Shown here one piece after another: positions 1 through 64,000 of a stretch of 64,000 bases of DNA. The DNA is from Candidatus Sulfotelmatobacter sp. (GTDB taxonomy: Bacteria > Vulcanimicrobiota > Vulcanimicrobiia > Vulcanimicrobiales > Vulcanimicrobiaceae). The DNA lies in assembly GCA_035504415.1 (NCBI GenBank), contig DATJRY010000007.1, positions 186,001 through 250,000 of the forward strand. The letters run 5' to 3'. Each line of letters opens with the position of its first letter. Positions within the stretch are counted from its first letter, which is position 1. A program made the position numbers and the translations under genes. A model generated the notes under the pieces. The model was given only the letters and a program-made list of their open reading frames with translations. It searched no databases and was not told the origin of the DNA.

Positions 1-2403
1 ACCTTCGCGTACGACTCCGCCGACGTGCTCTCGCAGACGCTGGTCGCCGGCCCGTTCCTCGACAACCCGGACGATCGTCCGTTCGCGATCTACGGTGACA
101 GCTCGCTGCGCTACGACGACGCGCTCTCGACCAACCGCGTCTACGCGCGGCTCGACAGCGGCCGCTCGAGCGCGATGTGGGGGGAGTTCTACGCGCAGGC
201 CGCGCCGGCCACCGCCGTCGGCGGCTACGACATGCTCGTCGAAGGCGCCAACGTCCATGCGCAGGGCAACGTGGTGGGCGGCGGCGGGTTCACCGCGCGC
301 AACGACGTCGCCTACGACCGCCGCGTCGTCGCGCCGACGGGCCTGGCGATCGCCGACGAGCTGCTGCACCCCGACATCGTGGTGGGCAGCGACGTCCTCA
401 CGCTGGTCCACCTCGACCGCCACAGCGGCGCCGTGGTCTCGCAGACGCAGCTCGTGCGCGGCAGCGATTACGAGATCGACTACGCCAGCGGCCTGTTGAC
501 GTTCACCAACATCATCCTCCCGTACGACGACGCCTTCGACCCGCAGATCGTCACCGTGCAATACGAGTACGGCGGCCCCGGCGCGCGCTCGACGATGCTG
601 GGCGGGAACGGTTCGATCAAGCTCGGCCGCACCGGCGGTTTCGAGAGCTGGTACCTCAACGACGCCGACGGGAGCGGCAACCTGACGCTGCTGGGCGAGT
701 CGATCGGCACGACCGCCGGCGCGACGGTGTGGTCGGTCAGCCACGAGCGCTCGAACGGCTTCTTGCCGATCTCGCAGCTGCAGTACGGCACGAGCGGCGA
801 CGCCTACCGCGCCTCGGTCCACACGAAGGACGGACCGCTCACGCTGGCCGTCGACTACGCCGACACGGCGGCCGGCTACGACAACCCGTTCGGCAACTAT
901 ACGGCGCCCGGGTTGGTGTCGCTGAGCGCGAGCGCGACGCTGACGACCAGCCGCATCACCGACCTCGAGCTGAGCTATCGCGGCGCGACGAATCAGTTGC
1001 CGGCGACGAGCACGAGCCAGGCGGTGAACAACAGCGACCGCGCCGCCGAGGCGAAGGTGCGCGTGCACCCCTCGCGGCGCTTCAGCTATCACCTCGGGGT
1101 CACGTCCGCCGCGGCGTCGAGCAACGGCGTGCTCGATCCCAGCGAGCTGCTCGCCGGCGCAGCGACGCCGAACTCACCCGCGACCGCCGCGGGCCCCTCG
1201 TCGCTCCTGCAGCCGCTGCCGGCCCTGGTCGACTATCAGGCGGGATCGGGGCACTCGCTCGACGCCGACTACGGCTTCGATTGGCAGTTCGCTCCTCGCG
1301 CTTCGCTGCTGGTCTCGCGCCTCTCGCCGCTGGGCGGGGCCTCGTTCGATCCGTACGATCCGCCGCAGACGCAGGCCGAGCTCGACCTCGACGTCGGCAG
1401 GGCCGGCAAAGTGTACGTGCGCCAGCTGTGGCAGGCGACGCCGACGGAGAGCCTCGCCGCGACGCAGGCCGTGCAGACCTACGCGGCCGGCGCGAGCAGC
1501 TCGACGAGCCTGGGCTTCGAACAGCAGGTCGGCGCGCAGACGTATCAGTCGGGCTACGCGGTCGACCATACCATCGACGGCACCGACCTGTACGACGCGA
1601 TCGGCGTGCGCAGCCGCATCTTGGCCGGTTCGCACCTGACCGGCGATGCGTTCCTGCAGCTCGGGCAAGAGCTGTACTCGTCGTACGGTCCCGCGCTGGC
1701 CGACTCGTCGCCGTACTTCATGACCGGCGGCCTCGCGCTCGACTACAGCGAGAGCAGCTTCCACGCCACCGGCAAGTTCGAAGCGCGGACCGGTTACGAC
1801 TCGGGCAGCACGCTCGAGCTCGGCGCGACCGGTCCGATCTCGCCGGCGGTCTCGCTGTTCGGCGCCTACACGGCGGCCTTCACCGAAGCGGTCGACGACC
1901 GCGAGGCGCGCATCGGCCTGTCCTACCGGCCCTCGCGCAACGACCGCTACGTCACGTTGGTCGACGTCGACACGCAACAGGGGAACCTGACCAACTACGA
2001 CGCCTACGTCACCAACGTCGCGCAAGTGCAGGAGCTGTACCGCTCGAGCACGCGCACCGAGTGGGCCGCGAGCCTGGCCTACAAGATCGACGGCGACGCG
2101 TACTTTGCGCCGCGCACGTCGATCTACGGCGTGCGCGGCGATCAGCGGATCGGTTCGCGCTTCGACCTCGCTTCCGAGGTCCATTGGAGCGACACCGCGC
2201 CGCTGAGCGGCACCAAGGCGACCGGACTGGTCGTCGAGGGCGGCTATCGCCTGGGCGACTCGCTGCGGGTGGCCGCCGGCTACAACTTCTCGGGTTTCGC
2301 CGATCCGGCGACGTCGGTGAACCCGACGCACCGCGGCGCGTACGTGACGCTCAGCAGCTACGTCGACAACCTCTTCGGCTGGGGCAAGGGAGACCGTCCG
2401 TAA
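1..2403 (+). CDS. Predicted outer-membrane beta-barrel surface protein, 3' part (5' end outside the window)
   Basis: The reading frame is already open at base 1, so the GTG at 25 is not the real start. About 800 residues of the C-terminal part are present. The first ~200 residues contain patterns such as GDSSLRYDD, RVYARLDSG and MWGEFYA, followed by a segment around YEIDYASGLLTF. These patterns are reminiscent of large surface proteins that accompany DUF11-repeat proteins. The remainder alternates short hydrophobic/polar strands rich in Tyr, Ser, Gly and Ala, and ends in a strand-like segment near the C-terminus, which fits an outer-membrane beta-barrel. The stop overlaps the ATG of the next gene in a TAATG, so the two are probably co-translated and may form one export or surface-display system. 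Family assignment is by pattern only; function unknown. Confidence 0.6.
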   Translation, partial: TFAYDSADVLSQTLVAGPFLDNPDDRPFAIYGDSSLRYDDALSTNRVYARLDSGRSSAMWGEFYAQAAPATAVGGYDMLVEGANVHAQGNVVGGGGFTARNDVAYDRRVVAPTGLAIADELLHPDIVVGSDVLTLVHLDRHSGAVVSQTQLVRGSDYEIDYASGLLTFTNIILPYDDAFDPQIVTVQYEYGGPGARSTMLGGNGSIKLGRTGGFESWYLNDADGSGNLTLLGESIGTTAGATVWSVSHERSNGFLPISQLQYGTSGDAYRASVHTKDGPLTLAVDYADTAAGYDNPFGNYTAPGLVSLSASATLTTSRITDLELSYRGATNQLPATSTSQAVNNSDRAAEAKVRVHPSRRFSYHLGVTSAAASSNGVLDPSELLAGAATPNSPATAAGPSSLLQPLPALVDYQAGSGHSLDADYGFDWQFAPRASLLVSRLSPLGGASFDPYDPPQTQAELDLDVGRAGKVYVRQLWQATPTESLAATQAVQTYAAGASSSTSLGFEQQVGAQTYQSGYAVDHTIDGTDLYDAIGVRSRILAGSHLTGDAFLQLGQELYSSYGPALADSSPYFMTGGLALDYSESSFHATGKFEARTGYDSGSTLELGATGPISPAVSLFGAYTAAFTEAVDDREARIGLSYRPSRNDRYVTLVDVDTQQGNLTNYDAYVTNVAQVQELYRSSTRTEWAASLAYKIDGDAYFAPRTSIYGVRGDQRIGSRFDLASEVHWSDTAPLSGTKATGLVVEGGYRLGDSLRVAAGYNFSGFADPATSVNPTHRGAYVTLSSYVDNLFGWGKGDRP

Positions 2404-5400
2404 TGCGCGCGACCCGCTCGCTGTGGCGAACGCTCGGGGCGTTCGCCGCGACTTTCCTCGCCGGAACGGCGCTCGCGTCCGCGCAAGTCCAGGTCAACAA
2501 GCAATTCAACCCGACCAGCGTCGCGCTGGGCGCGACCTCGGTGGTCACCGTCACGCTGCAGAACTCCTCGACGACCTCGGCGGCGACGATCACCGCGTTC
2601 TCGGACGACATCGCGACGATGAACGGCTTCGGCACGCTGCTCACCTCGCCGGCGCCGACGACGACCTGCGCCGGCGGGACGCCGACGATCAGCGGGACCG
2701 CCGTCGTCATGAACGACGGCTCGATCCCGATCGCCCCCAACTCCTCGACGCCCGGCACCTGCACGATCACGTTCTCGGTCCAGGGCAGCGAGATCGGCAA
2801 CGGCTTCAACACGATCCCGGCCGCCAGCGTCACCACCAGCAACGGTTCGCCGACGTCGGACGTCACGCAGACGCTGAGCGTCCAGTCGGCGAACGTCACC
2901 GTCGCGGCGTCGGCCGCGCTCACCGTGCTCAGCGGCAACACGACGACGGTCACCTACACGATCACCAACCCGGCCGCGATCGCGCTGAGCAACACGAGCC
3001 TGGCGATCTCCTCGAACGCGACGACGGCGTACACGATCAGCGGGTACGACGCCGCCAGCACGTGCGGCGGGACGGCGGCGTTGCCGGCACCGAACGGAAC
3101 GACGGGCACGACGACGCTTTCGGGACTCACGATTCCGGCCAGCAGCCATTGTACGGTCGTTCTCGACGTCACCACGAGCGCCGTCGAGACCGTCAACTTC
3201 ACCCTGGCCGCCGACGCGATCAGCGATGCGCAGGCGGCGACCAACGCGACCGGCGTCTCGGCGCAGGCCAAGTTCGTCAACGGCGACCCGAACGTCACCA
3301 AGTCGTTCAACCCGACCTCGGCGCAGCCCGGCGGGACCTCGGTCGTCACGATCAAGATCGCCAACGTCCTCTCGAACCAGAGTCTGACCAGCGCGGCGGA
3401 GTCCGACCCGCTGCCCGGCGGGATGACCGTCGCCTCGACGCCGACCCCGACCTCGAGCGGATGCGGCACGCCCACGCTCGGCGGTCAAGGCACCGGGACG
3501 TTCACGATGAGCGCCGGGACGATCGCGGCGTCCGCGACCTGTACCGTGACCTTCACCGTCGACATCCCGGCGGCCGAGACGGCCGGATCGTACACCAACA
3601 CCATCCCGCTGGCGAACTTCACCAGCTCGACGAGCCTGGGCGGCACGGTCAGCGGTGCGGCCGCGAACGCGACCGCGACGCTGACGGTGACGGCGGCGGG
3701 CGGCAACGTGACCGCGGCCAAGGCGGCGAGTCCGACCTCGGCCGGCATCAACACGCCGGTCAAGATCACGTTGACGTACACGAGCCAGGGCAACGGCGTC
3801 TTCAGCGGCGGCAGCGTCACCGACACGTTCCCGACGACGCCGGTCGTGATGGAAGGGTACGATCCCTCGGCGACCTACAACCCGACGTTCAGCGCCGGAT
3901 GCACCGGCGCCACGACGCCGGCGGTCGGCGGCGGTTGGGCGACCGGCGCGACCTCCATCACGGTGACGGGGATGTCGATTCCCGGCAACGGCACGTGCGT
4001 GGTCACGTTCTACGTGTACTTCCCGAACGTCACCGGCCCCAGCCGCGTCGACGCGAACACCGCCGGTGCGGCGACGTTCACCGGCGCGGACGGCACCGTC
4101 ACGACGGGTACGCCGTCGGCGAACGTCACCGAGCTGCCGACGTTCACGGTCAGCAACTACGTCGCCTCGGCCAGCGGCCTCACGAACCAGCCGCTCGCGG
4201 TTTCCGCGACGGTCAACGTGCCCGCCGGCTACAGCGACACGGACGCGTCGGTCACGATTCCGCTCACGACCGGTAAGGTGCAGCTGGCATCGACCAGCAA
4301 CATCACCTTCACCGGCTGCCCGTCGGGAACCGCGGTCAGCTCGTTCGGAACGAACGACGAGTCGTTCACGGTCACGCTCGGCACCACGATCTCGCAGAAC
4401 TGCACGATCAACTACACCGTCATCGACGAGGGCAGCCTCACCGGCACGTTCACGCCGGGCAACCCGACCTACACCGGGACGGTGACCGGCGGAACGGCAG
4501 TCGCCTCGACCGGTCAGAACAACGTCACGTTCACGGCGCCCTCGCCGATCATCGTCACCAAGTCGTTCTCGCCCAACCAAATCCAGGCCGGCGGTACGTC
4601 GACGGCGGCGATCGGCCTGGTCGTGCCGCAAGCGGGCTCGCTCGCGACCACCGAGGCCGAAGGGGTCGCGTTCACCGACAACCTGCCGACCAACATGAAC
4701 TTCTCGGCGACGCCGAACGTGACGTTCACCAACTGTCAGCAGACGGGACAGCCGGCGCCGAGCTACGTGATCACCGGCTCGTCGATCGCGTTCTCGAACA
4801 TCTCTTTGATCACCGTCGGCACGACCGAGACGACGTGCACGGTCAACTTCAACGTCACCTCGAACGTCGTCGGCGCGCCGCTCAACCAGATCCCCGCCGG
4901 CGCGGTCACCTCGACGGCGGGCGCGGGCGCGACCAACACGACGGTCGCGAAGGCGTCGCTGACGGTCAGCGCGGGTCTGGGCATCGCGAAGACGTTCACC
5001 AGCTCGACGCTGCAGCTGGGCGGGACCGATTACGTCCGCTTCCTGATCACGAACACCGCGACGACCTCGAACCTGAGCGGCGGCAGCCTGGTGGACAACA
5101 TGCCGGCGAGCCTCGTCCTCGCGAGCACCACGGAAGGTCCCTCGCAGGCGGGTGATCCCGCGCTGTGCGGCGGCACGATCAGCGGCGCGGTCGGCTCCAG
5201 CAGCTTCACCCTCAACGGGCTGGCCGTCGCCGGCGAAGTCGGCAGCGTGGCGGGTCAGTGCGTCGCGTACGTGCAGGTCACCACGTCCGCGAGCGCGGTG
5301 CCCGGCACGGTCAGCAACACGATTGCCAGCGGCGGCGTGAACATCGGCGGCTACAGCAACCAGAACAGCGGCAGCGGCTCGGTCACGCTGACCCCGCCGC

Positions 5401-8400
5401 CGAGCCCGACGCTGACCAAAGCGTTCTCGCCGACAGCGATCGCGCCGGGCGCCACCTCGACGCTGACGATCACGATCGCCAACACGGCGAGCGGAGCGGT
5501 GGCGCTCTCGGGGATGGCGCTGACCGACACGCTGCCCGCCGGCGTCACGATCGCGGCGGCGCCCAACGCGGCCACCACCTGCGGCGCGGGCAGCGTCACG
5601 GCGGTCGGAGGCGGCGGTACGGTCGCGCTCGCCGCCGGCAGCGTCGCCGCGGCGGGGACGTGCACGATCACCGTCAGCGTCACCTCGTCGACCAGCGGCA
5701 GCTATACGAACACGATTCCGGTCGGCGCGCTGACGGCGACGCAAGGCGCGACCAACGCCTCCGCGGCCAGCGCGACCCTCGCGGTCGCGCCGCCCGTCAC
5801 CCTCTCCAAGGCGTTCTCGCCGACCTCGATCGCCGCCGGCGCGACCTCGACGCTGACCGTCACCGTCGCGAACACCGCGGCCGGCGCGGTCGCGCTGAGC
5901 GCGATGGCGCTGACCGACGCGCTGCCCAGCGGCGTGACGATCGCGGCGACCCCGAACGCGGCCACGACGTGCGGCACGGGCACGGCAACGGCCCTCGCCG
6001 GCGGATCGACGCTGACGCTCTCGAGCGCCGCGCTCGCTGCCGCGAGCAGCTGCACGATCACGGTCGACGTCACCGGCACGGTGGCGAGCACCTATACGAA
6101 CACGATCCCGGCAGGGAGCGTGACCGACACGCAAAGCGTCACCAACGGCTCGTCCGCGACCGCCAACCTGACGATCACGCCCGCATCGCTGACGATCGGG
6201 AAGGCCTTCGCGCCCGCGTCGATCGTTTCGGGCGGGACCTCGACGCTCACGATCACGCTGCCGAACACCGCCTCGGGTGCGGTGGCGCTCAGCGGGATGA
6301 CGTTGACCGACACGCTGCCGGCGGGCGTGACGATCGCGGCGACGCCGAACGCCGCGACCAGCTGCGGCGCGGGCACCGTCACGGCGGTGGCCGGCGGCGG
6401 CAGCGTCGCGCTGAGCGGCGGCTCGGTAGCGGCCGGCGCGACGTGCACGGTCACCGTGAGCGTGACCGGCACGACGGCGAGCACGTATACGAACACGATT
6501 CCGGCGGCGAGCCTGGCCGACACGCAGAGCGTCTCCAACGGCAACGCCGCGAGCGCCAACCTGACCGTCACGCCGGCGGCGCTCTCGATCGCCAAGGCGT
6601 TCGCGCCGGCGTCGATCGCATCGGGCGGCACCTCGACGCTGACCATCACGATTCCGAACACGGCCGCGGGCGCCGTCGCGCTCAGCGGCATGGCATTGAC
6701 GGACACGTTGCCGACCGGCGTGACGATCGCGTCGGCGCCGAACGCGGCGACGACCTGCGGTGCCGGGACGGTGACCGCGGTGGCGGGCAGCGGCAGCGTC
6801 GCGCTGAGCGGCGGCGCGGTCGCGGCGAACGCGTCGTGCACGATCTCGGTCAGCGTGACCGGGACGGTGGCCAACACGTACACCAACACCATCGCGGCGG
6901 CGAGCCTGACGGACACGCAGAGCGTCTCGAACGGCAACGCCGCGACCGCCAACCTGACGATCACGCCGGCGGCGCTCTCGATCGCGAAGGCGTTCGCGCC
7001 GGCGTCGATCGCGTCGGGCGGCATCTCGACCCTGACGATCACGATCCCCAACACCGCGTCGGGCGCGGTCGCGCTGAGCGGCATGACGTTGACCGATGCG
7101 CTGCCGACCGGCGTCACGGTCGCGGCGACGCCGAACGCGGCGACGACCTGCGGCGCCGGGACGGTGACGGCGGTCGCGGGCAGCGGCAGCGTCGCGCTGA
7201 GCGGCGGGTCGGTCGCGGCGAGTGCGTCGTGCACGATCTCGGTCAGTGTGACCGGGACGGTGGCGAACACGTACACCAACACCATCTCGGCGGCCAGCCT
7301 GACCGACACGCAGAACGTCTCCAACGGCAACGCCGCGAGCGCCAACCTGACCGTCACGCCGGCGGCGCTGGCGATCGCCAAGGCGTTCTCGCCGGCCACG
7401 ATCACGGCGGCCGGCACCTCGACGCTGACGATCACGATCCCGAACACGGCGTCGGGGGCGGTCGCGCTCACCGGCATGGCGCTGAGCGACGCGTTACCGG
7501 CGGGCGTGACGATCGCGGCGACGCCGAACGCGGCGACGACCTGCGGTGCCGGGACGGTGACCGCGGTCGCGGGCAGCGGCAGCGTCGCGCTCAGCGGCGG
7601 CACGCTCGCGGCGAACGCCTCGTGCACGATCACCGTCAACGTGACCGGTACGCTGGCCAACACCTACACCAATACGATCCCGGCCGGCGCGCTGACCGAC
7701 ACGCAGAACGTCTCCAACGGTTCGCCCGCCAGCGCGAACTTGACGATCGCGCTTGCGCCGACGACGCTGGCCAAGGCCTTCTCCCCGACCACGATGGCCT
7801 CGGGCGGCACCTCGACCCTGACGATCACGATCCCCAACACGGCGGCCGGCGCGGTCGCGCTGAGCGCGCTCGCCCTCACCGACACCCTGCCCACCGGCGT
7901 CACGGTAGCGGCGACGCCGAACGCGGCGACCACCTGCGGCTCCGGGACGGTGAGCGCGCTCGCCGGCAGCGGTGTCGTCACGCTGAGCGCCGGCTCGGTC
8001 GCAGCGAACGCCTCGTGCACGATCACCGTGAACGTCACCGCGACGCTCGCCAACACCTACACCAACACGATCCCGGCGGCGGCGCTGACCGACGCGCAGG
8101 GCGTCGGCAACACCACGCCGGCGACCGCGACCCTGACCGTCACGCCGGCCGCGCTGACGGTGGCCAAGGCGTTCGCGCCGGCGTCGATCGCCTCGGGTGC
8201 CACCTCGACCCTGACGATCACGATTCCGAACACCGCCGCGGGTGCGATCGCGCTGAACGGCCTCGCGCTGACCGACGCGCTCCCCGCCGGCGTGACGATC
8301 GCCGCGAGCCCCAATGCGGCGACCACCTGCCCGAGCGGCACGGTCGTCGCGACCGCGGGCGGCAGCAGCGTCGCGCTGAGCGGCGCCGCGCTCGCGGCCA

Positions 8401-11400
8401 ACGCCGGCTGTACCGTGACCGTCAAGGTGACCGGCACCGTCGCGAACACCTACACCAACACGATCCCGACCGGTGCGCTGACGGACGCGCAAAGCGTCTC
8501 GAACGGCGCGCCGGCGACGGCGAACTTGACCATCACGCCGGCGTCGCTGACGATCGCGAAGGCGTTCGCGCCGGCCTCGATCACCGCCGGCGCGACCTCG
8601 ACCCTGACGATCACCATCCCGAACACCGCCTCCGGTGCCGTCGCGCTCAGCGGCGTCACGCTGACCGACGCGCTGCCCAACGGCGTGACGATCGCCGCGA
8701 CGCCGAACGCCGCGACGACCTGCGGCACCGGAACGGTGACCGCGACGGCCGGCGGCACGAGCGTCGCGCTCAACGGCGGCACGCTCGCGGCGGGCGCGAG
8801 CTGCACGATCACCGTCACGGTGACCGGCACGGTCGCGGGCACCTACACCAACACGATCCCGACCGGGGCGCTGGCCGATACGCAGAGCGTTTCGAACGGC
8901 GCGCCGGCCACCGCGAGCCTGACCGTCACGCCGGCCGCGCTGGCGATCGCCAAGGCGTTCGCGCCGGCCAGCATCACCGCCGGCGGCACCTCGACGCTGA
9001 CGATCACGATTCCGAACACGGCGACCGGGGCGATCGCGCTCTCCGGCGTGACGCTGACCGACACGCTGCCCGGCGGCGTGACGATCGCGGCGACGCCGAA
9101 CGCGGCGACGACCTGCCCGAGCGGGACGGTCACCGCGCCGTCCGGCGGCGGCAGCGTCGCGCTCAGCGGCGGTAGCCTCGCGGCCGGTGCGACCTGCACC
9201 GTCACGGTCAACGTGACCGGCACCGTCGCGAACACCTACACGAACACGATTCCGGCCGGCGCGCTCGGCGATACGCAGGGCGTGGCGAACGGCAACCTCG
9301 CGAGCGCGACGCTGACGATCGTGCCGGCCGGTCTGACGGTCGCCAAGGCGTTCGCGCCGTCGACCATCCCCACCGGCTCGACCTCGACGCTGACGATCAC
9401 GATCCCGAACACGGCGCCGGGCGCGATCAACCTGAGCGCGCTCGGGCTGACCGACCCACTGCCCACCGGCGTGACGATCGCGCCGACGCCGAACGCGGCC
9501 ACGACCTGTCCGAGCGGGACGGTCACCGCGACGGCCGGCGGCGGCAGCGTCGCGCTCAGCGGCGCGAGCTTGGCCGCCAACGCGACGTGCACGATCACGG
9601 TCGGCGTCACCGGCCTGGTGGTGAACACCTACACCAACACGATTCCGTCGGGTGCGCTCGGCGATGCGCAGAGCGTCACCAACCCGGCGCCGGCGACCGC
9701 CACGCTCAAGATCCTGCCGAACAACGTCGCGGTCAGCAAGGCGTTCGCGCCCGCGGTGATCCCGGTCGGCGGCAGCGCGACGCTGACGATCACGATCCCC
9801 AACACGGGCACCGGCGCGATCGCGCTGAGCGCGTTGGCGCTGACCGATCCGCTGCCGGCCGGCGTCGTCGTCGCGGCGACGCCGCACGCGTCGACGACGT
9901 GCCCGAGCGGCACCGTTACCGCGGCGGCGGGCGCGAGCAGCGTCGTGCTGGCCGGTGCGACCCTGGCGGCGAACGCGACCTGCGCGATCACCGTCAGCGT
10001 GAGCAGCGCGACGGCCGGCACCTACACGAACACCATCCCGACCGGCGGCTTGACCACCGCGCAGGGCGTGAGCAACGCGAACCCCGCGACGGCGCAGCTG
10101 CAAGTCCTCGCCGCCAGCCTGAGCGTCGTGAAGACCTCGAACCCCGCCGGCGCGAACGTCGGGCCGGGCCAGGTGATCACCTATACGATCGCCGTCACCA
10201 ACAACGGCAGCGTGCCGGAGACCAACGCGACGCTGACCGACACGCTCGCCAACGCGACGCTCGTCACGGGCTCGGTCAAGGTCAACAACGCGGTCGCGGC
10301 CGACGGCGTCGTGACCAGCCATCTGCCGCTGGGCACCATCGCGCCCGGCGCGACCACGACGGTCGTCTACAACGCGACCGTCAGCAGCTCCGCGAGCGCG
10401 GGAACCCAAGTCACCAACGCGGTGACGGTCGGCGGCGACGTGCCGTGCACGGGCGCGGCGTGCACCGCCGCCTCACCGGCGAACATCGTCGAGCTGCCGA
10501 GCATCTCGGTGGTCAAGACGATCGACACGCTGCAGCACGAGGTCGTGCTGCGCGGCCAGACGGTCACCTTCACCATGGTCGTGACGAACAGCGGCTCCGC
10601 GCCCGCGTCGAACGTCGTGCTGACCGATCCGGTCCCGGGCGGCGTCACGCCGATCGCCGGCACGGTGACCTTGAACGGCGCGTCGATCCGCAGCGCGAGC
10701 GTCGTCGGGCAGATCGTCAGCGCCCCCATCGGCACGATCGCCGTCGGCGCGTCGGCCACCGTCACGTTCCAGGCGAAGGTCGAGTCCAACGCGACCGGCA
10801 CGCCGACCAACGTCGTCGAGGTCGGCTCGGCCGGGCTCGCGTCGACGATCCACTCGAACCCGGTCGTCGCGCAGATCGTGCCGTCGACCCTGCAGGTGAC
10901 CAAGACGGCCAGCGCGAGCGTGGTGCGCGTCGGCGACCGCGTCGACTACGTCATCGGGGTCTCGCCCTCGCAAGGCGCCGGCTACGGTGAGACGACCGTC
11001 GTCGACACGCTGCCCGACTACGAGCTGTACGCGCCGGGGACCGCGCGCGTGAACGGCAAGTCGCTCGAGCCGACGGTGCGCGGCCGCACGCTGACCTGGA
11101 AGCTGCCCTCGCTGACGGCGACGGTGACGATCGCGTACGCGACCGTCATTCAGAACGGCGCGCCGCAGAACCAGACGCTGACCAACGAGGTCGAGGTCTC
11201 GGCCGCCGCGCCGGGCGGTGCGCCGCCGGGACGCGGCCACGCCAGCGCGCAGGTCCAGACGATCGGATCGACGCTGGGCAGCTGCTATCCGATCACCGGC
11301 CGCGTGTATCTCGACCGGACCGGGTCGGGACGCTACGAGGACGGCGATCCGGGCCTGGCCGTCGTGCGCATCTTCCTCGACGACGGCGAATCGGTCGTCA

Positions 11401-11645
11401 CCGACGCGCACGGCCGCTACGACTTCCCGTGCGTGCGGCCCGGGATGCACGCGATGCGGCTCGACGAGACGACCCTCCCCGACGGCGTCCTCCCCTACCC
11501 CGACCACAGCATCGACAGCGAGAAGAGCACGCGCCGCCTGGTGCACCGCACCTACGACGACACGATCATCGAGGACGTCGACTTCGCCGTGACCGGAACG
11601 CTGCCGTCGCCCGCGCCGACGGCGCGTCCACAACCGCCGCGATAG
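2403..11645 (+). CDS. Giant secreted DUF11-type repeat protein (3080 aa)
   Basis: The start is the ATG overlapping the upstream stop (TAATG). It is followed by a classic signal peptide (MRATRSLWRTLGAFAATFLA, cleavage after ALASA). The frame stays open upstream only because of high GC. The protein has about seven divergent Ig-like units, then twelve nearly identical 131-residue units (VTK/AKAFSPTSI start, GVTIAATPNAATTC, CTITVxVTGT, TNTIPAGALTDTQ), then three classical DUF11 units (SVVKTSNP, SVVKTIDT, QVTKTASA). It ends in an SdrD-B-like or carboxypeptidase-regulatory-like domain (GRVYLDRTGSGRYEDGDPG) and a Pro-rich tail. Each 131-residue unit carries two Cys, suggesting one disulfide per module. 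No LPXTG or membrane anchor is seen. It is probably an extracellular stalk or adhesin displayed by, or with, the upstream barrel protein; that role is inferred from context. Confidence 0.85.
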   Translation: MRATRSLWRTLGAFAATFLAGTALASAQVQVNKQFNPTSVALGATSVVTVTLQNSSTTSAATITAFSDDIATMNGFGTLLTSPAPTTTCAGGTPTISGTAVVMNDGSIPIAPNSSTPGTCTITFSVQGSEIGNGFNTIPAASVTTSNGSPTSDVTQTLSVQSANVTVAASAALTVLSGNTTTVTYTITNPAAIALSNTSLAISSNATTAYTISGYDAASTCGGTAALPAPNGTTGTTTLSGLTIPASSHCTVVLDVTTSAVETVNFTLAADAISDAQAATNATGVSAQAKFVNGDPNVTKSFNPTSAQPGGTSVVTIKIANVLSNQSLTSAAESDPLPGGMTVASTPTPTSSGCGTPTLGGQGTGTFTMSAGTIAASATCTVTFTVDIPAAETAGSYTNTIPLANFTSSTSLGGTVSGAAANATATLTVTAAGGNVTAAKAASPTSAGINTPVKITLTYTSQGNGVFSGGSVTDTFPTTPVVMEGYDPSATYNPTFSAGCTGATTPAVGGGWATGATSITVTGMSIPGNGTCVVTFYVYFPNVTGPSRVDANTAGAATFTGADGTVTTGTPSANVTELPTFTVSNYVASASGLTNQPLAVSATVNVPAGYSDTDASVTIPLTTGKVQLASTSNITFTGCPSGTAVSSFGTNDESFTVTLGTTISQNCTINYTVIDEGSLTGTFTPGNPTYTGTVTGGTAVASTGQNNVTFTAPSPIIVTKSFSPNQIQAGGTSTAAIGLVVPQAGSLATTEAEGVAFTDNLPTNMNFSATPNVTFTNCQQTGQPAPSYVITGSSIAFSNISLITVGTTETTCTVNFNVTSNVVGAPLNQIPAGAVTSTAGAGATNTTVAKASLTVSAGLGIAKTFTSSTLQLGGTDYVRFLITNTATTSNLSGGSLVDNMPASLVLASTTEGPSQAGDPALCGGTISGAVGSSSFTLNGLAVAGEVGSVAGQCVAYVQVTTSASAVPGTVSNTIASGGVNIGGYSNQNSGSGSVTLTPPPSPTLTKAFSPTAIAPGATSTLTITIANTASGAVALSGMALTDTLPAGVTIAAAPNAATTCGAGSVTAVGGGGTVALAAGSVAAAGTCTITVSVTSSTSGSYTNTIPVGALTATQGATNASAASATLAVAPPVTLSKAFSPTSIAAGATSTLTVTVANTAAGAVALSAMALTDALPSGVTIAATPNAATTCGTGTATALAGGSTLTLSSAALAAASSCTITVDVTGTVASTYTNTIPAGSVTDTQSVTNGSSATANLTITPASLTIGKAFAPASIVSGGTSTLTITLPNTASGAVALSGMTLTDTLPAGVTIAATPNAATSCGAGTVTAVAGGGSVALSGGSVAAGATCTVTVSVTGTTASTYTNTIPAASLADTQSVSNGNAASANLTVTPAALSIAKAFAPASIASGGTSTLTITIPNTAAGAVALSGMALTDTLPTGVTIASAPNAATTCGAGTVTAVAGSGSVALSGGAVAANASCTISVSVTGTVANTYTNTIAAASLTDTQSVSNGNAATANLTITPAALSIAKAFAPASIASGGISTLTITIPNTASGAVALSGMTLTDALPTGVTVAATPNAATTCGAGTVTAVAGSGSVALSGGSVAASASCTISVSVTGTVANTYTNTISAASLTDTQNVSNGNAASANLTVTPAALAIAKAFSPATITAAGTSTLTITIPNTASGAVALTGMALSDALPAGVTIAATPNAATTCGAGTVTAVAGSGSVALSGGTLAANASCTITVNVTGTLANTYTNTIPAGALTDTQNVSNGSPASANLTIALAPTTLAKAFSPTTMASGGTSTLTITIPNTAAGAVALSALALTDTLPTGVTVAATPNAATTCGSGTVSALAGSGVVTLSAGSVAANASCTITVNVTATLANTYTNTIPAAALTDAQGVGNTTPATATLTVTPAALTVAKAFAPASIASGATSTLTITIPNTAAGAIALNGLALTDALPAGVTIAASPNAATTCPSGTVVATAGGSSVALSGAALAANAGCTVTVKVTGTVANTYTNTIPTGALTDAQSVSNGAPATANLTITPASLTIAKAFAPASITAGATSTLTITIPNTASGAVALSGVTLTDALPNGVTIAATPNAATTCGTGTVTATAGGTSVALNGGTLAAGASCTITVTVTGTVAGTYTNTIPTGALADTQSVSNGAPATASLTVTPAALAIAKAFAPASITAGGTSTLTITIPNTATGAIALSGVTLTDTLPGGVTIAATPNAATTCPSGTVTAPSGGGSVALSGGSLAAGATCTVTVNVTGTVANTYTNTIPAGALGDTQGVANGNLASATLTIVPAGLTVAKAFAPSTIPTGSTSTLTITIPNTAPGAINLSALGLTDPLPTGVTIAPTPNAATTCPSGTVTATAGGGSVALSGASLAANATCTITVGVTGLVVNTYTNTIPSGALGDAQSVTNPAPATATLKILPNNVAVSKAFAPAVIPVGGSATLTITIPNTGTGAIALSALALTDPLPAGVVVAATPHASTTCPSGTVTAAAGASSVVLAGATLAANATCAITVSVSSATAGTYTNTIPTGGLTTAQGVSNANPATAQLQVLAASLSVVKTSNPAGANVGPGQVITYTIAVTNNGSVPETNATLTDTLANATLVTGSVKVNNAVAADGVVTSHLPLGTIAPGATTTVVYNATVSSSASAGTQVTNAVTVGGDVPCTGAACTAASPANIVELPSISVVKTIDTLQHEVVLRGQTVTFTMVVTNSGSAPASNVVLTDPVPGGVTPIAGTVTLNGASIRSASVVGQIVSAPIGTIAVGASATVTFQAKVESNATGTPTNVVEVGSAGLASTIHSNPVVAQIVPSTLQVTKTASASVVRVGDRVDYVIGVSPSQGAGYGETTVVDTLPDYELYAPGTARVNGKSLEPTVRGRTLTWKLPSLTATVTIAYATVIQNGAPQNQTLTNEVEVSAAAPGGAPPGRGHASAQVQTIGSTLGSCYPITGRVYLDRTGSGRYEDGDPGLAVVRIFLDDGESVVTDAHGRYDFPCVRPGMHAMRLDETTLPDGVLPYPDHSIDSEKSTRRLVHRTYDDTIIEDVDFAVTGTLPSPAPTARPQPPR
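5404..10119 (+). repeat. Twelve tandem ~393-bp coding repeats
   Basis: Within the giant surface gene, a ~393-bp unit (131 codons) recurs twelve times with little length variation. Units at 6092-10021 keep an exact 393-bp period, so even the antisense frames repeat with it. Conservation is strong at both DNA and protein level (for example CTGACGATCACGAT and ACCAACACGAT recur). This implies recent expansion or gene conversion, and the copy number is likely to vary between strains or to be miscounted by short-read assembly. Confidence 0.9.
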
Positions 11646-11689
11646 TCGGCGCCCGGATTTCTTTTCGTTCAAGCGGGTACGATCGTCTC

Positions 11690-11989
11690 ATGGCAGCGAA
11701 GAAGGCGACTACCCGCAAGAAGACCGGCACGGCGACGGCAAAACGGACGGCGAAGAAGGCCTCCGGCTCGCTCGTGAAAACCGCGAAGAAGGCCGTGACG
11801 GGCGCGAAGAAGGCGGCCGCGGGCGCGAAGAAGGCGCCGACCGCCGTGCGCAAGGCCAGTCACCGCGTTAAGCAGATCAGCGATGCGGTCAGCGCGGGCG
11901 CCGCGGCCGTCGAAGCCGCCGCGGCGACGCTGGAAAAGCCGGCGCGACGGACGGCGGCCCCGAAGCGCAAGACGGCCGCGAAGCGCTGA
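11690..11989 (+). CDS. Lysine/alanine-rich histone-H1-like protein
   Basis: A 99-residue, very basic protein made of AKK, TKK and AAKR-type repeats (MAAKKATTRKKTGTATAKRT at the N-terminus, TAAKR at the C-terminus), like the Lys/Ala-rich tails of bacterial H1-like (HctB/AlgP-type) proteins. A nucleoid- or nucleic-acid-binding role is likely. No globular domain is visible apart from a short amphipathic stretch around VKQISDAVSAG. The start is the ATG at 11690. There is no convincing Shine-Dalgarno sequence, but a TACGAT hexamer lies six bases before the ATG, which would fit a leaderless transcript. It converges on the lipoprotein gene that ends at 11996. Confidence 0.75.
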   Translation: MAAKKATTRKKTGTATAKRTAKKASGSLVKTAKKAVTGAKKAAAGAKKAPTAVRKASHRVKQISDAVSAGAAAVEAAAATLEKPARRTAAPKRKTAAKR

Positions 11990-11995
11990 CCGCCC

Positions 11996-14263
11996 CTACG
12001 GCGGCGGAACGGTGTCCGGCGCCGGCGTGGGATGCGTGCCCAGGATCAGTGCGGCGTCGTCGAGCGCCTTGCGATAGGTGGCCTTTTCGGTCGGATCGTA
12101 CGGCTGCCACTGGGTGACGCCGTTGGCTTCGAGCCACTCCTCGGGGTAGAGCTCGAAGATCTGCATGTTGTTGTCGAGCGCGTAGGCCAGCAGGTTGGTG
12201 ATGTCGATGACGTTGCCGCCCGACGTGTTGTAGGTCGCGGTGATCGGCTGCATCGCGAGCGGCACCTGGCCCGCGTACTTGACGTAGGCCTGGCACCAGT
12301 GCAGCACGATCATCTTGGCGGCCGGATTGCACGGACCCGGTGTCGTGCCGGGCGCGGTGACGTTCTCCGAGCCGAGGCTCTCGTTCGAGAGCCCGATGCC
12401 GTTCGCCGCCGCGACCGCGGCGAAGGCGTTCGACATGGCGTAGATGCCCGGCGCCTCGCCCGGAGCGAGGCCGACGCTCGTCGAGACGCTCGGGAGCGAG
12501 GCCATGATCTGATGCGTCGACGGGGTCGCCGCCATCGCTTGCAAGACGCGCAGCTCGTGCGCTTGCCATACGTCGTAGGTGTAGCCGAGGTTGGCCCAGC
12601 CGGCCTGGCAGGTTCCGCCGTCGTTGTAGCCCGGCGGCGGCAGCGCTTCGGCGCCGCCGGCCGTCGCGAAGCGCATGTAGCCGATGTTGTTCTTGATCGT
12701 CGAGGTGGTGCTGAAGTACGCGATCGCGGCGGCGATGAAGGTGGTCCAATCGCTCTCGTAGGTCGGATCCCAATAGGCGGGCATCGTGACGCCTGCGGTG
12801 CAGGCGAAGGTCGGCACCTCGTTCAGCACCCACGGCGGCGTGACTTGATTGGTCGTGCCGGTTTCCGTCGCTTCGGAGAAGAGTAGGTTGACGGTCAGCC
12901 CGTGCTGCACGAACGGCTGCGCCGCCGCTTCGGCGACGTTGAAGGCGTAGCTGCCCTTGGACGGCTCGAGGTCGGTCCAGAACACGACCAAGCTCGCGCC
13001 GCAGAGCGTCGGATCGACCCCGATCACGTAGTCCGAGAGCAGCGTCGTGTCGCGCGCGTTCGGCGCCCAGGCGTACATGCCGTGCGGCGCGGTCGGATCG
13101 GCGGCCAGCGGATCGGTGCCCACGCAGTTCGGCGCGCCCGTCGCGGCGATCGACGGCGGCGGCGCGGGCTCGATCGGCGCCTTGACCTTGACGGTGACGA
13201 TCTGGGCCGGATCGCCGCCGTCGGTGATCGGGATGCGCGAGCACCCGAGCGGCGTCGCCGGCAGCTGCCCGTCGAACGCGACGGTCGCCGTCGGCCCGGC
13301 AACGGTCTCGGTCGGAGCACCGCTGCCGACGACCATCTTCAGCGGGCCCTCGAAGCTGTCATAGCAGGTCGTGTTCGGAAACGCGAGCGGCGCCATGCGA
13401 AAGCTCGTCGCACCGGCCTCGCTCAGGGTGAAGGTCCCGATCGTTTGGCAGTGGCGCGGGAAGGCGCCGCTCACGCAGCCGAACTGCGTCGTCGTCGTCG
13501 GGCTGACGGTGAACTTGTTGATGGCCGGGATCGCGAGCGTCACGGCGACGGCGGCGCTGTCGCCGGCCGTATCGCTCAGCGTGACGGTGCAGCTCTTCGC
13601 GATCGCGCCGATGCCGAAGGCGGCGATCGCCGCGCTCCCGCCGGCGGCCGGCAGCGTCGCCGGCTCGACCGAGATCCCCTTGGCCGCGGTGGCGCAGGCG
13701 CCGGCGCTGAGGGTCGTCTTGCCGGCGAAGCCGCTCACGGTCAGCGCGACGATCTGATTGAGCTGCGTGATCGTGATCGCTTGCGGCGCGACGGTGCCGG
13801 CGCGCGGGGCGCGCGTGACCGCCAGCGTCGTGCGCGGCTTGCGCGCGGCCGACTGCACGACGACGATGGTCTGATAGCTCGCTCCGACGGTGCCCGTCTC
13901 GCCGTTCGAATCGCTCACGTCGAGCGTGCACGACGCGGGCGGCGTCCCGACGGCGTAGGTGACGAACATCGTCGGCGTTCCGCTCACCGCCGTTTGCGGC
14001 TGCCCGGCGCCGGCGACGTAGATGCCGCCGTCGGCGCCGGCGCACGACGAGTCGGTTGTCGCGGTATAGTCGACGCCGGCCGTATCGTTCTGTACCAGGA
14101 AGGTCGACGTCGGCGTGTCGTTGGTCAGCGCGACCGGATCGGGACTCAGGTCGAGTCCCGACGACGCGTTGCTCGCGACCGGCGGCGCGGTATGCGTCGA
14201 GACGCAGCCGGCCAGCAGAAGAACGGCCAGGACGCCAAGGGCCGGCGCGCGACGTGCGGTCAT
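11996..14263 (-). CDS. Lipoprotein with Ig-like segments and a TIM-barrel glycosidase-like domain
   Basis: 755 residues. Start at the ATG giving a lipoprotein signal (MTARRAPALGVLAVLLLAGC, lipobox LAGC). Residues ~30-375 are beta-rich, Ser/Thr/Ala-rich repeats with paired Cys, resembling bacterial Ig-like domains. Residues ~380-750 look like a (beta/alpha)8 glycoside-hydrolase-type domain: GMYAWAPN, LVVFWTDLEPSKGSYAF, YWDPTYESDW, and a late ELYPEEWLEA segment. The same segments occur in the divergently transcribed lipoprotein at 14390 (FWDPSYIAAW, EVWPEARYEGF), so the two share a paralogous domain. The conserved Glu in the last motif could be catalytic, but substrate and activity are unknown. 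Confidence 0.75.
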   Translation of the reverse strand: MTARRAPALGVLAVLLLAGCVSTHTAPPVASNASSGLDLSPDPVALTNDTPTSTFLVQNDTAGVDYTATTDSSCAGADGGIYVAGAGQPQTAVSGTPTMFVTYAVGTPPASCTLDVSDSNGETGTVGASYQTIVVVQSAARKPRTTLAVTRAPRAGTVAPQAITITQLNQIVALTVSGFAGKTTLSAGACATAAKGISVEPATLPAAGGSAAIAAFGIGAIAKSCTVTLSDTAGDSAAVAVTLAIPAINKFTVSPTTTTQFGCVSGAFPRHCQTIGTFTLSEAGATSFRMAPLAFPNTTCYDSFEGPLKMVVGSGAPTETVAGPTATVAFDGQLPATPLGCSRIPITDGGDPAQIVTVKVKAPIEPAPPPSIAATGAPNCVGTDPLAADPTAPHGMYAWAPNARDTTLLSDYVIGVDPTLCGASLVVFWTDLEPSKGSYAFNVAEAAAQPFVQHGLTVNLLFSEATETGTTNQVTPPWVLNEVPTFACTAGVTMPAYWDPTYESDWTTFIAAAIAYFSTTSTIKNNIGYMRFATAGGAEALPPPGYNDGGTCQAGWANLGYTYDVWQAHELRVLQAMAATPSTHQIMASLPSVSTSVGLAPGEAPGIYAMSNAFAAVAAANGIGLSNESLGSENVTAPGTTPGPCNPAAKMIVLHWCQAYVKYAGQVPLAMQPITATYNTSGGNVIDITNLLAYALDNNMQIFELYPEEWLEANGVTQWQPYDPTEKATYRKALDDAALILGTHPTPAPDTVPPP

Positions 14264-14389
14264 GTTCGGCCGAGTATGGCAGAAAGAACGCGGTGCGCCT
14301 AGTGTGCCGGCGCGCACCATGCGCGACGTTCTCTTCACGATGTGTGGACCGACCAGGCACCGCGATGCGAATGCGGCGAACGGTCGGCC

Positions 14390-15586
14390 ATGAGAGTGCT
14401 CCTCGTCGCCGCGCTCTGCACCGTGGTGGCGGCGTGCGGCGGGACGCCCCCGCCCGCGGGCTCGCAGCGGCCGTCGTCGGTTCCGACGCCGGCACCGGTC
14501 GGCGCATCGCTGCAGAAACAGCCCATCGTCGGCCTGATCGACATGCAAGACATCTCGTGGCACGACGTCGAGGGCGGCGAACCGACGTTCACGACCACCA
14601 ACGTCGAGCAGTTCCCGGGACTCTTCGGCGGAATCGTCATCAACGCGACCTGGGACCAAATGCAGCCGTCGGGCCAAGGCGGCCCGATCGTCACCACCCG
14701 GGTCGACGCCGCGCTGGCGCAGGTGCGCGCGTACAACGCGACCTTTCCGGCGACGCCGCTGGGCGTGAAGCTGCGCATCTACGCCGGCAGCAGCGCGCCG
14801 ACGTGGGCCCAGCTGATCGGCGAGGCGCAGCCGATTCAGATCCAACGCAACGCCGGCGGCTGCTCGTCGGGCAACTGTCCGCTCACCATCGGGAAGTTCT
14901 GGGACCCGAGCTACATCGCCGCGTGGCGCACGTTCCAAGCGCAGGTGGCCGCGATCTACGACGACCATCCGCTGATCCGCCAAATCGCCGTCACCTCGTG
15001 CACCTCGCAGACCGACGAGCCGTTCGTTCCGACGTCGGACGCGACGTCGAAACGGAACATGAAAGCCGCCGGCTACACCGACGCCGCGTACCAGACGTGC
15101 TTGTCCGGCGCGACGACGGACTACGCGGCATGGCGGTCGACGCTGGTCGACTACACCTTCAATACGTTCGTGAGCATGCAAGTGCCGAGCCAAGGGACGA
15201 GTCCCGCCTTCACCCAGACGACCATGCAGGCGTGTGCGACCAACCTGGGCTCCCGCTGCGTCACCGACAACCACGCGTTGAGCGATCCGCTCAACGCGGA
15301 CGACACGATCGTCTACGCGACGATGCCGGGGCTCGGCGTTCCGGTCAACTTCCAGACCCAGGCGCCGCGCGGGTTCGGCTGCCAGTGGACGGCCGTCATC
15401 GCACAAGGGATCGCGGTCGGCGCGAAAGCGATCGAGGTCTGGCCGGAGGCGCGCTACGAAGGCTTCGACGCGCTGACGGTCGCCGACGTCGCGTCGTTGA
15501 CGGCGCAGTTCACGGCGCCGATCGCGGTACCGGCCGTGCCGAACCCGCTGCCGAGCGGCTGCACCGGCTTCGATCCGACGTCGTGA
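14390..15586 (+). CDS. Lipoprotein with TIM-barrel glycosidase-like domain
   Basis: 398 residues. The chosen ATG gives a lipoprotein signal (MRVLLVAALCTVVAAC, lipobox VAAC); the frame is open 16 codons further up without a better start. After a Pro-rich linker the mature protein is essentially one domain, with KQPIVGLIDMQDISWHD, NATWDQMQPSG, GVKLRIYAG, FWDPSYIAAWRTF, IRQIAVTSC and AIEVWPEARYEGF spaced like the strands of a (beta/alpha)8 barrel of glycoside-hydrolase type. It is a shorter relative of the product of the divergent gene at 14263, without the Ig-like N-terminal part. The 126-bp gap between them must hold both promoters. Likely a surface or periplasmic carbohydrate-active protein, but this is not established. 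Confidence 0.75.
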   Translation: MRVLLVAALCTVVAACGGTPPPAGSQRPSSVPTPAPVGASLQKQPIVGLIDMQDISWHDVEGGEPTFTTTNVEQFPGLFGGIVINATWDQMQPSGQGGPIVTTRVDAALAQVRAYNATFPATPLGVKLRIYAGSSAPTWAQLIGEAQPIQIQRNAGGCSSGNCPLTIGKFWDPSYIAAWRTFQAQVAAIYDDHPLIRQIAVTSCTSQTDEPFVPTSDATSKRNMKAAGYTDAAYQTCLSGATTDYAAWRSTLVDYTFNTFVSMQVPSQGTSPAFTQTTMQACATNLGSRCVTDNHALSDPLNADDTIVYATMPGLGVPVNFQTQAPRGFGCQWTAVIAQGIAVGAKAIEVWPEARYEGFDALTVADVASLTAQFTAPIAVPAVPNPLPSGCTGFDPTS

Positions 15587-15592
15587 GCGCGG

Positions 15593-15613
15593 GGCGCCGC
15601 GATCAGCGGCGCC
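15593..15613. terminator. Hairpin between convergent genes
   Basis: A perfect 8-bp inverted repeat (GGCGCCGC, loop GATCA, GCGGCGCC) sits between the lipoprotein gene ending at 15586 and the opposing gene, whose stop codon lies inside it. There is no U-tract. A bidirectional terminator is the simplest reading. Confidence 0.5.
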
Positions 15614-17927
15614 GCAGCACGCTCGCCGGTGGGTTGTTTCCCAACGCCGCGGCGATCGGTCCGGTCGTCGTCGAGCCGTTCACGGTGCCCCCGTAGTTGA
15701 ATACCGCGGTCGCGTCGGCGCCGCCGGCCGTCGCCCCGTTGGCGGCGCCGCTGCCGGCCGCGCCGCCGACGGCCGCGTTATCGGCCGAGCCGCTGCCGGT
15801 GGTCGTGAGCGTGCCTGCGTACACGAAGATCGCGGGTCCGGCCGCGGCGCCGCCGCCGCCCCCGACGACGTCGGTCGTCCGCGCGCCGTCCGCGCCCATG
15901 CCGCCGGTGACGCCGGCGCCGAGCGAGCCGCCGGGCTGGTGCTGCCCGAAGTCCGCCGCGCCACCGCCGCCGGCACCACCCGCCGCCGAGCCGGTCGTCA
16001 GCGACCCGCCCGCGCCGCCGCCGCCGCCGAAGCCGCCGGCCGCGCCGAACTCTCCGTCCGAGCCGCCGCCCCCGCCGCCGCCGAACCCGCCCACGCCGCC
16101 CGCGCCGTTGGGGGCGCTTGCGCCGGGGGCGCCCCCGGCGTAGCCGGCGCCGCCGGGTTCGCCGCAGCTCAGTGCTGCGCACCCGCCGCCGCCGCCGCCG
16201 CCCGTGCCGCCGGCGCCACCCAAACCGCCGGTCGCCGCACTGGTGCCGTTGCCGCCGGTGCCGGTCACGCCGCCGCCGCCGCCGCCGCCACCGTCGCCGA
16301 TCGTGTACGTGCCGGCCTCGCCGCCGTTGCCGCCCAGGCCGCCGCCCCCGCCACCACCACCGCCCGCCTCGGCGCTGCTGATCCCGGCCCCGCCGGTTCC
16401 GCCGATCGCCGTCGAGTTGTTGAAGTAGACGCTGCTCACGGTGACGTTCGCGGTCCGGATGAACAGGCCGGCGCCCGCGCCCAGACCGCCGCCGCCGCCT
16501 TCGGGATAGCCGGCCCCACCCGTGCCGCCTTGCGCCCGCGTGTTTTGGATCTCGAGCGCGTGGAGGAACACGGTGCCGCTGTCGGCCCAGAACGCGCGGT
16601 ACGCGTTCGCTCCGTCGATGACGACATCGCCGTATACGTCTCCGTCGATCGATACGGTGCTGGTGATCGGCGGCAGCGCCGAGCCGAGCGTGATCGTGCA
16701 CGGCGTCCCGCAGTTGAACGCGATCAGCTCGCCGCTCGCGGCGTTCGCGCCGTCGATCGCGGCGCGCAGGGTGCCGGCGCTCCCGTCGTCGGCCGTGCTG
16801 GTCACGACGTAGCCGCTGGCGACCGTGAACGGCTGCGGACCGCTGGTTCCGCCACTGGTCGTGACCATGACGTTCTGCGCGCCGGCCGCGGCGCCGGCCG
16901 CGACCGTGAAATCGACCGTCAGCGAGGTGCTGCTGGTGACGTTCGCGGTGCCGGCGGTGACGCCGCTCCCGCTCAGTTGCACGCTGGTGGCGCCCGCGAT
17001 GAAGCCGACGCCGGTCAGCGTCTCGGTGACCGTTTGCCCGGGGAGATACGCGGGACTGCTCAACGACGTCAAGGTCGGGTTCACGCTCAGGGTCGCCGGC
17101 GACGGTGCGCCGCCCGCGATCGTCCCGCCGCTCACGCCGGCGGAGATCGTCGGCGCGGCGATCGTCGCGCCGTCGTACGAGAGCGTGATGCCGCTGGTCG
17201 GGGCGGTGAGGCTCGTCGTCGAGAGCATGGTATGACCGCTGGTGTCGCTGTCGCTCAAATGAATCGTGAGCGCGTCGCCGTTCGCGTCGGCGTAGTTGCC
17301 CGGACCGACGAGCAGGTTGTCGTCCTTGTCGTAGGCCTCGACCGAGACGCCGACCGTTCCCGGCGTGCCGGCGGTCTCCGCGGTCGGCGAGAGGGCGAGC
17401 ACGACGTGGTCGACGACGCCGTCGAGGATCAGCGGCGTCGGATCGGCGTTGGCCTGACCGGCGATCATGGTGAGCGTCACGTCGGCGCCGGAGAGCGCGT
17501 TGCCGGCCGGCGTGCTCGGCGTCGGCGTGGTTTGCTGGGCGTCATAGGTGACGACTTGGAACACGTCGCTGCCGGCGACGGCCGGCGCGGTGACCGTGCA
17601 CGTGAGCGGTGAGCCGCTGCAGTTCGGATTCGTGGAGGTCAGGTTGCTGGCGACCTCGCGCGGCGAGCCGGTGTAGGCGGTCCCGTTGACGGTGAGCAGC
17701 GTGATGACGATCGACTGCGTCGCCGGCGAGACGTACTTCGGTTTGCGCGCCGACGCGCTGCTCGCGCCGTGATTCGGGACGGTGATCGTGAACCGCGCGC
17801 TGGTCGGCGTGGCCGGGCCGGGCGTCGCGCTGGGCGGGCTCGCCGGCATCGCGGTTCGTCCCGTTCCGCCACCCGAGCAGCTCACCAAAGCAATGACGGC
17901 GACGAGAACAAACAGACGCGCGCGCAT
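15603..17927 (-). CDS. Glycine-rich lipoprotein with IPT/TIG-like domain
   Basis: 774 residues. The chosen ATG has a good ribosome site (GGTGAG) and gives a lipoprotein signal (MRARLFVLVAVIALVSC, lipobox LVSC); an upstream in-frame start 30 codons earlier would bury this signal. Next come Ig-like beta domains, an IPT/TIG-like segment around residues 280-365, and a TLRAAIDGANA motif of the kind that opens secreted beta-helix proteins. Residues ~500-700 consist of GG[AT]GG and GGGGGG runs resembling PE_PGRS or glycine-rich beta-helix repeats. The C-terminus is VLRRR. Probably a surface-exposed structural or adhesive protein. The long G/C runs make the exact length vulnerable to assembly error. 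Confidence 0.7.
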   Translation of the reverse strand: MRARLFVLVAVIALVSCSGGGTGRTAMPASPPSATPGPATPTSARFTITVPNHGASSASARKPKYVSPATQSIVITLLTVNGTAYTGSPREVASNLTSTNPNCSGSPLTCTVTAPAVAGSDVFQVVTYDAQQTTPTPSTPAGNALSGADVTLTMIAGQANADPTPLILDGVVDHVVLALSPTAETAGTPGTVGVSVEAYDKDDNLLVGPGNYADANGDALTIHLSDSDTSGHTMLSTTSLTAPTSGITLSYDGATIAAPTISAGVSGGTIAGGAPSPATLSVNPTLTSLSSPAYLPGQTVTETLTGVGFIAGATSVQLSGSGVTAGTANVTSSTSLTVDFTVAAGAAAGAQNVMVTTSGGTSGPQPFTVASGYVVTSTADDGSAGTLRAAIDGANAASGELIAFNCGTPCTITLGSALPPITSTVSIDGDVYGDVVIDGANAYRAFWADSGTVFLHALEIQNTRAQGGTGGAGYPEGGGGGLGAGAGLFIRTANVTVSSVYFNNSTAIGGTGGAGISSAEAGGGGGGGGGLGGNGGEAGTYTIGDGGGGGGGGVTGTGGNGTSAATGGLGGAGGTGGGGGGGCAALSCGEPGGAGYAGGAPGASAPNGAGGVGGFGGGGGGGSDGEFGAAGGFGGGGGAGGSLTTGSAAGGAGGGGAADFGQHQPGGSLGAGVTGGMGADGARTTDVVGGGGGAAAGPAIFVYAGTLTTTGSGSADNAAVGGAAGSGAANGATAGGADATAVFNYGGTVNGSTTTGPIAAALGNNPPASVLRRR

Positions 17928-18048
17928 GAGCCTCACCCGGATCGAGAAGTGAACGTTGTCGCCCTTTTCCGTGCACGGTGGGCGGGTCGCCTGCACCGGG
18001 AACGCCACTCGCCTCACCGGGTGGACGAGTTCTGAACCATTGCCGGCG

Positions 18049-18065
18049 CCTATCGACCCGATAGG
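18049..18065. promoter_or_regulatory. Palindrome upstream of the acid-sugar operon (candidate operator)
   Basis: A 17-base perfect palindrome, CCTATCG-ACC-CGATAGG, lies in the 235-bp divergent gap between the glycine-rich lipoprotein gene and the first gene of the acid-sugar operon, about 100 bp before the latter's start. Its size and symmetry suit a dimeric repressor. No regulator gene is adjacent, so the partner is unknown. Confidence 0.45.
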
Positions 18066-18162
18066 AAACGTGCTTTACCGCAGCTTTACAGACGAGTTTC
18101 GCTCGTGGTACGCTCGCTGGAACGAGCTAGTTCGCAGTGCCGCACTTTCGGTCGGGGTCAGT

Positions 18163-18606
18163 ATGCCGGTCACGCGCTTCGATCACGTCAACATCCTCAC
18201 CGTCGATATCGACGCCGCGCGCGACTTCTTCGTCGCGGTGCTCGGGTTGCAGCCCGGAGATCGCCCGCCGTTTCGATCGCCGGGCTACTGGCTCTACCAA
18301 GGTTCGCAAGCGCTGATCCACATCAGCGACGCGGGCAACCACGAGCAGACGCACCCGGAAGACATCGGCGCGGTCCGCACCGGCGGCCATCCGGCGGTCG
18401 ATCACCTGGCTTTTCGCTGCGAGGGCTACGCGGATACGAAAGAGCGGTTGCGCCGGCTCGGGCTGGCCTTTCACGAGGCCGACGTGCCGTATGCGAACGA
18501 CCGGCAGATTTTCGTCGACGGTCCCGACGGCGTGACCGTCGAGTTGCTTTTCACGCCGGCCGAAGTCGAGGCCGCCGGCGGAACGCTGCATGCGGGAGTG
18601 CGCTAG
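18163..18606 (+). CDS. VOC (glyoxalase/dioxygenase superfamily) protein
   Basis: 147 residues with the paired beta-alpha-beta-beta-beta modules of the vicinal-oxygen-chelate fold. FDHVNILTVDIDAARDFFVAV opens module 1 (metal-ligand His in DHVN) and VDHLAFRC opens module 2, with VTVELLF supplying the usual C-terminal Glu ligand. It is the first gene of a same-strand run; its TAG is followed immediately by the ATG of the transporter. The metal ligands look intact, so an isomerase, epimerase or lyase role on the acid-sugar or oxo-acid substrate of the operon is plausible; the specific reaction cannot be read from the sequence. Confidence 0.8.
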   Translation: MPVTRFDHVNILTVDIDAARDFFVAVLGLQPGDRPPFRSPGYWLYQGSQALIHISDAGNHEQTHPEDIGAVRTGGHPAVDHLAFRCEGYADTKERLRRLGLAFHEADVPYANDRQIFVDGPDGVTVELLFTPAEVEAAGGTLHAGVR

Positions 18607-19899
18607 ATGAAGACGGTGACGGCGAACCGATGGGTGCAGGCGGTGCTCGGCATCGTCTGCATGTTCATGATCGCGAACTTCCAGTTCGGGTGGACCGTGT
18701 TCGTCGACCCACTGATCAAGACCATGGGGTGGAAGCTGGCCGCGATCCAGCTCGCCTTCACGATCTTCGTGCTGGTCGAAACGTGGCTGGTCCCGTTCGA
18801 AGCGGCGCTGGTGGACCGCTTCGGGCCGCGCGTCATGGTGATGGGCGGCGGCGTGCTGGTCGCGCTGGGCTGGACCATCGACGGGACCGCGCACGCGCTG
18901 GTCGGGCTGTACGTCGGCGCGGTCGTGTGCGGGATCGGCGCCGGCATGATCTATGCGACCTGCGTCCCCAACGCGGTGAAGTGGTTCGCGAAGCACCGCG
19001 GCCTGGCGGTCGGCCTGACCGTCGCCGGGTTCGGCGCCGGCGCCGCCCTGACGGTGACGCCGCTGTACTACATGGTCGAGCGCGCCGGACCGTTTCCGAC
19101 CTTCACGTTCTTCGGCATCGTGCAGGGCGCCGTCATCGTCGTCTGCGGTTTCTTCCTGGTTCGGCCGCCGGCCGCGGTCAGCATCGAAGAGCAGCGCCAA
19201 GTGCGCGTGCTGCAAGGCAACGGTGACGTTCCCCCGGCGCGCACGCTGCGCTCGCCCGTGTTCTGGCTGATGTACCTCTCGTTCACGCTGGTCGCGGCGG
19301 GCGGCCTGATGGGCGTCGCGCAGATCGCCCCGATCGCGAAGTCGTTCCACATCGGCAAGGCGCCGATCCACGTCGGGCTGTGGGTCGTCCCCACGCTGCT
19401 GCTGACGCTGCAGCTGAACAACATCGTCGGCGGGATCGCGCGGCCGCTGCTGGGCTGGGTGTCCGACTACGTCGGACGTGAGAAGACGCTCGCGATCGCC
19501 TTCACCGTCGAGGGGATCGGCGTGCTGGCCTTCAGCAAGTTCGGTCATACGCCGGTGTCGTTCGTGCTGCTCTCGGCAGTCGTGTTCTTCGCCTGGGGCG
19601 AGATCTACAGCATCTTCCCCTCGCTCGTGCGCGACCACTTCGGTCAGAAGTACGCGGCCACCAACTACGGGATGCTCTACACCGCCAAGGGCGTCGCGTC
19701 GTTCCTGGTCCCGATCTCGGCCGTCATCACGGCCGCGACCGGCAGCTGGACCGCGGCGCTCTACCTCGCCGCCGCGCTCAATCTCGTCGCCGCCGTGTGC
19801 GCCGCCGCGCTGTGGCCGCTGCGCAAGCGCGAGATCGCGCACACGCTGGTGCGCCAGCCCGACCCCATCACCGCCGCCAGTCAGGTGCTGGCGTCCTAA
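18607..19899 (+). CDS. MFS transporter, oxalate/formate-antiporter (OFA) type
   Basis: 430 residues, about twelve membrane segments, in the size range of OxlT-like carriers. The N-terminus (RWVQAVLGIVCMFMIANFQF) and the GMIYATCVPNAVKWFAKHRG loop match the OFA pattern, including the inter-helix DRFGPR motif of MFS proteins. In this context it probably imports the organic acid or acid sugar metabolised by the downstream dehydrogenase, isomerase, kinase and aldolase; oxalate itself is unlikely, as no oxalate-degrading gene is nearby. It starts directly after the VOC stop and is followed by a 20-bp gap with a GAGGAG ribosome site for the next gene. Confidence 0.85.
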   Translation: MKTVTANRWVQAVLGIVCMFMIANFQFGWTVFVDPLIKTMGWKLAAIQLAFTIFVLVETWLVPFEAALVDRFGPRVMVMGGGVLVALGWTIDGTAHALVGLYVGAVVCGIGAGMIYATCVPNAVKWFAKHRGLAVGLTVAGFGAGAALTVTPLYYMVERAGPFPTFTFFGIVQGAVIVVCGFFLVRPPAAVSIEEQRQVRVLQGNGDVPPARTLRSPVFWLMYLSFTLVAAGGLMGVAQIAPIAKSFHIGKAPIHVGLWVVPTLLLTLQLNNIVGGIARPLLGWVSDYVGREKTLAIAFTVEGIGVLAFSKFGHTPVSFVLLSAVVFFAWGEIYSIFPSLVRDHFGQKYAATNYGMLYTAKGVASFLVPISAVITAATGSWTAALYLAAALNLVAAVCAAALWPLRKREIAHTLVRQPDPITAASQVLAS

Positions 19900-19919
19900 C
19901 CGAGGAGCCTTCCCGTCCG

Positions 19920-21020
19920 ATGTCCGCCACCGTTTCGCCCGACCCCGTCTCGTTGCGCATCCCGACCACGATGCGCGCCGCCGTGCTCGTCGAGCCCGGC
20001 GAGTTCCGCATCCTCGAGAAGCGCGTCCCCGAACCGGGCCCGGGCGAAGTGCTGGTCAAGGTCGCGATGTGCGGCACCTGCGGGACGGACTTGAAGATCA
20101 TGCAGCACCCGTTCCCGCACCAGCCGCCGTTCGGCTCGTTCACTCCGGGCCACGAGTGGACGGGCACGGTCGTCGCGCTGGGTGACGCGGTCGACGAGTT
20201 CGCGGTCGGCGACCGGGTCGCGATCGAAGCGCACAGCGGCTGCGGGCGCTGCGCGAACTGCGTGGTCGGCGAGTACACCGCGTGCCTCAACTACGGCAAC
20301 GTGCACAAGGGCCATCGCACCAGCGGCTTCACCGCCGACGGCGGCTTCGCCGAGTACGCGATCCATCACGCCAAAGCGCTCTACAAGATGCCGGCCAACG
20401 TGACGTGGGAAGACGCCGTGCTCGTCTCGACCGCGGGCACCGGGCTCTACGGGCTCGACGTCGCGGGCGGTTTCATCGTCGGCCAATCGGTCGTCGTCAT
20501 CGGCCCCGGCCCGGTCGGCTTGATGACGGTGCAGCTGGCCAAGGCGCTGGGCGCCGGACAGGTGATCCTGGTCGGGACGCGCACCGGGCGGCTCGAGATG
20601 GGACTGCGCCTGGGCGCCGACGCGGTCGTCAGCTCGCGCGACGAGGATCCGGTCGCGGCGGTGCGCCGCCTGACCGACGGCATCGGCGCCGACGTCGTGA
20701 TCGAAGCCTCCGGCGCGATGGACACGCCGCAGCAGTGCGTCGAGATGGTCAAGCTGGGCGGCAAGATCCTGTTCCTCGCGTTCTACAAGGACAAGGTCAC
20801 CTTCGACCTGAGCCGCGCGATCCGGCAGGACGTCACCCTCTACACGACGCGCGGCGAAGGCGGCGCCAACGTCGGCCGCGCGCTCTCGCTGGCCGCGCAG
20901 GGAAAGATCAAAGGCGCCGAGCTGGTGACCCACCACTTCCCGCTCGAGGACATCATGGAGGGTTTCCGCGTCGTGCGCGAACGCGAAGGAGACCCGATCA
21001 AGGCGGTGTTCGTTCCGTAA
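19920..21020 (+). CDS. Zinc-dependent alcohol/polyol dehydrogenase (MDR family)
   Basis: 366 residues. Catalytic-zinc motifs are CGTCGTDLK and GHEW near the N-terminus. The structural-zinc lobe GCGRCANCVVGEYTAC has four Cys. The Rossmann motif is VVVIGPGPVGLMTVQLAKALGA. It resembles threonine dehydrogenase and sorbitol dehydrogenase relatives. The ATG start is supported by GAGGAG about 12 bases upstream. In the described L-threonate/D-erythronate pathways the first oxidation is done by a 3-hydroxyisobutyrate-dehydrogenase-type enzyme (LtnD/DenD). Here a medium-chain dehydrogenase occupies that place and would be expected to oxidise the acid sugar or a related polyol to the 2- or 3-oxo form (inference). 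Confidence 0.88.
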   Translation: MSATVSPDPVSLRIPTTMRAAVLVEPGEFRILEKRVPEPGPGEVLVKVAMCGTCGTDLKIMQHPFPHQPPFGSFTPGHEWTGTVVALGDAVDEFAVGDRVAIEAHSGCGRCANCVVGEYTACLNYGNVHKGHRTSGFTADGGFAEYAIHHAKALYKMPANVTWEDAVLVSTAGTGLYGLDVAGGFIVGQSVVVIGPGPVGLMTVQLAKALGAGQVILVGTRTGRLEMGLRLGADAVVSSRDEDPVAAVRRLTDGIGADVVIEASGAMDTPQQCVEMVKLGGKILFLAFYKDKVTFDLSRAIRQDVTLYTTRGEGGANVGRALSLAAQGKIKGAELVTHHFPLEDIMEGFRVVREREGDPIKAVFVP

Positions 21021-21024
21021 GCCC

Positions 21025-21690
21025 GTGCCGACCGTCACCCTCGTGCATGCCGTCCTCCCGGCGCTCGCGCCGATGCGCGACGCGTTGGCCGAGGCGATCC
21101 CGAACGTGCAGATCCGCAATCTGCTCGATGAAGGCTTGAGCACCGAAGCCGAACGGCGCGGCGGCGTCGACCGCGCCTGCGTCGAGCGAATGCTGGCGCT
21201 GCTCGGGCTCGCGGTCGCGGCGCCGACCGACGCGATCCTGCTGACCTGCACCGCCTACTCGACGATGCTGCCGCAGGCGCGCCGGCGCTTCCCGGATACG
21301 CCGATGTTCGCGGTCGACCAGGTGATGGTCGAGACGGCGGTCGCGCGCGCGCGACGCATCGGCGTGCTGGCGACGTTCGCGGCCGGGCTCGAGCAACAGC
21401 GCGAGCTGCTCGCGCGTGAGGCCCGCGCGCAGGAGAAGACGATCGAGATCGTGCCGAGCCTGCACCCGCTGGCGATGGACGCGCTGCGGCGCGGCGAGCC
21501 GGCGGAACACGATCGGATCGTCCTCGACGCGCTGCCGTCGCTGCTTGCCCAGACCGACCTCGTGCTGCTCGCGCAGGCCAGCATGGCGCGCGTCGCGCCC
21601 CAGATACCGGCGGCGGATCGCGAGCGCGTGCTGAGCAGCCCACGCCTGGCCGCGCAGGCGCTGCGCGTGGCGCTGGGAGTCCCCGCGTGA
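21025..21690 (+). CDS. Asp/Glu/hydantoin-racemase superfamily protein with a single catalytic Cys
   Basis: 221 residues, GTG start four bases after the dehydrogenase stop. The racemase-fold pattern is seen: ILLTCTAYSTM at the first catalytic position and VDQVMVETAVARARRIGVLATF opening the second half. The second catalytic position, usually a Cys-Thr, reads LVLLAQASMARV, so only the N-terminal Cys is kept. Two-Cys members racemise amino acids or hydantoins; one-Cys members such as arylmalonate decarboxylase do decarboxylation or isomerisation. A racemase name would therefore mislead. Its end overlaps the next gene by GTGA. Confidence 0.75.
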   Translation: MPTVTLVHAVLPALAPMRDALAEAIPNVQIRNLLDEGLSTEAERRGGVDRACVERMLALLGLAVAAPTDAILLTCTAYSTMLPQARRRFPDTPMFAVDQVMVETAVARARRIGVLATFAAGLEQQRELLAREARAQEKTIEIVPSLHPLAMDALRRGEPAEHDRIVLDALPSLLAQTDLVLLAQASMARVAPQIPAADRERVLSSPRLAAQALRVALGVPA

Positions 21691-22514
21691 AGCTGGCCTA
21701 CATGATGACGACGCCGGAAGCGCAGCCGATGGCGCTGTGCTGGCACGGCGAGCCGGCGTACGTGATCGGTCGCATCGCCGAGATCGGCTACGCCGGCGTC
21801 GAGCTGCAGGTGCGCGATCCCGGCGCCTTCGACCACGCCGCGATCGCCGCGCTGGCGCGCAACGCCGGGATCGCGATCACCGGCGTGAGCACCGGCTCGA
21901 TCGGTGCCAGCGACAAGCTGTTCTTGACGGCGGCCGACCCGGTCGTGCGGCGGCGCGCGATCGACCGGTTCGCGTCGGTGGTGCGGCTCGCGCACGAGTA
22001 CGGCGTCGACGCCAGCATCGGGCGCTTTCGCGGGTCGACCGCGATCGCCGGCGGCCGCGAGCAGTTCTTCGCCGCCTTTCGCGCCGCGCTCGAGGAGCTG
22101 CTGCCGTTGGCCGAGTCGCTGGGCGTGCGAATCGTGCTCGAGCCGCAGACGAAGTACGTCGGCGACACGCTCAACACGATCGCCGAGACGGTGGCGTTCA
22201 TTCGCAGCTTCGACACCCGCGCGCTGACGTTCGAAGCGGACTTCCACCATCAGGCGCTCGAGGAGCGCAGTCTGGTCGCCTCGCTGGTCGAAGGCGCGCG
22301 TAGCGGGCTGATGAGCTACGTGCAGATCAGCGACTCGACCCGCGGCGCGCCGGGGACCGGCAGCTTCAACTGGATGGACCTGCTGGCGACGCTCAAGGCC
22401 ACCGGCTACGACGGCTGGCTGGCGATGGAGTTCCTGCAGCAAGGCGAGAGCGAGCGGTTCGCCGCGCAAGCGTTCGCGACGGTCAGCGCCGTGCTGCGCC
22501 AGCTCCAGCCGTGA
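21687..22514 (+). CDS. otnI: Sugar isomerase/epimerase, OtnI/hydroxypyruvate-isomerase-like TIM barrel
   Basis: 275 residues of the xylose-isomerase-like AP-endonuclease-2 fold. Strand motifs include IAEIGYAGVELQV, VRIVLEPQTKYV (metal-ligand Glu), FEADFHHQ (Asp/His ligands) and LAMEFLQQ (C-terminal Glu ligand). GTG start inside the previous stop (GTGA), and the same overlap to the kinase downstream. In tetronate pathways the OtnI isomerase interconverts 2-oxo- and 3-oxo-tetronate before phosphorylation, which fits this position. The symbol is assigned by context and fold, so substrate specificity is inferred. Confidence 0.7.
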   Translation: MKLAYMMTTPEAQPMALCWHGEPAYVIGRIAEIGYAGVELQVRDPGAFDHAAIAALARNAGIAITGVSTGSIGASDKLFLTAADPVVRRRAIDRFASVVRLAHEYGVDASIGRFRGSTAIAGGREQFFAAFRAALEELLPLAESLGVRIVLEPQTKYVGDTLNTIAETVAFIRSFDTRALTFEADFHHQALEERSLVASLVEGARSGLMSYVQISDSTRGAPGTGSFNWMDLLATLKATGYDGWLAMEFLQQGESERFAAQAFATVSAVLRQLQP

Positions 22515-23785
22515 ACGCGGCGCCGCTGTCGCTGGGGGTCGTCGCCGACGACTTCACCGGTGCCGGCGACATCGCCAACACGCTCGTGCTGGGCGGCATG
22601 CGCACCGTGCTGACGATCGGCGCACCGCGATCCGACCGCGACTACGGCGACGCGCAAGCTCTGGTCGTCGCCCTCAAGACGCGCTCGATCGCCGCGCCCG
22701 ACGCGGTGGCGCAGTCGCTCGACGCGCTCGAGGCGCTGCGCGCTCGGGGGGCGCGCGCGTTCGTCTTCAAGTATTGCTCGACGTTCGACTCGACCGACGC
22801 CGGCAACATCGGTCCGGTCGCCGAGGCGCTGCGCGAGCGGCTCGACACCGCGTTCACCGTGCACTGCCCGGCGTTTCCCGCCACCGGGCGGCGGGTGTTC
22901 GCCGGCTACCTGTTCGTCGGCGACGTGCTGCTCTCGGAGTCGGGGATGCGCGACCATCCGCTCAACCCGATGCACGACGCCAACCTCGTGCGCGTGCTGC
23001 AGCGCCAGACGCCGCGACCGGTCGGGCGCGTCGACTTCGCCACCGTGCGAGCGGGCCGGCCGGCACTGGCGCGAACGCTCGGGACGTGGGACGCCGAGCG
23101 AGCTCGGCACGTGATCGTCGACGCCGTCGCCGACGACGATCTGCGCGCGATCGGGGGCGCCGCGCTCGACGCGGGCTTGCCGCTGCTGTGCGGCGGCTCG
23201 GGGATCGCGCTCGGCTTGCCGGCGGCGCTCGGCGTGCGCCCCCGCGGCGAGGACGGCGCGGTCGCGGTCCCGCAGAGCGGACCGGCGGCGATTCTGGCCG
23301 GCTCCTGCTCGCAGGCCACGCAAGCGCAGATCGCCTACGCCCGCGAGCGATTGCCGGTGTTCGATCTGGGGGCGGGATCGCTCGACGATCCGCAGCGGCG
23401 CGTCGACGAAGCGCTGCAATGGGCCGACGGCGCACTGGGCGAGCGCCCGATCCTGATCGCGGCGTCGGCCGCGCCGGCGCGCGTCGCCGAGAACCAGCGC
23501 CGGTACGGGGTCGCCGGAGCCGGCGAGCTCGTCGAAGGGATGCTGGCCGCGATCGCGCGCGGGCTGCGCCGGCGCGGGGTCGCCCGTTTCGTCGTCGCCG
23601 GCGGCGAGACGTCGGGCGCCGTCGTCGCCGGACTGCACGTCGACGCGCTGCGCATCGGCCCGCAGATCGATCCCGGCGTACCGTGGACGGCGACCCTCGA
23701 CGAACGGCCCGTCGCGCTGGCGCTCAAGTCCGGGAACTTCGGCGGCGAGGACTTCTTCGTGCGCGCGTTCGCCCAGAGCGCGTGA
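22511..23785 (+). CDS. otnK: Four-carbon acid sugar kinase (DUF1537, OtnK-like)
   Basis: 424 residues, the usual length for the family. N-terminal domain begins LGVVADDFTGAGDIANTLVL; the C-terminal nucleotide-binding domain contains LAGSCSQATQAQI and VVAGGETSGAVVAGL, both hallmarks of DUF1537 kinases. Characterised relatives phosphorylate 3-oxo-tetronate (OtnK) or D-threonate/D-erythronate (DtnK/DenK). The OtnC-type aldolase immediately downstream argues for the 3-oxo-tetronate 4-kinase reaction. GTG start overlapping the previous stop; the stop overlaps the next GTG (GTGA). Confidence 0.85.
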   Translation: MNAAPLSLGVVADDFTGAGDIANTLVLGGMRTVLTIGAPRSDRDYGDAQALVVALKTRSIAAPDAVAQSLDALEALRARGARAFVFKYCSTFDSTDAGNIGPVAEALRERLDTAFTVHCPAFPATGRRVFAGYLFVGDVLLSESGMRDHPLNPMHDANLVRVLQRQTPRPVGRVDFATVRAGRPALARTLGTWDAERARHVIVDAVADDDLRAIGGAALDAGLPLLCGGSGIALGLPAALGVRPRGEDGAVAVPQSGPAAILAGSCSQATQAQIAYARERLPVFDLGAGSLDDPQRRVDEALQWADGALGERPILIAASAAPARVAENQRRYGVAGAGELVEGMLAAIARGLRRRGVARFVVAGGETSGAVVAGLHVDALRIGPQIDPGVPWTATLDERPVALALKSGNFGGEDFFVRAFAQSA

Positions 23786-24414
23786 CGCCGGCGCAACACG
23801 AGGCCGCGCAGGCGCTGTGCGCGGCCGGCCGCACGTTATTCGACGAAGGGTTGACCCCGGGCACGTCGGGCAACGTCTCGCTGCGCGTCGCCGGCGGCTT
23901 TGTGATGAGCCCGACCAACGTGGCGCTGCGCGCCCTCGCACCCGAGCGCCTCGCGGTGCTCGACGAGCAGGGTGCGCACATCGGCGGCGACGCCCCGACG
24001 AAAGAAGCGCCGCTGCACCTGGCGGTCTATCGCGAGCGGCCGCGGGCACAGGCCATCGTGCACGTGCACTCGACGTACGCGGTCGCGTTGGCGTGCCTGG
24101 CCGACGTGGATCCCGACGACGTGCTCACGCCGCTCACGCCGTACGCGGCGATGCGCGCCGGGCGGGTCGTGCTCGCGCCCTACGCGCGACCGGGATCGGC
24201 GGCGTTGGCGAACGCGGTCGCGCGTCGCGCACGCGACGCGGCGGCGATCGTGCTGGCGAACCACGGGCCGCTCGTCGCCGCGCCCACGCTGGCCGACGCG
24301 GTCGCGGCCGTGATCGAGATCGAAGCGGCGGCGAAGGTGCAGCTGCTGCTGCACGGCCGCGACGTGCGCCGTCTACCCGTCGACGAGATCGCGGCGCTGC
24401 GCCCGCACTGGTGA
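23782..24414 (+). CDS. otnC: Class II aldolase/decarboxylase, OtnC-like
   Basis: 210 residues, GTG start within the kinase stop (GTGA). It has the GTSGNVSLR phosphate-binding motif, the zinc-ligand HVHSTYAVALA (two His) and a third His in LANHGPL, all in the usual L-fuculose-phosphate-aldolase order. OtnC enzymes decarboxylate 3-oxo-tetronate 4-phosphate to dihydroxyacetone phosphate and CO2, which would complete the pathway set up by the preceding isomerase and kinase. Last gene of the operon; a strong hairpin follows 13 bp later. Confidence 0.85.
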   Translation: MTPAQHEAAQALCAAGRTLFDEGLTPGTSGNVSLRVAGGFVMSPTNVALRALAPERLAVLDEQGAHIGGDAPTKEAPLHLAVYRERPRAQAIVHVHSTYAVALACLADVDPDDVLTPLTPYAAMRAGRVVLAPYARPGSAALANAVARRARDAAAIVLANHGPLVAAPTLADAVAAVIEIEAAAKVQLLLHGRDVRRLPVDEIAALRPHW

Positions 24415-24426
24415 CCCGGAGGCGTC

Positions 24427-24457
24427 GGCCGGGCGGGGCGTTTCTCCCCGCCCGGGC
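24427..24457. terminator. GC-rich hairpin ending the acid-sugar operon
   Basis: GGCCGGGCGGGG, a short loop containing GTTTCT, then CCCCGCCCGGGCC: a 12-bp stem with one bulged C between two converging genes. No U-tract, as is common in GC-rich genomes. It could serve both strands. Confidence 0.6.
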
Positions 24458-24472
24458 CGTCGCCGCAGGTGG

Positions 24473-24631
24473 CTAAACGCGCGCTCCGCGACCGGTGAGC
24501 AGGTTGATCACCAGCAGCACCAGCGCCACGACGAGCAACAGGTGGATCAGGCCGCCGCCGATGTGGACGGCGAATCCGATCAGCCAGAGTACGAACAAGA
24601 TGACGATGACGGTCCAGAGAATTCCAGCCAC
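24473..24631 (-). CDS. Small membrane protein, lmo0937 family
   Basis: 52 residues, two hydrophobic helices: ILWTVIVILFVLWLIGF, then IHLLLVVALVLLVINLL, and a short basic tail GRGARV. This matches the pattern of the widespread lmo0937-type stress-associated mini membrane proteins (LWTIIVIL, GGLIHLLLV, INLL). The start is the GTG at 24631, preceded by a good AGGCAGG ribosome site; the frame runs further upstream but that part has no homology pattern. Function of the family is unknown. Confidence 0.8.
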   Translation of the reverse strand: MAGILWTVIVILFVLWLIGFAVHIGGGLIHLLLVVALVLLVINLLTGRGARV

Positions 24632-24755
24632 GGCTACCTGCCTTTCGATGCGGATGAAGACATTCGACGGCCTTTCTACCCACTCGGCCGTCCCTCGAAG
24701 CGGACGGTCGAGCCCGGGTGGGAGTTCGCCCGCGGACACGGGAAACGAGCGCCCG

Positions 24756-25193
24756 ATGACCCTCGCGGATTTCGAGTCCACCTACGCGCTGCGTCGCGAG
24801 CGCGAGGTCGAGCTCGGTGAGATCGACATGCTCCGCCACGTCAACAACGTTCGCTACGCCGTTTGGGCCGAGACGATTCGCTCGCTCTATTTCGCCGACG
24901 TGCTCGGGCGCGACATCGCCGGCTCGACCGGGATGATCCTGGCCAAGCACGAGTTGCACTACGAGTCGCCGGTGAAGTACCGCGAGCGCGTGATCGTCGG
25001 CGGACGGTTGTTGCGCTTCGGCACCAAGTCGTTCGACTTCGAGACCGCGGCGTGGTCGATCGCGCAAGAGCGGCGCGTGTTCCGTTCGCTGGCGACGCTG
25101 GTCGCGTTCGACTACGACGTCGAGCGCTCGATCGCGGTTCCGGACGCGTGGCGGGCCGCCGCGCGCGACTTCGAGCTGATCGCGCCGGCGTGA
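24756..25193 (+). CDS. Hotdog-fold acyl-CoA thioesterase (YbgC/FcbC type)
   Basis: 145 residues. EIDMLRHVNNVRYAVWAE is the characteristic hotdog thioesterase motif, with the catalytic Asp of the YbgC/4-hydroxybenzoyl-CoA thioesterase group replaced or shifted near the Asp of GEIDM, followed by HVNN. Start ATG at 24756 with a GGAAACGAG purine stretch upstream; the longer frame upstream lacks family similarity. Its stop overlaps the GTG of the MFS transporter (GTGA). Substrate unknown. Confidence 0.8.
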   Translation: MTLADFESTYALRREREVELGEIDMLRHVNNVRYAVWAETIRSLYFADVLGRDIAGSTGMILAKHELHYESPVKYRERVIVGGRLLRFGTKSFDFETAAWSIAQERRVFRSLATLVAFDYDVERSIAVPDAWRAAARDFELIAPA

Positions 25194-26362
25194 CGCGCTG
25201 GCCGCGCGTCACGCTGCTGATCCTGACCGGCGTCGTCGCCGCGTTCGGCGTCGGCAAGGTCCCCGTCGCGTTGCCGCTGCTGCGCGACGAGCTGCGCTTG
25301 AGCGGGTTGGCGGCGGGCGCGCTGGTGGCCGCGATCTCGGGGCTGGGCGCGCTGGCCGGAACGCTGTTCGGCGTGCTGGCCGACCGGATCGGGCACCGCC
25401 GCGCGCTGGCGGCCGGGCTCGTGACGATCGCGCTGGCGGGCGCGGCCGGCGGGTTCGCGCGCGGCGCCGCCGGCCTGCTGGCGGCGCGCGTGGTCGAGGG
25501 CATCGGCTTTCTCGCCGTGATCGTGGCCGTTCCGCCGCTGATCGTCGCGTCGAGCGCGCCGCGCGATCGACGGCTCGCGCTCGGCTTGTGGAGCTGTTAC
25601 GTGCCGGTCGGCTCGGCGGTGGTCCTGTTCGCGGCGCCGGCGCTGGTCGCGCTGGGTGGTTGGCGCGCCGTCTGGTTCGCGTGCGCCGCCGTCGCCGCGC
25701 TGCTCGCGGCGGCGTGCGCCGCGCTCGCCGCTCCGCGCGCGCCGGCGCCGGACCGCGCGCCGGTCGGCGAAGAAATACGCGCGCTCGGCCGCGCGCGCAA
25801 CGCGCTCGTGCTCGCAATCGGATTCGGCGGTTACACCGCCACCTATCTCGCGCTGGTCGGCTTCTTGCCGACGATGCTCGTCGCCGGCGGCGCGGCGCTC
25901 GGTACCGCCGCGACCGCCAGCGCGCTGGTCGTGCTGGCCAACGGTGCCGGCAACATCGCCGGCGGGATCGCGGTGCGCTGGCTGCCGCGCTGGTCGGTGA
26001 TGGTGGTCGCGGCGGCGGTGATGGGGTTGGGCGCCGCGCTGTTGTACGCCCGCGGCTTGCCGCTGCCGGGCCGCTACGCGGCGGCCTTCGTCGCCGCGCT
26101 GGGCGGCGGGACGATCCCGGCCGCGGTCATGGCCTCGGTGCCGCTCTACGCGCCGGCCCCGCGCTTGCTGGCGGGCACCCAAGGACTGGTCGTGCAGGGC
26201 TCGAGCCTCGGCCAGGTCGCCGGTCCGCTGCTGGTCGGGGCGCTGGGCGTGACGCGCGGCGGTCTGGCGGGCTCGGTCTTGATGCTGCTCTGCACGGCGG
26301 TCTGCGCCGCCGCGGGGCTCGTGCTGCGCCGAGCAGAGCGGGTCGCGCGCGCCGAGGGGTAG
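25190..26362 (+). CDS. MFS transporter (CynX/NimT-like, 12 helices)
   Basis: 390 residues, GTG start coupled to the thioesterase stop. About twelve hydrophobic segments with the MFS loop motif GVLADRIGHRRALAAG between helices 2 and 3, and a related half-repeat in the second half. Ala/Val/Leu-rich with few substrate-diagnostic residues. Translational coupling to the thioesterase suggests a joint role, perhaps export of a free acid, but nothing in the sequence proves this. Confidence 0.8.
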   Translation: MTRWPRVTLLILTGVVAAFGVGKVPVALPLLRDELRLSGLAAGALVAAISGLGALAGTLFGVLADRIGHRRALAAGLVTIALAGAAGGFARGAAGLLAARVVEGIGFLAVIVAVPPLIVASSAPRDRRLALGLWSCYVPVGSAVVLFAAPALVALGGWRAVWFACAAVAALLAAACAALAAPRAPAPDRAPVGEEIRALGRARNALVLAIGFGGYTATYLALVGFLPTMLVAGGAALGTAATASALVVLANGAGNIAGGIAVRWLPRWSVMVVAAAVMGLGAALLYARGLPLPGRYAAAFVAALGGGTIPAAVMASVPLYAPAPRLLAGTQGLVVQGSSLGQVAGPLLVGALGVTRGGLAGSVLMLLCTAVCAAAGLVLRRAERVARAEG

Positions 26363-26433
26363 GGTTTTCCCATCTGCCGGGCGGGGGCGGGCCCACCTAT
26401 CCTGGGGTCGAGCCCGATCCCCGGAGGTGCCCG

Positions 26434-27927
26434 ATGAACCCGCTCCATCGCCTCGTTCGCCCGCTCGGCACGTTTCTGGCCCTGGTCCTGACCGCGGGCG
26501 CTCCGGCCCCGGTACGCGCGGCCGACGGCTGGACCACCCACCGCGACCCGCGCGGCTACGTCGTCGACGTGCCGCCGGGCTGGAACCTCCAGTACGACGA
26601 CCACGCGCTGCGCGCGACGCTGACCGCTCCCGACGGGACGCGCGCCGTCATCCGGGCGCTGGTGCGCCCCGGTCGGCTCGACGGCGGCGCCGCCGCCGCG
26701 CTGGCCCACGACGCGGACGCGCAGGTGACGTGGGAGGCGCCGCGCGCGGCCGGCTCCTCGATCGTCACGCTCACCGGCGGCGGCGCGCGGGGCGGCAAGG
26801 CGTTCTTCACCTGGGCCAACGCCCCGCAGCTGGGCGTCGGCTGGCTCTACGCGGAGACCGGTACGCCGATGGGGCTGTTGCGCAACCGCCTCCAGATCGG
26901 CGAGGTGTTCCTGAGCTACCACGTCGTGCCCGCGCCCGACAGCGCGCGTGGTTTGCCGCCGGCGGCGGGCACGGGTGCGAGCGCGCAGCTGCGCTACGCG
27001 ACGTTCCGCGACCCGCAGGAGAGCATGTTCTCGGTCGAGCTGCCCGCGCAGTGGCGCCCGGCCGGCGGCGCGAATCGGCGCGCGCCGGTCGACATCCGGC
27101 CCGCCTTCAGCGCGACCTCGCCCGGCAAGGCGGTCATCGAGAGCGGCGACGCCGATATCCCGTACTTCGAGCTGCCCAACGCCGGCACGCAGATGGCCGG
27201 CATGCGCGCGGGGAGCCCCTACCGAACGGCGGGCGCGACGCTGATCCTCGAACCGTTCGTCGAAGGCGCGACCTTCGCGCGGCAGTACGCGCAGCGCCAC
27301 TTCGGCCGCGTCTGCGGCAACCTGCGGATCGAGCAGTCGCGTACGCGGGCCGACGCGGTCGCGGCGCTCAACGGAACCTATGCCCAATACGGTTTGCCCG
27401 TGCGCGTCTCGGCCGGCGAGGTCGCCTTCTCGTGCACGATCGGCGGCGTGCCGGCCCGCGGCTACGTCTTCGCCGGAACGCAGCGCACCGTCATGGACGG
27501 TGCGGGGATCTGGAACGTGCAGTACCTGCTCGACTACGTCGCGGTGCAAGACCTCGCACCGCAAGCGCAGGCCGCCCTGCAGCACGCGGCGGCCACGTTT
27601 CGCATCGATCCCGCCTGGGCGAACGCGAACAACGACACGATGACGCACATCAGCGCGATCACGACGCAAACCGGGAATCAGATCTCGAAGATCATCAGCG
27701 ACACGTACTGGCAAAACAGCGCCACCACGTTTCATGCCATCGAACACTACGACGAGTACGCGGTGCGCGGTCAGCAGGACGTCGTCGATCCCGAGAACCC
27801 GAAGACGACGATCACGCTGGACGACCGCTACGAGTACAACTTCCTGCGCGGGGACGGCACGATCTGGGGCAGCGACGTCCCGGCGCAGCCGGGCCCCGAG
27901 TTCCGCGCGCTGATCGCACGGCCGTAG
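26434..27927 (+). CDS. Secreted protein of unknown function, tandem PsbP/Mog1-like segments
   Basis: 497 residues. Start ATG with a near-ideal GGAGGTG six bases upstream. Signal peptide MNPLHRLVRPLGTFLALVLT, cleavage likely after PVRA. Two segments look alike: TTHRDPRGYVVDVPPGWNLQ (residues ~32-51) and RYATFRDPQESMFSVELPAQ (residues ~190-210), each starting a mixed alpha/beta stretch as in PsbP/Mog1/DcrB-type domains. A C-terminal Asn/Thr/Gln-rich region follows. Not recognised as a named family; the domain comparison is tentative. The next gene begins one base after the stop. Confidence 0.65.
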   Translation: MNPLHRLVRPLGTFLALVLTAGAPAPVRAADGWTTHRDPRGYVVDVPPGWNLQYDDHALRATLTAPDGTRAVIRALVRPGRLDGGAAAALAHDADAQVTWEAPRAAGSSIVTLTGGGARGGKAFFTWANAPQLGVGWLYAETGTPMGLLRNRLQIGEVFLSYHVVPAPDSARGLPPAAGTGASAQLRYATFRDPQESMFSVELPAQWRPAGGANRRAPVDIRPAFSATSPGKAVIESGDADIPYFELPNAGTQMAGMRAGSPYRTAGATLILEPFVEGATFARQYAQRHFGRVCGNLRIEQSRTRADAVAALNGTYAQYGLPVRVSAGEVAFSCTIGGVPARGYVFAGTQRTVMDGAGIWNVQYLLDYVAVQDLAPQAQAALQHAAATFRIDPAWANANNDTMTHISAITTQTGNQISKIISDTYWQNSATTFHAIEHYDEYAVRGQQDVVDPENPKTTITLDDRYEYNFLRGDGTIWGSDVPAQPGPEFRALIARP

Positions 27928-27928
27928 C

Positions 27929-29218
27929 GTGATCGGCCGTGCGGCCGAGCTCGCGACCTTGATCGACTGGACGACCGCCGCGGCGTTGGGCCGGGGCGGC
28001 CTCGTCCTCCTCGACGGGCCGGCCGGGATCGGCAAGACGCATCTCCTGCACGCGTTCCGCGAGGCGATCGAGGACTGCGAGGTCGCTCTCGCGACCGGCG
28101 CGTACGAACCGTTCGCGAACGCACCGTACGCGGGGCTGGCGCAAGCACTGCGCCAGCTCGGCGTCGCCGCCCGCCGCGCCGGCGGGCGGGCGTCGCCCGC
28201 TCACGATCGGTTGCTCTTCGAGCGGCTGGCGGAGGCGACCGAACGCGCCACCGCGGTCGTGCTGCTCGAGGACGTGCAAGCCGCCGACGATGCGTCGCTC
28301 GAGCTGCTGTTGACCCTGAGCCGCTGCGCCGCCGCGCTGCGGCTGCTGCTCGTCGCGACGGTGCGCAGCGACGAGCTTCACCGCCGGCATCCCGCGGCGC
28401 CGTTCTTCGCCCGACTGGCGCACGAGCCCGCGGTGCGCCGGTTGGAGCTCGCGCCGCTCGACGCCGGCGCGACGGCCGCGCTGGCGCGCGAGGCCGCCGG
28501 CCCGCAGGCGTTGGCGCCCGCGCAGTTGGCGGCGATCGTCGCGCGCAGCGAGGGCAACCCGTTCTTCGCCGAGGAGCTGGTGGCCGGCGGGTATGCGCCG
28601 CGGGCGGGCGGCGCACCGGCGCCCGCGACGGTGCGTGCGGCCGTGGTGCGCCGGCTGAGCGCCTTCGATCTCGCCGACCGCGCCGTGCTGGCGTGCGCGG
28701 CGGTCTTCGGCCGCGCGTTTGGCGTCGAGTTGCTGGCGGCGATCGCGCGGTGCCGGCCGCGCGACGTCGTCGCCATCCTCTCGGCCGCCGCCGAGCTGCG
28801 CCTGATCGTCGACGTGCCGGGCCCGGTCCCGGCCTTCGCGTTTCGTCACGCGCTCACGCGCGAGGCGGTCCAGGGCGAGCTGTTGGCGATCGAGCTGCGA
28901 CCGCTGCACCGCCGCATCGTCGAAGCGCTGGAGGCGCAGGGGGCCGACGACGTCACCTTCCTGGGCCATCACGCCTGGGTCGCGCGCGACGCGGCTCGCT
29001 GCTTGCGCTACAACGAGCGCGCCGGGGACGACGCCGTGGCGCTGGGCGCGCACGCCGACGCGCTGCGCGCGTACGAACGCGCGCTCGACGGCGTCACCGA
29101 CGCGGCGGCACGCGCACGGCTCCTGAGCAAAGCGACGCGCTGCGCAGGGGCTCGTGAAGCGACGCGGAAGCACGCCGCGGCCGTATGCCCGCGCAACTCG
29201 TCGTTTGCAAGGAGCTGA
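27929..29218 (+). CDS. Truncated LAL-type ATPase regulator (no HTH)
   Basis: 429 residues, GTG start. It begins IGRAAELATL and carries a Walker A (GPAGIGKTHLL), a Walker B-like VVLLEDVQAADDAS, and the STAND/LAL ATPase pattern SEGNPFFAEEL and FAFRHALTREAV. It aligns segment by segment with the first ~400 residues of the next gene, but stops where that protein enters its TPR region. The last ~35 residues (SKATRCAGAREATRKHAAAV) look like a degenerate continuation. No LuxR helix-turn-helix is present. It overlaps the next gene by 34 bp. It may be a partial-duplication remnant, or a functional ATPase-only partner of the full-length regulator. Confidence 0.7.
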   Translation: MIGRAAELATLIDWTTAAALGRGGLVLLDGPAGIGKTHLLHAFREAIEDCEVALATGAYEPFANAPYAGLAQALRQLGVAARRAGGRASPAHDRLLFERLAEATERATAVVLLEDVQAADDASLELLLTLSRCAAALRLLLVATVRSDELHRRHPAAPFFARLAHEPAVRRLELAPLDAGATAALAREAAGPQALAPAQLAAIVARSEGNPFFAEELVAGGYAPRAGGAPAPATVRAAVVRRLSAFDLADRAVLACAAVFGRAFGVELLAAIARCRPRDVVAILSAAAELRLIVDVPGPVPAFAFRHALTREAVQGELLAIELRPLHRRIVEALEAQGADDVTFLGHHAWVARDAARCLRYNERAGDDAVALGAHADALRAYERALDGVTDAAARARLLSKATRCAGAREATRKHAAAVCPRNSSFARS

Positions 29219-31863
29219 TCGGCCGGCGCGCGGAGCTCGAGACGCTGGTCGACTTGCAGCGCGCCGCCGCGCGCGGCCACGGCGCGCTGGTGCTGCTGGG
29301 CGGCGACGCGGGGATCGGCAAGACGCGGCTGTTGCGCGCCTTGCGCGAGACCGTGAGCAACGGCCGGGCCGCGGTCGGGAGCGGCGCGTTCGCCGAATTC
29401 GCGAACCTGCCCTACGCGGGCGTCGTCGAAGCGCTGCGCGCGCTGGGGGCGCCCGAACCGCTGGCCGCGGCAGGCACGCAAGCCGAACAACTGGCGGCGC
29501 TGCAGGCTCCGCTGGACCGGATCTGCGCGCGGCGCAACGTCGTGGTCGTGCTGGAGGACATGCACTGGGCCGACGAGGCGACCTTCGCGTTCCTGCAGCA
29601 CCTGGCGCGTTCGGTCGGGACCATGCGGCTGTTGGTGGTGGCGACCTACCGCACCGACGAGATTCACGCGCACCATCCGTTGGCGGGTTCGCTGGCGCGC
29701 TTGCAGCGCGTCGCGCGCCGCCTCGACCTGCCGCCGCTGGACGGCGACGAGACGCGGGCGCTGATCCGGGGCGCGCTCGGTGAGCGGCGCACGCTCACGC
29801 GCCGGCGGGTCGAGGAGATCGTCGAACGTTCCGACGGCAATCCGTTCTTCGTCGAGGAGCTGCTCGAGGCGGCCTTGGCGCCGTCCGGGCGGCGCCGTGA
29901 CCCGCGCGAGCTGCCGCTGACCGTGCGCGCCGCGGTGCTCGAGCGGTTGGCCAAGCTCGACGAGGTCGCGCGCGAGGTGCTCTCGTTCGCGGCCGTCATC
30001 GGACGGCGCTTCGCGCCGGAGCTGCTGGCGGCGGTCGCGCAGCGCGAAGCCGCCGAGGTGTTGCAGGTGCTGCGCGCCGCCCGCGATCTGCAACTGGTCG
30101 AAGAGCTGCCGGGACCGCCGGTCGGCTACGCCTTCCGCCACGCGCTGACCCGCGAGACGATCTACGGCGAGATGCTGTTGCCCGAGCTGCGGCCGCTGCA
30201 CCGCCGCATCCTCGACGAGCTCGAACGGCGCGGCGAGGACAACGCCGCCGAGCTGGGTTGGCACGCCTGGTCGGCGCGCGAGGACGAGCGCTGCGTGCGC
30301 TACAACGAGCGTGCCGGCGACGTCGCCGACGCGCTGCACGGGTACGCCGACGCGATCGTCGCGTACGAGCGCGCCCTCGACGGTGTGACCGACGATCTCA
30401 CCCGCGCGCGGCTGCTCGAAAAAGCCGGCATCGCCTGCACGCGCGACGGTCAAGTCGATGCGGCCGTGCGGCTCCACGCCGCCACCGCCGACGCCTACGC
30501 GCGGGCCGGCGCGCCGGAGCGGCTGCCGGCGGTGTTCCAGCGGCTGAGCGCGGAGCTGCGCCTGGCCGGCGAAGCCGAGCGCGCCGTCGAGGTGCTGGAA
30601 GCCGCGCTGGCGACGGTCGGTCCGGAGCACGCGGGCGCACGTGCGATGCTGCGCGCGACGCTCGCGATGCTGCACCTGGATCGCGGCGAGCGCGAGGCGG
30701 CCGAGGCGCAGCTGCAGGAGGCGCGCGACGCGGAGCACGACCGCACCGCGGCGCCGATCTATTGGAACGCACTGTGTTATGCGGCGACGCTGGCGGGCGA
30801 CACGGCGGCGCTGCGCGAGCGGACGACCCGCTACCTCGACGCCGTGCGCGAAGCCGATCCGGATCGCCGCGTGCGCGCGCGGCTCAACGCCGGCGTCGGC
30901 TACACGCTGCTGGGCCTCGACGAGGACGCGCTGGCGCTGCTGGAGCCGCTGGTCGAACAGCTCGAGCGCCAGCGTCTGACGACGCTGGCGATGACGGCCA
31001 ACACCCTGATCGCGCAGATCCACCTGCGCGCCGGACGATTCGCGCTCGCGCGCGAGGTCGTGGAACGTTCGCTCGCGAGTCCCGAACCGAATACGATCGC
31101 GCCGCTGGGCGTCGCGGCCGTCGCGCTCGCGCTCGGCGTCGCGATGTGCGACGAAGAGCTGATCGCACGGGCGTTGCCGCCCGAGATGCCGGAGTTCGCG
31201 CTGCGCTGCGGCGTCGCCAGCGCGCTCGGACGGTTCGCCGGCCCCTACGCGCGCTGGCGGGCACAGGCCGGCGAGCGTGGTGCGGCGCGCGCGTATCTCA
31301 ACCGCGCGCTCGACACCGCGCCGCCCGCGGCGGTCGCGACCGATCTGCTGTTGGCGGCCGCCGAGCTGGGCGATCGCGCGCTGCGCCACCGTGCGATCGC
31401 GGCCGCCGCGCCGCTGGAACGCGGCGACGCGCCGTGGTTTCACGCCACCTTGGCGCTCTTGGCCGCCTTTGCCGGTGCGCACGACGGCGGAGCGGCGGCG
31501 GCCGCCCGCGAGGCCGAGGCGCGCTGCCTGGCCGGCGGCTGGCGCTACCTCGCGGCCCGGTGTGCCGAACTGGCCGGCGAGCGCGACCGGGCCGGCGTCG
31601 CATTTCGAGCCATGGGCGCGATCGCGGATCTGCGCCGACTGGCCTCCCACGCCGCGGCTCCCACCGCGGGCGACCGCGGCGGCCTTTCCCCGCGCGAATG
31701 GGAGATCGCGACCCTAGTCGCCGCCGGGACCTCGAACAAAGAGCTGGCCGGCCGCCTCGCCGTGAGCCAGAAGACGGTCGAAAAGCACCTCACCTCGATC
31801 TACGACAAGCTGGGATTCCGTAGCCGCTCCGAGTTGGCGGCCTTCATCGCCCGGCGCAGTTGA
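29185..31863 (+). CDS. LAL-family LuxR transcriptional regulator
   Basis: 892 residues, the typical size of large ATP-binding LuxR (MalT-like) regulators. N-terminal ELIGRRAELETLV, Walker A GGDAGIGKTRLL, Walker B VVVVLEDMHWADEAT, then SDGNPFFVEELLE, a long TPR-like helical region (~residues 380-800), and a C-terminal LuxR HTH (LSPREWEIATLVAAGTSNKE, then VSQKTVEKHLTSIYDKLGF). The ATG at 29185 has no clear ribosome site, and the conserved part begins at residue ~11. Translation may depend on the overlapping upstream gene. Ligand and targets unknown. Confidence 0.88.
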   Translation: MPAQLVVCKELIGRRAELETLVDLQRAAARGHGALVLLGGDAGIGKTRLLRALRETVSNGRAAVGSGAFAEFANLPYAGVVEALRALGAPEPLAAAGTQAEQLAALQAPLDRICARRNVVVVLEDMHWADEATFAFLQHLARSVGTMRLLVVATYRTDEIHAHHPLAGSLARLQRVARRLDLPPLDGDETRALIRGALGERRTLTRRRVEEIVERSDGNPFFVEELLEAALAPSGRRRDPRELPLTVRAAVLERLAKLDEVAREVLSFAAVIGRRFAPELLAAVAQREAAEVLQVLRAARDLQLVEELPGPPVGYAFRHALTRETIYGEMLLPELRPLHRRILDELERRGEDNAAELGWHAWSAREDERCVRYNERAGDVADALHGYADAIVAYERALDGVTDDLTRARLLEKAGIACTRDGQVDAAVRLHAATADAYARAGAPERLPAVFQRLSAELRLAGEAERAVEVLEAALATVGPEHAGARAMLRATLAMLHLDRGEREAAEAQLQEARDAEHDRTAAPIYWNALCYAATLAGDTAALRERTTRYLDAVREADPDRRVRARLNAGVGYTLLGLDEDALALLEPLVEQLERQRLTTLAMTANTLIAQIHLRAGRFALAREVVERSLASPEPNTIAPLGVAAVALALGVAMCDEELIARALPPEMPEFALRCGVASALGRFAGPYARWRAQAGERGAARAYLNRALDTAPPAAVATDLLLAAAELGDRALRHRAIAAAAPLERGDAPWFHATLALLAAFAGAHDGGAAAAAREAEARCLAGGWRYLAARCAELAGERDRAGVAFRAMGAIADLRRLASHAAAPTAGDRGGLSPREWEIATLVAAGTSNKELAGRLAVSQKTVEKHLTSIYDKLGFRSRSELAAFIARRS

Positions 31864-31977
31864 GCCAGACGGAGAGGACACGTGTCCCGGTCTTTCCCGG
31901 TCGGCGGGAGGAGGAGGGGCCTGGTTCTCAGGAACCACGGTCGGACAATCCGTCCCATCGTGCCGTTCGAGCAGGGT

Positions 31978-33258
31978 ATGCGCGCACGTCGATTTTCGGT
32001 CTCTTCTCCGCGAGCGATTTCCCCGCGCGCCCGTACGACCGGGCGCGCGGGCGACGTTGCCGCGCGCGCCGCATCGCTCGACGCTGCGCGCGCGGGTCTT
32101 CACCTGGGGACGGACGCCGCCGTGCGCAGCGACTACCGCGGCGCGCTCGAACAATTCTCCGCGGCGCTGCGCGCGTCGAGCGCGGCGCGCGACGAGGACG
32201 TCCATTTGGTCGCGATGCTCGCCCATCGCGTCGCCTCGCTGGAGCTGATGCTGCGCTCGGTCGTCATCGCCGGCACGCATCGCGAGCGCCGGCAGCTCGT
32301 TGGGCTCGACGTCTCGACCTCGCCGACCTTGCAGGGGTTGGCCGCCGGGACGCTGGTCGCCGACGCCTGGCAGTTCGCGCACGACGGCGACGCGGCAGCG
32401 GCGTTCGCCTGCGCGCGCTGGGCCGATCGGCTCGCGCCCAGCGACTACGCGCGCGTCCGCACGCTGGCGAACCGCGCCGCGATCGCGCGCGCCTTCCGTA
32501 ACGACGACGCCGCGCGCGAGCACGCGGAAGACGCGGCCGAACGAGCGCAAGTCCTCGATTGGGTCGAGGCGGGCGACGACGAGATCGTCGCGCTGCTCGC
32601 GCTGGTCGAGGCGCTCGTCGAGGTCGACCCCGCTGCGGCCTACGAGTTCTTCGGCGCCTACCAGCGGCTGACGGAGCTGCGTGGCATCTCCGGCGATCCC
32701 GCCCGGGTGAGCTACGTGTGCGGCGTGTTGCACCGGGCGATCGGCGACACCGCCACCGCGGGCGCGTCGCTCCGCGCGGCCTATCACGCCTACACCGAGA
32801 CGGAGCACCTCTGGCGTGCGACGCTCACGCTCATCGCGCTCGACGAAACGGAACCCGCACCGACCTCGCGCGTCGACACCTACCTCGACGTCGCGGCCGC
32901 GATCGTACGCGCGCACTTTCCGTGCTCGTTCCTCACCCGGCGGCTGGGGCGCGCTCGGCGCGCGTACGACGATCCGACCGTCGCCACGCTCACCCCCGCC
33001 AAGCGCGCCGTCCTGCGACGGCTCGTCGAAGGTCACGGCCCGCGCCGTGCTGCCGAGCTGTGCTCGCTCTCAGAAGGCACGGCCCGAAACTACATCGCCG
33101 AGATCGAAGCAGCGTTCGGCGTCCACTCGATCCAAGAGCTGCTTGTCGCGTGCTATCGCCGCGGCCTGGACACGATCTCGTGGGACGAGCCCGCGCCCGT
33201 GATCTCCGGAGCGGACGGACGGATGACCGTGCCACTACCGAGCTTGCGCGCCGGCTGA
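31978..33258 (+). CDS. TPR-like protein with C-terminal LuxR-type HTH
   Basis: 426 residues from the ATG at 31978 (GAGCAGG upstream); a GTG at 31882 with a GAGAGGA site is an alternative, but the added 32 codons are atypical and contain a TGGTTC/GAACCA hairpin. Mostly alpha-helical Ala/Arg-rich repeats resembling the TPR part of LAL regulators, then LTPAKRAVLRRLVEGHGPRR and LSEGTARNYIAEIEAAFGVH, a LuxR-like HTH with several consensus positions changed. No ATPase domain. Third of three consecutive regulator-type genes. Regulatory role inferred from the HTH. Confidence 0.65.
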   Translation: MRARRFSVSSPRAISPRARTTGRAGDVAARAASLDAARAGLHLGTDAAVRSDYRGALEQFSAALRASSAARDEDVHLVAMLAHRVASLELMLRSVVIAGTHRERRQLVGLDVSTSPTLQGLAAGTLVADAWQFAHDGDAAAAFACARWADRLAPSDYARVRTLANRAAIARAFRNDDAAREHAEDAAERAQVLDWVEAGDDEIVALLALVEALVEVDPAAAYEFFGAYQRLTELRGISGDPARVSYVCGVLHRAIGDTATAGASLRAAYHAYTETEHLWRATLTLIALDETEPAPTSRVDTYLDVAAAIVRAHFPCSFLTRRLGRARRAYDDPTVATLTPAKRAVLRRLVEGHGPRRAAELCSLSEGTARNYIAEIEAAFGVHSIQELLVACYRRGLDTISWDEPAPVISGADGRMTVPLPSLRAG

Positions 33259-33263
33259 ATCGA

Positions 33264-33348
33264 TCGCGACGATGCCGATCGTCGCGAACCCTCCCGTGCC
33301 GAACCGGCACGCTAGATGATGCTCCGCGCGTGGGCGACTGAGCCCACG
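33264..33348. terminator. Three consecutive perfect hairpins
   Basis: Hairpin 1 at 33264-33287: TCGCGACGAT, loop GCCG, ATCGTCGCGA (10 bp). Hairpin 2 at 33295-33311: CGTGCCG, loop AAC, CGGCACG (7 bp). Hairpin 3 at 33329-33348: CGTGGGC, loop GACTGA, GCCCACG (7 bp). They follow the regulator stop by 5 bp. Likely transcription termination/insulation, although no U-tract follows any of them. Confidence 0.6.
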
Positions 33349-33656
33349 ATCGTTGCCTAGAAGTGTTAGACGTCGCGTGCGAGGTAACGCCACGATGTTG
33401 CTGCGGCGGGCGTTGGTCCGGCTCTGACACGTGGCGCGACTGATGCAGTAAGACGGTCACGTTCGATAGATTGGTCAACCTCCTTCGGACCGGTCAACTC
33501 GCGCCGTCGTTACACGTCGCCGGCTTTGCCGACGTAGAGTCTTCAACTAACGAGGAGTTGCTAATTTATCACGACAGCGGACGAAGGTTATGTGCGTGCT
33601 CGACCGCCAGTGAGGAGTGCGTTGCCGCCCACGCTTATGATAGTCAATTTTGCTAG

Positions 33657-33685
33657 TTGACCCCGGGCACCCGAGTTGCTACGGT
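33657..33685 (+). promoter_or_regulatory. Sigma-70-like promoter of the YD-repeat gene
   Basis: TTGACC at 33657-33662 and TACGGT at 33680-33685 are separated by exactly 17 bp. Predicted transcription start around 33692 leaves a ~50-base leader before the GTG at 33745, which has AAGGAGA five bases upstream. Confidence 0.5.
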
Positions 33686-33744
33686 CGCAAGTAAGAATGG
33701 CGTTGCTTTCTCGCGGTCGCCGGTAGCGGACGAAGGAGAATCGG

Positions 33745-34761
33745 GTGCGAACTCCCACACGAGCCGTTGTTGCGGCGTTGCTTTCCTTATCTTTCTTCTG
33801 CGAGCTGACCCTTCCATCGAACGGGACGTCAACCAGCCAGGCGCCCGCGCAGCGCGTGCTGCCGATGACGACTCTCGTCGGAGGGTCGTCGCGCGAGCGT
33901 CGCGTTGTTGAATTGCCGCCGCCACTCGCGGTGCGAAAGGTCACGCCGCTTCCGGCGTCGGCGTACCATCCTACGCTCGCTCCGGAACATCCCAGCGCGC
34001 GCGGGGTGCGTGTATTTGTACCCACGAGTATGTTGCACCCGGACTTCAAGTCACACCTGGATCCATTGGCGATGCGTCGGAAGCAAAATGCGCCCGTCAG
34101 CATACTGACTGTTCCCCGTTCGTCGGCTGCGCGCGTATCAACTATGACGGTGAATCATACGACCAGCCTGGCGAGTCCCGACATTACGTGTCCGCAACTC
34201 AGCGGATCGGGCGTCGTCTCCCCGAACTGCGTCGGAAAGCCGACGATGACGCCGACGCCCGCGCCGACGGCCACGCCGATCAACGCACAAAACCCGATCG
34301 TACCGACAATCACCGGAAATACGGGAACCGGGCGTACGCCGTGGTGGGGTTTCTTTACTGATTCGGTGAACGGCATCGGTTCTTCTTTGCTCAATGCTGC
34401 GACGGGCAACCTTGTCGTGCAAGTCAGACCGGACATGCAGCTCGCCAACGCAGGCTGGATCGTCCCTTTTCAGCGCACGTACAACTCGCAGAGCACGCAT
34501 AACGTCTCCGGCGCCGATGGGGGTTATCCAAGCCTCTACGGTAACGGATGGACCAATACGTTCGACGCCCACCTCATGAACGGACCGAACGGCGGACGGT
34601 TGTCGACGCCAGCGGCACCCGATACGACTACACGCCGTCCGGAACGGGTAGCTGGAACCCTCCGGCGGGTCAGCACGCTCAACTCGTCTTCGATGGCGGC
34701 GGTGGCTACATGTGGATCCAGAAGGATGGTTCGCTGCTGTACTTCTGGAGCCCAAACATAG
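33745..34761 (+). pseudogene. 5' part of a frameshifted YD-repeat (RHS-like) surface protein
   Basis: GTG start with a strong AAGGAGA ribosome site. Signal peptide MRTPTRAVVAALLSLSFFC, a Pro/Ser/Thr-rich region with few predicted structures, then the standard opening of an RHS/YD shell (GNLVVQVRPDMQLANAG, VPFQRTYNSQS, YGNGWTNTFDAHL). Family sense is lost after NGPNGG around 34591-34596; the remaining ~55 codons to the stop at 34761 are out of frame. The matching continuation (TVVDASGTRYDYTPSG) is in the next-but-one frame, so one base appears to be missing. No slippery heptamer is seen, so a mutation or assembly indel is more likely than programmed frameshifting. Confidence 0.75.
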
Positions 34762-37700
34762 CCACGAACTACCCGAACTACGCCTCGCTGGCCGGGCGTC
34801 TGTACATGATTTACGGTCGTAACCGCAACACGTGGGCACAGTTCAATTACTACACTGCGGCCGGGGTGAACATCCTGGGCAACGGATCGGCGCCGAACTC
34901 ACTCATTACCCAAATGTTGGTCACTACGCAATCCGGCCAGACGACGACCCTGAGCTACGGTCAGTCGGGATCGTACTGGCTATTGCAGAGCATGACGCTT
35001 CCTGACGGCCAGATCGTGCGCTACTACTACGATGCGTCGGGCGACTTGTACGAAGTGGTTCGCCCTGGCAACAATGGTGACGGCAGCACGATTACGGAGT
35101 TATACAGCTACTGGTCCGGCACGTCGTGGATGCAGGCAGCATATAGCCCGCGCTGGCTCGCCAGCGGCGGTGCATCCGGTTCATACCGGTATTGGGCGAA
35201 CTATACGGGTAACGGCACACCGCAGACGATGGAAGCGGTTGGGGTCGTAAACTTCACTCCTGCAGATGGTACGAACACGCTCTTACAGCCGTCGGCCGCA
35301 ACCGGTGCCGTCGGCTACTACACTGCGGCGTACTCCTTCGACAGCGGAGCGACGCAGATGACCGATAGCGACGGTCACAACACGTTGTTTGCATTCGACG
35401 CAAATGGAAGAACGGTTCAGCAGTCAGTTCAGGTGAGTTCCACGCTGACCTTGACAAGCACTCAAGGGTGGGATGCGCAGAACAACTTAGTTTCTATGGT
35501 GAGCGCACAAGGAAACGAGACCGACGCCGTCTACGATGCCAGTGGAAATCCGGTAGCAATCGCCGGACCGCAGACATCCGCAACAACGGAAATGGAGGGC
35601 GCTATTCGTCCAACGATGCTCCTTTCATACGACGCGTACAACAACGTAATTTCAGCTTGCAGCGCTCGCGCGACCTATTTGTTGGGCTTGAGCTGGAATG
35701 CCACGCCCCCTGCGGCGACCGATTCGCTATGTCCTAGCGGAACCGCAGACGCGCGGCAATACCAATACACCTATCCGTCTTACGAGCCAAGCGGCGAGCT
35801 TCAAGGCATAACAACGGCGGGCATCGGCGCGCCGCTAGCGGGCTATCAATGGACGTATTCGTACGCTCCGGCCCAACAGAACGGTAGTGACTACGGACTG
35901 CCGACGGCGGTTACCGGGACATCGTACACTCAGGCTGACGGGACACTGCGACAGCCTAGCGCGCAGATGTGGTACGACGCGCAAGGTCGGCTGAGCTGTC
36001 GGAACACAGGCAGCGGATACTGGGTCTACACATACGATGCCATGGGGCGGCTACTCACGTCCTCCGACCCCGACGATACCTCCGCCGGAACCGGATCCTG
36101 CGGTAAGACAGGCGGTCAAGCTGGCTGGAATACGACAACGACCATCCAACGGAGCCCGGACGGTACGGTGTACACGATGGAAGGACCTTCACAGCGGGCT
36201 GGTGGCGTGAGTAACATCTATACGTTCGATCCGGATGGTAATCCAATCCAGATGTTCAGTTGGTATGGGAACATCTCAGGCGTTGCGGTCAATACTTACG
36301 ACGGCGCCGACCGTCTCGTCGAGACACAACTGCCGTCAACGTCCGGCGAAACCCCGTGGCTGACTCGTTATCTCTACGACCTCAGTCAGGGTGCGGGCAA
36401 CGTCGCATCGAATACTCAGCTCGTGGCGCACGGCAATGTATTCGACATGCAACGATACACGACGGAAGGATGGCTCGACGTCGCGATGCAGTCGTCCGAC
36501 CCGCTCGGGCGGGTGACCACGTCCTATTCGTTTGCGCCGTGCCCGTTTGCCGGCGCAAGCGGCGCGATCTTTTGCGCACAGTCGCCGAAAGCAACGTCTT
36601 ATGCGTACGACAACGGTGGTGCACTCGGTGAACTAACGTCCATGACGGATCCGCTAAATGAGGTCACGGCGTACGCATATGACGTGCTCGGGCACGTGGC
36701 CGCCGTTCAATATTCGGGCGATGGCGGTGTCACACCAGCGACGTCGTATCTCTATCGAGCCGACGGCGCCGTCAAGACGATCACGTCCTCGTCGCTTGGC
36801 GTCGAGGCTTTCTCTTACGATCTCGAGGGTAACCTGTTTTCGAAGGTAGACCCGCCGAGTTTGGGGAGCGCGATTACCGAGTACGTGCCCTATCCGGACG
36901 GCTCTGTGGAATCTGTTTACGTGTCGTCGCAGACGTTAGCCACGCCGACGCTCCTTCAATATGCGTACCGAGCGGATGGTCTGCTTCAGAAGCAGATAGT
37001 GAATTATCGGGGAACGCAGCCTTTCTCGTATACGTACACGGCGGCAGGCCGATTGTTACAACGGACAGACGTCGGGCCGACGCCGTCGATTGCAGCGACC
37101 TACGATCAGTATGGTCAAGAAGCGTCACTTCAGGTGCCCGAAGGTTCCTATACCGGAATCACCCATGACGACGAAGGGAACGTGACGGGCTATCAAGCCT
37201 ATGGTGGCGAGCAGGTTGGCATCACGTATGATGTTCGAGGTGAGCTCACGGGCGAGTCGTTCACCCCGAATGGCTTCGCTGCGGACGGGTACGAGGCGTG
37301 GCCTGCGTTTGGCTACACCCCCCAGGGCGGCACCTTGATCCAGGATCCGACGGAGGCCTGGGATGCGCGAACCGGTGCCGTTATCGGAATTGGAGGTTCG
37401 GCTTACGGCTATGACGCGGGCGGACGCCTCGTATCGGCGCCGCAAGGACAAACGTTCACATATGACGCCGCGAATCGTCTACTCAGTGGTGAAGCCGACT
37501 TGGCATATGTGACGCAGAACTGCGGCGGCGCGGGCGCGCGGACGTTGCGAGGGCTTGGAGGCGAAACGCGATGGACGTCGTCACTGGAGAAGTACGTGTA
37601 CGGGCCCGAAGGCACCGTAGTGCAGAGCATCAGCACTGCGTTCGAGGGCGGAAGCAACATCACGACCCACCACTGGGGAAACGGCCCGCTGCTCTATGAA

Positions 37701-38753
37701 GATTTCAACGGAGCGCTTGCAGGCGTGCATGTCGGCGAAGACGGGACGATCTCCGGCTCGTCGAGCGACACGACGGTTCTGAACGTCGCCGATCGTGACC
37801 CGCTCGGCAATATGGCAGCCTCTCATAACGTGACAGGCTACTCGGCATGGACGGCGCCCAATCCGCAGCATCAGCAATGCGTTGCTGCCAACCCGATGCC
37901 CGCGTCGGCCGGGTTCAGCTTCGCCACCGTCGCAACGCCGCTAGCGAGCTATCCGTCGATAGCCCTCATGGATGATGGATACAACCTCGCTGAGGAAGGA
38001 ACGCAACTTAATCCGTCAGCGCTCACGACCGCCACCGCGGGCGGTGAGCCCTCTCCGTACCTCGTCCAAGGAAATAATCCGTCCGGCGCTTCATTGCTTG
38101 ACAGACGCGTCGCCGACGACTGCGCGCAGCCGCAAAGCACGCGGCGGGGACCTGAAATGACGACAGGCGCACCGTGCCAGCAGGAACCGCCGCCAGAAGA
38201 CTATTCGCCGGGATGGGGCTTTGGCGACGCGGGCAGCGGTGGCTATCCTGCACCGGGCTGCGCATCGTCGGTTTCGAGAAGGTCAGCGCAGTATTGTAAT
38301 TTCCGCCACCCACCTGCGCCGAATCCACAACCGAATCCGCCTCCCAAGGCGACTGTATATACGCCGACCCAGTGCACGCCTCTCGGCGCGAACTTCCCAG
38401 GCATATTTGGACTTCAAGCGAACTTCGGCGGCTTCGGCAAGGGTATGCAATTTTCGGTGACGGTCAACGGCGGCAATGTCTATTTAACGGGCGGGTATAC
38501 CACAGCGACTATTCCGTCTGCCGGCGTCGGACCGTTCGGTGGCGTAGTCGTCCCGAGCCGGGGACAGACGAACGCCCAGGTGCTCAGTTCGTACAGCGGG
38601 ACCTTCACGGTCGGCACCGAGGGGCTAGAGGCGAACGTCAGCGCCAATACGTCCGGCTATTCCGTGGTGGTCTCGCCGAGTGCGGATACTCCTCTGACCT
38701 TGGCCGGAGGAGGCTCGTGGACGTACGGCCCGATTACGTTCCTGTGCAAGTAG
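34548..38753 (+). CDS. YD-repeat (RHS-like) protein, main part after the frameshift
   Basis: Coding sense starts near 34596; the ATG at 34548 is only the first in-frame ATG and has no ribosome site. At least 15 YD-type repeats follow (YDASGNPVAI, YDAQGRLSCRN, YDAMGRLLTSSDPDD, YDLEGNLFSKV, YRADGLLQKQ, YDVRGELTGES, YDAGGRLVS), forming the shell of RHS/teneurin-like proteins. A degenerate RHS-end segment (YLVQGNNPSGASLLD) lies near residue ~1190, then a Pro-rich linker (PAPNPQPNPPPKATVY) and a ~115-residue beta-rich C-terminal domain ending TYGPITFLCK. That layout is the one used by polymorphic toxins to carry a variable C-terminal effector, but this domain is not recognised. Codon use is visibly A/T-richer than the neighbours, suggesting transfer. 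Confidence 0.8.
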   Translation: MDQYVRRPPHERTERRTVVDASGTRYDYTPSGTGSWNPPAGQHAQLVFDGGGGYMWIQKDGSLLYFWSPNIATNYPNYASLAGRLYMIYGRNRNTWAQFNYYTAAGVNILGNGSAPNSLITQMLVTTQSGQTTTLSYGQSGSYWLLQSMTLPDGQIVRYYYDASGDLYEVVRPGNNGDGSTITELYSYWSGTSWMQAAYSPRWLASGGASGSYRYWANYTGNGTPQTMEAVGVVNFTPADGTNTLLQPSAATGAVGYYTAAYSFDSGATQMTDSDGHNTLFAFDANGRTVQQSVQVSSTLTLTSTQGWDAQNNLVSMVSAQGNETDAVYDASGNPVAIAGPQTSATTEMEGAIRPTMLLSYDAYNNVISACSARATYLLGLSWNATPPAATDSLCPSGTADARQYQYTYPSYEPSGELQGITTAGIGAPLAGYQWTYSYAPAQQNGSDYGLPTAVTGTSYTQADGTLRQPSAQMWYDAQGRLSCRNTGSGYWVYTYDAMGRLLTSSDPDDTSAGTGSCGKTGGQAGWNTTTTIQRSPDGTVYTMEGPSQRAGGVSNIYTFDPDGNPIQMFSWYGNISGVAVNTYDGADRLVETQLPSTSGETPWLTRYLYDLSQGAGNVASNTQLVAHGNVFDMQRYTTEGWLDVAMQSSDPLGRVTTSYSFAPCPFAGASGAIFCAQSPKATSYAYDNGGALGELTSMTDPLNEVTAYAYDVLGHVAAVQYSGDGGVTPATSYLYRADGAVKTITSSSLGVEAFSYDLEGNLFSKVDPPSLGSAITEYVPYPDGSVESVYVSSQTLATPTLLQYAYRADGLLQKQIVNYRGTQPFSYTYTAAGRLLQRTDVGPTPSIAATYDQYGQEASLQVPEGSYTGITHDDEGNVTGYQAYGGEQVGITYDVRGELTGESFTPNGFAADGYEAWPAFGYTPQGGTLIQDPTEAWDARTGAVIGIGGSAYGYDAGGRLVSAPQGQTFTYDAANRLLSGEADLAYVTQNCGGAGARTLRGLGGETRWTSSLEKYVYGPEGTVVQSISTAFEGGSNITTHHWGNGPLLYEDFNGALAGVHVGEDGTISGSSSDTTVLNVADRDPLGNMAASHNVTGYSAWTAPNPQHQQCVAANPMPASAGFSFATVATPLASYPSIALMDDGYNLAEEGTQLNPSALTTATAGGEPSPYLVQGNNPSGASLLDRRVADDCAQPQSTRRGPEMTTGAPCQQEPPPEDYSPGWGFGDAGSGGYPAPGCASSVSRRSAQYCNFRHPPAPNPQPNPPPKATVYTPTQCTPLGANFPGIFGLQANFGGFGKGMQFSVTVNGGNVYLTGGYTTATIPSAGVGPFGGVVVPSRGQTNAQVLSSYSGTFTVGTEGLEANVSANTSGYSVVVSPSADTPLTLAGGGSWTYGPITFLCK

Positions 38754-38771
38754 TGCGACCAGGATAAAAGG

Positions 38772-39056
38772 GTGCCAACAGCAATGGGATATTGGACATT
38801 CGCCGCGATCTGGTTTGCCGTCATGGCCGTCATCCTTGGGAGGTCACTCAGCAGTGCACGTCGCCGAGGAGTTCGAATCCACTGGATCGGTTGGCTCGCG
38901 ATCCCGCTCTTCTGCGTCGGGACGGTCGTAGCGGCGTACTATCATCGAGGCGTTTCCGCCGGCCTGTGGGGCGCCGTCGCGCTCGTTGGATTCCTTTTGG
39001 TGAACTACGCAATGCGCAGGTCAGATCGAAGTCGTGATGACATGACGGGCAGTTAG
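38772..39056 (+). CDS. Small three-helix membrane protein (possible immunity partner)
   Basis: 94 residues from a GTG with AGGATAAAAGG upstream; the ATG at 38784 is an alternative. Three hydrophobic segments: TFAAIWFAVMAVILG, IGWLAIPLFCVGTVVAAYY, and GLWGAVALVGFLLVNYAM, then a charged tail RRSDRSRDDMTGS. It begins 18 bp after the YD-repeat stop on the same strand, where RHS-type toxins usually have their immunity gene; membrane immunity proteins are known for pore-forming or envelope-targeting toxins. Its stop overlaps the convergent glycosyltransferase stop by four bases (TTAG), marking the end of the island. Function is inferred only from position. Confidence 0.6.
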   Translation: MPTAMGYWTFAAIWFAVMAVILGRSLSSARRRGVRIHWIGWLAIPLFCVGTVVAAYYHRGVSAGLWGAVALVGFLLVNYAMRRSDRSRDDMTGS

Positions 39057-42000
39057 TGCGGCGGTAGGATCCAGCTGGTGTGCGGGATGTGCAGCTCGTC
39101 GGGCCACATGCGCGCATACCATTGGTCGTGGGTGATCTTCGTGCCGGCCAAGACCGGATAGAAGAACGCGAACAGCGCTACCACGGCGGCGGCGAAGACG
39201 CCCAGGTACCACTTCACCTGTTCGGGCCGTAGGCGGCGGACGAAGCGCTGGACCAGGATCGCGTCGCAGAGCACGATGATGACCAGGTTCGGGAAGAAGT
39301 GGTACTCGAAGAGCAGTCGCGGCGCGCGCGTCCACGGCAGCCACTGGATCAGGTACGCCGCGACCAGCAACGCATAGCCTTTGTCGCGCTCTTGCCAGGC
39401 GAGGTAGGCGACGTACGGCACCGAGATCAAGCCCATCAGGAAGACGAGCGGGTTCGGCAGCGCCAAGATCTCGGCGACGCAGCACGCGCTGCCGGGCGCA
39501 CCGGGCGACTGTTGCGCGCCGAAGGTCGAATAGTAGTACGAGATCGGCACCTGCAGGATCGGCCACTGCCACCACTTCGATTCGTAGGGGTGGGTCGCGG
39601 CGGAGACGCTGCTGGTGTGATACCAGAACATCTGCTGCTGCAGGTACAACATGTCGGCCAAGTTGTGGCCGAGCAGGAAGAACGGGATGTACGCGACCCA
39701 ATAGGCTGTCGCTACCGCAAAGAGGATCACCGCACCGTCGGCGTCCAGGGTGAACCCGCGCGGGTTGCCCCATTGGGCGCGGCCGGGCACGTAGCGTTGC
39801 GCCCAGACCGCACCGAGCACGACGGCGATGACGATCAAGTCGAACAAGCCGTTCCACTTACTTGCGACGAGCAGTCCGGCCGATATCGCGAGTACGGTCA
39901 GCCAGATCCAGCGTTGCTTCGCGTTCACGACCGGTGCGCCATCGACGCGCATGATGCCGTCGGGCGTGAAATCGGCCGTACCGTCCGGCGTCGCGTAGCG
40001 CAGCGCGCCGTCGCGGGTCGTCGTAACCTTCAATTCCGCCGGATCGTTGACGGCGCGCGGCGGCACGAGCAGAACCGTACCCTTCTGGCCGGGAACTGCT
40101 TGCGTTCCGTCCGCGTACGACGTCGTGCTTCCGCGCGTTGGCAAGAAGCGCGGCACGATGACGCGCGCGAGCACGTATATGCCGAGCATTGCGTACAGAA
40201 ATGCGACGGTATACGGATCGATCGTCAGGATGTGCGACCACACCCCGGTCCACCGCACGTTCGAGAAGAGGTTGCGCAGCGAAATATCGGACGGGACGCT
40301 GGTGATACCGGAGGCGATCTCTTTGATGTGGTTTGCCGGTCCGAGGTTGACCCACCACGAGAAGATAATCGAGACCGGGATACCGATCGCCAGCGTGATC
40401 CAGAACGGCCAACCGAAACGCGCGGGAACGATGGCGCGGATGCGGATCTGCGTCGCCAGCCACAAGCGGTAGAGCGCGTAGAGGACGACCGTGATCAGGG
40501 TCGCGATCGTGATCTCGCCGGTCGCCAGCCGCGACTCGACGAAGTGGAAACCGTCGAAGGTCAGCATCAGCGCCGCCAAGGCGGCGAACACCGTCGAAGC
40601 GGTGAGGCGTTTGGCGAACGCGTAGACGACGCCGACCTCGAGTGCGCCGATCACGATGTTGAGGAACCGCCAGCCGTACGAGGTGTTGCCCTCTCCGTGC
40701 AGGCCGCCGAACAGCAGCATCGAGAGCGCGATGACGAGCTTGGTGAACGGCGGGTGCGTCCACTCGAACTGGTTGACGCCGCGCAGATACTCTTCGCCGG
40801 CGCGAGCGAAGTAGATCTCGTCGAAGATCCGCTCGTGCGGCCACGAGTAGCCGATCACCGCGATCACGAACGCGACGACGACGAAACCGCACAGCAGCAG
40901 CGCGTCGAGCCGGGTGAGGGTGGCGATCCCCTCGCGCGGGCTGAACCAGCGCCGAGCGCGCTCGGCGGCGGCGAGGATCGCGTCGCGGACGACGACTTCG
41001 AATTGCGGCGGCGGCGCGGCGGTCGCGCCCGCGGTCGCCGTCTCGGTGCCGAAATACCGGAACGCCAGCACGAAGAACAGCAGCACGTTGAGCGCCGGCA
41101 AGAAGTGGCCCCAGAACGGCCACAGGTCGTACGCGTCCACGCCGGGGAACGGTATCTTCGACTCGAGCACCGTCTGATAGGTGAGCGAGTAGATCAGGTT
41201 CAGGCCCATCGTCAGCGTCAGCGTGATCGTCGACCAGATGCCGATGCGGCCCAGACCGATGAGCGGAATCGCCAGCAGGAACGCGCCGTAGACGTAGCGC
41301 TCGTGCATGCGCGTGGCCAGCACGAAGAACGCGAACGCCAGCAGCATGGCGCCTTCGACGAAGGCGCGCTCGTCGCGGCGCTGCAGGTAGCGTCCGACGA
41401 CCAGCGCGCTCGCCGCCGCGACCAGCGCGATGCCCCAAGCCCAGAGCGGTCCCAGCGCGAGCCCGAAGAACGTCAGGGGCTGCGTGTCGGGCTGCCAATA
41501 CTTGTGGACCAGGACGTAGATCGTGAACGCGTTGACGGAGGTGTACGGATAGACGGTGCTGCCGAACGCGTAGCGCTTGAGCAGCCACGGCACCACGTCC
41601 GGTGCCGGATGGAACAGCAGCGCGACCGCCAGGCCGAACAGGAGGCCGGCGCCGACGCCGGCGGCGGCGTCACGCAGCCGGCGCGCGCGCGTCGCGGCGT
41701 CGGTGGTCGCGAACGGGAACGCCAGCATGATGAACCCGACCGTCGCCGCTTGGGGCTTGATGAGGATCGAGAACGCGAACGCCAGCCACGCCAAGATCGT
41801 CAGCGAGCGGCTCGTGGCCGGGTCGTCCTGCGAGCGCAACAGCAGCCAGATCGCGATCAGCACCAGCCCCCACGAGACCGAGTCGATCTGTCCCCATGCG
41901 GCCGAGATGTAGATCGCGGCCGGGTTGAGCGCCAGCGCCGCCGCCGCCCACAGCGAGACCTTCGGGCTGGCCCAGCGGCGCGCGATCGCGAAGACGACCG

Positions 42001-42412
42001 CCGCGTCGACGAGATCCATCGCGATCGCCGGCAGCTTCACCAGCGTGCGCAGCAGGGAGTAGCCGGGATCGTTCCCCACCACCGCCAAGAGCGCGCCGTA
42101 GACGTGCCCGATCACCCACTCGATGATGAAATAGCCCGGCGGGTAGTCGGCGAAGCCGGAGTTGGCGTAGAACTGCCACGGTGCGTGGTCGCGCAGCGTG
42201 ATCGCCCACGACTCGAAGGCCGCGATGTCGTTGTGGAAGCCTTCGCTGCCCAGGAGCAACAGCCGGACGACCAAGCCGACCGCCAAGATCGCGATCAGGG
42301 GCGTGTTGACGGCGGTTCGCTCAACGACCGCCTTCGCGCCGAGTCGGGCGCCAGTCTGCATGTTCGCTCCGTGGGTGACGCCCGCCACATCGGCGGAGCC
42401 GCCTCCCTCCAT
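39053..42412 (-). CDS. Double GT-C glycosyltransferase fusion (GT87-like + protein O-mannosyltransferase-like)
   Basis: 1119 residues. Residues ~35-460: a multi-helix GT-C module with FHNDIAAFESWA (first-loop acidic motif) and ADYPPGYFIIEWVIG, as in GT87/mannosyltransferase-type membrane enzymes. Residues ~495-1115: a second GT-C module resembling dolichyl-phosphate-mannose protein mannosyltransferase (PMT/GT39) with RIFDEIYFARAGEEYL, FEWTHPPFTKL and HFVESRLATGE, plus a hydrophilic loop (~760-845). It would transfer sugars from polyprenyl-phosphate donors on the periplasmic side. The ATG overlaps the amine-oxidase stop (TAATG); a second ATG at 42361 has a better GGAG site. Such a one-chain pair is unusual. 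Confidence 0.82.
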   Translation of the reverse strand: MEGGGSADVAGVTHGANMQTGARLGAKAVVERTAVNTPLIAILAVGLVVRLLLLGSEGFHNDIAAFESWAITLRDHAPWQFYANSGFADYPPGYFIIEWVIGHVYGALLAVVGNDPGYSLLRTLVKLPAIAMDLVDAAVVFAIARRWASPKVSLWAAAALALNPAAIYISAAWGQIDSVSWGLVLIAIWLLLRSQDDPATSRSLTILAWLAFAFSILIKPQAATVGFIMLAFPFATTDAATRARRLRDAAAGVGAGLLFGLAVALLFHPAPDVVPWLLKRYAFGSTVYPYTSVNAFTIYVLVHKYWQPDTQPLTFFGLALGPLWAWGIALVAAASALVVGRYLQRRDERAFVEGAMLLAFAFFVLATRMHERYVYGAFLLAIPLIGLGRIGIWSTITLTLTMGLNLIYSLTYQTVLESKIPFPGVDAYDLWPFWGHFLPALNVLLFFVLAFRYFGTETATAGATAAPPPQFEVVVRDAILAAAERARRWFSPREGIATLTRLDALLLCGFVVVAFVIAVIGYSWPHERIFDEIYFARAGEEYLRGVNQFEWTHPPFTKLVIALSMLLFGGLHGEGNTSYGWRFLNIVIGALEVGVVYAFAKRLTASTVFAALAALMLTFDGFHFVESRLATGEITIATLITVVLYALYRLWLATQIRIRAIVPARFGWPFWITLAIGIPVSIIFSWWVNLGPANHIKEIASGITSVPSDISLRNLFSNVRWTGVWSHILTIDPYTVAFLYAMLGIYVLARVIVPRFLPTRGSTTSYADGTQAVPGQKGTVLLVPPRAVNDPAELKVTTTRDGALRYATPDGTADFTPDGIMRVDGAPVVNAKQRWIWLTVLAISAGLLVASKWNGLFDLIVIAVVLGAVWAQRYVPGRAQWGNPRGFTLDADGAVILFAVATAYWVAYIPFFLLGHNLADMLYLQQQMFWYHTSSVSAATHPYESKWWQWPILQVPISYYYSTFGAQQSPGAPGSACCVAEILALPNPLVFLMGLISVPYVAYLAWQERDKGYALLVAAYLIQWLPWTRAPRLLFEYHFFPNLVIIVLCDAILVQRFVRRLRPEQVKWYLGVFAAAVVALFAFFYPVLAGTKITHDQWYARMWPDELHIPHTSWILPPH

Positions 42413-43704
42413 TAGCCGCGCAGCGCCGCAAGCGCCTCCCGTGCCGCACGCCGGCCTGACGACAACGCACCGGCGACGGTACCGGCCTCGTTGGCGTCGA
42501 CCGTCGCCTCGCCGGCGAAGAAGAGCGGGGGTACGGGCGCCGCCAGTGCCGCGCGCGCGCCTTCCGCGCCGACCGCGACGTAGCTGTACGCCCCGAGGGC
42601 GTACGGATCGCGCTGCCAGTCGTGCGCCTCGGCATCCTCGAGCTCTTCACGAGGATCGACCTCCCCGCGCGCGAGCACGGCGAGCTGATCGAGCGCGGCC
42701 GCGATGCGGTCGCTCGGCGTACGGGCGCCCAGCGCGTCGGCGCGCGGACCGCCTGCCCACGCCACCAGCACCGGCGCGCGCACGGGCAAGAGCGTCCAGA
42801 ACACCGTGAACGCGCCGCCGGACGGCATGTAGAAGGACGACGCGTCGCGGAAGCGCCCCTCGGCCAGCGTCTCCCAAAAGGGGCGGCGGAAGCGCAAGCA
42901 GAGCTTGTGGACCGGGCCCATGATCAGTCCCTCGAGTGCCGCGCGTTTGGCGGCCGGCAACGGCGGATCGAACGCGGGCCGGCCGGCCTGCAGCACCCCG
43001 AGCGGGACGGTGACGATCGCGCAGCGCGCGTGCACCTGTGTCGTGCTTCCGTCGGCGGCGTCGGCCTCGACCACGACGCCGTCGGAGCCGTGGCGTAACG
43101 ATTGCACCGGGGTGGCCAACTCGACGCGCACGCGACCGGGCGGCAAGAGATCGCGCAGCGCACGCAACACCGACGCGTAGCCGCCCAGCGGGCGAAACTG
43201 CCGCGCGGTCTGTCCGTTCACGTCGTCGCTCCACTCGGCCGCGATCGCGCGAGCGCTGGCGCGCGCCGGGTCGGCGGCGTCGAAGCCTTGCACCATCGTC
43301 AGCAGCGCGTCGCGGGCGGGCGCATCGAGGTCGCGCGCCAGCTCGGCGACCGAGACGTCGCGCGCGTAACCGCGCACGCGCTCGAGCGCCGCCGCGACCA
43401 GCGCGAAACGATCCTCGCCCGGATGCACGCCGTCGGGGTCGACCTGCACGCCGCTGTCGGTCACGTCGATCGCGGCGCTGCCCGCCTCGCGCAAGAGCGC
43501 GAAGCTGACCTCGGCGCTGCCGTGGATGAACTCCGCGCCCAGCTCGAGCGGCGCCCCCGGCACGTCTTCACGGGTGAGGATGCGCCCGCCGATGCGATTG
43601 CGCGCTTCGAGCACGACGACGGAGCTGCCGGCGTCGGCCAGCTCGCGCGCGGCGATCAAGCCGGCCGCGCCCGCGCCGACGATCGCGACGTCGTAGTCGT
43701 GCAC
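42412..43704 (-). CDS. Flavin-containing amine oxidase family protein
   Basis: 430 residues, monoamine-oxidase/polyamine-oxidase size. N-terminal FAD-binding motif VAIVGAGAAGLIAARELADAGSSV followed by the RIGGR motif; PLELGAEFIHG is also typical of the family. The C-terminus has FFAGEATVDANEAGTVAGALSSGRRAA, the FAD-contacting C-terminal motif of amine oxidases. Substrate not predictable. It begins 4 bp after the mscL stop and is coupled to the glycosyltransferase by TAATG, forming a three-gene minus-strand operon of otherwise unrelated products. Confidence 0.88.
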   Translation of the reverse strand: MHDYDVAIVGAGAAGLIAARELADAGSSVVVLEARNRIGGRILTREDVPGAPLELGAEFIHGSAEVSFALLREAGSAAIDVTDSGVQVDPDGVHPGEDRFALVAAALERVRGYARDVSVAELARDLDAPARDALLTMVQGFDAADPARASARAIAAEWSDDVNGQTARQFRPLGGYASVLRALRDLLPPGRVRVELATPVQSLRHGSDGVVVEADAADGSTTQVHARCAIVTVPLGVLQAGRPAFDPPLPAAKRAALEGLIMGPVHKLCLRFRRPFWETLAEGRFRDASSFYMPSGGAFTVFWTLLPVRAPVLVAWAGGPRADALGARTPSDRIAAALDQLAVLARGEVDPREELEDAEAHDWQRDPYALGAYSYVAVGAEGARAALAAPVPPLFFAGEATVDANEAGTVAGALSSGRRAAREALAALRG

Positions 43705-43708
43705 GCGC

Positions 43709-44116
43709 TCAGCCGGCGCTCGCCAAGACGGCGGTGCAGTACTTACAGCGTCGCGCTTCGATCGGAATCGGACTCAAGCACTCCGGACAATTCCGCTCCG
43801 CCGGCGCGGGCACGGGCTTGCGAAAGCGCTCCGACATCATCTGTATCGGCAACACGACCGCGTAGTAGATCACGATCGCGTCGAGGACGAAGTCGATCAG
43901 CGTGTTCACGAAGTCGCCGACCGGAAAGTGGGTGTAGCGCACCGTGAACCCGAGGTCGCCGAAATTCGGTTTGCCGATCGTCGCCGCGATCAGCGGCGTG
44001 AGCAGATCCTTCACCAATGCGTTGACGACCGCGGTGAACGCACTACCGACCACCACCGCGACCGCGAGGTCGATGACACTGCCGCGCGCGAGAAACGCGC
44101 CAAATCCCTTGAGCAG
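43709..44116 (-). CDS. mscL: Large-conductance mechanosensitive channel with C-terminal zinc ribbon, CTG start
   Basis: 135 residues. Family members begin M-L-K-x-F with FLARGxVxDLAVAVVVG; here the equivalent reads LLKGFGAFLARGSVIDLAVA and its first codon is CTG. An ideal AAGGAGG (44122-44128) lies exactly five bases upstream of this CTG, while the first ATG/GTG-type codon (GTG at 44056) would delete half of the first helix and has no ribosome site. Helix 2 is DFVNTLIDFVLDAIVIYYAVV. The C-terminal CPECLSPIPIEARRCKYC is a zinc ribbon, seen in many actinobacterial-type MscL proteins. Osmotic emergency valve of the inner membrane. Confidence 0.85.
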   Translation of the reverse strand: MLKGFGAFLARGSVIDLAVAVVVGSAFTAVVNALVKDLLTPLIAATIGKPNFGDLGFTVRYTHFPVGDFVNTLIDFVLDAIVIYYAVVLPIQMMSERFRKPVPAPAERNCPECLSPIPIEARRCKYCTAVLASAG

Positions 44117-44121
44117 GGGAG

Positions 44122-44128
44122 CCTCCTT
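44122..44128 (-). promoter_or_regulatory. Ribosome binding site deciding the CTG start of mscL
   Basis: AAGGAGG on the minus strand, five bases before the CTG codon at 44116. No ATG, GTG or TTG lies at a suitable distance in the mscL frame. Confidence 0.75.
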
Positions 44129-44275
44129 CCGCTGAGCCGTCGCTCGCCTGGGTCCCAGCTGAGCGCCTTTGCAGTCCCTTGACGTTACGCGCTATGTTTG
44201 CCTTCACTTTCGCGATCCGGGGGCCGATATCTGACACAGAGACGGCTCGTATACAGCGAGGATGTTTTCGCGCAC

Positions 44276-44542
44276 ATGGATGTCCCCGAAAATCTCGACA
44301 CATTTCTCCTCGACCTGCTGAAGGAAGAGGGCGGAGCGGTCCAGCTCGATGCCGAGGATCGAGCATTCATCGACCGTATCCTCAAATCGATCACGCATGG
44401 GAGCAAGGGCATCTTCGTTGTCCTGCACCCGGATGATCGCATGCAGTACATGCTGCTGAACACGAACCGCGCCGGCGCGATCGCGCTGCTGGCGCGCGTC
44501 ATGCAACGGACCGCCGAGGCGCTCGAAGCCGACCTCGACTGA
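44276..44542 (+). CDS. Hypothetical small protein
   Basis: 88 residues from the ATG at 44276 (MDVPENLDTFLLDLLKEEGG), acidic and helical, with FIDRILKSITHGSKGIFVVL in the middle and an acidic tail EADLD. A longer version from 44198 is possible but its first 26 residues look random. A GAGG lies ~14 bases upstream, so initiation is uncertain. Divergent from mscL across a 160-bp gap. Not recognised. Confidence 0.55.
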   Translation: MDVPENLDTFLLDLLKEEGGAVQLDAEDRAFIDRILKSITHGSKGIFVVLHPDDRMQYMLLNTNRAGAIALLARVMQRTAEALEADLD

Positions 44543-44635
44543 CGGCGCGACGCTTCGTTCGCCGAGGAACGCGAGCGTCGACGGCCACCCTCTCGCCTCG
44601 GCTGGGATCGGCCCGGCCGGCGCGAAGCGCAGCGT

Positions 44636-44938
44636 GTGGCATCCGACGCACTCGACGGCTACCTGCTCGACGGCCGGCCCGGCAAGGCCGAGGCGATCGC
44701 GGCCGCGCTGGCGGCGCCGTCCGATGAGCCGCGCGCGCAGCCGTTCTACCGGGCGTTGCGCGCGGTCGGCGTCAACGCCGCCGACGATGCCTTGTTGGCG
44801 CTGCGGCTCGTCCTGGGCGGCGGAGCGGCCGACGACGCGGGTATTCGCGCCGCCCGGGCGGCGCGCGCCGCCGTCCACGACGGGTCGGACCCCGACCGAG
44901 CGAACTGGCACAAAGTCATGGGAACGATTCGCGGCTGA
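44636..44938 (+). CDS. Hypothetical small protein, Ala-rich helical
   Basis: 100 residues from a GTG; weak ribosome site, so the start is uncertain. Ala/Arg/Asp-rich, probably all helical (GRPGKAEAIAAALAAP, LLALRLVLGGGAADDA), ending WHKVMGTIRG. Its TGA overlaps the ATG of the next gene (TGATG), which supports it being a real gene. No family recognised. Confidence 0.5.
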   Translation: MASDALDGYLLDGRPGKAEAIAAALAAPSDEPRAQPFYRALRAVGVNAADDALLALRLVLGGGAADDAGIRAARAARAAVHDGSDPDRANWHKVMGTIRG

Positions 44939-45306
44939 TGTGGAACGCGCGCCCGTTCCGGCTGCGTTACCCCCAAGCAATGCGCCTCGTGCCCGCCGTC
45001 ATCGCCTTGGGCCTCCTTGCCATCCCCCTCCCGGGGTTGGCGCAGGGGACGGCGCCCGCTGCGGTCGACGGCGGTACGATCGAAGGCCGCGTGACCAACG
45101 TCGACTACCAGCGCGGACTGCTGCACGTCGAGACGTCGCGCAAGGTCAACTTCGAGGTCTCGGTCATGCCGACGACCAGCATCCAGACCTCCGACCCCGG
45201 CTATCACGCGATCACCGACGTCTCGCGCGGCTCGAAGGTCTCGATCCTCGCCTCGCGCATCGGCGGCAAGCTCGTCGCGCAGATCATCAAGCTGTTCAAG
45301 CACTGA
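44938..45306 (+). CDS. Small secreted protein, DUF5666-like
   Basis: 122 residues from the coupled ATG, or 108 from the ATG at 44980, which gives a cleaner signal peptide (MRLVPAVIALGLLAIPLPGL, cut after LAQG). The mature part (EGRVTNVDYQRGLLHVETSR, ASRIGGKLVAQIIKLF) has the strand pattern of small OB-fold-like DUF5666 domains. It ends 19 bp before the peptidoglycan-recycling operon but shows no functional link. Confidence 0.6.
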   Translation: MWNARPFRLRYPQAMRLVPAVIALGLLAIPLPGLAQGTAPAAVDGGTIEGRVTNVDYQRGLLHVETSRKVNFEVSVMPTTSIQTSDPGYHAITDVSRGSKVSILASRIGGKLVAQIIKLFKH

Positions 45307-45325
45307 CCGCGTCGAAGGCGCGGTG

Positions 45326-46891
45326 ATGCCCCCGACTGCCGAGTTGGAAGGGCTGGCGCGTGGGACGCTGGCCGTCGGGTTCGCCGGAGCGAACGTCGCC
45401 GACGCGCCGCTCGGCGAGCTGCGCGCGCTCGCGCCCGGTGCGATCACGCTGTTCGCCCGCAACGCGGGCGACGGCACCGAGCTGCCCGCGTTGATCGCCG
45501 CGCTGCGCTCGCTGGGCGCGCCGCCGCCGCTGATCGCGATCGATCAGGAGGGCGGCCGCGTCGCGCGGCTGCGCACGGGCGTCGCGCCGTTGCCGTCGGC
45601 GATGGCCGTCGGCGCAGGCGGTGATCCGGCAGCCGCGCGCGCGCTGGGCACGCTGCTTGGGCGCGACCTGGCGACGCTCGGGATCAGCGTCGACTTGGCG
45701 CCGGTGGCCGATCTCGCGCTGGCGCCGGGCAGCACCGTGATCGGCACGCGCGCCTATGGCGACGACCCGCGTGCCGTCGCGCCGTTCGTGACCGCGTTCG
45801 CCGAGGGCCTCGAACGCGGCGGCGTCGCGGCGACACTCAAACATTTCCCGGGTCACGGTGCGACCGCGCTCGACTCGCACGCGGAGCTGCCGCGCGTCAC
45901 GACCGACGCCGCCACGCTGCGCGTGCGCGAGCTCGTCCCGTTCGCGGCGGCGATCGAGGCCGGCGCGTCCTCGCTCGTGCTGACCGCGCACCTGATCGTC
46001 GGCGCGCTGGACGCCACGCTGCCGGCCTCGCTCGCGCCGGCGACCTACCGGCTGTTGCGCGAGGAGCTTCGCTTCGCGGGCGTCGCCGCCACCGATTGTC
46101 TGGAGATGGACGCGATCGCGGGCGGCATCGGCACCGTCGAGGGTGCGGTCGCGGCGCTCGCCGCCGGCGCCGATCTGGTGCTGATCAGCCACCACCTGGA
46201 GTTGGCGCGCGACGCGGTCGCGGCGATCGTGCGCGCGGTCGAGAGCGGCCGGCTGCCACGCGCGCGTTTGGAAGAAGCGCACGCGCGCGTGCTGCGCTTG
46301 CGCGAGCGGTACGCGCAGCTGCGGCCCGCGGCGGCGGAGGCGGTCGACACGGCTGCGCCGCTGGCGGCCGCGCGCCGTGCGGTCACGAGCGTTCGCGGCG
46401 CGGCGCGGTTACGCAGCGGCGCGCCGGTGACGGTGATCTCGTTCGAAGGCACGCTCGGCGATGCGGCGGCGGCATCGGGTGCGCGCCCGGGCGCCGACGC
46501 GCCCTCGCTCAGCGCAGCGCTGCGGCGGCGGCGCTGGAAGAGCGAGCTGATGCGCGTCCCGCTCGTCCCCGACGCGGACGACCTCGAGCTGCTGCTCGAG
46601 CACGTCCCGCGGCTGGGCGAGCGCGAGTTCGTGCTGGTCGTGCGGCGCGCCGACCTGCATCCGGCGCAGCGCGAAGCCGTCGCGCGCATCCTGGCGCTCG
46701 CGCCCGACGCGCTGATCGTCTCGGCGCGTGAACCGTACGACGCCGTGGCGTGGCCCGCCGCGCAGCGCGTCGTCTGCTGCTACGGCGACGACGCGCTGGC
46801 GTTCGAGGGTCTGGCCGACGTCCTCGACGGCCGCGCGCCGGCGAGTGGGACGCTGCCGGTGCGGATCGGGCAGGGCACCGCTGTTCGCTGA
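45326..46891 (+). CDS. nagZ: Beta-N-acetylglucosaminidase NagZ (GH3), two-domain
   Basis: 521 residues; ATG directly after an in-frame GTG, AAGG upstream. GH3 signature: LIAIDQEGGRVARLR, KHFPGHGATALDSHAELP (the Asp/His dyad peculiar to NagZ), and TDCLEMDAI with the nucleophile Asp. A ~170-residue C-terminal alpha/beta domain follows, as in Bacillus-type NagZ and unlike the ~340-residue single-domain proteobacterial enzymes. No signal peptide, so it acts in the cytoplasm on GlcNAc-(anhydro)MurNAc products. First gene of the recycling operon. Confidence 0.88.
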   Translation: MPPTAELEGLARGTLAVGFAGANVADAPLGELRALAPGAITLFARNAGDGTELPALIAALRSLGAPPPLIAIDQEGGRVARLRTGVAPLPSAMAVGAGGDPAAARALGTLLGRDLATLGISVDLAPVADLALAPGSTVIGTRAYGDDPRAVAPFVTAFAEGLERGGVAATLKHFPGHGATALDSHAELPRVTTDAATLRVRELVPFAAAIEAGASSLVLTAHLIVGALDATLPASLAPATYRLLREELRFAGVAATDCLEMDAIAGGIGTVEGAVAALAAGADLVLISHHLELARDAVAAIVRAVESGRLPRARLEEAHARVLRLRERYAQLRPAAAEAVDTAAPLAAARRAVTSVRGAARLRSGAPVTVISFEGTLGDAAAASGARPGADAPSLSAALRRRRWKSELMRVPLVPDADDLELLLEHVPRLGEREFVLVVRRADLHPAQREAVARILALAPDALIVSAREPYDAVAWPAAQRVVCCYGDDALAFEGLADVLDGRAPASGTLPVRIGQGTAVR

Positions 46892-47915
46892 GGTCGATGC
46901 CGTCGTTCGCGCCGCGCTCGCCCAGCGCTACAGCGCGGCGGTCGTGCGGATCGAGCAGGGCGGCCGGGTGCGCTTCGAGCGTGCCTACGGGCGCTTGGGC
47001 GATGACGCGGCCGCGGGGCCGGTGCAAGTCGACACGCGCTTCGACCTCGCCTCGATCACCAAGGTCTTCGTCGCCACCGTCGCACTCGACGCGGTCGCGC
47101 GCGGGACCCTGGCGCTCGACGCGCCGCTGCTCGATCTCGTCCCGGAGTGGCGCGCGAACGAGCATGCACCGATCGTGCTGCGCCGGCTGCTCGCGCACGA
47201 CGGTGGCTTTCGCAGCGGGGCCGACTGGCGCACCCTGCTCGACCGCGACGTCGAGGCGTTCGCGTTGACCGAACCGCTGGCCGCACCGGTCGGCGAACGG
47301 GTGATCTACAGCGACTTGGGCTTCATCGCGCTGGGCGTCGTGCTGGCGCGCGCGCACGCGACCAGCCTGCGCACGCTGGTCGACGCGCGGCTGCGCGCGT
47401 TCGGCGCGCGTTCGACCGCGTTCACGCCGGCCGGACGCGAGCGCGCGAGCATCCCGGCGACCGAGACCGATGCCTGGCGCGGCGGCGTGCAGGGCGTCGT
47501 GCACGACGAGAAGGCGTACTTGCTGCGCGGGATCGCCGGCCACGCCGGGCTGTTCGGCGACGCGTGCGATGCGGCGGCGCTGACCGAGTGGTATCTGGGC
47601 GCGCTGCACGGCCGGCCGACCCCGCTCGACCGCGGCCTGGCCCGCGAGGCGGTGCACCAGCAGGCCTGGGATCCGGTCTTGCGCCGCGGCCTGGGGTGGG
47701 CGCTCAAGACGACCGGCGAGAACTCGTGCGGGACGCGGATGAGTGCGGACACCTTCGGCCACACCGGCTTCACCGGGACGAGCGTATGGGCGGATCCGCA
47801 GCGCGACCTGAGCGTCGTGCTGCTGACCAACGCCGTGCACTACGGTCGCGGTGACCTGCGCGCGGTGCGCGCGGCGGTCTGCGACGCGGCCGTCGCCGCG
47901 GTGGACGCCGCATGA
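46845..47915 (+). CDS. Serine hydrolase of class C beta-lactamase fold, AmiE-like amidase candidate
   Basis: About 345-356 residues. Active-site motifs of the penicillin-binding/class C family: DLASITKVF (SxxK), IYSDLGFIALG (YxD in place of YxN) and FGHTGFTGT (HTG in place of KTG). In Bacillus subtilis the neighbour of nagZ is amiE, a beta-lactamase-fold N-acetylmuramoyl-L-alanine amidase that removes peptides from MurNAc before NagZ acts; the same neighbourhood here suggests the same job. No signal peptide is visible. Start unclear: GTG at 46845 overlaps nagZ; homology-like sequence begins at LFAEVDAVV, where CTG at 46881 follows GGGCAGGG. Its stop overlaps anmK (ATGA). Confidence 0.78.
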   Translation: MGRCRCGSGRAPLFAEVDAVVRAALAQRYSAAVVRIEQGGRVRFERAYGRLGDDAAAGPVQVDTRFDLASITKVFVATVALDAVARGTLALDAPLLDLVPEWRANEHAPIVLRRLLAHDGGFRSGADWRTLLDRDVEAFALTEPLAAPVGERVIYSDLGFIALGVVLARAHATSLRTLVDARLRAFGARSTAFTPAGRERASIPATETDAWRGGVQGVVHDEKAYLLRGIAGHAGLFGDACDAAALTEWYLGALHGRPTPLDRGLAREAVHQQAWDPVLRRGLGWALKTTGENSCGTRMSADTFGHTGFTGTSVWADPQRDLSVVLLTNAVHYGRGDLRAVRAAVCDAAVAAVDAA

Positions 47916-49000
47916 GGATCGCCGGCGCCATCTCGGGCACCTCGCTCGACGGGATCGACGTCGCGATCTGCAGCGTCGAGCCCGACGGCGCCGGGGTGCG
48001 CGTGGCCTGCGAGCGCTTCGCCACCGTGCCGTTCGACGAGCACCTGCGCGCGCGCATCGTGGCCGCCTATCCGCCGGCGCGCGTCGACGCGCGCGTGGTG
48101 TCGGCACTGCACGCCGTCGTCGGCGAAGCGTTCGGCGAGGCGATCGCGCGGGTCGCCGGCGAGACGGCGCTCGACGCGGTCGCCTCGCACGGCGTGACGC
48201 TCGCGCACGACGGCGACGCGCACCACTCGCTGCAGATCGGCGACCCGTTTCGCATCCGCGAGCGCGTCCGCGCGACGGTGATCAGCGACTTTCGCTCGGC
48301 CGACACGGCCGCGGGCGGGAGCGGTGCGCCGCTCGTTCCGGCGGTCGACCGGCTCTTGTTCGGCGCGCACGCGCCGTGCGTCGCGCTCAACGTGGGCGGC
48401 ATCGCGAACCTCACCGTGCTGCCCGACGGCATCGCGTTCGACTGCGGCCCGGCCAACTTGCCGCTCGACACGTACCTCGCGCTGCGCACCGGCGGCGCGC
48501 AGCGCTACGACGCCGGCGGCGCGCGCGCGCTGGCGGGCAACCCCGACAGCGCGCTGCTCGACGAGCTGCTGGCCGATCCGTACTTCGCGCAGCCGCCCCC
48601 GAAGTCGACCGGGCGCGAGCGCTACGGCGCGGCGTACGTCGCGGCACTGCGGCCGCGACTCGACGCGCTGCCGCTGAACGACGCGCTGGCGACGCTGGCC
48701 GCGCTCACGGTGCGCACGGTGGCCGGCGCCGTGCGCGCGCACGCGCCCGACGCGCGGCTGCTGATCGTCGCCGGCGGCGGCGTGCACAACGCGGCGCTGT
48801 TCACCGGTTTGCAGGCGCAGCTGGCCGGCGTACGCGTCGCGAGCGCGGCCGCGTTCGGCGTCGATCCCGACGCCAAGGAAGCGATCGCGTTCGCGGTGCT
48901 CGGGCACGAGACGCTGCACGGGCGGCCCGGCAACGTGCCCAGCGCGACCGGCGCGCGCGGCCCGCGCGTGCTCGGGACGATCGCGCCGTTCGCGCGCTGA
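47912..49000 (+). CDS. anmK: Anhydro-N-acetylmuramic acid kinase
   Basis: 362 residues, standard length. N-terminal ISGTSLDGIDVAICSVEPD (the name-giving SGTSxDG motif), VASHGVTLAHD, LNVGGIANLTVLPDG and a C-terminal VAGGGVHNAALFTGLQAQL match the AnmK pattern of the Hsp70/actin-like kinase fold. It cleaves the 1,6-anhydro bond of anhydroMurNAc while phosphorylating it, giving MurNAc-6-P for MurQ two genes downstream. ATGA overlap with the upstream hydrolase. Confidence 0.93.
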   Translation: MRIAGAISGTSLDGIDVAICSVEPDGAGVRVACERFATVPFDEHLRARIVAAYPPARVDARVVSALHAVVGEAFGEAIARVAGETALDAVASHGVTLAHDGDAHHSLQIGDPFRIRERVRATVISDFRSADTAAGGSGAPLVPAVDRLLFGAHAPCVALNVGGIANLTVLPDGIAFDCGPANLPLDTYLALRTGGAQRYDAGGARALAGNPDSALLDELLADPYFAQPPPKSTGRERYGAAYVAALRPRLDALPLNDALATLAALTVRTVAGAVRAHAPDARLLIVAGGGVHNAALFTGLQAQLAGVRVASAAAFGVDPDAKEAIAFAVLGHETLHGRPGNVPSATGARGPRVLGTIAPFAR

Positions 49001-49040
49001 GCGGCAAGGACGGGCTCGGACCGCGCCGGAAGGCGGCGGG

Positions 49041-49934
49041 ATGATCGTGATCGGGGTCGACGCCGGCGGTTCGCAGACGCACGCGGCGTCGGCGCAGGAC
49101 GGGACGCTCGTGCGCGAGGCGCGCGGGCCGGCGGCCAACCCGAGCGCGCTCGGGATGGATGCCGCGGCGGCCGCCATCGTCTCGACGATCCAGGACGTGC
49201 TGGCCGGCGCGGCGCCCGCGGCGATCTACGTCGGCGCCGCCGGCGCCGGCCGTCTCGCCATCGCCGCGGCGCTGCGCGCGCAGTTGGCGACGGTCTATCC
49301 GGCCGCCCGGCTACAGGTCGGCGACGACGCGTCGATCGCGCTGCGCGCCGCGATCCCCGACGGCGACGGCGCGGTGCTGATCGCCGGAACCGGCTCGATC
49401 GCGTACGCCGAGCGCGGCGGGAACGCGCACCGCTTGGGTGGTCTGGGATGGCTGGCCGGGGACGAAGGCGCGGGGTTTTGGATCGCCCTGCAAGCCGTCA
49501 AGCTGTACGGCCGCGTCCTGGACGCTCGCGCGCCGCGCGACGAGACGACCGATCTGGTCGCGGCGGCGCTCGACGCGCCCGATCGCGATCGCTATCTGGC
49601 CGCGCTCTACGACGCGCCGCTGCGACCCGCAACGCTGGCGGCGCTCGCGCCGCGCATCATCGCGCTCGCCGGCGCGGGCAACCGCGCGTCGACGAAGATC
49701 GTGCAGCAGGCGGCGCTCGAGTTGGGCGACCTCGCCAAGGGCATCCTGCGCGCCGCCGGGTTGACCGACGCGCCGCGCATCGCCCTGGCCGGCGGCCTGT
49801 TGCGGGAGAACAGCCTGCTCTCGTTCTTGCTCGAGACGCGGTTGAACGGCGACGTGCCGGGCGTCGAGATCGTCAAAGGCGGCGACGAAGCGGTGCACGG
49901 TGCGCTGCGCCTGGCCGCGCGCATGGCCGGATGA
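49041..49934 (+). CDS. MurNAc/GlcNAc kinase of the BadF/BadG family (MurK/NagK-like)
   Basis: 297 residues. IGVDAGGSQTHAASA (phosphate 1), VLIAGTGSIAYAERGG (phosphate 2), GLGWLAGDEGAGFWIALQAV and IALAGGLLREN are the BadF/BadG/BcrA-type ATPase motifs used by GlcNAc kinases. MurK of Clostridium acetobutylicum, of the same family, phosphorylates both MurNAc and GlcNAc at O6. Between anmK and murQ, with NagZ and an AmiE-like enzyme upstream, MurNAc is a sensible substrate. The ATG has GGAAGGCGGCGG upstream; the stop overlaps murQ by ATGA. Confidence 0.85.
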   Translation: MIVIGVDAGGSQTHAASAQDGTLVREARGPAANPSALGMDAAAAAIVSTIQDVLAGAAPAAIYVGAAGAGRLAIAAALRAQLATVYPAARLQVGDDASIALRAAIPDGDGAVLIAGTGSIAYAERGGNAHRLGGLGWLAGDEGAGFWIALQAVKLYGRVLDARAPRDETTDLVAAALDAPDRDRYLAALYDAPLRPATLAALAPRIIALAGAGNRASTKIVQQAALELGDLAKGILRAAGLTDAPRIALAGGLLRENSLLSFLLETRLNGDVPGVEIVKGGDEAVHGALRLAARMAG

Positions 49935-50818
49935 GCGAGCTGCCGTCGACGGAGGCCGTCGACCCCGCCACCGCGAGCATCGATCGGCTCGAGGGCACGC
50001 AGCTGGCGCGCACGCTGCTCGAGACGCACCGCGCGGCGGTCGACGCGGCGGTCGCCGCGGCGGACGCGGTGGCGGCCGCGACCGACGCCGTCGTCACGGC
50101 GCTGCGCGGCGACGGACGCGTCGTGCTGGTCGGGGCGGGGACGAGCGGACGGCTGGCGGTCCTCGACGCCGCCGAGCTGCCGCCGACGTTCGGGGCCGAT
50201 CCGGCGCGCGTGCAAGCGCGCATCGCCGGCGGCGAGGCGGCCTTGCGCCGCGCGGTCGAAGGTGCGGAGGACGACGCGGCGGCCGGCGCGCACGCGGTCG
50301 CCGACGTCGGCGCGCACGACGTCGTGATCGGGATCTCGGCCAGCGGCGGCGCGCCGTTCGTGCGCGCCGCGCTGCAGGCCGCGCGCGCGCGCGGCGCGCG
50401 CACAATCGCGATCGTGAACGCGCCCGCGACCCCGTTGGCGGCCGCTGCCGACGTCGCGATCGTCGCCGTCAGCGGCGCCGAGCCGATCGCCGGCTCGACC
50501 CGTCTGCGCGCGGGCACGGCGCAGAAGATCGTGCTCAACGCCATCTCGACCGGCGCGATGATCCGGCTGGGGAAAACCTATCGCAACCGGATGGTCGATC
50601 TGGTCGCGACCAACGCCAAGCTGCGCGCGCGCGCCGAACGGCTGGTCCGCGAGCTGGCCGGCGCGCAGGTCGATGCGCCGGCGCTGCTCGCGGCGGCGGG
50701 TGGCTCGGTGAAGGTCGCCATCGTGATGGCCCGTCGCGGCGTTGATCGCGCCGCGGCCGAACGTCTGCTGGCGCAGAGCGACGGCCGGTTGGCGGCCGTC
50801 ATCGAAGGTCGAGCGTGA
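49931..50818 (+). CDS. murQ: N-acetylmuramic acid 6-phosphate etherase
   Basis: 295 residues, SIS-fold. Characteristic GAGTSGRLAVLDAAELPPTF, RIAGGEAALRRAVEGAEDD (acidic catalytic residues), GISASGGAPFVRAAL and the late STRLRAGTAQKIVLNAIST match MurQ. It removes D-lactate from MurNAc-6-P to give GlcNAc-6-P. The last 20 bases overlap the convergent GNAT gene. Confidence 0.94.
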   Translation: MSELPSTEAVDPATASIDRLEGTQLARTLLETHRAAVDAAVAAADAVAAATDAVVTALRGDGRVVLVGAGTSGRLAVLDAAELPPTFGADPARVQARIAGGEAALRRAVEGAEDDAAAGAHAVADVGAHDVVIGISASGGAPFVRAALQAARARGARTIAIVNAPATPLAAAADVAIVAVSGAEPIAGSTRLRAGTAQKIVLNAISTGAMIRLGKTYRNRMVDLVATNAKLRARAERLVRELAGAQVDAPALLAAAGGSVKVAIVMARRGVDRAAAERLLAQSDGRLAAVIEGRA

Positions 50819-51203
50819 CGGCCAGCGCGCCGCGCTCGGCGTAGCCGAGCAGCGCGAAGAGCGCGCGCAACCCGGCGTCCGGCGGCACGACCGCTTCCAT
50901 GCGCACCACCTCGAGCTGCGCCAAGCGGCCGCGCAGCGTCGCCAGCAGCGCCGAGCCGATGCCGCGGCCGCGGTGCTCGGGATCGACCCACAGGTCGCGC
51001 AGCTCGGCGGTCAGCCCGCGTTCGGTCGAGATCGCGAACGCGACCGAGACGCAGCCGGCCGCCACGCCGTCGTCATAGGCCAGCCAGACGAAGCCGTAGT
51101 CGGGCCGCTCGATGAACAGTGCGAGCGCGTCACCGAGCGCGGCCTGGTCGGAACGGAAGGACGACATCAGCGCGAAGGCGTCGAAGCGTTCCGGGCTGGC
51201 CAT
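50799..51203 (-). CDS. GNAT-family N-acetyltransferase
   Basis: 134 residues from the ATG at 51203; a GTG at 51221 with a GGAAG site is a plausible alternative. Acetyl-CoA-binding motif A is clear: ELRDLWVDPEHRGRGIGSAL, followed by the usual ALFALLGYAERGALAVTLDL. Substrate unknown. Convergent with murQ (20-bp overlap) and divergent from the secreted protein at 51240. Confidence 0.82.
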   Translation of the reverse strand: MASPERFDAFALMSSFRSDQAALGDALALFIERPDYGFVWLAYDDGVAAGCVSVAFAISTERGLTAELRDLWVDPEHRGRGIGSALLATLRGRLAQLEVVRMEAVVPPDAGLRALFALLGYAERGALAVTLDLR

Positions 51204-51239
51204 GGTGCGGCACTCGATCACGAGAGGACTTCCATCACG

Positions 51240-51620
51240 ATGACGTTCGACTTGCTCCGCCGTTCGCTTCTCGCCCTGTCCGCCGGCGCGCTGGCGCTGA
51301 CGGTCGTCCCCGCCGCGGCGGGAGCGCAGGACGCCGCGCCGCCCGGCGGCAAGTGGCGCGACTGCCACGGCTACGTGCGCCACGTCTCCGACACCAACAT
51401 CCGCGTGCACTGCATCGACGGCGTGCCGGCCGACCTCTCGTTCTTGTACGCGCCCAACTACCGCGCGCTGTTCGAAGACGGCAAGAGCGAGCAGACCAAA
51501 GCCCTCACGCCCGGTACGCCGGTCCACATCGTGTTCACCCAATCGCTGGGCGTGCGCAAAGCGGTGAAGATCTACATCATGAACGCGCACGGTCACGGGA
51601 TGTTCGGGTTCGGCAGCTAG
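51240..51620 (+). CDS. Small secreted protein of unknown function
   Basis: 126 residues. Signal peptide MTFDLLRRSLLALSAGALAL, cleavage likely after AAAGAQ. The mature protein has two Cys (RDCHGYVRHVSDTNIRVHCI), probably a disulfide, and ends with a strand-rich TQSLGVRKAVKIYIMN followed by HGHGMFGFGS. Ribosome site GAGAGGA about 11 bases before the ATG. Followed two bases later by the DUF4127 gene. Not recognised. Confidence 0.65.
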   Translation: MTFDLLRRSLLALSAGALALTVVPAAAGAQDAAPPGGKWRDCHGYVRHVSDTNIRVHCIDGVPADLSFLYAPNYRALFEDGKSEQTKALTPGTPVHIVFTQSLGVRKAVKIYIMNAHGHGMFGFGS

Positions 51621-51621
51621 C

Positions 51622-53169
51622 GTGCTCGCGGCGCTGGCATCGTCGCTGCTGGCGTTGACGGTCGTCGTCGTCCCGCTCGACGATCGTCCGGTCACCGCGC
51701 AGCTGCCGGTGCTGCTGGGCGCGATCGCCGGCGTGCGGGTGGCGGAGCCGCCGCCCGCGCTGCTGGGGCGCTATCTGCGGCCGGGCGATCCCGATGCGAT
51801 CCTGCGCTGGCTGCGCACCGACGCGCCGCGCGACGCGCGCGCCTACGTCGTCTCGAACGACATGATCGCCTACGGCGGCTTGGTCGCCTCGCGTATCCCG
51901 CAGACCTCGGGCGCGCAAGCGGAAGCGCGCGTCGCGGCGCTGGCTGCGTTCCGGCTCACCCACGGCGACGCGTCGTTCGCGCTGTTCGGGACGGTGATGC
52001 GGCTCGCGCCGACGGGGATTCCGGCGCTCGGCGACGCGGCGTCGTTCCCGTTCGCGGGCGAGGTCTGGCCCCGTCTGCAGCAATACGCGAACCTGCCCGA
52101 CCCGCCGCTGACCGACGCCGATCGCGCCACGGCCGCGCGCTTGCGCGCGCAGTTGGGACCCGATCTCGAGGCGTATCTCGCGGCGCGCGCGCGCGACCGC
52201 GACGTCGATCTGTTCGCGCTCGGCGAGGCGGCGCAGGGACGCTTCGACCGGGTGGTGCTCGGCCAGGACGACGCCGGACCGGTCGGCTTGCACCTGCGCG
52301 ACTTGGCCGCGTTGCGCGCCTACGCGGCGCGCTGGGTGCCGCCCGGTCGCGCGGCGATCGAGCCGGGTGCCGACGAGCTGGGGATGGCGCTGCTGGCCGC
52401 CGCGCTGGCGCGCCAGGCGGCGTTCGTGCCGCGCGTGCGGGTGATCTATTCGCGCGCCGACGGCGGGGGCGTCAACGACCCCATCGAGTTCGCGCCGGTC
52501 GCCACCTCGATCGGCTCGCTGATCCGCACCTGCGGCGCGGTCGAAGTCGATGCGCCCGACGCGCCGGCCGACGTCGAGCTGTTCGTCAAGGTACCGGCCA
52601 CCGGCGAGGCCGACGAGCACGCCTTCGTCGACCGCATCGCGCACGACGCGACCGCCGCCGGAGCGCCGCTGGCGGCGCTCGCCGACCTCTCGTTCCTGGT
52701 CGCCGACGACTACGCGCAGCAGCGGCAGCTGATGCGCGATCTGATCGCGCGCGGCGTCGCCGGCCGCGTCGGCGCCTTCGCGTCGTGGAATACGGTCGCC
52801 AACACCGTCGGCACCACGTTGCCCGAGGCCATCGCGGTGCTGGCCGGCAAGCGCATGGGCACGTACGACCCGACCGCGCACGCGCGCTTCACGCTGATGC
52901 GATACGTCGACGACATCGCCTTCCACGACGACGTGCGGCCGCGGCTCAACACCGACCTCGACGCGCAGGGCGTGGACGACCACACCTACTTGCTGCCGGG
53001 GACGGCCGGCGCGACCGCCGACGAGAACCGCACCCTGCTCTGGCGCGACGGCCTGGCGCTCTTGCACCAGATCGAGCCGCAATTCCGCGACGCGGGCTTC
53101 ACCATCACGCTGCCCTGGGACCGCACCTTCGAGACGGAGCTCGACCTTCGGCTGACGCCCAACCTTTGA
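51622..53169 (+). CDS. DUF4127 family protein
   Basis: 515 residues from a GTG one base after the previous stop. Signal-peptide-like start MLAALASSLLALTVVVVPLD, then the DUF4127 hallmark PLDDRPVT, SNDMIAYGGLVASRIP, LGQDDAGPVGLH, GADELGMALLA and WNTVANTVGT, in the usual order and overall length. Biochemical function unknown. The proximity to murein-recycling genes is noted, but it is not part of their overlap chain. Confidence 0.88.
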   Translation: MLAALASSLLALTVVVVPLDDRPVTAQLPVLLGAIAGVRVAEPPPALLGRYLRPGDPDAILRWLRTDAPRDARAYVVSNDMIAYGGLVASRIPQTSGAQAEARVAALAAFRLTHGDASFALFGTVMRLAPTGIPALGDAASFPFAGEVWPRLQQYANLPDPPLTDADRATAARLRAQLGPDLEAYLAARARDRDVDLFALGEAAQGRFDRVVLGQDDAGPVGLHLRDLAALRAYAARWVPPGRAAIEPGADELGMALLAAALARQAAFVPRVRVIYSRADGGGVNDPIEFAPVATSIGSLIRTCGAVEVDAPDAPADVELFVKVPATGEADEHAFVDRIAHDATAAGAPLAALADLSFLVADDYAQQRQLMRDLIARGVAGRVGAFASWNTVANTVGTTLPEAIAVLAGKRMGTYDPTAHARFTLMRYVDDIAFHDDVRPRLNTDLDAQGVDDHTYLLPGTAGATADENRTLLWRDGLALLHQIEPQFRDAGFTITLPWDRTFETELDLRLTPNL

Positions 53170-53179
53170 GGGCGGCGGC

Positions 53180-53223
53180 TCGGGCGAAGCCCGAACGCGA
53201 AGGCTTCGGCGGGAGCCGAAGCC
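53180..53223. terminator. Two hairpins between convergent genes
   Basis: TCGGGC-GAA-GCCCGA at 53180-53194, and GGCTTCGGC-GGGA-GCCGAAGCC at 53202-53223 (9-bp perfect stem). They occupy the gap between the DUF4127 stop and the opposing gene's stop at 53227. Confidence 0.7.
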
Positions 53224-53226
53224 ACT

Positions 53227-54216
53227 TCACGGGTCGGCGATGCCGGTCGTCTCGGTGATCCCGACTTGCTCGTACGGCGTGAGCTCGTTGTGCGCGCTGA
53301 CTTCCTCGAAGGTGATGGTCGTGTCGTAGCACGTGTCGCCGCTGTCCTGCATCGGTCCGAGCGCGGTCTCGCGGTCGATGTACGAACCGCCTTCCCACTG
53401 TCGGAACTCGACCAGCCACGGCGTGGCGCTGAACGGCAGGCCGTTGCCGATCCCCGACACCTTGGCGCGCACGACGTCGAACGTCTTCATGTCGATCCAC
53501 AGCTCGCGCAGCCGGTAGCGATTGGGGTCGCGCAGCGGCGTCAGCCCCAGGTGGTAGAGGTGGACGTTGCCTTCGGTGACGTTCCCCAGATTCACGACCG
53601 TGTAGGTGCGCGCGATGACGGCCGTGCTGCCGATGTGCGGCAGATACGGTTTGGTCGTCGAGATGTCGACCAGATCTTGCGTCTGCGAGACCGGCGGCGC
53701 GTTGAGCGAGATGCCGAAGTCTTGATTGATCGCGAAGGTGACCTGGCCGAGCACGTCGGCGCTGGTGGCCGCGTTCATCGTCAGCCCGGTGCCCAGGATG
53801 TTGCCGCCGCCTTTGGTCGGCGCGGGCACGTTCTGCACGCCGCTGCTCCCGCCCGCGATCCCGATGTTGATCCCGGTCGGCGTCGGCGGGTGTGCTTGCT
53901 CCTCGCGGCTGATGCCGTGGGTGAAGACGAGCCGCTTTTGCAGGTCCTCGACGGTGTCCCACGAGCGGATGACCGGCACGTTGCCGTCGCGATACCGCAC
54001 GACCGCGGTATAGCTCGCGTAGCGCGGATAGCCGCTGCTGGTGCGTTCCTTGCGCGCGGCCAGGAAGATCGCGTCGGGATCGGTCAGCGTGGTCTGCACG
54101 GCGGCGCCGCTCGTCGTCGCAGCCGGCGTCGTGTCGGCGGCGCGTGCGACGGTCGCGCTGCCGAGCAGCACCGCCAGGGTCAGGGCAAGCGCCGTCGGCG
54201 AGGTTCCTGAACGCAT
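53227..54216 (-). CDS. Secreted protein of unknown function
   Basis: 329 residues. The ATG overlaps the epimerase stop (TGATG). Signal peptide [20 protein letters not shown], cleavage after VARA. The mature protein contains a Gly-rich, repeat-like segment (INIGIAGGSSGVQNVPA), TRTYTVVNLGNVTEGNVHLY-like strands, and EFRQWEGGSYIDRETALGPM. LRELWIDMKTFDVVRAKVSG resembles a segment of outer-membrane or LolA-like lipoprotein-sorting proteins, but this is weak. Third gene of the mutase operon; no metabolic link evident. Confidence 0.65.
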   Translation of the reverse strand: MRSGTSPTALALTLAVLLGSATVARAADTTPAATTSGAAVQTTLTDPDAIFLAARKERTSSGYPRYASYTAVVRYRDGNVPVIRSWDTVEDLQKRLVFTHGISREEQAHPPTPTGINIGIAGGSSGVQNVPAPTKGGGNILGTGLTMNAATSADVLGQVTFAINQDFGISLNAPPVSQTQDLVDISTTKPYLPHIGSTAVIARTYTVVNLGNVTEGNVHLYHLGLTPLRDPNRYRLRELWIDMKTFDVVRAKVSGIGNGLPFSATPWLVEFRQWEGGSYIDRETALGPMQDSGDTCYDTTITFEEVSAHNELTPYEQVGITETTGIADP

Positions 54217-54658
54217 CACCTCGGAGAACGGCCTGCTTCGGCCGCCGGTTCCGCATGGCCGCCCGGTTGACAGAGCTCGATCAGGACGCCGCCGGTCGAT
54301 TTCGGGTGCAGGAACGCGATCGTGTTGCCGTGCGCACCGCGCCGCGGCTGCTCGTCGATCAGGCGGACGCCGGCGTCGCGCAGGCGCGCCAGCTCGGCGC
54401 GGATGTCGCCGACGCGGTACGCGGTGTGGTGGAGCCGCGAATCGGCCTCGCCGCGGAAGCGCGCGACCGGCGAGCTCTCGTCGAGCGGCCGGAGCAGCTC
54501 GATGATCGCATCCCCGCTGCGCAGACCGACCGCCTCGATCCCCTGGTCGGCGACGATCTCGCGGTACACCTGCGTGAATCCCAGCGTCTGCGTGTAGAGG
54601 CGAATCGTGGCCTCCAGATCCTTGACCACGATCGCGACGTGGTCGATGGGGGCGTCGA

Positions 54659-54662
<4 letters not shown>
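54216..54662 (-). CDS. mce: Methylmalonyl-CoA epimerase (VOC family), TTG start
   Basis: 148 residues. [20 protein letters not shown] (module 1, His ligand), [20 protein letters not shown] (module 2, His ligand) and GVLIELCQ (Glu ligand) give the MCE signature; [13 protein letters not shown] is diagnostic. The TTG codon overlaps the mutase stop (TTGA) with GGGAGAG six bases upstream; no other start precedes the conserved region. It interconverts (R)- and (S)-methylmalonyl-CoA alongside the mutase. Confidence 0.88.
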
Positions 54663-56236
<1,574 letters not shown>

Positions 56237-56249
56237 CCGGAGGCGTTCG

Positions 56250-57239
56250 TCAGCCGTGCCGGACGAACCGCCAGGTGAACCACACCCCGAGGACGACCGC
56301 GCCGATGAAAGTGATCCCGATGGCGGCCAGCTCGGTGACGACGCCGGCCAGGGAGTAGCCGCCGCACAGCGCCGCGATCCCGGCGACGGCCGCCAGCATC
56401 AGCCGCTGGAACGGGTTCGAGGCCTTCCCGGCCAGCGCTTGGACCTCGGCCAGGACGTCGCCCGGGTCCCAGCCGGCGGTTGGGATGATCTCCGCGATCC
56501 GGCCGTTCGGGTTGACCAGCACCAAGTCGTCTTGGTGGATGTAGTGCCCGGGCCCGTCCTGCAGCGAGGAGACCTCGAAGGCGTCCAGCAGCGCCTTGAC
56601 CTCGGAGCCCTCGCCGGTCAAGAGCGACCAGCGGGCCGGATCGGCGGCGAACTGGGCGCCGTAGCGCTTGAGGACCGAGGGCGAGTCGAAGGTCGGGTCC
56701 AGGCTCACCAGCGCCAGGTGGGTGTCGCGCGGGTCGATGTGGTGCTGCAGGTAGGCGAACTTGCCGCTGATGGCGGGGCAGATCGCCAAATCCGGACAGC
56801 GCGTGTAGACGAAGCTCAGCACCAGCGACTTGCCGCGCCAGTCCGCGAGATGGCGGACGACGCCGTCCTGATCGACCAGGGTCCGGTCGCCGAGCAGATC
56901 GCCGCGGTTGAGGTGACGCACGGTCAGCGAGCCCGGCAGTCCGGCGACGAAGGCGGTCGCCGCGCGGACGGCCGTCAGCCGGCGGCCCATCAGCAGGCCG
57001 TCGATCTCCGTCCCCGGCGCCAGGCGCGCTGCCGACGCGGGCGTCACCGCCCAGCGGTACGTTCCGGCGGGCAGCTCGCCGGTCACGCCGGCGCTGCGCA
57101 CGACCAGCTGACCGCGCTCACCGGCCCCGAGCACGGTTGCGTGGATGGGAACCACGCCCGCCGCGCTGGCCGGAGCGAGCGCCGACAACGGTCCGAGGGC
57201 GACGAAGGCAAGCAACGCCGCAACGGGAGAGATGCGCAC
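56250..57239 (-). CDS. SCO1/SenC-type copper protein with extra N- and C-terminal parts
   Basis: 329 residues. Signal peptide ([20 protein letters not shown]), a ~70-residue beta-rich domain resembling copper-efflux accessory folds, then the thioredoxin-like SCO domain with [20 protein letters not shown] (Cys pair spaced CX5C rather than CX3C), [16 protein letters not shown] and the distal [16 protein letters not shown] His. C-terminal membrane segments ([32 protein letters not shown]). CX5C is a known SCO variant. Likely copper delivery or thiol-redox for an oxidase. Divergent from a second SCO gene. Confidence 0.85.
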
Positions 57240-57251
57240 TATGACGTTTAC

Positions 57252-57280
57252 CGTACCCGGATTCGCGGCGAACGGGTACG
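57252..57280. promoter_or_regulatory. Inverted repeat between divergent SCO genes (candidate operator)
   Basis: CGTACCCG (57252-57259) and CGGGTACG (57273-57280): perfect 8-bp arms separated by 13 bp, 21 bp centre to centre (two helical turns). It fills most of the 49-bp gap between the two SCO starts and so could control both directions, plausibly in response to copper or redox state (inference). Confidence 0.5.
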
Positions 57281-57288
57281 ACTACGGT

Positions 57289-57882
57289 ATGTCGGTTCGG
57301 CGCCGTGTCCTCACGCGTGCGGCGAGCGCCCTGGTCGCGCTCGCGCTGAGCGCGTGCGCGCACGCCGCGCCGCATTTCAACGGGACCACGCTCACCCCGA
57401 AACCGGCCTACGATTTCACGCTGACCGATCAGAACGGGCGGCCGTTCTCGTTGGCGAGCGAACGCGGCCGCGAAGTGGTCCTGTTCTTCGGCTATACGCA
57501 CTGTCCGGACGTGTGCCCGGCCACGATGGCGCAGCTGGCGCGCGTCGACCGCGGGCTCTCGGCGGCGCAGCGCGCGCGCGTGCAGGTCCTGTTCGTCACC
57601 GTCGACCCGCAGCGCGATTCGCCGCCGGTCATGAAACGCTACGTCGCGCTGTTCGATCCGTCGTTCATCGGCTTGACCGGCAGCGAGGCGCAGCTGGATC
57701 CGGTGTTCGCCGCTTATCACGTCTGGCATCAAAAGCTGCCGGGCACGAAGGCCAGCGGATATCTCATGGCGCACAGCGGATCGGTCTACCTGATCGACCC
57801 GGCCGGCGAGCTGCGCGTGCTGCACGACTGGACCGATCCCGCGCCGGCGATCGCGTCGGACGTCAAGGAGCTGCTTGGATGA
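57289..57882 (+). CDS. SCO1/SenC family lipoprotein
   Basis: 197 residues from the ATG at 57289; the ATG at 57241 would run through the inverted repeat. Lipoprotein-like signal RAASALVALALSACAHA (lipobox LSAC). Thioredoxin-like SCO core: FTLTDQNGRPFSLASERG, VVLFFGYTHCPDVCPATMAQ (canonical CX3C), FVTVDPQRDSPPVMKRY, and the distal copper His in YLMAHSGSVYLIDP. Expected to pass copper to cytochrome oxidase CuA together with the PCuAC protein encoded four bases into its stop (ATGA). Confidence 0.9.
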   Translation: MSVRRRVLTRAASALVALALSACAHAAPHFNGTTLTPKPAYDFTLTDQNGRPFSLASERGREVVLFFGYTHCPDVCPATMAQLARVDRGLSAAQRARVQVLFVTVDPQRDSPPVMKRYVALFDPSFIGLTGSEAQLDPVFAAYHVWHQKLPGTKASGYLMAHSGSVYLIDPAGELRVLHDWTDPAPAIASDVKELLG

Positions 57883-58292
57883 TCGCCCCGCTGCTGTTGG
57901 CCGCCATTACCGTCGTGGGCGCATGGTCACGCCCCGCCGTCGACACCGGCGTCGTCTACGCGACGATCCGCAACACCGGCTCGCGCCCCGTCGCGCTGGT
58001 CGGCGCGAGCACGCCGCGCGCGAGCAGCGTCGAGCTGCACGAATCGACGACGATGTCGAGCGGCGCGATGAAGATGCAGGGGATGACGATGCCCGCGATG
58101 GGGATGCACCCGGTCAGCCGCATCGTCATCCCGGCGCATGGCTCGGTGACGCTCAAGCCGGGCGGCTACCATCTGATGCTGCTCGGATTGCGCGGCACGC
58201 TGGCGGCGGGGCAGCGGATTCCGCTGACGCTGCGGTTCGCGGGCGCACCGCCCGTCTCGACGCTGGTTCCCGTCGAGACGCGCGCTTTCTAG
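57879..58292 (+). CDS. Periplasmic copper chaperone PCuAC
   Basis: 137 residues, short signal-like N-terminus (MIAPLLLAAITVVGAWSRPA). Copper-binding motif: SSVELHESTTMSSGAMKM then a Met-rich MTMPAMGMHP, i.e. H(M)X10MX21HXM-like order, and the GYHLMLLGLRGTLAAGQRIP segment of the family. ATGA overlap with the upstream SCO gene, the usual partnership in oxidase copper loading. Confidence 0.9.
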   Translation: MIAPLLLAAITVVGAWSRPAVDTGVVYATIRNTGSRPVALVGASTPRASSVELHESTTMSSGAMKMQGMTMPAMGMHPVSRIVIPAHGSVTLKPGGYHLMLLGLRGTLAAGQRIPLTLRFAGAPPVSTLVPVETRAF

Positions 58293-58310
58293 TGCGATGA
58301 TCGCCAACGC

Positions 58311-58817
58311 ATGATGCGGGCGCTGCTGCTGGCGGCGCTGGTCGCGACGCTCGGCGCGTCCGCGCCGCCGGCGACCGTCACGCTGAGCGGGCAGTTCGTG
58401 CGCGGCGCATCGATCGGCCTCGCCGATCTGGCGGCGATGCCGCGCACCCAGGTCACGGCGAGCGAACACGACGGCAGCACCAGCCACTACGCCGGGGTGA
58501 CGCTCGCGGCGCTGCTTCGCCAAGCCGGAGCGCCGGTCGGCGACGCCGCCAAGGGCCTCGCGGCGCGCTCGTACCTCACCGTAACCGGCTCCGACGGATA
58601 CGTCGCCGCCTACTCGCTGAGCGAGTTGGACACCACGGCGGCGAGCTGCGCGCCGATCTTGGCCGACACGCGCGAGGGGGCGCCGCTGCCGGCGGCGAGC
58701 GGCCCCTTTCGGGTCGTCGCGCCGTGCGACCGTGTCCAGGCGCGCTGGGTCCGCAACGTCGTCGCGCTCACGGTGGGCACCCTGCCCGGGCCGCCGATCA
58801 AGCCGATGAAGGACTGA
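58311..58817 (+). CDS. Secreted molybdopterin-fold (sulfite-oxidase-like) protein
   Basis: 168 residues with signal peptide MMRALLLAALVATLGASAPP. GVTLAALLRQAGAPVGDAAK and SYLTVTGSDGYVAAYSLSELD followed by VVAPCDRVQARWVRNVVALT are typical of short molybdopterin-binding-domain relatives (PF00174-type). The full enzymes are longer and carry a cofactor-ligating Cys earlier, so this protein may not bind molybdenum. The role with the copper genes is unknown. Confidence 0.7.
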   Translation: MMRALLLAALVATLGASAPPATVTLSGQFVRGASIGLADLAAMPRTQVTASEHDGSTSHYAGVTLAALLRQAGAPVGDAAKGLAARSYLTVTGSDGYVAAYSLSELDTTAASCAPILADTREGAPLPAASGPFRVVAPCDRVQARWVRNVVALTVGTLPGPPIKPMKD

Positions 58818-58871
58818 TGTAAGCCGGACTACGGAACGATCCGGCGCCGCCGCGGTATCGTTACCGGTACG

Positions 58872-59345
58872 ATGCGACGTTCCACGCTCTTGGCCGGCCT
58901 GGCCGCTCTGGGTGCCCTGCGCGCCGTGCCGGCGCGCGCCGCGCTGACGCTGGTGACCCACACCGACGCGGAGTGGCGCAAGCTGCTCCCGCCGCAGACG
59001 TACTGGGTCATGCGTCAGGCCGGGACGGAACAGCCGTTCTCGAGTCCGCTCGACGAAGAGAAGCGGCGCGGGACGTATGTCTGCGCGGCGTGCGCGCTGC
59101 CGCTGTTCTCCTCGAAGACGAAGTTCGACAGCGGGACCGGCTGGCCGAGCTTCTGGGCGCCGCTGCCGGGCGCGATCGCGACCAAGAGCGACACCTCGGA
59201 CCTCATGGTGCGCACCGAAGTGCACTGCGCGCGCTGCGCCGGCCACCTCGGCCACGTCTTCGACGACGGTCCGCAGCCGACCGGCCTGCGCTACTGCATG
59301 AACGGCGTCGCGCTCAACTTCCGTCCCGCTGCGGATCGAGCGTAG
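58872..59345 (+). CDS. msrB: Exported peptide-methionine (R)-S-oxide reductase
   Basis: 157 residues. Twin-Arg-like export signal MRRSTLLAGLAALGALRAVPARA. MsrB core: two zinc-binding CxxC pairs (CAACALPLF, CARCAGHLGHVFDDGP), KFDSGTGWPSFW, and the catalytic Cys in RYCMNGVALNF. It repairs oxidised methionine outside the cytoplasm, a sensible partner for the Met-rich copper chaperone block just upstream, though they are not overlapping. Confidence 0.92.
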   Translation: MRRSTLLAGLAALGALRAVPARAALTLVTHTDAEWRKLLPPQTYWVMRQAGTEQPFSSPLDEEKRRGTYVCAACALPLFSSKTKFDSGTGWPSFWAPLPGAIATKSDTSDLMVRTEVHCARCAGHLGHVFDDGPQPTGLRYCMNGVALNFRPAADRA

Positions 59346-59378
59346 CCGAACGCGGCGGCTGCGGCGCGGCCGAAGCCA

Positions 59379-60209
59379 CTAGATTTGGAAGTCGAGGAAG
59401 TCCTGATCCATCGAGCGGCCCGGCATCTGACCGGGCTGGCGGCCGACGACCTTCGCCGGTACGCCCGCGACGGTCGTGTACGGCGCGACCGGGCGCAGCA
59501 CGACGCTGCCGGCGGCGACCTTCGCGCCTTCGCCGACGACCACGTTGCCCAGCACCTTCGCGCCCGCCGAGAGCAGGACGCCACGCCCGATCTTGGGGTG
59601 GCGGTCGCCGCTCTCTTTGCCGGTGCCGCCCAGCGTGACGTTGTGCAGAATCGAAACGTCGTCGCCCACGACGGCGGTCTCGCCGATGACGACGCCGGTC
59701 GCGTGATCGACGAAGATCGCGCGCCCGATGCGCGCGGCCGGATGGATGTCGACGGCGAACGTGTCGGAGACGCGACCTTGCAGATAGAGCGCCAGTGAGC
59801 GGCGATCGCTGGTCCACAGGTGGTGCGCGACGCGGTACCACTCGAGCGCGCTGTAGCCCTTGGCGTACAGGAACGGCGTCACGTGGTCGGGATAGGCGGG
59901 ATTGCGCTCGACGCTGGCGGCCAGGTCCAGCGCGGCGGTCTCGACGATCGCGGGATCGGCCGCGAACGCGTCGTCGGCGAGCGTCATCAGGCGCGGCGCA
60001 TCGAGGTCGGCGTCGGCCAGCTTGGCGGCGAGCACGGCGGCGAGCGCTTCGCCGAACGAGGCCGGCCCGAGGATCGAGCGCCGCAGCAGCGGGGCCAGGA
60101 ACGGTTCGGCGGCGGCGATGCGCTCCGCGTCGGCGCGCAGCACGTCCCAGACCCGCGCGGTCGCGGATCCGTCGGGTGCCGTCCGCAGAGCGGTCTCTCC
60201 CAGCGTCAT
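59379..60209 (-). CDS. cysE: Serine O-acetyltransferase
   Basis: 276 residues from an ATG with an AGG-containing site. Helical N-terminal domain, then HVTPFLYAKGYSALEWYRVA (CysE pattern), followed by left-handed beta-helix hexapeptides (VDIHPAARIGRAIFVDHATG, IGETAVVGDDVSILHNVTLG, VLGNVVVGEGAKVAAGSVVL). It makes O-acetylserine for cysteine synthesis. The frame is open for 40 further residues upstream, without family similarity. Confidence 0.92.
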   Translation of the reverse strand: MTLGETALRTAPDGSATARVWDVLRADAERIAAAEPFLAPLLRRSILGPASFGEALAAVLAAKLADADLDAPRLMTLADDAFAADPAIVETAALDLAASVERNPAYPDHVTPFLYAKGYSALEWYRVAHHLWTSDRRSLALYLQGRVSDTFAVDIHPAARIGRAIFVDHATGVVIGETAVVGDDVSILHNVTLGGTGKESGDRHPKIGRGVLLSAGAKVLGNVVVGEGAKVAAGSVVLRPVAPYTTVAGVPAKVVGRQPGQMPGRSMDQDFLDFQI

Positions 60210-60243
60210 GCCGCCTGTGACCGCGCCGCCGGGGCCGTTCGTT

Positions 60244-60687
60244 TCAGAGCGCGGTGCTGACCCGCCGGTCGATCCGGTGCCGTTCGTCGCTGAACAGCGG
60301 CGAGGAGATGAGGAAATCGGCCGTCGCACGGTTGCATGCGATGGGGACGTTGTAGAGCACCGCCAGACGCAGCAGCGCTTTGACGTCGACGTCGTGGGGC
60401 TGCGAGGAGAGCGGGTCCCAGAAGAAGACGATCAGGTCGATCTTGTGCTCGACGAGCATCGCCCCGACTTGCGCGTCGCCGCCGAGCGGTCCCGAGAGCA
60501 GCAGCTCGACCGGCAGCGCCGTCGCCTTGGCGACTTGCGAGCCGGTCGTTCCGGTCGCCACGAGCTCGCAGCGCGCCAGCGTTCCCCGGTTGAAGAAGGC
60601 CCACTCGGTCAGGTCGTCTTTGCGGGCGTCGTGCGCGATCAGCGCGATGCGCGGCGCCCCGCCGCGGTGGCGCGGATTGGCGTCCAT
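60244..60687 (-). CDS. mgsA: Methylglyoxal synthase
   Basis: 147 residues, family length. RIALIAHDARKDDLTEWAFF (His/Lys/Asp active-site start), ELLLSGPLGGDAQVGAMLVE (catalytic Asp), DLIVFFWDPLSSQPHDVDVK (His) and YNVPIACNRATADFLI. Converts dihydroxyacetone phosphate to methylglyoxal. DHAP would also be the product of the OtnC reaction encoded at 23782. Confidence 0.95.
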   Translation of the reverse strand: MDANPRHRGGAPRIALIAHDARKDDLTEWAFFNRGTLARCELVATGTTGSQVAKATALPVELLLSGPLGGDAQVGAMLVEHKIDLIVFFWDPLSSQPHDVDVKALLRLAVLYNVPIACNRATADFLISSPLFSDERHRIDRRVSTAL

Positions 60688-60756
60688 GCCCCCATCCTAA
60701 GCGGATCGCGCTGGAGATGCGAGCGCACGCGCCCGGCGCGCGCAACGAGGATTCTT

Positions 60757-61698
60757 TCAGCCGCGCGCGGCCGCGACGGTTGCACGCACGCCGTCATCGT
60801 AGGGCGTCTTGCGGATCGGTCCGAGCAGCGCGTGCAACGCGGAATCGTCGAGCACCACCGGGTCGGTGGCCAGATAGTACATCTCGACCAGCTCGCGCAC
60901 GACGCCGTTGAACAGACCGAATGTGCGCAGCATCATCGCGTTCATGCCGAGCGTCCGGACCGGTTTGCCGGTGCTGCGCGCGACGCGATCGATCATCGCC
61001 CGTGTCGTCGTCGTGCCCGCGCCGCCCAGGTGCCAGACGTGTCCCCACGCACGCGGCTCGTCGACGAGCCGCACGACGACCGCACCGACGTCCGGCACGT
61101 AGATGTACTCGTGCGGCGTCTCGCGCGGGCCGATCACCGCGGCCATCTTCCCGTTCGCGCCGTTCGTGAACAGCTCGCCGAGCAGGCTCTTCTCGACGCC
61201 CGGCCCGTAAAAATCGGGCAACCGCAGCACGGCGCCGCGGATCCGGCCCGCGCGATCGGCGTCGAGCAGCAGATCCTCTTGCGCCTTGCGCATGCGGCCT
61301 TTGAACGTGTGCGGCTCGCGCGGATGGTCTTCGCGCACCGGCGTCGTCCGCGGGCGCCCGTAGGGATAGACGGTGCCGATCAGCAGCATGTCGCGCACGC
61401 CCGCGGCGATCGCGCCGTCGAGCGTCGCCCGCATCAGCACCGGATGCTGCGCGAACTGCGTGTAGTCGACGCCGACCAGATACACGATGGTCTCGACACC
61501 CTGCGCCGCCGCGCGGACCGAGGCCGGGTCGGCCGGGTCCCAGGCGACGATCTCGGCCAGCGGATCGCCGCCGAAGGTGCGCGCCAGTGCGGCGGCATCC
61601 CGCCCGACCACGCGGTACGGCCGTCCGTCGGCACGCAGCACCGCCGCGATGCTCCGCCCGATGGCCCCATTGGCTCCCCAGAGTGCGATCGTGCCCAT
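60757..61698 (-). CDS. NAD(P)-dependent epimerase/dehydratase-like protein
   Basis: 313 residues. Rossmann GANGAIGRSIAAVLRADGRP at the N-terminus, GVETIVYLVGVDYTQFAQHP, LLIGTVYPYGRP (the Tyr but no canonical YxxxK Lys), and VLRLPDFYGPG, YIYVPDVGAVVVRLV as in extended short-chain dehydrogenases of the NmrA/epimerase group. AAAGGCAG ribosome site. Divergent from the TetR gene, with an operator over its transcription start (separate entries), so it is the likely TetR target. Substrate unknown. Confidence 0.82.
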   Translation of the reverse strand: MGTIALWGANGAIGRSIAAVLRADGRPYRVVGRDAAALARTFGGDPLAEIVAWDPADPASVRAAAQGVETIVYLVGVDYTQFAQHPVLMRATLDGAIAAGVRDMLLIGTVYPYGRPRTTPVREDHPREPHTFKGRMRKAQEDLLLDADRAGRIRGAVLRLPDFYGPGVEKSLLGELFTNGANGKMAAVIGPRETPHEYIYVPDVGAVVVRLVDEPRAWGHVWHLGGAGTTTTRAMIDRVARSTGKPVRTLGMNAMMLRTFGLFNGVVRELVEMYYLATDPVVLDDSALHALLGPIRKTPYDDGVRATVAAARG

Positions 61699-61736
61699 GA
61701 CTGCCTTTCTCGTTTATCGAACGATAGACAAATATC

Positions 61737-61765
61737 GAACGCTGTTCATTTTAAGAACTGCGTTC
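61737..61765. promoter_or_regulatory. TetR-type operator candidate
   Basis: GAACGCTGTTC (61737-61747) and GAACTGCGTTC (61755-61765) form an inverted repeat with a single mismatch across 11-base arms and a 7-bp spacer. It covers the predicted transcription start of the minus-strand gene. Related partial motifs TATCGAACGATA (61715-61726) and TATCGAAC (61733-61740) lie next to it. Confidence 0.65.
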
Positions 61766-61793
61766 AGTATACGTTGACCGTTCGGCTTGTCAA
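61766..61793 (-). promoter_or_regulatory. Promoter of the epimerase-like gene
   Basis: Read on the minus strand: TTGACA (61793-61788), 16-bp spacer, TATACT (61771-61766). Nearly consensus sigma-70, with the start of transcription expected near 61759, inside the operator. Confidence 0.7.
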
Positions 61794-61803
61794 GGGCTAT
61801 ACT
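61774..61803 (+). promoter_or_regulatory. Promoter of the TetR gene, probably leaderless
   Basis: TTGACC (61774-61779), 18-bp spacer, TATACT (61798-61803), then only seven bases to the ATG at 61811. Transcription would start at or within a base or two of the A of the start codon. It overlaps the opposing promoter, so the two compete for polymerase. Confidence 0.65.
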
Positions 61804-61810
61804 CGCCCCG

Positions 61811-62449
61811 ATGGCCAGCACCGCGCCCCGCGAGCGTCGCCGCGTCGCCCTGCGAGAAGCGATCTTGGAGGCGGCTCGCGGCCTGCTGCGCAGCGAGGGC
61901 CTGCGGGCGCTCACCATGCGGCGGATCGCCGAGGCGGTCGACTACGCGCCGGCTTCGCTCTACTCGCACTTCGGCAGCCGCGAGGCGCTGCTGGCCGAGC
62001 TCTGCCGCGCGGGAATGGCGGGTCTGCGGGCGGCGCTCGAACGCGCCGTGGCCGGGATCGACGACCCCTACGCGCGGCTGGCGGCCGCCGGCCGGGCCTA
62101 CCTGCAGTTCGCCCTCGACGAGCCCGACGTCTACCGTCTGATGTTCATGGAGGACGCGGCGATCACCAAGGCCGTGTTCGAGCACGTCGAGTGGGAGGAC
62201 GGCGCCGCCGCGTTGGCGATCGTGGCCGCGCCGTTCGTCCAGCTGCGCGCGGCCGGTGCGCCGTTGCCCGCCGACGATCCGGCCCGGCTGACCGATCTGT
62301 TCTTTGCCGCCGTCCACGGCGTGGCCAGCCTGCGGCTGGCGTGCCCGTCGATCCCGGCGACCGACGACGCCGCGCTGATCGCGACCGCCGTCGACGCGAT
62401 CGCCGGCCGCGCGGTCAGGGCGTCCGGAAGAGCGGCAGCATCGGCTTGA
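61811..62449 (+). CDS. TetR-family transcriptional regulator, WHG-type C-terminal domain
   Basis: 212 residues from the ATG at 61811; a TTG at 61787 lies inside the promoter spacer and is rejected. N-terminal HTH: AILEAARGLLRSEGLRALTM and IAEAVDYAPASLYSHFGSRE. C-terminal helices (AAGRAYLQFALDEPDVYRLM) fit the WHG ligand-binding group. Expected to repress the divergent epimerase-like gene and perhaps itself through the operator between them. The last 35 bases overlap the convergent phosphoesterase gene. Confidence 0.9.
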   Translation: MASTAPRERRRVALREAILEAARGLLRSEGLRALTMRRIAEAVDYAPASLYSHFGSREALLAELCRAGMAGLRAALERAVAGIDDPYARLAAAGRAYLQFALDEPDVYRLMFMEDAAITKAVFEHVEWEDGAAALAIVAAPFVQLRAAGAPLPADDPARLTDLFFAAVHGVASLRLACPSIPATDDAALIATAVDAIAGRAVRASGRAAASA

Positions 62450-63497
62450 CGCCGCGATCGCTCGCGGCCGCCAGCCCCAGGTATTGGTGGATTCCGAACG
62501 CGTCCTCGATCGTGCGCAGCAGCGAGTAGTGATTGTACGGCGTCGCGTCGACCACTCCACGCGGGCCGTGGTTGGTGATGACGATCGTCGGGATGCGGCC
62601 GCCGCCGAAGTTCGAGACCGCGTTCGGCGTCACGCCGCAGCAGCCGTCGCGCGCGGGTGAGTCGCTCTCGTCCCACGTGACCACGATCGCGACGTTGTCG
62701 CCGGACGCCCACAGCGGTGAGCCGATGATCGTGTTGACGACGTTGACGGCCCAGTTGTCGCCGCGCCGGATCAGCGGCCCGATCGGGTCGAAGGTGCAGT
62801 CGGCCGGCACGTTCGCGCCCGCGCTCATCCCGTGCATGTCGTCGCACAGGTTGCCCACGATGTAGCCGAAGCTCGGCGCGGTGCCCGCGTCGAGGTCCGC
62901 TTGCAGCGCGTCGAGCCCGACCAAGTGCTCGTTACGGCGCGGGTCGGCGACGACGGACCGGAAGTTGATGAAGCCGGCGTGCTTCGAGACGTACCAGGGC
63001 GGGGCGTCGGTCTCGCTCGCGCCGGTCACCGCCAGCGAACCGGTCGCGGGGATGCTCTCGTAGTATCCCTTCCACGTCAGGCCCGCGCCCGTGAGCTGCG
63101 TCGCCAGGTTGGGCGCGTCGATCAGGTGCGGCGCGTAGCCGGGATCGTTCGTTCCGTGACAGTGCGGATCGTCGGTGCCCGGCTTGCAGTAGTACGCGTC
63201 GTCGTCGTGCAGCCCGAACGTCGAGCCGCTCAGCATCGCGACGTAGTTCGGCTCGCTGGGATGGACTTCGGCGTACATCGCGCTGGCCGTGCCGTACCGC
63301 GAGGCCAGCGCGCTCAGGCCCGGTGCGTCGGCGGCGCCGACGATCTGGTCGGCGTCCTTGTTTTCGTCGACGATGACGAAGATATGGCGATAGCGCGGGA
63401 CGGCGAGGTCGTCGGGCGTGGGGCCGCCGGCCGCGAGGGACGGTACCGAGGCGGTGGCCGCGAGCGCGAGGACGGCGAGGGCAGCGGGAAGGCGCAT
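62415..63497 (-). CDS. Secreted phosphoesterase (acid phosphatase/phospholipase C-like)
   Basis: 360 residues. Signal peptide MRLPAALAVLALAATASVPS. HIFVIVDENKDADQIVGA, MYAEVHPSEPNYVAMLSGST (with the Ser/Thr and Asn used by this family), IVGNLCDDMHG, VVTWDESDS and NHYSLLRTIEDAFGI are the PF04185-type phosphoesterase motifs, with several Asp/His metal ligands. Substrate could be phosphate esters or phospholipids. Ends within the TetR gene (convergent overlap). Confidence 0.87.
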   Translation of the reverse strand: MRLPAALAVLALAATASVPSLAAGGPTPDDLAVPRYRHIFVIVDENKDADQIVGAADAPGLSALASRYGTASAMYAEVHPSEPNYVAMLSGSTFGLHDDDAYYCKPGTDDPHCHGTNDPGYAPHLIDAPNLATQLTGAGLTWKGYYESIPATGSLAVTGASETDAPPWYVSKHAGFINFRSVVADPRRNEHLVGLDALQADLDAGTAPSFGYIVGNLCDDMHGMSAGANVPADCTFDPIGPLIRRGDNWAVNVVNTIIGSPLWASGDNVAIVVTWDESDSPARDGCCGVTPNAVSNFGGGRIPTIVITNHGPRGVVDATPYNHYSLLRTIEDAFGIHQYLGLAAASDRGVKPMLPLFRTP

Positions 63498-63541
63498 CGC
63501 CAGGAGGGTTGTCGGGCCGAGACGGCTGACCTTCCAGCCTC

Positions 63542-64000
63542 GTGGGACTGCTCGACGGAAAGACCATCCTCGTCACCGGCATCGCCAATAAGTGGTCGAT
63601 CGCCAGCGGCATCGCGCACCGGCTGCACGAGCACGGCGCCAAGCTCGTGCTGACCTACCAAGGCGAACGGGTCGAGAAAGCGGTGCGCCAGCACGCCGAC
63701 GAGCTGGGCGGCGCGCCGGTGTTCGAATGCGACGTCACCAGCGACGCGTCGCTGCGCGCGCTGGCCGACGGGGTCGGGAAGCTCGACGGGTTCGTCCACT
63801 CGATCGCCTTCGTGAAGAAAGAAGATCTCTCGGGCACGGTCTACGAGACCTCGCGCGACGGCTTCCTGATGTCGATGGACGTCAGCGCGTACTCGCTGAT
63901 CGCGCTCGCGCAGCACCTCGAGCCGAACCTCAACGACGGAGCGTCGATCATGACGCTCACGTACCTGGGCGGCACGCAGATCGTGCCGAACTACAACATC
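63542..64000 (+). CDS. fabI: Enoyl-[acyl-carrier-protein] reductase, 5' part (runs off the window)
   Basis: First 153 residues from a GTG that follows an in-frame stop by 12 bases; no clear ribosome site. GLLDGKTILVTGIANKWSIA is the FabI nucleotide-binding start, DGFVHSIAFVKKEDL the middle strand, and SIMTLTYLGGTQIVPNYNI the active-site region with both conserved Tyr. The catalytic Lys of the YX6K pair lies beyond base 64000. Fatty-acid elongation, final step. Confidence 0.92.
   Translation, partial: MGLLDGKTILVTGIANKWSIASGIAHRLHEHGAKLVLTYQGERVEKAVRQHADELGGAPVFECDVTSDASLRALADGVGKLDGFVHSIAFVKKEDLSGTVYETSRDGFLMSMDVSAYSLIALAQHLEPNLNDGASIMTLTYLGGTQIVPNYNI

Follow-up and report, generated by a model that had tools for sequence, protein, structure and literature searches.

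Organization of the locus

The window (a stretch of 64,000 nucleotides from a Candidatus Sulfotelmatobacter sp. contig) carries five consecutive genes on its plus strand, for NagZ, an S12 serine hydrolase (hereafter Ami), AnmK, a BadF-type sugar kinase and MurQ, in the order and at the coordinates given by the initial annotation (Table 1). Two of the four junctions, rather than most of them as first described, are 4-base overlaps (Ami/AnmK, 47912-47915; kinase/MurQ, 49931-49934); NagZ and Ami overlap by about 47 bases, given a start of Ami at the GTG at 46845, and AnmK is separated from the kinase by a gap of 40 bases. The sequence GAAGG lies about 8 bases upstream of the NagZ ATG at 45326. 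The small ORF preceding NagZ, seen at 7 of the compared loci by gene clustering and matching nothing in Pfam (read from 44938), may open the transcription unit; a sequence search found neither a sigma-70 promoter nor a convincing terminator.

Table 1. Features of the locus, with coordinates in the window.
Feature	Coordinates	Strand	Evidence
Small ORF, signal-peptide-like N-terminus, directly upstream of NagZ	44980..45306	+	gene clustering
NagZ (two-domain GH3 beta-N-acetylglucosaminidase, no signal peptide)	45326..46891	+	PF00933 2.8e-63; KHFPGHG 172, DSH 183, TDCLEM 256
Ami (S12 beta-lactamase-fold serine hydrolase; proposed cytoplasmic MurNAc-L-Ala amidase)	46845..47915 (start codon uncertain)	+	PF00144 2.2e-46
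AnmK	47912..49000	+	PF03702 2.3e-91; solved AnmK 3qbw 6.9e-61
BadF-type sugar kinase (MurNAc and/or GlcNAc 6-kinase)	49041..49934	+	PF01869 2.5e-27; 8zo3 2.8e-22
MurQ (MurNAc-6-phosphate etherase)	49931..50818	+	NF003915 322.7 bits, cut-off 168; 42% to E. coli MurQ
DUF4127 protein, conserved sixth locus member	51622..53169	+	PF13552 9.1e-89

Three of the proteins are assigned by both profile and motif. NagZ combines the GH3 domain PF00933 with an intact Asp-x-His dyad loop (KHFPGHG...DSH) and Asp nucleophile motif (TDCLEM), and scores 197 bits against PRK05337, slightly below the cut-off of 207; its two-domain build, noted from the start, is seen in the alignment of its best PDB match, 6k5j, over residues 16-513, and its relatives likewise lack a signal peptide. 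AnmK matches PF03702 over its full length (307 bits; cut-off 24), carries the catalytic Asp motif FDCGP at 176 and aligns with 3qbw over residues 2-359. MurQ exceeds the cut-off of NF003915 and has the catalytic Glu motifs AAELPPT at 80 and VEGAED at 109. The assignments of Ami and of the kinase lie below curated equivalog thresholds.

Conservation across the class

The locus is probably a murein-sugar recycling operon; its gene order is fixed across one class of Candidatus Eremiobacterota. The series NagZ-Ami-AnmK-kinase-MurQ, followed by a DUF4127 gene, occurs on 50 distinct contigs of relatives; 14 further contigs show the same set minus the kinase, with DUF4127 still after MurQ. In 16 of 17 kinase-less loci the gap between AnmK and MurQ is 0-54 bp and thus hides no kinase. 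None of the intact copies compared lacks AnmK, so that the anhydroMurNAc route is the core of the locus and the kinase optional. AnmK itself is present in 107 of the 117 genomes of the class; in the other classes of the phylum it is solitary in the stretches read, and the grouping is therefore unsupported beyond this class.

The serine hydrolase and the kinase

Ami carries the S12 motif set SxxK / YSD / GHTG expected of an S12 amidase, with S70xxK73, Y155SD and H306xG invariant across 22 relatives; YSD stands where YSN might, as it does in YfeW. To E. coli YfeW it is 29% identical over about 345 residues, sharing the motifs VHDEKA, GHAGLF and GHTG-TGT, and the PBP4B model NF002968 matches it at 1.3e-25, under its cut-off. 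Its AF2 model (pLDDT 89) has the class C/EstB fold, and the nearest solved structures are EstB-type esterases; this fold spans esterases, DD-peptidases and amidases, activities that sequence alone cannot separate. The label "AmiE-like" holds as to kinship with the AmiE/PBP4B group, and the amidase role itself is a proposal. A signal peptide is absent from Ami in the window and in the relatives inspected. YfeW, which Ami resembles, is encoded in the murQ-murP-yfeW cluster of E. coli.

The kinase resembles C. acetobutylicum MurK, for which both MurNAc and GlcNAc are substrates (PMC5790795), and a broad-specificity hexokinase to about the same degree; its best solved relative is the MurNAc/GlcNAc kinase 8zo3. 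A second BadF kinase in the genome, adjoining NanE, scores essentially the same against 8zo3 (83.1 vs 82.8 bits), which deprives this match of discriminating value. A MurNAc kinase should leave room for the lactyl group, with small residues at positions 133-135 of Tannerella forsythia MurK and no clashing polar residue at that of T94 (PMC10465942); here GGLG aligns with S133-P134-L135, and Asp96 occupies the T94 position, which varies in relatives. The only NCBIfam match is NagK_SO3507, at 97.4 bits against an equivalog cut-off of 370. The preference of the kinase for MurNAc or GlcNAc is not readable from its sequence; it alone among the genes of the operon points to free MurNAc. GlcNAc released by NagZ requires a kinase in any case.

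The DUF4127 protein

In the window the DUF4127 gene lies 0.8 kb from MurQ, across an interval that holds a GNAT gene in antisense orientation and a small secreted ORF. For most other genera the distance from the MurQ stop to its start is at most about 180 bp, with an overlap in some, and it stays with AnmK-MurQ where the kinase is lost. Its AF2 model has a pLDDT of 91.8. With the full-length model Foldseek returned no clear solved counterpart (best E 1.3e-3) and VIA reached Z scores up to 8.7 over partial ranges only, about the tool's described background; no PDB sequence matched in a profile search. These results fall short of showing a new fold. One strong structural match, to the unnamed A0A346TNQ6 (TM 0.82), was found only in a viral model library, and a literature search found no papers naming the family. 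Its invariant charged and polar residues are D20, R22, R91, R127, R189, D217, D251-E252, E289, W389-N390-T391 and D431.

The window's DUF4127 protein as query matched nothing on plasmids; a relative nearer the centre of the family did. Enterococcus, Carnobacterium, Priestia and one Deinococcus have plasmids on which the gene lies near genes for NanE, RpiR/MurR regulators, PTS or sugar ABC systems, GH20 and NagZ. A different family of the class has it at the end of a branched-chain-type ABC transporter operon; this transporter was compared with the one just upstream of the window, and their equivalence was rejected, the 32-51% identity being ordinary family similarity.

A proposed cytoplasmic pathway

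The genome encodes six SLT lytic-transglycosylase domains, NagA (over its cut-off) and an exported NamZ, the last two lying outside the window as first annotated. A genome-wide search for AmpG and MurP had been suggested; its AmpG part, run with TIGR00901, found nothing at E<=0.001 in a genome that is 95.7% complete, a diverged carrier being possible, and no importer for muropeptides was identified. The genome search also returned one AmpD-type, Amidase_2-like protein of 213 aa at 23.8 bits, below the cut-off of 26, which could be an AmpD. Because AmpG was not detected and Amidase_2 appears only under its cut-off, Ami is the best amidase candidate in the genome. An anhydro route without AmpD would itself need a cytoplasmic amidase.

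The locus probably serves a single anhydromuropeptide pathway in the cytoplasm, in which an AmiE/PBP4B-like hydrolase would take over from AmpD; its substrates, the import step and the role of DUF4127 are inferred. Periplasmic lytic transglycosylases would cut the wall into GlcNAc-anhydroMurNAc-peptides, whose uptake would depend on something other than a recognisable AmpG, perhaps an ABC importer. In the cytoplasm NagZ would take off the GlcNAc and Ami, in the part that AmpD plays in E. coli, the peptide; AnmK would then open and phosphorylate anhydroMurNAc to MurNAc-6P, and the BadF-type kinase would phosphorylate the freed neutral sugars, both the GlcNAc that NagZ releases and whatever MurNAc is free. 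MurQ would convert MurNAc-6P to GlcNAc-6P and D-lactate, with NagA continuing from there, and DUF4127 would be the sixth member, probably an amino-sugar enzyme. The pathway suggests how a little-cultured, widespread Gram-negative soil phylum, which has a cultured representative in Vulcanimicrobium alpinus (PMC9758169), recycles its wall, apparently with an S12 hydrolase for AmpD and without a recognisable AmpG.

Alternative readings

The initial annotation saw two routes, one Bacillus-type and one through AnmK, both cytoplasmic and meeting at MurQ. The conserved operon and an AnmK branch ending at MurQ are borne out, and since NagZ and Ami lack signal peptides cleavage is cytoplasmic, as all the enzymes appear to be; a separate Bacillus-type route, however, is not established, and what is left of it is the kinase. 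The hallmarks of such a route are the export of NagZ and AmiE and the uptake of free MurNAc (PMC5061867), and here, as in the inspected relatives, neither enzyme carries a signal peptide. A true MurNAc kinase, phosphorylating, separately from anhydroMurNAc, the free MurNAc that NamZ would release or that NagZ and Ami would cut from non-anhydro muropeptides, with both joining at MurQ, would fit the relationship to 8zo3, a lactyl pocket that holds no bulky Glu/His at the positions defined in T. forsythia MurK (PMC10465942), the overlap of kinase and MurQ, and the exported NamZ, which would free MurNAc; it is nevertheless unlikely, given the Asp at the T94 position, which varies in relatives, the equal 8zo3 match of the NanE-adjacent kinase, and the retention of NamZ in genera that lost the kinase. 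A coupling of the kinase to NamZ-derived MurNAc was rejected on this last count. A single anhydro route with a NagK-type kinase for the GlcNAc freed by NagZ, MurNAc not being a physiological substrate, is possible if doubtful: the five enzymes would then exactly match GlcNAc-anhydroMurNAc-peptide, the sole NCBIfam match is to a NagK, and the kinase is dispensable where AnmK is not, but the score lies far under the equivalog cut-off, the pocket may accommodate MurNAc, and C. acetobutylicum MurK takes both sugars and human NAGK muramyl dipeptide (PMC5790795, PMC10465942). That Ami is a DD-peptidase or esterase merely sitting in the operon is quite improbable; its closest solved structures are esterases and its closest named model is PBP4B, but without a signal peptide no cross-linked wall would be within its reach, every intact copy has it flanked by NagZ and AnmK, at a site needing an amidase, and the B. 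subtilis cluster joins amiE to nagZ (PMC5061867).

For DUF4127, the chances are close to even that it is an unrecognised enzyme of amino-sugar and murein recycling in Eremiobacterota, Deinococcota and Bacillota, the sixth member of the salvage operon in the first of these, with no clear solved fold counterpart found; this would tie an unstudied family to amino-sugar salvage in three phyla. A mere syntenic neighbour with no recycling role is also a serious possibility, in line with the distance and the antisense gene in the window, the place at the end of the branched-chain-type ABC operon, and the unrelated genes beside it in a distant Opitutia MAG and on plasmids of Alkaliphilus and Deinococcus ficus. 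Against this stand the proximity to the MurQ stop in most other genera, the persistence with AnmK-MurQ once the kinase is lost, and the amino-sugar genes alongside it on the Enterococcus, Carnobacterium, Priestia and Deinococcus plasmids.

Comparison with known systems

The proposed anhydromuropeptide operon shares features with four known systems. In the murQRP-amiE-nagZ-ybbC (NamZ) cluster of B. subtilis, as here, a two-domain NagZ, an S12 amidase (here a putative one) and MurQ share a locus; there, however, NagZ and AmiE are extracellular and MurNAc enters via the MurP PTS (PMC5061867), whereas here the signal peptides are missing, AnmK and an ATP kinase lie inside the operon, and NamZ is encoded elsewhere. 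With the AmpG-NagZ-AmpD-AnmK-MurQ system of E. coli, where murQ adjoins murP and yfeW, it has in common the cytoplasmic NagZ, AnmK and MurQ and the lytic transglycosylases, but AmpG was not found, the S12 hydrolase would replace or supplement AmpD, and the genes form a single operon. The murTKQ genes of T. forsythia, also Gram-negative, place MurK next to MurQ within a nine-gene recycling cluster, which differs in containing AmpG and in having no predicted AnmK ortholog (PMC7670621). In Rhodothermus marinus, RmNag3 couples NagZ to a beta-lactamase-type domain in a genome with AnmK and NagK and without AmpG or AmpD, but as a fused, exported protein encoded outside any AnmK/MurQ operon (PMC6987092).

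A conserved operon of murein-recycling genes

The five genes encoding NagZ, the S12 serine hydrolase Ami, AnmK, a BadF-type kinase and MurQ lie consecutively and head-to-tail on the + strand, in the order proposed by the initial annotation, and the catalytic motifs of NagZ are intact. The 4-base overlaps described there for most junctions hold for two of them; of the other two, one is a 40-base gap and the other, taking GTG as the start of Ami, an overlap of 47 bases.

Locations of the operon and of associated genes (L-numbers denote DNA stretches fetched around loci)
Feature	Position	Strand	Remarks
NagZ	45326-46891	+	two-domain type, aligned to 6k5j over residues 16-513
Ami, S12 serine hydrolase	about 46845-47915	+	catalytic motifs intact
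AnmK	47912-49000	+	catalytic motifs intact
BadF-type kinase	49041-49934	+	
MurQ	49931-50818	+	catalytic motifs intact
DUF4127 gene	51622-53169		lies downstream of MurQ, conserved class-wide
FAD_oxidored, second BadF kinase, NanE in a row	L035:4805-8067		own genome, contig 12
Branched-chain-type ABC operon	L167:3950-8732		binding protein, two permeases, two ATPases; ends in DUF4127

Close matches in named genomes are nearly all from Candidatus Eremiobacterota, WPS-2 or Vulcanimicrobiota, the remainder being 'bacterium' MAGs or evident mislabels. When the window's proteins are compared by tblastn with stretches fetched around kinase, AnmK and DUF4127 matches (duplicate contigs merged), NagZ-Ami-AnmK-kinase-MurQ-DUF4127 is found on 50 contigs, the same series lacking the kinase on 14, and the first five genes, with no DUF4127 within the stretch read, on 6. 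Of 17 loci without the kinase (duplicates included), 16 have AnmK and MurQ 0-54 bp apart, so that none of these 16 hides a kinase gene. No surveyed locus of the class has an intact operon copy without AnmK, which occurs in 107 of 117 genomes of the class (DUF4127 in 98); the phylum's other classes also have AnmK, but as a solitary gene wherever its surroundings were read. Given the fixed order throughout the class and the solitary AnmK elsewhere, the arrangement is a property of this class and not chance.

An exported aspartyl-protease-like gene lies upstream of the operon in 19 loci (for example L040:1581-2975, - strand), and convergent methylmalonyl-CoA epimerase-like and mutase-like genes (54216-55999, - strand, in the window) adjoin the operon's locus in 17 and 21 compared loci; R. 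marinus RmNag3 also adjoins a methylmalonyl-CoA mutase gene (PMC6987092). Elsewhere in the window, a 1119-aa ORF (39053-42412, - strand) resembles two fused membrane glycosyltransferase halves.

Proposed pathway

Neither NagZ nor Ami carries a signal peptide, in the window or in the relatives inspected; cleavage is thus placed in the cytoplasm, as had been anticipated for the two-domain NagZ. The draft genome (4.17 Mb, 21 contigs, 95.7% complete) encodes six SLT lytic-transglycosylase domains, a type that produces anhydro ends, as well as NagA and an exported two-domain NamZ, both away from the operon; AmpG, which the initial annotation suggested seeking elsewhere in the genome, gave no TIGR00901 match. 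One Amidase_2-like protein scores under the curated cut-off. With AmpD in doubt, the cytoplasmic amidase would most obviously be Ami. Ami is 29% identical to E. coli YfeW, with which it has the motifs VHDEKA, GHAGLF and GHTG-TGT in common, and yfeW belongs to a murQ-murP-yfeW cluster; its predicted structure is of the class C/EstB type, a fold compatible with more than one substrate.

The five enzymes would make up one complete route for anhydromuropeptides, in which the kinase acts on the GlcNAc freed by NagZ. It is also possible, as originally proposed, that Bacillus-type salvage of free MurNAc and anhydroMurNAc salvage meet at MurQ within one operon; the conserved operon, whose AnmK branch ends at MurQ, fits the anhydroMurNAc half of this, but a separate free-MurNAc route does not follow while the kinase's specificity is uncertain, and the gene set works equally well as the one route. 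The best match of the kinase is the solved MurNAc/GlcNAc kinase 8zo3, which we take to be C. acetobutylicum MurK, an enzyme active on both of these sugars (PMC5790795); however, the second BadF kinase of the genome, adjoining NanE epimerase and FAD oxidoreductase genes, matches 8zo3 just as well. At the positions of T. forsythia MurK that admit the lactyl group (S133-P134-L135; PMC10465942) the window's kinase has GGLG, which would still allow MurNAc, while the T94 position is Asp here and varies among relatives. Were the kinase to serve NamZ-derived MurNAc, kinase-less lineages should have lost NamZ, but they retain it. From the 8zo3 match, the pocket residues and this retention, the kinase is best read as a sugar kinase that is optional and whose specificity is uncertain.

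Three species belonging to one genus (G015:C82, G016:C221, G017:C74; stretches L059-L061) have a kinase match that runs through one in-frame TGA, probably a C-terminal truncation.

The operon contains no importer gene. Immediately upstream of NagZ, several of the class's genera have a gene for a MalK/UgpC-like ABC ATPase, a candidate import component (for example L047:2515-3600 and L055:2154-3137). In another family of the class, MurQ and DUF4127 are separated by a branched-chain-type ABC operon; import of muropeptides by an ABC importer is a reasonable guess.

Comparison with known systems

In B. subtilis, amiE and nagZ are likewise paired with murQ, but act outside the cell (PMC5061867), whereas here NagZ and Ami appear to be cytoplasmic. 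T. forsythia also joins its kinase, MurK, with MurQ, but has AmpG and no predicted AnmK (PMC7670621), where here AnmK is in the operon and no AmpG was detected in the genome. In R. marinus, which is without AmpG and AmpD, NagZ is exported and fused to a beta-lactamase-type domain (PMC6987092), in contrast to the separate NagZ and Ami lacking signal peptides. Compared with these three systems, the operon of the Eremiobacterota combines known parts in a new way and adds one unknown part.

DUF4127

That part, DUF4127, is the most useful lead from the locus; no paper in the literature library searched names the family. Its gene starts at most ~180 bp from the MurQ stop in most relatives and ~0.6-0.9 kb from MurQ in the window's genus; in the window, the interval holds a small ORF and, antisense, a GNAT gene. 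The N-termini are clearly signal-peptide-like in several relatives and show only a short hydrophobic stretch in others; several Bacillota members have no signal-peptide-like N-terminus. The AlphaFold2 model is confident (pLDDT 91.8, pTM 0.93), and neither Foldseek nor VIA returned a convincing solved structural relative. Residues D20, R22, R91, R127, R189, D217, D251, E252, E289, W389, N390, T391 and D431 are invariant in a cross-phylum alignment and look like an enzyme active site. The fold is also seen in a viral-library protein (BFVD A0A346TNQ6, 693 aa; TM 0.82, 22% identity).

On Enterococcus and Carnobacterium plasmids, DUF4127 occurs as NanE-HAD-DUF4127-PTS with an RpiR-type regulator, on a Priestia plasmid among NanE, ROK, ManA, PTS and RpiR, and on a plasmid of Deinococcus sp. 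KNUC1210 with a sugar ABC operon, GH20 and a divergent nagZ; Alkaliphilus and Deinococcus ficus are counter-examples to this amino-sugar gene context. An FAD_oxidored gene lies directly upstream of DUF4127 on a Deinococcus plasmid (L192), as one does beside the second BadF kinase (L035).
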